This document shows, in pieces, positions 1-17,667 of a DNA stretch of 17,667 bases. This DNA comes from an uncultured Eubacteriales bacterium. Its GTDB lineage: Bacteria; Bacillota; Clostridia; Oscillospirales; Oscillospiraceae. Each line of letters starts with the position of its first letter. The stretch's first letter is position 1. A program made the translations under genes and the position numbers. The stretch is from contig UQQF01000042.1 in NCBI GenBank assembly GCA_900543085.1, positions 1 to 17,667 of the forward strand, given 5' to 3'. Under the pieces are notes generated by a model, which saw nothing but the letters and a program-made list of their open reading frames with translations, was not told the DNA's origin and did no database searches.

Positions 1-1
1 C

Positions 2-298
2 GGCCTGCGCGAGATGGTGGACGAGCTGAACCTCCCGGTGCTGTGCTTCGGCCTGAGGACGGACTTCCTCACGCACATGTTCCCCGGCTCGCAGCGGCTG
101 ATGGAGCTGGCCGACTCCATAACTGAGATCAAGACCATCTGCGAGTGCGGCTCCAAGGCCACGGTCAACGCCCGCATCGGAGCCGACGGGAAGATCATCA
201 CCGCCGGCGACCAGATATTCCTGGGCGGCAACGACAGCTACGTCGCCATGTGCCACAAGTGCTGGCGGCGGAAAATAAAAGAGCAGCAGAACAGTTGA
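2..298 (+). CDS. tdk: Thymidine kinase, C-terminal part (gene runs in from the left edge)
   Basis: Type II thymidine kinase, which phosphorylates thymidine to dTMP in the cytosolic salvage pathway. Only the last 98 codons are in the window; the reading frame is open from base 2, so the P-loop and the catalytic Glu lie upstream. What is visible matches the family well: the VDELNLPVLCFGLRTDF segment, FPGSQRLMELAD, and the structural zinc site made by two Cys pairs, CEC (codons at 140 and 146) and CHKC (codons at 251 and 260). The lasso region that closes over the nucleoside lies around GNDSYVAMC. The stop is TGA at 296-298 and a strong hairpin follows. It converges with the protease gene at 442. 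Identification is firm; promoter, start and operon partners cannot be judged. Confidence 0.95.
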   Translation, partial: GLREMVDELNLPVLCFGLRTDFLTHMFPGSQRLMELADSITEIKTICECGSKATVNARIGADGKIITAGDQIFLGGNDSYVAMCHKCWRRKIKEQQNS

Positions 299-310
299 GC
301 GCGCATCGCA

Positions 311-348
311 AAGCAAGAGCGCCGGCCATACGGCCGGCGCTCTTGCTT
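311..348. terminator. Long GC-rich hairpin between convergent tdk and htrA
   Basis: A perfect 17-bp stem (311-327 with 332-348) closes a 4-base loop (ATAC). It starts 12 bases after the tdk stop. There is no long T run on either side, so it is a hairpin-type terminator or mRNA 3' end rather than a textbook intrinsic terminator. Being nearly symmetric it could act on transcripts from both directions. Confidence 0.65.
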
Positions 349-418
349 ACATAAAAGAGGAGTTTGGAAGTAGGAAGGTAATCAGTATTCTTGCTTTGCT
401 GCTGTCTATCTATATAAA

Positions 419-432
419 CTCCGTTGCCGGAG
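419..432 (-). terminator. Weak terminator-like hairpin after the htrA stop
   Basis: Read on the minus strand, CTCCG and CGGAG form a 5-bp stem with a GCAA tetraloop, followed by TTTATAT. It lies 9 bases beyond the protease stop codon. The stem is short, so termination may depend on the larger hairpin at 311-348. Confidence 0.35.
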
Positions 433-441
433 GTTATAAGC

Positions 442-1989
442 TCACGCCGCGGGGGTCATCCCGGAGGGGTCGAGCCTGCCGGAGCCGGAGCCGCTGTCGG
501 AGTTGCTGCCCGTGTCGGTCGGGCGGCTGCCGAAGGTGATGCTGAGAGTCAGGTACTCGCCGGAGCGGTAGACGATGATGTCACAGGTTTCGCCCGCGCT
601 GTGGAAGGTCATCTCCTGCTGCAGATCCGAATAACTCGACACGGTGTAGCCGCCCAGCTCGGTGATGATGTCGCCCTCGCGGAGGCCGGCCGTTTCGGCG
701 GGGCTCCCGGATACGACGGAGGTGACGTAGGCGCCGTCAGGCCAGCCGTAGTACTGCTTGGCGATAGTGATGGGGTTCTCGGCGGTGATGCCCATATAGG
801 CGGGGTCGGCGTTCGGGTCGATGCTGTGGTTGCCGTCGATGACGTCGTTGGCTATGCGCACGGCGTCGTCTATCGGGATGGCGAAGCCGATGCCCTCCGT
901 GCTGCCGCCGGAGCTGGTGGAGTTGGGCTTGGCGGTGACTATGCCGACCACCTGACCATAGGCGTTGTACACGGGGCCGCCGGAGTTGCCCTCGTTGACG
1001 GCGGCGGAAATCTGGAACATGTTGGCCGTGCCCTCATCGGTGGTGATGACGCGGTCGGTGGCGGAGACGATGCCAGGGGTCATGGAGTAGGTCAGCTCGC
1101 CGAGCGGGTTGCCCACGGCGTAGACCGTGTCGCCGACGCGCAGGTCGTCGCTGCTGCCGAGCGTGGCGGCCGTGAGGCCGGTGGCGTCGATCTTGATGAC
1201 GGCCACGTCGTTGTTGCGGTCAAAGCCTATGACCTCGGCGGTGTACTCGGTGGTGTCGTAGCCGCTCTCGGACGAGAACATGACGTTTATGGCGGAGCCG
1301 GTGCTGTACGCTTCCTCAACGACGTGGTAGTTGGTGAGGATGTAGCCGTCCTCGCTTATCACAAAGCCGGTGCCGGAGACGCTGCCCTGCACCTGCATGC
1401 CCCAGACATTGGTGCCGGTTATCGTGCTGGAGACGCCGACGACCTGCTTGAGCGCGAGGTTGTAGTAGATATCGCCGGCAGTCATCGTCTCGCCGGTGTT
1501 GTTGGAGACGCCGGAGCCGTTGGCGGTGGGCGCAGTGGTCTGGGTAATAGGAGGCGTGGTGTCGCCGCTGTCTCCGGCCGCTCCGTTTACGATCACGCCG
1601 CCCACGCCGCCGCCCACCAGGGCGCATACCAGGCAGAGAGCCACGATGGCCGCCGCCGGCATACCGCGGCGCTGCTTCTTCGGCTTTTTCTCCTTGCGCT
1701 GCGTGGCCGGGGAGTAGAAGTTGGCCGACGCGCCCGTGTCGCTCTGGCTGGTGTAATTGGCGTCGCGGTAGCCGGGGTCGCGCTCGGGCTTCCCGTAGCG
1801 GCTTTCTTCCTCGTAGCTGCGTCCGGCGTCAGGCCTTACTATGCGGTAGCTGCCGTCCTCTGCGCTCGCCGGGCTCTCGGAGGCTGCCGTCTCGTCCGCG
1901 GGGACGGAGCCGTCCTCGTCGGCGCTGTCTCCGGACTGCTCGCCGTTGTTTTCATCATAGAGGTTTTTTTCATCATCATATGGATACAT
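442..1989 (-). CDS. htrA: Membrane-anchored HtrA/DegP-type serine protease with PDZ domain
   Basis: Envelope quality-control protease of the trypsin-like S1C family that degrades or handles misfolded exported proteins. The 515-residue product has an acidic, low-complexity cytoplasmic N-terminus (about 1-105), a basic patch, one membrane segment (about 111-134), a linker rich in T, P and N, the protease domain (about 165-375) and one PDZ domain (about 397-487), then a Gly/Ser tail. The catalytic triad is visible: His222 in TNYHVV, Asp261 in NNDVAVIKI and Ser336 in GNSGGPV. The frame is open to another ATG at 2005-2007, but GGAGGT lies immediately after that ATG and 9 bases before the ATG at 1989, so 1989 is the likely start. 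It stands alone between terminators. Which HtrA/HtrB/HtrC paralogue it is cannot be told. Confidence 0.93.
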   Translation of the reverse strand: MYPYDDEKNLYDENNGEQSGDSADEDGSVPADETAASESPASAEDGSYRIVRPDAGRSYEEESRYGKPERDPGYRDANYTSQSDTGASANFYSPATQRKEKKPKKQRRGMPAAAIVALCLVCALVGGGVGGVIVNGAAGDSGDTTPPITQTTAPTANGSGVSNNTGETMTAGDIYYNLALKQVVGVSSTITGTNVWGMQVQGSVSGTGFVISEDGYILTNYHVVEEAYSTGSAINVMFSSESGYDTTEYTAEVIGFDRNNDVAVIKIDATGLTAATLGSSDDLRVGDTVYAVGNPLGELTYSMTPGIVSATDRVITTDEGTANMFQISAAVNEGNSGGPVYNAYGQVVGIVTAKPNSTSSGGSTEGIGFAIPIDDAVRIANDVIDGNHSIDPNADPAYMGITAENPITIAKQYYGWPDGAYVTSVVSGSPAETAGLREGDIITELGGYTVSSYSDLQQEMTFHSAGETCDIIVYRSGEYLTLSITFGSRPTDTGSNSDSGSGSGRLDPSGMTPAA

Positions 1990-2131
1990 GGTCTTCGTAC
2001 CTCCCATGTTTTTTCTTGACGCTTGTAATAATAAAGGCGACTTGTGACATTGTTATGAACAAAGATGGGAAGATATTTTAAATTAAGATTTAGGTTTGAT
2101 TTAGCCGCAGAAACTGCGGCTGCGCAAAGCC
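1990..2131 (-). promoter_or_regulatory. AT-rich upstream region of htrA
   Basis: About 120 bases upstream of the protease gene are strikingly AT-rich against a GC-rich background, especially 2066-2104. A -10-like TATTAT lies at about 2027-2032 on the minus strand without a convincing -35 box. A short inverted repeat, TTGTT-N3-AACAA, sits at 2050-2062, and a small hairpin (2103-2110 with 2114-2121, 8-bp stem, AAA loop) lies further up. The region presumably carries the protease promoter; the exact boxes are not certain. Confidence 0.35.
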
Positions 2132-2168
2132 AAAGGGGGCGGCCGGCAGAGCGCCGGACGCCCCCTTT
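2132..2168 (-). terminator. Intrinsic terminator of the GntR/ABC operon
   Basis: The outer stem pairs GGGGGCG (2135-2141) with CGCCCCC (2159-2165); an inner CCGGC/GCCGG stem has a 5-base loop. A and T runs flank both sides, so it can work in either direction. It begins 13 bases after the permease stop codon, as expected for the end of that minus-strand operon. Confidence 0.8.
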
Positions 2169-2180
2169 TTCAAGCTCCCG

Positions 2181-3947
2181 TCACGCCGCGGACTCATCCA
2201 GCAGACGCAGCTGCGCCCCGTGCTCCAGGAGCCAGTCGTTGGTGCGCACGGACCAGATCGTGGGCACGGTGTAGAACATATAGCTCGCGTCCCTGTACTG
2301 GACGTCTATCTCGATGCGGCAGTCGTAGACGCTGTCATAGTATTCCGCATCCGTGCGGTACCATACGAGGCCGATGGTCTTGTCCTGCATGTCCGGCAGG
2401 ATGCACTCCTGATACAGCTCCAGCGCCTCCTGCTCGGTCAGCTCCAGTATGCTTTCCACCTCGCCTGTCTCGCTGTTGACCGCCGTCACGCGGCCGCCCT
2501 TCACGGTGTTGCCGTTCATGACGACGCCCAGCTCCTTGCGGCCGGCTATGCCCTCGGCGGAGTTCATCAGCTCCTGCATCAGCTCCAGCGTGTCGGCCTC
2601 GCCGTTGGACGCAATGCGGTACTCGCGCACCAGCTTGTCCCCGTTTTTGAGCGTGTAATTCAGGTAGAGATAGATGATGGAGTAGCCGTGCGCGCGGGCG
2701 TATTCGTTCTCGTCGCGCGCCGCCACGGCGCTCTCGTGTATGGCAATAACGGTCTCGATGTTCTCCGGCTCGTCGAAATCCACGCCCACGCCGTCGCCCG
2801 TGACGTGTACGAAGGCCACGTCTGCGGCGTCAGGCACCCGCGACTCATAGCCCGTCACGTCCAGCTCACAGGTGAACACCAGCGCGGCGCAGACCACGCA
2901 CACCAGTGCCCAGCCTATGTACCGCCCTGCGGCGTTGAAGACGGCGAAGCTCTTGTTCACCAGCATTGCGGCGCAGAACCAGCCGAGGAACGCCGCGGCC
3001 GCCATGCACAGGACGTAGACGGCGGCAGGACCGACGCCGTCGGAGGGAGTTTCGCCGAAGGGCAGGGTGTAGAACAGGTTGCCCAGGATGAACGCCGCGG
3101 CAAAAGAGCATATCAGCTGGAACACCGGCCGCAGCGGCGCGATGGCCACCACGTCGCCCGCGCTCTCCATGTTCCGGCGCAGGTACAGCGCGCCCGAGGC
3201 GGGCAGCAGAGCCAGTCCCAGCAGGCCGTAGGCTATGAGATACGGCCAGCCGTACAGCTCGTAGACCCCGGATGCGAGCTTGTTTATGCCCAGGTTCTGC
3301 GATAAGCAGACGAACGGGGAGAACAGGTCGGCGACGCCCGCCCCGGCGGAGACGTAGCCGTAGCAGAACATGCCCGGCACGACCAGAGCCATCTGGCCGA
3401 GCCAGCTGACCACGACTCCGAAGGCCACGAACAGCACCGGCATCACCACTATGTGGCCCGTGAGCTGCGCGCAGAGCACGGCTATGCCGAAGTATGCGAC
3501 CGTCATGAGGCTGACCGCGCCCAGCCACTCCAGCAGCGCGCCCGTGCCCGCAAAGCCGAACAGCGCCTCCTCGGCCAGAGTCGCCAGGAAGACTATGACG
3601 TTCGCCGCGAGCAGCGGCAGCACGCCCGCCAGGGAGAGCGAGACGAACATTGCGCTCCGGCTGACCGGGAGCGCGGAGTAAAACCCCGCCGCCCTGTCCG
3701 AATACAGGTGCGAGAACACGGCCAGCGCCGCGGCGCAGCAGGCTATGGGACAGATGACCTGCGAGGCATCCACCGCCTCCAGCACATAGCGGTTCACGCT
3801 GTCGTTCAGCTCTCCTCCCAGCGCGCTGACGAGGTTCATCGGCAGGACGAGCAGCTGTACGAAGGCGTAGACAGCCCAGATCGGCCAAAAGCGCAGCACG
3901 CTCTTTACCAAGACGCCGCGGTTAAAGAACGATGTCCCGGACTTCAC
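2181..3947 (-). CDS. ABC transporter permease with C-terminal soluble domain (YtrA-regulated type)
   Basis: Integral membrane subunit of an ABC-type exporter, paired with the ATPase just upstream. The N-terminal ~360 residues hold about nine hydrophobic segments and the FYSALPVSRSAMF motif typical of ABC-2-like permeases of this kind. The last ~225 residues are soluble and probably extracytoplasmic; they resemble the domain called DUF6449 found on permeases of YtrA-type cassettes (recalled, not searched). The frame opens at a GTG at 3956, but the ribosome binding site GGGAGG abuts that codon and lies 8 bases before the GTG at 3947, which I take as the start (588 residues). It overlaps the ATPase gene by 26 bp, implying coupled translation. 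The substrate is unknown; relatives act in cell-envelope stress or antibiotic response. Confidence 0.85.
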   Translation of the reverse strand: MKSGTSFFNRGVLVKSVLRFWPIWAVYAFVQLLVLPMNLVSALGGELNDSVNRYVLEAVDASQVICPIACCAAALAVFSHLYSDRAAGFYSALPVSRSAMFVSLSLAGVLPLLAANVIVFLATLAEEALFGFAGTGALLEWLGAVSLMTVAYFGIAVLCAQLTGHIVVMPVLFVAFGVVVSWLGQMALVVPGMFCYGYVSAGAGVADLFSPFVCLSQNLGINKLASGVYELYGWPYLIAYGLLGLALLPASGALYLRRNMESAGDVVAIAPLRPVFQLICSFAAAFILGNLFYTLPFGETPSDGVGPAAVYVLCMAAAAFLGWFCAAMLVNKSFAVFNAAGRYIGWALVCVVCAALVFTCELDVTGYESRVPDAADVAFVHVTGDGVGVDFDEPENIETVIAIHESAVAARDENEYARAHGYSIIYLYLNYTLKNGDKLVREYRIASNGEADTLELMQELMNSAEGIAGRKELGVVMNGNTVKGGRVTAVNSETGEVESILELTEQEALELYQECILPDMQDKTIGLVWYRTDAEYYDSVYDCRIEIDVQYRDASYMFYTVPTIWSVRTNDWLLEHGAQLRLLDESAA

Positions 3948-4818
3948 GTCCCTCACCTCCCAGCTCGTATATGAAGATTTCCTCCAGGGTCAGAGGCACC
4001 GCGTCCACAAACAGCGGCTCGGCGCGCTCGAGCCTGGCGGTGACCGCCTCCGGCGCGCCCCGGACTATGAGCGTCTTCAGCTTGCCGGGGCCGGAGACGT
4101 GCAGCACATCCAGGCCGTCCGGGATGTCCTGCCCGTCGGGCATGACCAGCTGTATCTTGCAGATGTTCTCCTGCAGCTCGGAGAGCTGGCGCTCCAGCAG
4201 CATTTTGCCGTTGTTTATAAAGCCCACCATGTCGCAGACGTCCTCCAGCTCGCGCAGGTTGTGCGAGCTGACCAGCACGCCGGTGCCGTGCTCCGCCACG
4301 TCCGAGAGCAGCAGAGACCAGACCTGGCGGCGCATGACCGGGTCGAGCCCGTCCACCGGCTCGTCCAGCACCAGCAGCTCCGGCCGGAGCGAGAGCGCCA
4401 GCCAGAACGCCGCCTGCTTCTTCATGCCGCGCGAAAAGCGGCGCATGGGCATCTTGCGGTCTATGGGGAAGGCCTCGGCCAGGCGCTCGAAGCGCTCGGA
4501 GTCAAAGCCGGGGTACACGCCCCTGTAGAAGTGCATCATGTCGTTGACGCTCGCCTGCGGGAAGTAAAAGACCTCGTCGGGGATGTAGGCCATGCGCGCC
4601 TTCGCGTCCACGTTCTCAAAGACCGGGACGCCGTCGGCGAGCACCTCGCCGCCGTCCGGGCGCAGTATGCCCGCTATGTGGCGTATGGCCGTGGTCTTGC
4701 CCGCGCCGTTGGGGCCGACAAGGCCGTAGACGGCGCCGGAGGGCACGGTCATGCTCAGCCCGTCCAGCGCCCTGTGGGCGCCGAAGCGCTTCACTACCTC
4801 GACAGCTTCAATTTTCAC
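3922..4818 (-). CDS. ABC transporter ATP-binding protein
   Basis: Nucleotide-binding subunit that powers the adjacent permease. In 298 residues it shows Walker A (GPNGAGKT, 35-42), a signature loop FSRGMKKQ (128-135) departing from LSGGQ as in many ABC-2 exporters, Walker B (LLVLDEP, 148-154), the D-loop GLDP and the H-loop His186 in SSHN. The usual Q-loop glutamine appears to be Asp81 in YIPDE, common in this subgroup as far as I recall. The start is GTG at 4816-4818, preceded by GGTGGAG at a short spacing of 4 bases, and overlaps the end of the regulator gene by 11 bp. It is cotranscribed with the repressor and permease. Confidence 0.93.
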   Translation of the reverse strand: MKIEAVEVVKRFGAHRALDGLSMTVPSGAVYGLVGPNGAGKTTAIRHIAGILRPDGGEVLADGVPVFENVDAKARMAYIPDEVFYFPQASVNDMMHFYRGVYPGFDSERFERLAEAFPIDRKMPMRRFSRGMKKQAAFWLALSLRPELLVLDEPVDGLDPVMRRQVWSLLLSDVAEHGTGVLVSSHNLRELEDVCDMVGFINNGKMLLERQLSELQENICKIQLVMPDGQDIPDGLDVLHVSGPGKLKTLIVRGAPEAVTARLERAEPLFVDAVPLTLEEIFIYELGGEGREVRDIVL

Positions 4819-5182
4819 CGTGCTCCACCGCCCTTTCGTCTATTCTCGCACGGAGCTCGTCCGCCGTCACGCCGAGGTACATAAGCTCCTCGACGGCGTC
4901 GTCAAACGCGCCCAGCAGCTCCGCCCGGCGCGCGCTGTCCGCCCCGTCGGCCTGCCTGGCAAAGCTGCCCTTGCCCGGGACGGAGACGATGTAGCCCTCG
5001 TGCTCCAGCTCACGGTAGGCTCGCTGTATGGTGTTCGGGTTGATTACCAGCTGGCTGGCCAGCTCCCGCACGCTGGGCAGCTTTTCATCCGGCGACAGCG
5101 CGCCGGACACTATGAGCCGCCGCAGCGAGTCCTTGACCTGCTCATATATAGGACGCGAGTCCCGAAAGTTTATGGAAATCAT
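4808..5182 (-). CDS. GntR-family transcriptional repressor, YtrA subfamily
   Basis: A short 124-residue GntR regulator: the winged helix-turn-helix fills residues ~10-75 (PIYEQVKDSLRRLIVSG, LPSVRELA, NPNTIQRAYRELE and GKGSF for the wing), leaving only ~50 residues behind it. This small C-terminal dimer part is the hallmark of the YtrA subfamily, whose members usually repress their own operon with ABC transporter genes, exactly the arrangement here. The start ATG at 5182 follows a GGGGGTGAGG ribosome binding site. It is first in the operon. The inverted repeat at 5200-5218 is the probable autoregulatory operator. The inducer is unknown; cell-wall-active compounds induce several relatives. Confidence 0.92.
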   Translation of the reverse strand: MISINFRDSRPIYEQVKDSLRRLIVSGALSPDEKLPSVRELASQLVINPNTIQRAYRELEHEGYIVSVPGKGSFARQADGADSARRAELLGAFDDAVEELMYLGVTADELRARIDERAVEHGEN

Positions 5183-5199
5183 CGCCTCACCCCCAAACC

Positions 5200-5218
5200 G
5201 TATTAACTAATTTAATAC
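5200..5218 (-). promoter_or_regulatory. Probable operator of the GntR/YtrA-type repressor
   Basis: A perfect inverted repeat, GTATTAA-N5-TTAATAC, spans 19 bases just downstream of the -10 box, over the expected transcription start. Its position would block initiation when occupied. The form resembles YtrA-type operators (inverted repeats with a T/A-rich arm); assignment to this repressor is inference from position. Confidence 0.75.
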
Positions 5219-5222
5219 AGTC

Positions 5223-5252
5223 AGGATACACCCTTCCCGCCGCGCGTGTCAA
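5223..5252 (-). promoter_or_regulatory. Promoter of the GntR/ABC operon
   Basis: On the minus strand a consensus -35 TTGACA (5247-5252) is followed after 18 bases by TATCCT (5223-5228). The start of transcription would fall near 5216, within the inverted repeat, giving a short leader of about 35 bases. Confidence 0.75.
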
Positions 5253-5264
5253 GGGAATTAGAAA

Positions 5265-5301
5265 GCGGCCTTGGGAAATACTCCGGATTTCCCAAGGCCG
5301 C
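5265..5301 (-). terminator. Terminator of the rsmE-ferredoxin operon
   Basis: A perfect 15-bp stem (5265-5279 with 5287-5301) has a 7-base loop. On the minus strand it is followed by TTTCTAATT; on the plus strand a six-T run lies 4 bases after the stem. It begins 15 bases after the stop of the ferredoxin-like gene and shields the next operon's promoter. Confidence 0.85.
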
Positions 5302-5316
5302 AGTCTTTTTTCCGGC

Positions 5317-5985
5317 TCAGCCGACGTTTTGGACGCCTCCGTCCGGGGCGAGCGTTATCACGCTTACAGGTATGCCCAGCGCCCCGGCCGCGGCGCGCAC
5401 CGCGCGCTCCATCCCGCCGCAGCACGGCACCGTCATGCGCGTGAGCGTGACGGACTTCACCTCTCCGGCGGCGAACAGCTCCGTGAGCTTTGCCGCGTAG
5501 TCGCAGCCGTCCAGCTTGGGACAGCCTATCAGCGTGGCCCTCCCGGCCATGTACCTCGCGTGGAAGTCCGGGCAGACATAGCCCGTGCAGTCCGCGGCGA
5601 CCAGGACGTCCGCGCCCTTCAGCCAGGAGGTGTTCGCGCCCACCAGCCGTATCTGCACCGGCCAGCGGACGTCGCTTTTCTCCGCCGGCGCGCAGGTGAG
5701 GGGCTCCGCGGCCGGCGCGCTGCCTTTCAGGTCTTTCAGCGAGCCGAGCGCGGCCATGCGCGCCCTGACGGCGGCCTCGTCGTAGGCCTCGGCCTCGCGC
5801 TCGACGATGCGTATCGCCCCGGCGGGACACTCCGGCAGACAGTCGCCCATGCCGTCGCAGTAGTCGTCCCTTATAAGCCGCGCCTTGCCGCCGCTCATGG
5901 CGATGGCGCCCTCGTGGCAGGCCTCGGCGCACAGTCCGCAGCCTGTGCACTTTTCCTCGTCTATCTCTACGATCCTGCGTATCAT
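5317..5985 (-). CDS. Cys-rich ferredoxin-like protein with conserved C-terminal domain
   Basis: 222 residues of an iron-sulfur protein family that I recognise as conserved in anaerobes but cannot name. A 2[4Fe-4S]-like domain occupies 8-60. The first cluster motif is intact (Cys13, 16, 19, 23). In the second, CDGMGDCLPECP, the second ligand position is Met46, leaving Cys43, 49 and 53. The remaining ~120 residues carry further Cys in motifs DCTGYVCPDF (133, 138), GCPKLDGC (155, 161) and PCCGG (188-189), suggesting another metal or redox site. The ATG start at 5983-5985 shares a base with the rsmE stop (TGATG), with GGTGAG 5 bases before, so translation is coupled. Relatives often sit near hybrid-cluster protein genes, as I recall; an electron-transfer role is inference. 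Confidence 0.75.
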   Translation of the reverse strand: MIRRIVEIDEEKCTGCGLCAEACHEGAIAMSGGKARLIRDDYCDGMGDCLPECPAGAIRIVEREAEAYDEAAVRARMAALGSLKDLKGSAPAAEPLTCAPAEKSDVRWPVQIRLVGANTSWLKGADVLVAADCTGYVCPDFHARYMAGRATLIGCPKLDGCDYAAKLTELFAAGEVKSVTLTRMTVPCCGGMERAVRAAAGALGIPVSVITLAPDGGVQNVG

Positions 5986-6722
5986 CACAGCTCACCTTTA
6001 GCATACATGATAGCCGTCACCGCGACCACGGGGGCGGTCTCGCAGCGGAAGATGCGCTCGCCCATGGAGCAGAGCGTGGCTCCCGCGCCCCTGGCGAGCC
6101 TGGCCTCGGCCAGGCTGAAGCCGCCCTCGGGACCGGTGATGACGCTGGCGCTCTTGAAGTCTCCGGCGCCCTCGATGGCCTCTTTCATCGGCACGCGGTC
6201 GTCGCCCGTCTCGTACATGAAAAGCCGCATGTCGGCCTTCATGGCGGAGTCGAGCATCTCGACGTAGTCGTGGATGTAGTCCACCTGCGGGATCATCCCG
6301 CGCCCGCTCTGCTCGGCGGCGGACTGCGAGATGCGGTTGAAGCGCTCCAGCTTCTTGTCCATGCTGCGGCCGTCCGGCCTGGCGACGCAGCGCTCGCAGT
6401 CGAAGAACACGATGCGCTTCGCGCCCGCCTCGACGCACTTCTGAATGAGGAAGTCCGCCCGCTCGCCCTTGGGCAGGCCCGCGTAGACGGTGACGTCCAC
6501 GTCCGGCTCGCCCTTGCAGGGCACGACCTCGACCACCTCGGCCTCGACCTCGTCCCTGGTGGACGTTATATAGCGGCAGCGGTAGTCCTTGCCCTTTCCG
6601 TCGCAGATGACCAGCTCCTCGCCCGGGCGCAAGCGCAGCACGCGCACGTGCTCCGCGTCCCGGCCGCGTATATAGGCGCGGCCTCCGTCGAGGTTGGTAC
6701 CGAACATGAAAAATCTGGCCAT
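5985..6722 (-). CDS. rsmE: 16S rRNA (uracil1498-N3)-methyltransferase
   Basis: SAM-dependent methyltransferase of the SPOUT (knotted) class that methylates N3 of U1498 in 16S rRNA. The 245-residue product starts MARFFMFG, has a small N-terminal PUA-like RNA-binding part (about 1-70) and the knot domain with ITGPEGGFS near residue 195 and MGERIFRCETAPVVA near the end, the two SAM-binding loops typical of RsmE. The frame is open to 6794, but family length, the GGGGGA ribosome binding site and the leader position support the ATG at 6720-6722. A sigma-A promoter lies ~95 bases upstream. It is the first gene of a two-gene operon with the ferredoxin-like gene. Confidence 0.95.
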   Translation of the reverse strand: MARFFMFGTNLDGGRAYIRGRDAEHVRVLRLRPGEELVICDGKGKDYRCRYITSTRDEVEAEVVEVVPCKGEPDVDVTVYAGLPKGERADFLIQKCVEAGAKRIVFFDCERCVARPDGRSMDKKLERFNRISQSAAEQSGRGMIPQVDYIHDYVEMLDSAMKADMRLFMYETGDDRVPMKEAIEGAGDFKSASVITGPEGGFSLAEARLARGAGATLCSMGERIFRCETAPVVAVTAIMYAKGEL

Positions 6723-6814
6723 TTGTATTCCCCCAGTGCAGTTCTCGCTCATTTGCCCGGAGGGACATGCCCAGGCCGGGACAACGAGGCGCAAGCGCGG
6801 TGTTTACTGAGGCG

Positions 6815-6843
6815 ATTATCTCACATCGCGCACCTTATTTCAA
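6815..6843 (-). promoter_or_regulatory. Promoter of rsmE
   Basis: On the minus strand TTGAAA (6838-6843) and GATAAT (6815-6820) are separated by exactly 17 bases. Transcription would begin near 6808, leaving a leader of about 85 bases before the rsmE ATG. No riboswitch fold was recognised in that leader. Confidence 0.7.
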
Positions 6844-6875
6844 GCGCGGCATAGAATGTTGCGGGAGGAATCCGT

Positions 6876-7355
6876 ATGGACGACAGTGTACTCGCGTCAT
6901 TGCGCGGCTTCAACGGCGTGTGGGGGCGCGTCACGGGCGGGGAGGGCGCGCCGGACTGCACGGCGGAGGATCTGCAGCGGCTGATGTGCGGCGCGGCGTG
7001 CCTTGAAGGCAGCCTGCGCGCGCTGGCCTGCCGCTGCAAAAGCGCGGCGCCGAGGCTCAACCGGCTGGCCGACGGGCAGGCGGGAATAGTCCGGCGGCTG
7101 CGCGCGGAGATCTACCTGCTGACGGGTCAGACCTGCGCGCCCGGCGCGTCCTGTGCCTTCACCCCCTGCACTCTGACGGCGCTGCGCGCAGCTTACATCG
7201 CCGCCGGCGAGAGCGCGGCGGACTTCGCGGCCAGCGCGCGAAACGCGCCAAAGGACACGGCGCGGCTGCTGGATAAGTTCTCCGCAGCCCAGCGCTGCAC
7301 GGAGCGCGAGCTCAAGGAGCTCATTTTGCGCGCGATGGACGCATTTTCTACTTGA
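6876..7355 (+). CDS. Small Cys-rich helical protein, possibly a degenerate ferritin-like protein
   Basis: 159 residues, predicted cytosolic, with no signal peptide or membrane segment. The start ATG follows GGGAGG at 8 bases. The pattern resembles ferritin-like proteins of Clostridia: an N-terminal FNGVWGRV lead, a first helical pair (about 30-85) ending IYLLTGQ where relatives have YFLLTG, and a second pair (about 100-155). The expected metal-binding Asp-Glu-x-x-His is replaced by DGQAGIV (66-72), so the diiron site seems lost. Nine Cys (28, 38, 42, 52, 54, 87, 93, 98, 141) are unusual for that fold. A -10-like TAGAAT at 6852-6857 lacks a clear -35. It is divergent from rsmE, and its stop overlaps the tRNA promoter. 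Function unknown; family assignment is pattern memory. Confidence 0.75.
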   Translation: MDDSVLASLRGFNGVWGRVTGGEGAPDCTAEDLQRLMCGAACLEGSLRALACRCKSAAPRLNRLADGQAGIVRRLRAEIYLLTGQTCAPGASCAFTPCTLTALRAAYIAAGESAADFAASARNAPKDTARLLDKFSAAQRCTERELKELILRAMDAFST

Positions 7356-7380
7356 CTTTGGCCGGGAAATCGTATATTAT
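7352..7380 (+). promoter_or_regulatory. Promoter of tRNA-Ser
   Basis: TTGACT (7352-7357) and TATTAT (7375-7380) are 17 bases apart, a near-consensus sigma-A promoter about 40 bases before the tRNA. The -35 box overlaps the TGA stop of the preceding gene. Confidence 0.85.
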
Positions 7381-7421
7381 ATACGGGCGCTAACTGAATA
7401 GCTTTAGTTCGAGCAGCCCGT

Positions 7422-7513
7422 GGAGATGTCGCGTAGTTGGTCGAGCGCGCACGATTGGAAATCGTGTAGGGGTCAAAAGCTCCTCGAGAGTTCGAATCTC
7501 TCCATCTCCGCCA
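7422..7513 (+). tRNA. tRNA-Ser (anticodon GGA)
   Basis: A class II tRNA with a long variable arm. The acceptor stem GGAGATG (7422-7428) pairs with CATCTCC (7503-7509), followed by discriminator G and an encoded CCA (7511-7513). The anticodon stem CACGA/TCGTG encloses the loop TTGGAAA, with anticodon GGA at 7457-7459, reading UCC and UCU. The variable arm is about 18 bases and the T arm shows GAGAG-TTCGAAT-CTCTC. It has its own promoter and terminator. No integrase or attachment duplication was found beside it. Confidence 0.97.
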
Positions 7514-7514
7514 A

Positions 7515-7549
7515 AAGGCCGGGACACTTTGTGTCCCGGCCTTCTTTTT
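7515..7549. terminator. Terminator after tRNA-Ser, shared with the serpin gene
   Basis: A perfect 13-bp stem (7515-7527 with 7531-7543) has a TTT loop and is followed by CTTTTTC on the plus strand. It begins one base after the tRNA CCA. The same hairpin lies 21 bases past the serpin stop on the minus strand, so it probably serves both convergent units. Confidence 0.9.
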
Positions 7550-7564
7550 CATTCTGCGCCGCTC

Positions 7565-9019
7565 TCACGCGGGGTCGTTCACCACGCCGGTGAAAAGCGG
7601 CAGGCTGTCGCCGGTGGTGATGGCGTAGATGAACGGCCGGTCGAGGGTGAAGTCTATCTCCTCCTCCGGCGGCATACCGGCGCCGGCGTTCGCTATCACC
7701 GTGTACGCCGCGGCGGTGACGCCCTCCTCGTCTATGGCCACGCGCGCGCCGTGCACGGCCTGGGAGACGAAGACGCCGTCCATGTCCGTCATGGGCGTGA
7801 AGTCGCCGGCCACAGGGTCAAAGACGTCCGTCACGCCCAGCGCCTTCAGAGCGCCCGTGAGGTCAAACTGGCTGGCCACGTCGAACTTGGGCACGGAGAA
7901 GTTTATCCTCGGGCGGTACACATCCTCCCAGCCCTCGCTGTCGAGCAGCAGCGACATATATTCGCCGCTCGCGAGCACCTCGTCCACGCTGACGCCCTCG
8001 TCGGGGAGTATGAACCACATGAAGCCGTCGTTGTGCAGCGCGCGGCTCACCGCGCCGAAGTTCTCGCCGCGATAGTACGTGCCCACGCCGCTCTGGTGCA
8101 TGAACTCCGCGGTCACGTCGCCGTCCGGCGTGTGGAACGTCTCGCGGGTATTCGCGCTCTCGCTGAATTCGTCCACCCACTTTGCGCGGAAATAGACCGT
8201 CGTGGCGAGGGCGAGCACGGTCTCCGCGCTCAGCTCTATGTCCCCGATCTGGTCGCTCAGCAGGCCGCCGGTCTGCTCGTTCAGCCAGCTTTGCAGCGCG
8301 CGGTTGAGCTCCGCGCTGCCCATCTCGCCGCTATAGCTCGCGGCGTAGTAGTTCTCTGCCAGGGTGTCCAGCGTGTCCCGGTCAAAGCTCACGTACTCGT
8401 TCAGCCAGACGGAGGCGGCGAGGATGCTGGACGTCACGCCGTCGTCGATGTAGCTGGCGTTCCAGATGTCGTTCGCCTGCCGCCGGAGCGATTCAATGCT
8501 GTCCGCCCCCAGCAGGGCGAGTATCTGTTCGCGGCTCTCCCCGCCGGTCAGCTCGGCGAGCATGGCCAGCGCCATGTAGACGTTCAGCGGCGAGCAGGCC
8601 GCGTTCCCGCTCCCCGCGCCGGAGAGGAGCTGCCCCGTGATAGCCGTGAAGTAGTCCTCCAGCTCCCCGGCATAGCCGGAGGCGTCCGGCTTCGCGCGCA
8701 TGTCCTCCCACCAGGCCTCGTAGTCCTCGCTGTAGGCGTCCGAGTCGAACTCGCCGTCCTCGGAGAAATAGTTCTCCTCCCTCGGATACGCGGCCGTGTC
8801 CGGGTACACCGGCTCGCTTATGGCGTAGGCGCTCGTCCCCCGGCCGCCGGGCAGGGCGAAGTAGCCCGCCGCCATCGCAACGGCGAGCAGCGCCGCGATG
8901 GCGCCGAACCAGAACCGCCGCCGGGCGCGCCCGGGTTTGAGGCTGCGCTCCTCCGCGTCCTCGATCTGGTCGTCGCGGATGTCGCCGATGGCCTCGAAAA
9001 GCTTCTCGCTGTCTTTCAT
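7565..9019 (-). CDS. Membrane-anchored serpin with anti-sigma-like N-terminus
   Basis: 484 residues. Residues 1-35 (KLFEAIGDIRDDQIEDAEE and a basic patch) resemble the cytoplasmic start of clostridial membrane proteins encoded after ECF sigma factors. One membrane segment (about 36-57) follows, then an acidic Tyr/Asp/Glu-rich linker (about 68-118) and a complete serpin domain (about 119-482), placed outside the cell. Serpin landmarks are visible: NAACSPLNVYMALAML, AKWVDEF preceded by ATTVYF, MHQSG, INFSVPKFD and DRPFIYAI near the end. The reactive-loop hinge EEGVTAAAYTVIA (431-443) has the small residues expected of an inhibitory, inserting loop; P1 is probably in the Ala-Gly-Ala-Gly stretch (445-448). 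The start ATG has AAGGAG 7 bases upstream and overlaps the sigma gene stop by 4 bp. The serpin call is firm; the anti-sigma role is inference. Confidence 0.9.
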   Translation of the reverse strand: MKDSEKLFEAIGDIRDDQIEDAEERSLKPGRARRRFWFGAIAALLAVAMAAGYFALPGGRGTSAYAISEPVYPDTAAYPREENYFSEDGEFDSDAYSEDYEAWWEDMRAKPDASGYAGELEDYFTAITGQLLSGAGSGNAACSPLNVYMALAMLAELTGGESREQILALLGADSIESLRRQANDIWNASYIDDGVTSSILAASVWLNEYVSFDRDTLDTLAENYYAASYSGEMGSAELNRALQSWLNEQTGGLLSDQIGDIELSAETVLALATTVYFRAKWVDEFSESANTRETFHTPDGDVTAEFMHQSGVGTYYRGENFGAVSRALHNDGFMWFILPDEGVSVDEVLASGEYMSLLLDSEGWEDVYRPRINFSVPKFDVASQFDLTGALKALGVTDVFDPVAGDFTPMTDMDGVFVSQAVHGARVAIDEEGVTAAAYTVIANAGAGMPPEEEIDFTLDRPFIYAITTGDSLPLFTGVVNDPA

Positions 9020-9570
9020 ATTGTCGCTCCTTCCGCTTCAAGATAGGCTTTCAGCCGCCGCCGGAGGCGGAGCATACGCTGCGTGAGCTGCTTGGCCGTG
9101 CAGCCGCACTCGCGCGCCAGCTCGGCCACGCCCTCGCCGTGCCAGTAGCGGCGGACGAACAGGGCACGCTCACTCGCCGTCAGGGTGTCGAGCCACGCGC
9201 TGATAAGCTCTGAGAGGCGGCGGCGCTCGACAAGCTCGTCCAGGCTCACGCGCTCGGGCACGCAGTCGTCCAGCTCGCTGAGCAGCACCTCGGCTCCGCC
9301 GCGCTTTTGCGCGTGCTCGCGCCGGTAGCGGCTGACGGAGATGTTCCGCGTCAGCCTGCCCAGGTAGGTCTTCAGCGAGCGCGGCCGCTCCGGCGGGATG
9401 GCCGTCCACGCCGCGTGCAGCGCGTCGTTCACGCACTCGTCCGCGTCCTCGCCCACGCCCAGCAGGTTCATGGCGATGCGCCGGCAGTACGCGCCGTACT
9501 TGCGCTGCGTCTCCGAGACGGCCGCCTCGTCGCGCCGGTTATAAAGCTCTATTATCGCCTCGTCGTCCAA
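9016..9570 (-). CDS. ECF-type RNA polymerase sigma factor
   Basis: A 184-residue sigma-70 family factor of the extracytoplasmic-function type. Region 2 runs from about 10 to 90 (YGAYCRRIAMNLL, DADECVNDALHAAW, SLKTYLGRLTRNISVSRYRR); region 4 from about 122 to 178 (LDTLTASERALFVRRYWHGEGVAELARECGCTAKQLTQRMLRLRRRLK). No extra C-terminal domain is present. A GTG opens the frame at 9579, but the AGGGGGTGA ribosome binding site overlaps it and lies 8 bases before the TTG at 9570; the family's usual beginning (DDEAIIELY) also favours TTG. It overlaps the serpin gene by 4 bp (ATGA), so the two are coupled and likely form a regulator/partner pair. The regulon is unknown. Confidence 0.92.
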   Translation of the reverse strand: MDDEAIIELYNRRDEAAVSETQRKYGAYCRRIAMNLLGVGEDADECVNDALHAAWTAIPPERPRSLKTYLGRLTRNISVSRYRREHAQKRGGAEVLLSELDDCVPERVSLDELVERRRLSELISAWLDTLTASERALFVRRYWHGEGVAELARECGCTAKQLTQRMLRLRRRLKAYLEAEGATI

Positions 9571-9588
9571 CGCCCTCACCCCCTCGCT

Positions 9589-9620
9589 TTATAAGTCGCA
9601 GTTTGAAGCGAAATGTTGCC
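9589..9620 (-). promoter_or_regulatory. Candidate promoter of the sigma-serpin operon, possibly autoregulated
   Basis: On the minus strand GGCAACATTT (9611-9620) precedes TTATAA (9589-9594), with 17 bases between AACATT and the -10. An AAC-containing -35 element is typical of ECF promoters, so autoregulation is possible. The transcript would have almost no leader and start within the ribosome binding site, which lowers confidence. Confidence 0.3.
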
Positions 9621-9642
9621 CTCCGGGCGCAAAGGTTTTAAA

Positions 9643-9676
9643 AAAGCCCCGTCCTCGGCTGCGAGGGCGGGGCTTT
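9643..9676 (-). terminator. Terminator of the thiI operon
   Basis: AAAGCCCCG (9643-9651) pairs with CGGGGCTTT (9668-9676), and an inner CCTCG/CGAGG stem closes a 4-base loop. On the minus strand the stem runs into a T tract (TTTTTTAAAA). It begins 14 bases after the stop of the last operon gene. Confidence 0.9.
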
Positions 9677-9689
9677 GCGGTATTCGGTT

Positions 9690-11525
9690 TCAGCTCACCA
9701 CGTTGGCGGCGAGCCACACTCCGCCGTTCATGACGAAGACTATGGTGTAGGCGGCGCTGCTCTCGACCTCGTCGGCGTCGGTGTACTGCACGTCCACCGT
9801 GCACACGTAGCAGGTGGCGCCGATGCTCACGAAGCTGCTGCCGCGCACGCGCACCCTGCCGGCGGTGAGGCCGTTGGCCTCGTAGTCGCCGTTCAGCTCG
9901 CTCAGAGCGGTGTCAAGCGCGCTGCCGTCCAGGACGAGCGCCTGGAGCGCGGTGTAGTCCTCCGCCGTGCCGGACTCGCCGGTGAGGTATTCGACATAGG
10001 CGTTGGCGAAGGTGGAGACCTCGCCGGAGTGGGCGTCCTGCAGCGTCTGGTCGCCGCCGGTGAAGAACACTATCTCGGTGCCGTCGGCCGCGAAGTCGTC
10101 GAGCGTGTCGCCGTCCGAGGTGGTGACCGTGACCTCGGGCGCGATGTGCAGGCCGTTCACTTCCCAGACCTGCAGCTCGGGCAGGGTGCCGTAGTTCTCA
10201 AAGCCCTCCAGCAGGGAGGGGACGGCGGTCTCGCCGGTGTTGTAGCTGTCGTCCAGCTCCACGCCGTTGACCGTGACCGTGCTGCCCTCGGGGACGAGGA
10301 TGCGGTAGTCGAGCGTGCCCTCGCCGAGCGCGAACACCGCGGCGTTGTCCGTGACCTCGCCTCCGGCGGTGAGCGCGTTGCCCTCGGCGTCCGCGGCGTA
10401 GACCTCCGCGGGGGCGTAGAGGCCGCCGACGCGGTACACGGTGTACAGCTCGCCGGCGCGTCCGGCCTCAAGCTCGGAGAGCCCCTCCACCGTGACGGCG
10501 TTGTCGGACGGGCTGACCGCCTCCTCGCCGCCGTCCTCGGACTCGGACGGCTCCGTGGCCGTCGTGTCGTCAGAGCTGACGGCTTCCGGCGCGGAGATGA
10601 TCTCGGCGTCGGCGTCTATGTACTCGTCCGCGAGCTGCACGCCGTTGACGCTCACCACGGCGTCCTTGGGGACGGTTATCGTTATCTCGTGCGTCTCGGG
10701 GGAGGTGAAGCTGGCCAGCAGCTCCACGCGGGTGACCTCGAGGTAAGTAAAGCCGAAGCCCGCGTCGCCGTTTTCGGCGACTTCGCCCAGCGTGACGCGG
10801 CAGATGTCCGTGCCGCCGGCGGAGACCATGTAGACCATGTTGTCCGCGCTGTAGCCGTCGTCCTCGCGCCAGACCAGGTCGTTGTCGCGGATGACGGACA
10901 TGCACAGCTCGTCCATCAGCTCGTCGCGGCTCTCAAAGGGCGTCTCGCCGACGTTGAAGGCGCCTTCGACGGCGTCCGCCCAGTACTCCTCGTTGGCCAG
11001 CTGGGCGAATTCGGCCATGACGCTCTCCGGCCGCGTCGCCTCGTAAGCGCCGACGTAGAACCACAGCACGACGCAGGCGGCGATGAGCACCAGCGCCAGC
11101 ACCGCGGTGTAGATGCCGAAGGCCAGGCCGAAGCGGCTCTTTTTCCGCTCGGGCTTTTCGTCCTCGGGGTGTACGACGCGGATGCGCTCGCGCTGGGGCG
11201 GAAGCTCCCGTTCCGGGTGGGTCTCGGCGCGAGAGCGGCGAGGCTCGTCCTCTCTCCCGGCGCCGCCGGCACGCTGCGCGGTGGGGCGCTGCTGGCGCAG
11301 CTGCTGCGCGCGCGGCTCGACCGCTCTCCGCCCGGCGGCGGAGGGCGCGGCGGCTTGAACCGGCTCGCGCGCTGCGGGAGCCTCGCGGCGCGGCTGGGTG
11401 CGCGCGCTGCGCTCCGGCTCCGGCGAGGCCTCGCCTATGTCGCGGCGCACGCTCTCGAGCAGCTTGTCCAGCTCCTCGTCGTCGGAGAGGCCGTGGAAAT
11501 CAAACACGTTCTTCTCGTCGCTCAT
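9690..11525 (-). CDS. Large one-TM protein with duplicated extracytoplasmic module, function unknown
   Basis: 611 residues. The N-terminal ~130 are cytoplasmic, starting acidic (DDEELDKLLESVRRDI) and then disordered and rich in Arg, Pro, Ala and Gln, with a basic stop before one membrane segment (about 134-158). The rest is acidic and outside the cell. Two related stretches, ITVPKDAVVSVNGVQLADEY (about 283-302) and LVPEGSTVTVNGVELDDSYN (about 410-429), reveal an internal duplication of a small beta module like those in TcaA- or PEGA-type surface proteins. The last ~110 residues (STFANAYVEYLTG to WLAANVV) look like an NTF2-like or DUF4878-type alpha/beta domain. The start ATG has AGGAGG 7 bases upstream and overlaps the preceding gene by 4 bp. 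Envelope role is inference. Confidence 0.8.
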   Translation of the reverse strand: MSDEKNVFDFHGLSDDEELDKLLESVRRDIGEASPEPERSARTQPRREAPAAREPVQAAAPSAAGRRAVEPRAQQLRQQRPTAQRAGGAGREDEPRRSRAETHPERELPPQRERIRVVHPEDEKPERKKSRFGLAFGIYTAVLALVLIAACVVLWFYVGAYEATRPESVMAEFAQLANEEYWADAVEGAFNVGETPFESRDELMDELCMSVIRDNDLVWREDDGYSADNMVYMVSAGGTDICRVTLGEVAENGDAGFGFTYLEVTRVELLASFTSPETHEITITVPKDAVVSVNGVQLADEYIDADAEIISAPEAVSSDDTTATEPSESEDGGEEAVSPSDNAVTVEGLSELEAGRAGELYTVYRVGGLYAPAEVYAADAEGNALTAGGEVTDNAAVFALGEGTLDYRILVPEGSTVTVNGVELDDSYNTGETAVPSLLEGFENYGTLPELQVWEVNGLHIAPEVTVTTSDGDTLDDFAADGTEIVFFTGGDQTLQDAHSGEVSTFANAYVEYLTGESGTAEDYTALQALVLDGSALDTALSELNGDYEANGLTAGRVRVRGSSFVSIGATCYVCTVDVQYTDADEVESSAAYTIVFVMNGGVWLAANVVS

Positions 11526-11926
11526 GCCGCAGCCTCCTCTCCGTTATCCGTCGCCGAAGGGCTCTCCTCCGGCGCTGCGCTGCTCTCCGGCTGCCCGCTC
11601 GCCTCCGGGCTCGGCTCGGCCGAGGCCTCGGGGGCGGTGTCGGAGATTATTATAAGCGGCGTGTCGGTCGTCTCGGCGCCGCCGTCCGGCGTGTTGGCCG
11701 GGTTCAAGATGGCGTCCTCCTCGTCGTCCGAGAGGAAAAGCCCGGCGACCGCGCCGAGGCTGTGCTCGTCCGCCCATTCTATCACGTTTGCGCGCGCGCT
11801 TTCACTCGGCCCCTTCGTGGCGATGTACAACGCCGCGAGGCAGGCGATGACGAGCAAAAGCAGCGTTACGCCGACAAAGGCCAGTATGTGCAGCGCCGTC
11901 TTGCCGCCGCGGCTCTTGTCTTCCAT
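11522..11926 (-). CDS. Small single-pass membrane protein with acidic Pro/Ser/Glu-rich tail
   Basis: 134 residues, not recognised as a named family. After a short basic start (MEDKSRGGK) comes one membrane segment (about 12-36), a conserved-looking stretch (SESARANVIEWADEHSLGAVAGLFLSDDEED cut here at about 41-71), and a low-complexity tail (about 98-134) rich in Ala, Pro, Ser and Glu of the kind that spans cell wall. The frame is open far upstream to 12502, but that part is out of frame with the overlapping phosphatase and rich in Arg; the ATG at 11924-11926, with a GGAAGGGG stretch upstream, is the real start. It lies 29 bases after the phosphatase gene and overlaps the next by 4 bp (ATGA). 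Likely works with the 611-residue neighbour. Confidence 0.75.
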   Translation of the reverse strand: MEDKSRGGKTALHILAFVGVTLLLLVIACLAALYIATKGPSESARANVIEWADEHSLGAVAGLFLSDDEEDAILNPANTPDGGAETTDTPLIIISDTAPEASAEPSPEASGQPESSAAPEESPSATDNGEEAAA

Positions 11927-11955
11927 TGCTATGTACCCCTTCCTGCGTCGCGCTT

Positions 11956-12537
11956 TTATTTGTTGAAATACTTCAGCCTGGCCACGCCGTGGTCGATCTC
12001 CACGCAAGACCAGGTGCCCTGCTCGAACCAGAGTCGGTTCACCGCCGTGTCCGGCATGTCCATGAGTATGCTCATCGCCGTGGACAGCGGCCCGTTGTGG
12101 GCGACGAGGAGCACGTCCCCGCCGCGCTCGATCTCGCGCTCGAGCACATCCTGCACCCGCGCTTTGAGATGCCCGTAGCTCTCGCCGCCGGGAGGGACGA
12201 CCTTTGTCCAGTCGTACAGCATGGCGTTGAGCAGCTCGGGCTGGCGCTGCATCATCTCGTCGAAGGGCTGGTTCTCCCACTCGCCCATGTCCTGCTCCAT
12301 CAGGCCGTCGTCCAGCTCTATCGGCGTCTCCCGCTCCCACAGGGCGAGGCGCGCCGTCTCGCTGGCGCGTATCAGCGGGCTGGACACGCAGCGGTCTATG
12401 TGCTCCGCGCGCAGCTTCTCGCCCACCGCGCGGGCCTGCCGGCATCCCAGCTCGGTCAGGGCGCAGTCGGTGCGGCCGTAGAGCATGCGCTGGACGTTGC
12501 ACACGCTCTCGCCGTGTCTCACAAGGTATATTCTCAT
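11956..12537 (-). CDS. Histidine phosphatase family protein (phosphoglycerate-mutase-like)
   Basis: 193-residue cytosolic phosphatase of the histidine acid phosphatase superfamily branch 1. The catalytic His8 sits in LVRHGES; Arg7, Arg57 (SSPLIRASETA), Glu81 and His147 (LLVAHNGPLS) complete the active site. Substrate cannot be read from sequence; relatives include CobC alpha-ribazole phosphatase, PhoE-type broad phosphatases and phosphoglycerate mutase. No cobalamin genes are nearby, so CobC is not supported. Length is close to the small phosphatases rather than the ~230-250 residue mutases. The start overlaps the cinA stop by 4 bp (ATGA), with GGGTGG upstream. Confidence 0.9.
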   Translation of the reverse strand: MRIYLVRHGESVCNVQRMLYGRTDCALTELGCRQARAVGEKLRAEHIDRCVSSPLIRASETARLALWERETPIELDDGLMEQDMGEWENQPFDEMMQRQPELLNAMLYDWTKVVPPGGESYGHLKARVQDVLEREIERGGDVLLVAHNGPLSTAMSILMDMPDTAVNRLWFEQGTWSCVEIDHGVARLKYFNK

Positions 12538-13799
12538 GGGTCCACCCTTATTTCCTCTACGCTGTAGCCGTCCAGGCGGCGGCGGATCATGTCAAACGCG
12601 TTCTGGCAGGCGTACAGCCTGACCTGCGCGCGGGAGCGCGCGTTGATGTGCTTCTCGCGCACCCAGACGTTTTCCCCGTCGGCCAGCGAGATGAACACGG
12701 TGCCCACCTCGTGCACGCCGTCCCCGTCCGGGCCGGCCAGGCCGGTTATGCCTATGCCCAGGTCGCTGCCCAGGGTCTCGCGCGCACGGCGCGCCAGCTC
12801 CACCGCGACCTCGTAGCTCACCGCGCCCTTCTCGCGCAGCAGCTCCTCGCTTACGCCGAGCAGCTTGTGCTTGGCCTCGTTGGTGTACACCACCATGCCG
12901 CCCAGCAGCACGGCGCTGGCGCCGGGGATGTCGGTTATGGCCTTGGTGAACTCGCCGCCGGTGCAGCTCTCCGCCGCGGCGACGGTCACGCCGCGCTCTA
13001 TCATCAGCCTGGTCGTGTACTCGGCCAGGTTGGCGCAGTCCATGCCGTAGGCCAGCTCGCCGAACATGCCCCTGACGCGCTCCACGACGGGCGCCATCAT
13101 CTCCTCGGCCTTCTCGGCCGTGGGGGCGCTGGCGGTGACGCGCACCAGGCACTCGCCCTGCTTGGCGTAGGGAGCCAGGGTCGGGTTGGTCAGCTCGTTC
13201 ATATAGTCGCGCAGGCGGTACTCCATCTCGCTCTCGCCGATGCCGAAGAAGTGGATGTTGTGCGAGGCTATGACGCTGTCGGACAGGGCGGCGAGGATGG
13301 GTCTCACGCGGTATTGCAGCATGGGGCGGCACTCTCCCGGGGGGCCGGGGAGCATTATCACCAGCACGCCGTCCGCCGTGAAGGTGCAGCCGGGGGCGGT
13401 GCCCCAGTCGTTGCGCAGCGGCGTGGAACCCTCGGGCAGCATGACCTGCTGGAGGTTGTTCGGCGTCAGCTCGCTGTACTTGCGCTCCACCCACAGGTTG
13501 CGCAGCCACTGCTCCTCGCCCTTGTTCAGCTCCAGCTTCAGGCCGAAGGCCTCGGCCAGCGCGCTCTTGGTCAGGTCGTCGCAGGTCGGCCCCAGGCCGC
13601 CGGTGGTTATTATCATGTCCGCGCGGGACTTGGCGCGCTGCACGGCCTCGATGACGCGCCCGGGGTTGTCGCCGACCACGGTCTGCCAGTAGACGTTTAT
13701 GCCGTACTCGCTCAGCAGCAGGGCGACGTCGGCGGCGTCGGTATTTATAGTGGTGCCGAGCAGCAGCTCGGTGCCGACGGAGATGATCTCAGCCTTCAA
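12534..13799 (-). CDS. cinA: CinA: NMN deamidase / ADP-ribose pyrophosphatase family protein
   Basis: 421 residues with both CinA domains. The N-terminal molybdopterin-binding-like domain (about 1-170) shows SVGTELLLG, GGLGPTCDD (67-75) and LPGPP (150-154). The C-terminal PncC-type domain (about 258-415) carries AAESCTGG with the catalytic Ser278, and GITGLAGPDGD (350-360). The family recycles pyridine nucleotides by deamidating NMN, and the first domain hydrolyses ADP-ribose; in some bacteria the gene is competence- or damage-inducible. The start is TTG at 13797-13799, aligned with the conserved KAEIISVGTELLLG beginning, and overlaps thiI by 11 bp. No SOS-type box was seen. Confidence 0.95.
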   Translation of the reverse strand: MKAEIISVGTELLLGTTINTDAADVALLLSEYGINVYWQTVVGDNPGRVIEAVQRAKSRADMIITTGGLGPTCDDLTKSALAEAFGLKLELNKGEEQWLRNLWVERKYSELTPNNLQQVMLPEGSTPLRNDWGTAPGCTFTADGVLVIMLPGPPGECRPMLQYRVRPILAALSDSVIASHNIHFFGIGESEMEYRLRDYMNELTNPTLAPYAKQGECLVRVTASAPTAEKAEEMMAPVVERVRGMFGELAYGMDCANLAEYTTRLMIERGVTVAAAESCTGGEFTKAITDIPGASAVLLGGMVVYTNEAKHKLLGVSEELLREKGAVSYEVAVELARRARETLGSDLGIGITGLAGPDGDGVHEVGTVFISLADGENVWVREKHINARSRAQVRLYACQNAFDMIRRRLDGYSVEEIRVDP

Positions 13800-14967
13800 T
13801 GTCTATCCAGATCCTTTCAACGCCCTCCACGGCCTCGCGGACGAGCGAATCTATATCCAGCGCGCTCTCTGCGGCCTCCACGTCCTCGAGACGCGGCTTG
13901 GTGCGCGGGTGGCGCGGGGTGAACACGGTGCAGCAGTCCTCATACGGGAGGATGGACGTCTCAAACGTGCCGATGTTCCGCGCGTGGCGGACTATCTCCT
14001 CCTTGTCCATGCCGACCAGCGGCTGGAGTATGGGCTTCATGGTCACGGCGCGGGTGCAGGCCATGGCCTCCATGGTCTGGCTGGCCACCTGGCCGAGGTT
14101 CTCGCCGGTGACGATGGCCTTGCAGGAGTTCTGGTCGGCCAGTATGTCCGCGATGCGCATCATGAACCGGCGCATGACCAGCGTGAAATACTCCTCCGGG
14201 CACTTGGCGCGCATCTCCTCCTGTATGTGCGTGAACGGCACCACCAGCAGGCACATCGCGCCGCAGGAGGGCACCAGCTCGCGCGCGAGGCTGACGACCT
14301 TCTCCTTGGCCGCCTCGCTGGTGTAGGGGAAGCTGAAAAAGTGCACGGGCACGAGCTTTACGCCGCGCCGGGCTATCATATAGCTGGACACGGGCGAATC
14401 TATGCCGCCGGAGAGCAGCGTGATGGCGCGCCCGTTGGAGCCGACCGGCATACCTCCCGCGCCGGGCGTGGGCGCGGCGTGGACATAGGCGGCGTAGTCG
14501 CGCACCTCCAGGTGCACGACCAGCTCCGGGCGGCGCACGTCGACCTTCGTGTCCGGGAAGGCGTCGGCCAGCAGGCCGCCGACGTACTGGCTCAGCTGTA
14601 TGCTGGTCATGTGGAAGCTCTTGTCCGAGCGGCGCGTCTCCACCTTGAAGCTCCTGGCGGCGAGCATGTCGTCGCGCAGGTACTCGCGCGCCTTTTCAAA
14701 GATCGCGTCCTCGTTCTTCTCGCAGGCGGCCGCGCGGGTCAGCGCGATTATGCCGAACACGTGGCGCATGGCCTCGAAGGCCTCGTCCATGTCCGCTCTC
14801 TCGTCCTCCGGCTCTACATACACGGTAGACTGCACGCAGTAGACGCGGAAGTTGCCTATCTGCTTGAGCCGCTTGCGGATATTGGCGAGCAGCTTCTGCT
14901 CAAAATAGCGCTTGTTCAGCCCCTTGAGCACGACTTCGCCCTGCTTGAGGAGTATAATGTCCTTCAA
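13789..14967 (-). CDS. thiI: tRNA uracil 4-sulfurtransferase
   Basis: ThiI makes 4-thiouridine at position 8 of tRNA, using ATP and a persulfide sulfur donor, and in some species supplies sulfur for thiamine. The product (392 residues) has an N-terminal ferredoxin-like domain, a THUMP domain (about 55-165) and the PP-loop pyrophosphatase domain with SGGIDS (186-191). The cysteine pair in YEDCCTVF (345-346) corresponds to the catalytic site. The C-terminal rhodanese domain of the E. coli enzyme is absent, as in most Firmicutes, so sulfur must come from a separate NifS-type desulfurase not seen here. A GTG opens the frame at 14976, but AAAGGTGA points to the TTG at 14965-14967. First gene of the operon. 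Confidence 0.95.
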   Translation of the reverse strand: MKDIILLKQGEVVLKGLNKRYFEQKLLANIRKRLKQIGNFRVYCVQSTVYVEPEDERADMDEAFEAMRHVFGIIALTRAAACEKNEDAIFEKAREYLRDDMLAARSFKVETRRSDKSFHMTSIQLSQYVGGLLADAFPDTKVDVRRPELVVHLEVRDYAAYVHAAPTPGAGGMPVGSNGRAITLLSGGIDSPVSSYMIARRGVKLVPVHFFSFPYTSEAAKEKVVSLARELVPSCGAMCLLVVPFTHIQEEMRAKCPEEYFTLVMRRFMMRIADILADQNSCKAIVTGENLGQVASQTMEAMACTRAVTMKPILQPLVGMDKEEIVRHARNIGTFETSILPYEDCCTVFTPRHPRTKPRLEDVEAAESALDIDSLVREAVEGVERIWIDIEG

Positions 14968-15006
14968 AAAAATCACCTTTATATCTTTTGCGCATAATTA
15001 CAGCAT

Positions 15007-15035
15007 ATTCTATCACACCGCATCCGCAAACGCAA
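15007..15035 (-). promoter_or_regulatory. Promoter of the thiI operon
   Basis: On the minus strand an extended -10, TGATAGAAT (TAGAAT at 15007-15012), follows TTGCGT (15030-15035) after 17 bases. The start of transcription near 15000 gives a leader of roughly 30 bases, too short for a riboswitch. Confidence 0.65.
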
Positions 15036-15037
15036 GA

Positions 15038-15062
15038 ACCGCCCGGGATTTTACCGGGCGGT
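15038..15062 (-). terminator. Terminator-like hairpin after comM
   Basis: A perfect 9-bp GC-rich stem (15038-15046 with 15054-15062) has a 7-base loop. On the minus strand it is followed by TCTTGCGTTTGC, a weak T content. It lies about 30 bases past the comM stop and directly upstream of the thiI promoter. Confidence 0.65.
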
Positions 15063-15093
15063 CTGAGCTCAAATTCTTACCGGCGAAGGCGCG

Positions 15094-16614
15094 TCATTCC
15101 TCTGCCGTATCCAGGTCGAAGCTGCGGTACTGGATGGCCTCGGCGAGGTGCGCGCTTTGTATCTCCGCGCTGCACGCCAGGTCGGCTATCGTGCGCGCCA
15201 CGCGGAGGATGCGGTCATAGCTGCGGGCGGTCAGGCCCATGGCGTTGTACGCCTGCTCCATGAGCGCCGAGCACTCGTCCGACAACCGGCAGAAGCGCTC
15301 CAGCTCCTTCGGCCCCATGTGCGCGTTGCAGTCCACGCCGTTGCCGCGCATACGCTCGCGCTGCACGGTGCGCGCCGCGTCCACGCGCTTTTTTATCTCC
15401 CGCGACGGCTCGGCCTCGGCCTTGCCGGACAGCTCCGCGTACTCCAGCGCGGGCACCTCGACGGCGATGTCTATGCGGTCGAGCAGCGGCCCCGACACGC
15501 GGGCGCGGTACTTCTTCAGCTCCGCCGGCGAGCAGGTGCACCTGCGCGTCGGGTGGCCGTACCAGCCGCAGCGGCAGGGGTTCATCGCGCACACCAGCAT
15601 GAACCGGCTGGGATACGTGGCGCTGCCCGCCACGCGCGCCACGGTGACGCAGCCGTCCTCCAGCGGCTGGCGCAGCGCCTCGCGCACGTCGCGGTGGAAC
15701 TCCGGCAGCTCATCCAGGAACAGTATGCCGTTGTGGGCGAGGCTCATCTCACCGGGCTGGAGCTGCGCCCCGCCGGACATGGCCGCGGCGGAGATGGTGT
15801 GGTGCGGCGAGCGGAACGGCCGCTCGTCCACCACGGGGTGCGCGCTGCTGGTGAGACCCGCGACGGAGTGTATCTCCGTGGTCTGGAGCATCTCCGCGCG
15901 GCTCATGTCCGGGAGGATGCCCACTATGCGCTTGGCCAGCATGCTCTTGCCCGCCCCCGGCGGCCCGACCATCAGGATATTGTGCCCGCCCGCGGCCGCG
16001 ACCTCCAGCGCGCGCTTGACCGCCGCCTGACCCTTGACCTCGGCGAAGTCCGCCCCGCCGGAGCGGCGCGAGTGCACGCGCGGCGGCTCCGCGCGCTCCA
16101 GCTCCGTCCTGCCGCGGAAGTACTCCAAAAGCTCCTCCACGCTCCCCGCTCCGTAGACCTCCACGCCGTCGGCGAAGGCTGCCTCGCTGGCGTTTTCGGC
16201 GGGGACGAACAGGCGGCGTATCCCCGCCCTCGCGGCGGCGAGCGCCATCGGCAGCGCGCCGCGCACGGGGCGCAGCGCCCCGGCGAGGGACAGCTCGCCT
16301 ATGAACGCGCAGTCCTCCGGCGGCTCTTTTATCTCCCCCGCCGCGGCGAGGATGCCCAGCAGCACGGGCAGGTCGTAGGTCGTGCCCGCCTTTCGCGTGT
16401 CCGCCGGAGCCAGGTTGACCGTGATGCGCGACACGGGGAAGTGCAGCCCCGAATTCCTGATAGCGGCGCGGACGCGGTCGCGCGCCTCCTTGACCGCCGC
16501 GTCCGGCAGTCCGACTATGTTGAACTCCGGCAGCCCCTGCGCGGTCGAGCACTCGACCGACACCTCGTAGCCGCCTATGCCCCTTATGCCCAGTGAGCGT
16601 ACTCTGGATACCAT
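15094..16614 (-). CDS. comM: ComM/YifB family AAA+ ATPase (Mg-chelatase-like)
   Basis: 506 residues. The N-terminal Lon-like substrate domain (about 1-170; GLPEFNIVGLPDAAVKEARDR) is followed by a Mg-chelatase-type AAA+ core with Walker A GPPGAGKS (217-224) and Walker B ILFLDELPEF (297-306), a Cys cluster CAMNPCRCGWYGH...RCTC typical of the family, sensor SGPLLDRIDI and the C-terminal lid. In naturally transformable bacteria ComM is a branch-migration helicase that helps integrate taken-up DNA; the gene is widespread in non-competent species too. The frame is open to 16707, but the ATG at 16612-16614 with GGGGAGGGG just before and the conserved SRVRSLGIRGI beginning give the start. No separate promoter is obvious. 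Confidence 0.95.
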   Translation of the reverse strand: MVSRVRSLGIRGIGGYEVSVECSTAQGLPEFNIVGLPDAAVKEARDRVRAAIRNSGLHFPVSRITVNLAPADTRKAGTTYDLPVLLGILAAAGEIKEPPEDCAFIGELSLAGALRPVRGALPMALAAARAGIRRLFVPAENASEAAFADGVEVYGAGSVEELLEYFRGRTELERAEPPRVHSRRSGGADFAEVKGQAAVKRALEVAAAGGHNILMVGPPGAGKSMLAKRIVGILPDMSRAEMLQTTEIHSVAGLTSSAHPVVDERPFRSPHHTISAAAMSGGAQLQPGEMSLAHNGILFLDELPEFHRDVREALRQPLEDGCVTVARVAGSATYPSRFMLVCAMNPCRCGWYGHPTRRCTCSPAELKKYRARVSGPLLDRIDIAVEVPALEYAELSGKAEAEPSREIKKRVDAARTVQRERMRGNGVDCNAHMGPKELERFCRLSDECSALMEQAYNAMGLTARSYDRILRVARTIADLACSAEIQSAHLAEAIQYRSFDLDTAEE

Positions 16615-16638
16615 TTTACCCCTCCCCAGATGCAGTAA

Positions 16639-16669
16639 AAGACCCCGCCGCGCACTGCGGCAGGGTCTT
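16639..16669 (-). terminator. Terminator between the aldolase gene and comM
   Basis: AAGACCC (16639-16645) pairs with GGGTCTT (16663-16669), with an inner GCCGC/GCGGC stem, a single C-A mismatch and a 5-base loop. On the minus strand TTTT follows. It sits 6 bases after the aldolase stop and only 24 bases before the comM start, so it may be leaky or act as an attenuator for comM. Confidence 0.8.
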
Positions 16670-16675
16670 GCGGTT

Positions 16676-17449
16676 TTATGCGAGCGACTTCTTGACCACG
16701 TCAACAAACGCGTCGGCCATGACGGAGATGTCCAGCGACACGGTGACGGAGTCGAAGCCCTGTTTGAAGTACCCGTTCGCGGCCTCGGCGCTGCCGCAGA
16801 ACATGACGGAGAGCTTGCCGTGCTTTTTGCACACGTCCAGGACGTGCGCGACGGCGTTTATGTGTCTCTCGTTTGCAAAGTCGCCGGGGATGCCGAGGGC
16901 GATGGACAGGTCGAACGGCCCGATGAATATGCCGTCCACGCCGTCCATGCCGAGGATCTCGTCTATGTTCTCAAGGCAGCCCATGGTCTCGCACTGGGGC
17001 AGGAGCAGCGTGTTGTGGTTGGCGCGCTCCATGTATCCGCCCATGCCTTCGGCGTAGCACTCGGCCATGCCCCAGCCGCCGTCACGGCTCGGACAGTAGC
17101 CGCGTCCGCCCAACGGCGCGAACTTGGCGTACTCGACCAGCTTCTTCACCTCGTCCACCGTCTCGACGCCGGGGACGATCAGTCCGGCCGCGCCCACGTC
17201 GAGCATCTTCAGCACGGGGCTGCGCTGTATGGCGTCCACACGCACGAAGGGCGCAAGCCCCGCCCCGGAGGCGACGCCCACCAGCTCCGCCGCGTGCTCG
17301 GCGGCGATGGGGCTGTGCTCCATGTCTATTATTACGTAGTCCAGACCCGTGTAGGCCAGCGCCTCGATAGCCGGCGCGCTGAGCAGGTGCGTAAACGTGC
17401 CGAGGCTCTTGTCCCCGGCGTGGAACTTCTCAAGTACGCGGTTTTCCAT
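16676..17449 (-). CDS. HpcH/HpaI-family class II pyruvate aldolase
   Basis: 257-residue TIM-barrel aldolase of the HpcH/HpaI (2-dehydro-3-deoxyglucarate aldolase-like) family, which cleaves 2-oxo-4-hydroxy acids to pyruvate or oxaloacetate-type products plus an aldehyde, using a divalent metal. Visible motifs are DMEH (42-45), VRVDA, VPGVETVDE, PLGGRGY, QCETMGCLENID with the metal ligand Glu154, and IGPFDLS with Asp180. The usual QIET appears as QCET. The exact substrate is not determined; no sugar-acid or aromatic degradation genes accompany it. An upstream ATG at 17462-17464 lies just before the GGGAGG ribosome binding site, so the ATG at 17447-17449 is the start. It has its own promoter. 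Confidence 0.92.
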   Translation of the reverse strand: MENRVLEKFHAGDKSLGTFTHLLSAPAIEALAYTGLDYVIIDMEHSPIAAEHAAELVGVASGAGLAPFVRVDAIQRSPVLKMLDVGAAGLIVPGVETVDEVKKLVEYAKFAPLGGRGYCPSRDGGWGMAECYAEGMGGYMERANHNTLLLPQCETMGCLENIDEILGMDGVDGIFIGPFDLSIALGIPGDFANERHINAVAHVLDVCKKHGKLSVMFCGSAEAANGYFKQGFDSVTVSLDISVMADAFVDVVKKSLA

Positions 17450-17490
17450 ATCTCTGCCTCCCATCGCAAAATGCGTTCTCTCTCAATCAA

Positions 17491-17519
17491 ATACTACCAC
17501 AGGCAGGCTGCCGCGTCAA
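17491..17519 (-). promoter_or_regulatory. Promoter of the aldolase gene
   Basis: On the minus strand TTGACG (17514-17519) and TAGTAT (17491-17496) are spaced by exactly 17 bases. Transcription would start near 17484, giving a ~35-base leader. Confidence 0.8.
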
Positions 17520-17534
17520 ATAAATATGGGGATA

Positions 17535-17585
17535 CGGGGGCGGCCACGCCCCCGGGGGATGCGGGGGCGGCCACGCCCCCGGGGG
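17535..17585. repeat. Two-copy GC-rich palindromic repeat
   Basis: A 24-base unit occurs twice (17535-17558 and 17562-17585), identical and at a 27-base period. Each unit contains GGGGGCG and CGCCCCC around GCCA, so each can form a hairpin. Two copies with a 3-base gap do not make a CRISPR array. It starts just behind the aldolase promoter. Confidence 0.9.
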
Positions 17586-17589
17586 TGGA

Positions 17590-17649
17590 GCAACCCGGAG
17601 GGTTGCAGAACCCCTGGGGCGCTTTCTTTGGTCTTGGCCAAAGAAAGCG
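17590..17649. repeat. Cluster of further hairpins next to the GC-rich repeat
   Basis: GCAACCC-GGA-GGGTTGC (17590-17606) and a perfect 12-bp stem CGCTTTCTTTGG/CCAAAGAAAGCG (17620-17631 with 17638-17649) with a 6-base loop, separated by the palindrome CCCCTGGGG (17611-17619). No coding sequence is visible here up to the window edge. It may be a composite REP-like intergenic element or the 3' end of the next transcription unit. Confidence 0.75.
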
Positions 17650-17667
17650 TCCCAGACCCCGAAAGGA

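Follow-up and report, generated by a model that had tools for sequence, protein, structure and literature searches.

According to the available text of the papers cited here, lysozyme triggers RsiV, the inhibitor of sigma-V, and is in turn inhibited by it (PMC5014341); RsiV is cut by signal peptidase at a site of the A-X-A type and then by RasP (PMC9044953; PMC6066255), and its membrane part belongs to DUF4179 (PMC6066255). The locus described below resembles the SigV/RsiV systems of Bacillus subtilis and Clostridioides difficile in that a membrane anti-sigma factor carries a hydrolase-inhibiting ectodomain (both putative in our case). The difference lies in the ectodomain, which here is a serpin; neither a DUF4179-type region nor a lysozyme-binding ectodomain was matched by Pfam in the serpin protein at E 0.1. 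SigI/RsgI is another related system, and its outside domains are exchangeable. In Clostridium thermocellum, as far as the available text goes, several membrane anti-sigma factors of this kind sense different substrates and are cut in the membrane, and their N-terminal part is freed (PMC12203970). The sigma factor of our locus is, in contrast, an ECF sigma factor, and its partner has a putative protease trap as ectodomain where RsgI has a carbohydrate sensor. No RsgI-type match was obtained at the N-terminus of the serpin protein with Pfam or NCBIfam.

On the side of the serpins, the siropins of Eubacterium siraeum inhibit elastase-like proteases (PMC8201313, PMC6718151), and siropins and tengpin share with the protein studied here the serpin fold and a hinge of the inhibitory type. 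The available text of those two papers describes gut serpins as secreted and names no sigma factor in connection with them; the word sigma is used nowhere in two serpin reviews, and its four uses in the siropin paper refer to a reagent supplier. No description of a serpin-ECF sigma pair was found in the literature searched, which does not establish that none is in print. What appears to be new is a serpin ectodomain in a probable case of ECF sigma/anti-sigma signalling, and the pairing is real and widespread.

The window, that is, the whole stretch of DNA analysed, comprises 17,667 nucleotides of contig UQQF01000042.1 from an uncultured Eubacteriales bacterium. An earlier note, made from the letters of this DNA, had described a complete ECF sigma gene overlapping by 4 bp the gene for a single-pass membrane serpin, and this arrangement was confirmed (Table 1). 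The open frame of the sigma gene extends to a GTG at 9579 (9016-9579, minus strand), and the TTG chosen in the note lies where the start of the relatives falls. Pfam recognises Sigma70_r2 (37.3 bits, cut-off 24) and Sigma70_r4_2 (26.5 bits, cut-off 25.7), the TIGR02937 sigma70-ECF model gives 70.4 bits (cut-off 42.9), and the 184 residues hold sigma2 and sigma4 domains only, the composition that defines ECF (group IV) factors. The same 4-bp overlap (a gap of -4) was found in 69 of the 92 adjacent sigma-serpin pairs of relatives in the locus set and the genus set taken together.

Table 1. Coordinates of the operon and its surroundings in the window.
Feature	Position	Strand	Remarks
ECF sigma factor gene	9016..9570	-	TTG start 9570, stop at 9016; 184 aa
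Membrane-anchored serpin, putative anti-sigma	7565..9019	-	484 aa
ATGA stop/start overlap	9016..9019	-	4 bp
Cytoplasmic N-terminal module A, within residues 1-30	8930..9019	-	module HMM
Membrane segment, residues 39-56	8852..8905	-	hydropathy
A-Y-A, residues 64-66	8822..8830	-	just past membrane segment; possible signal-peptidase site
Serpin domain, residues 130-483	7571..8632	-	Pfam match, fold
Reactive-loop hinge EEGVTAAAY (P17-P9)	7703..7729	-	best conserved of ten regions compared
Reactive loop P8-P4'	7667..7702	-	P1-P1' = A447-G448 by ungapped count from hinge
-10-like element TGCGACTTAT	9591..9600	-	23 nt before TTG start
-35-like element CAACAT	9613..9618	-	
Hairpin followed by T-run	9641..9675	-	parts operon from upstream gene; seen in sequence, absent from hairpin listing
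Terminator-like hairpin	7515..7543	.	operon end / opposing tRNA-Ser gene; from hairpin listing for + strand
tRNA-Ser (GGA)	7422-7513	opposite to operon	hairpin between tRNA and operon end

Relatives of the serpin were surveyed at several scales. A protein search yielded 4618 serpins at E ≤1e-5; the best 120 of these 4618 homologues were examined, and 102 of them have the N-terminal module described below. A scan of genome contigs detected at least 80 loci with related serpins. Among the 80 loci listed, which contain 84 serpin ORFs, the serpin lies directly behind an ECF gene in 60 cases, four ORFs are second copies that lie 1.5-2.1 kb downstream of one, and 20 have none. Of the 42 genomes in the genus to which one relative belongs, 37 harbor a serpin, with 55 matches: 38 immediately follow an ECF gene, 14 lie farther down the same operon, one has no ECF gene, and two are fragments in which adjacency is not judgeable. 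A lack of conserved adjacency in related genomes, which the earlier note had named as a refutation, is thus not what the counts show. In an even draw across the phylum, 75 of 398 genomes contain a serpin, and 4 of the 82 ORFs examined adjoin a sigma gene, a count that leaves out 17 partial rows as well as the rows of G004 and G018 (counted in the genus set); in addition, a frame resembling a sigma gene lies 0.7-1.7 kb upstream in L261, L263 and L277, and L261 has a further, weak one at 157 bp. Judged from these counts, sigma coupling is the mark of one serpin subfamily, common within it and rare elsewhere. A viral origin of the system was also considered and discarded: seven stretches with the pattern were found in viral contigs, none of which encodes a relative.

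The N-terminus of the serpin protein is charged and basic, ahead of one hydrophobic segment, and by the positive-inside rule we take the protein to be N-in/C-out. It shares with functionally defined anti-sigma factors that it is encoded with its sigma and has a predicted inside-facing N-terminus (basic residues before one membrane segment). No known anti-sigma family was matched above cut-off at this N-terminus in Pfam, which gives the serpin only, or in NCBIfam. The protein scores 15 bits with NF038083 (cut-off 100), and three of eight relatives match the NF052375 anti-sigma model at 13.5-16.8 bits (cut-off 100).

Relatives of the sigma factor (E 1e-10) number two to nine each in 13 of the 15 genomes holding the system, and where the closer ones (score ≥140) have a non-serpin neighbour, this protein begins with a short stretch of the same type. 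An HMM of this stretch, module A, was built from the N-termini of 29 non-serpin ECF partners. It detected all 62 sigma-A serpins, among them that of the window, at 9.6-37.8 bits, and none of the 20 sigma-less ones (no match, or 0.3 bits at most); the N-terminal module is thus shared with other ECF partners. The 29 non-serpin partners (L081-L130), whose genes overlap that of the sigma by 4 bp in 24 cases, have the same kind of module and belong with the same sigma family, and they differ in that their outside parts are not serpins; none of ten scanned reached a Pfam cut-off, and no family name was found for them. From the sequence comparison, the module is a general feature of ECF partners, and serpins are one of many ectodomains found with it.

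Serpins are not confined to sigma A. A second ECF type, sigma B, precedes serpins bearing another module (RYKKANEGIHAPEELKE), and a third sigma/module type with serpins, the RDIINMFDHVDPETLAETDL type, was found at L278, L279 and L281; Pfam confirmed regions 2 and 4 in sigma B, for L146 and L158, as well as in the third type, for L278 and L279. Four adjacent sigma genes in the 80 loci listed were labelled B, and two of these, which are cut by contig ends (L003, L035), were relabelled A by their module. A tree of 121 rows, the window included, was examined with these labels; it omitted the two ORFs of L161, a locus on the contig that also holds L079, the distant serpins of L131-L138 (score <200) and a partial ORF at L068. 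With module A called by HMM and module B by a regular expression written after seeing the sequences, a module was present in 92 of 92 sigma-adjacent serpins and absent from 28 of the 29 others, the lone exception being a tandem copy in L023. On the starred branches, seven independent pairs could be formed: both traits change alike in six and one shows no difference (p 0.031). When only labels A and B are considered, the tree needs three changes, and the starred branches force at least two for B versus the rest. These changes, together with the existence of several sigma types, indicate that serpins were joined to sigma-coupled anchors more than once.

On visual inspection, most sigma-less serpins look like lipoproteins or exported proteins, and in three loci (L029, L046, L060) they have kept an anchor-like segment without the module. 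Within L001-L130, no frame was matched by both HMMs as a sigma-serpin or sigma-module fusion, and no sigma tail longer than 19 residues was seen. Amphipathic helices in the module were set aside as a weak candidate, as shuffled sequences scored as high in 2-60% of cases. Individual proteins show further peculiarities. P0038 carries two head-to-tail copies of the N-terminal module; in L031 and L068 long Glu/Gln/Arg-rich or Asn/Ser-rich repeats are found between module and membrane segment; and P0060 begins like the sigma factor and passes directly into the serpin anchor, as though a single deletion had removed sigma and module.

Divergence of the 24-residue module was compared with divergence of the sigma factor by Mantel analysis of 60 of the 62 sigma-A pairs (L003 and L035 were left out). 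The correlation was r 0.81, with a partial value of 0.73 given the serpin domain; the value of the module was reached in none of 2000 permutations and in none of 48 equally long windows of the serpin (best 0.36). Covariation was also found within two sigma subsets, with partial values of 0.59 (n=33) and 0.68 (n=27). An exchange of sigma and module as one DNA piece could also yield covariation. However, simple linkage is disfavoured because the correlation drops to 0.01 in the gap between module and membrane segment, next to the module; the other neighbouring segments gave 0.25 (membrane), 0.07 (after the membrane) and -0.06. Since covariation and joint absence both support matching between the two, module and sigma very likely form a cognate pair, as far as their sequences can tell. 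A contact site on the sigma factor was sought by window-wise covariation and not retained, as no sharp peak appeared (partial values 0.38-0.67, the best from alignment column 60).

The upstream regions of the sigma genes also share bipartite elements of the ECF promoter type. TGTCA-N17-CGAC is found exactly upstream of 13 of 32 window-type sigma genes (three at most in eight block shuffles), and the window carries the variant CAACAT + TGCGACT, which is not the commonest -35 form. In the other sigma-A set, of 35 genes, the best element pair occurs in six at most (shuffles ≤3); the window was counted in both sets. GCAAC-N16-GGGT precedes 26 of 30 sigma-B genes (shuffles ≤4). Kinship may explain part of this conservation, most for sigma B, whose genes belong mostly to one genus. 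Because bipartite promoter elements are shared upstream of the sigma genes, it is quite likely that the operon is autoregulated by its sigma.

Genome scans with the strict sigma-A patterns returned matches at their own operons only, six of six in 14 genomes and two of two in 42, with a sigma gene behind each. Reversed controls gave three matches in the 14-genome scan and two in the 42-genome scan, and eight of the 14 genomes had no strict match although all hold the system; a wider sigma-A regulon is for these reasons possible. The sigma-B pattern produced 37 matches in 28 of 42 genomes and none in the control. By coordinates, 20 of them lie at sigma-B serpin operons, one before another sigma-B gene and 16 elsewhere; ten of the latter were inspected, and four precede a frame that by eye is uridine-kinase-like (L204, L213, L225, L229), a possible second target of sigma B.

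The outer part of the protein is a full-length serpin by domain and by fold. The Pfam Serpin match has an E of 9.5e-58 (196.6 bits, cut-off 27) and covers model positions 13-370 of 370. An AlphaFold2 model built from 48 sequences (mean pLDDT 77.6) shows a confident serpin fold in the body, with pLDDT <50 for residues 1-62 and for most of the reactive loop (438-442, 444-452). The 50 Foldseek matches listed are all serpins, two of them titled Pso p27, with TMt 0.74-0.88; tengpin, PAI-1 and antithrombin are among them.

In the 62 sigma-A serpins, mean pairwise identity is 81% in the hinge versus 57% in the body and 51% in the loop. Small residues occupy P12-P9, as in inhibitory hinges, with the exception of P9, a Tyr, which is larger than usual. 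A Tyr at this place is unusual, but the position faces outward in the usual numbering. By ungapped count, P1 is small (Ala/Ser/Gly/Thr) in 57 of the 62 (Ala-Gly in the window), which suggests elastase- or subtilisin-like proteases as targets. Sigma-less relatives retain the same hinge.

Directly past the membrane segment, a stretch of the form YAIS...YP shows 61% identity and still 55% in sigma-less serpins. AlphaFold2 places it inside the serpin body (strand 65-68), and it is possible on the basis of this model that it links loop insertion with the anchor. Because sigma-less serpins keep it too, the stretch must be at least partly structural. An AxA motif no more than 20 residues from the membrane segment was found in 42 of 62 sigma-A serpins, 6 of 30 sigma-B serpins and 6 of 20 sigma-less serpins; a signal-peptidase site was dropped as a general feature, the motif not being general among relatives.

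Altogether, the serpin protein is probably both a membrane-bound regulator (an anti-sigma factor) and a product of the autoregulated operon. The interpretation in the earlier note is supported in part: its sigma/anti-sigma pair has gained from adjacency, from the module shared with other ECF partners, from covariation, from joint absence and from the promoter elements found ahead of many of the operons. The pairing of the genes is real; that the module, or the serpin protein as a whole, regulates the sigma negatively is likely. Belief and doubt are evenly balanced as to whether the locus encodes a self-regulated pair of ECF sigma and membrane anti-sigma in which the serpin ectodomain is both trap and trigger. 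For the trigger role taken singly, doubt slightly prevails.

With a little more reserve, we tentatively propose a one-shot protease sensor, in which suicide trapping of an extracellular protease from the host or a rival, relayed via the anchor, would free the ECF sigma, and the sigma would remake the spent serpin; such a sensor would have evolved by the joining of serpins to sigma-coupled modules of at least three distinct types. In the trap-and-trigger account given above, the cytoplasmic module of about 25 residues would hold the sigma factor at the membrane. A protease attacking the surface would be trapped by the serpin and its loop sprung, as the conserved hinge suggests. The sprung serpin would then expose the anchor to site-1 and site-2 cleavage, by analogy with RsiV, and the freed sigma would transcribe its own presumptive promoter, giving more serpin. 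For a sensor and an inhibitor united in one protein, RsiV provides a precedent.

The alternative that fares best keeps module and anchor as anti-sigma factor and makes the serpin a tethered protective product, the signal being something else, such as envelope stress, another ligand or a cut in the linker. We consider this account possible, if rather doubtful. The earlier note had offered a protective output of a self-regulated operon as its second option, and this option has come to have as much support as the sensor. In L131-L137 (seven of the 55 genus matches), sigma A is followed by a non-serpin membrane protein of 290-299 aa and then by a distant lipoprotein serpin, encoded by a separate gene. 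The middle proteins carry module A (16.0-34.5 bits) with a 4-bp overlap in seven of seven; that of L134 gave no Pfam match above cut-off, and no PDB match at E 0.001 was found for its model (pLDDT 73.5). Seven tandem sigma-B loci encode a second serpin without module. The unchanged hinge of sigma-less relatives also speaks for the serpin as output, and so does the restriction of the strict sigma-A pattern to the serpin operon in the 14 genomes, read with the matches of its reversed control and the genomes without any. On the other hand, serpins are found on three sigma/module types, and on the very protein that is placed to sense for that sigma, while a pure output could remain a separate gene, as it does elsewhere. 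Sister and tandem operons show, at the level of gene order, the serpin as output; both roles can be envisaged for the fused form.

In the tandem loci (L152, L160, L161, L164, L166, L142 and L143), all seven second serpins replace the hinge glycine by Lys, while five of the seven first serpins keep the glycine. The replacement is perhaps a division of labour, perhaps decay.

That the module is instead a positive partner or chaperone of the sigma, or a membrane tether that does not inhibit, we judge improbable. Association, covariation and joint absence would suit such a partner too. Against it, promoter elements lie ahead of the sigma gene and a single-pass membrane gene lies behind, mostly with the 4-bp overlap. 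A sigma gene followed by one for a single-pass membrane protein, with the promoter ahead, is the typical order of ECF/anti-sigma operons. Finally, neighbours without functional link, or chance adjacency, could be invoked from the phylum-wide draw, in which most serpins are not beside a sigma gene, but recurrence in related genomes, covariation and the joint absence of module and sigma make this explanation barely credible, and chance adjacency was rejected.

The protease-sprung switch is a testable hypothesis, and named strains carry the system: records with it include Flavonifractor sp. AGMB03687 and An112, Pseudoflavonifractor phocaeensis An507 and Cuneatibacter sp. NSJ-177. Beyond the serpins, the locus points to a large group of such partners of ECF factors among the Clostridia of the gut, with a sigma-linked module of about 25 residues and varied outside domains. 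If the switch is real, it would provide a physiological role for prokaryotic serpins, a role that is still to be elucidated according to the available text of a review (PMC8201313). Gut commensals would notice proteolytic attack, by proteases that may be elastase-like to judge from the small P1, and would answer it with the same inhibitor that noticed it.
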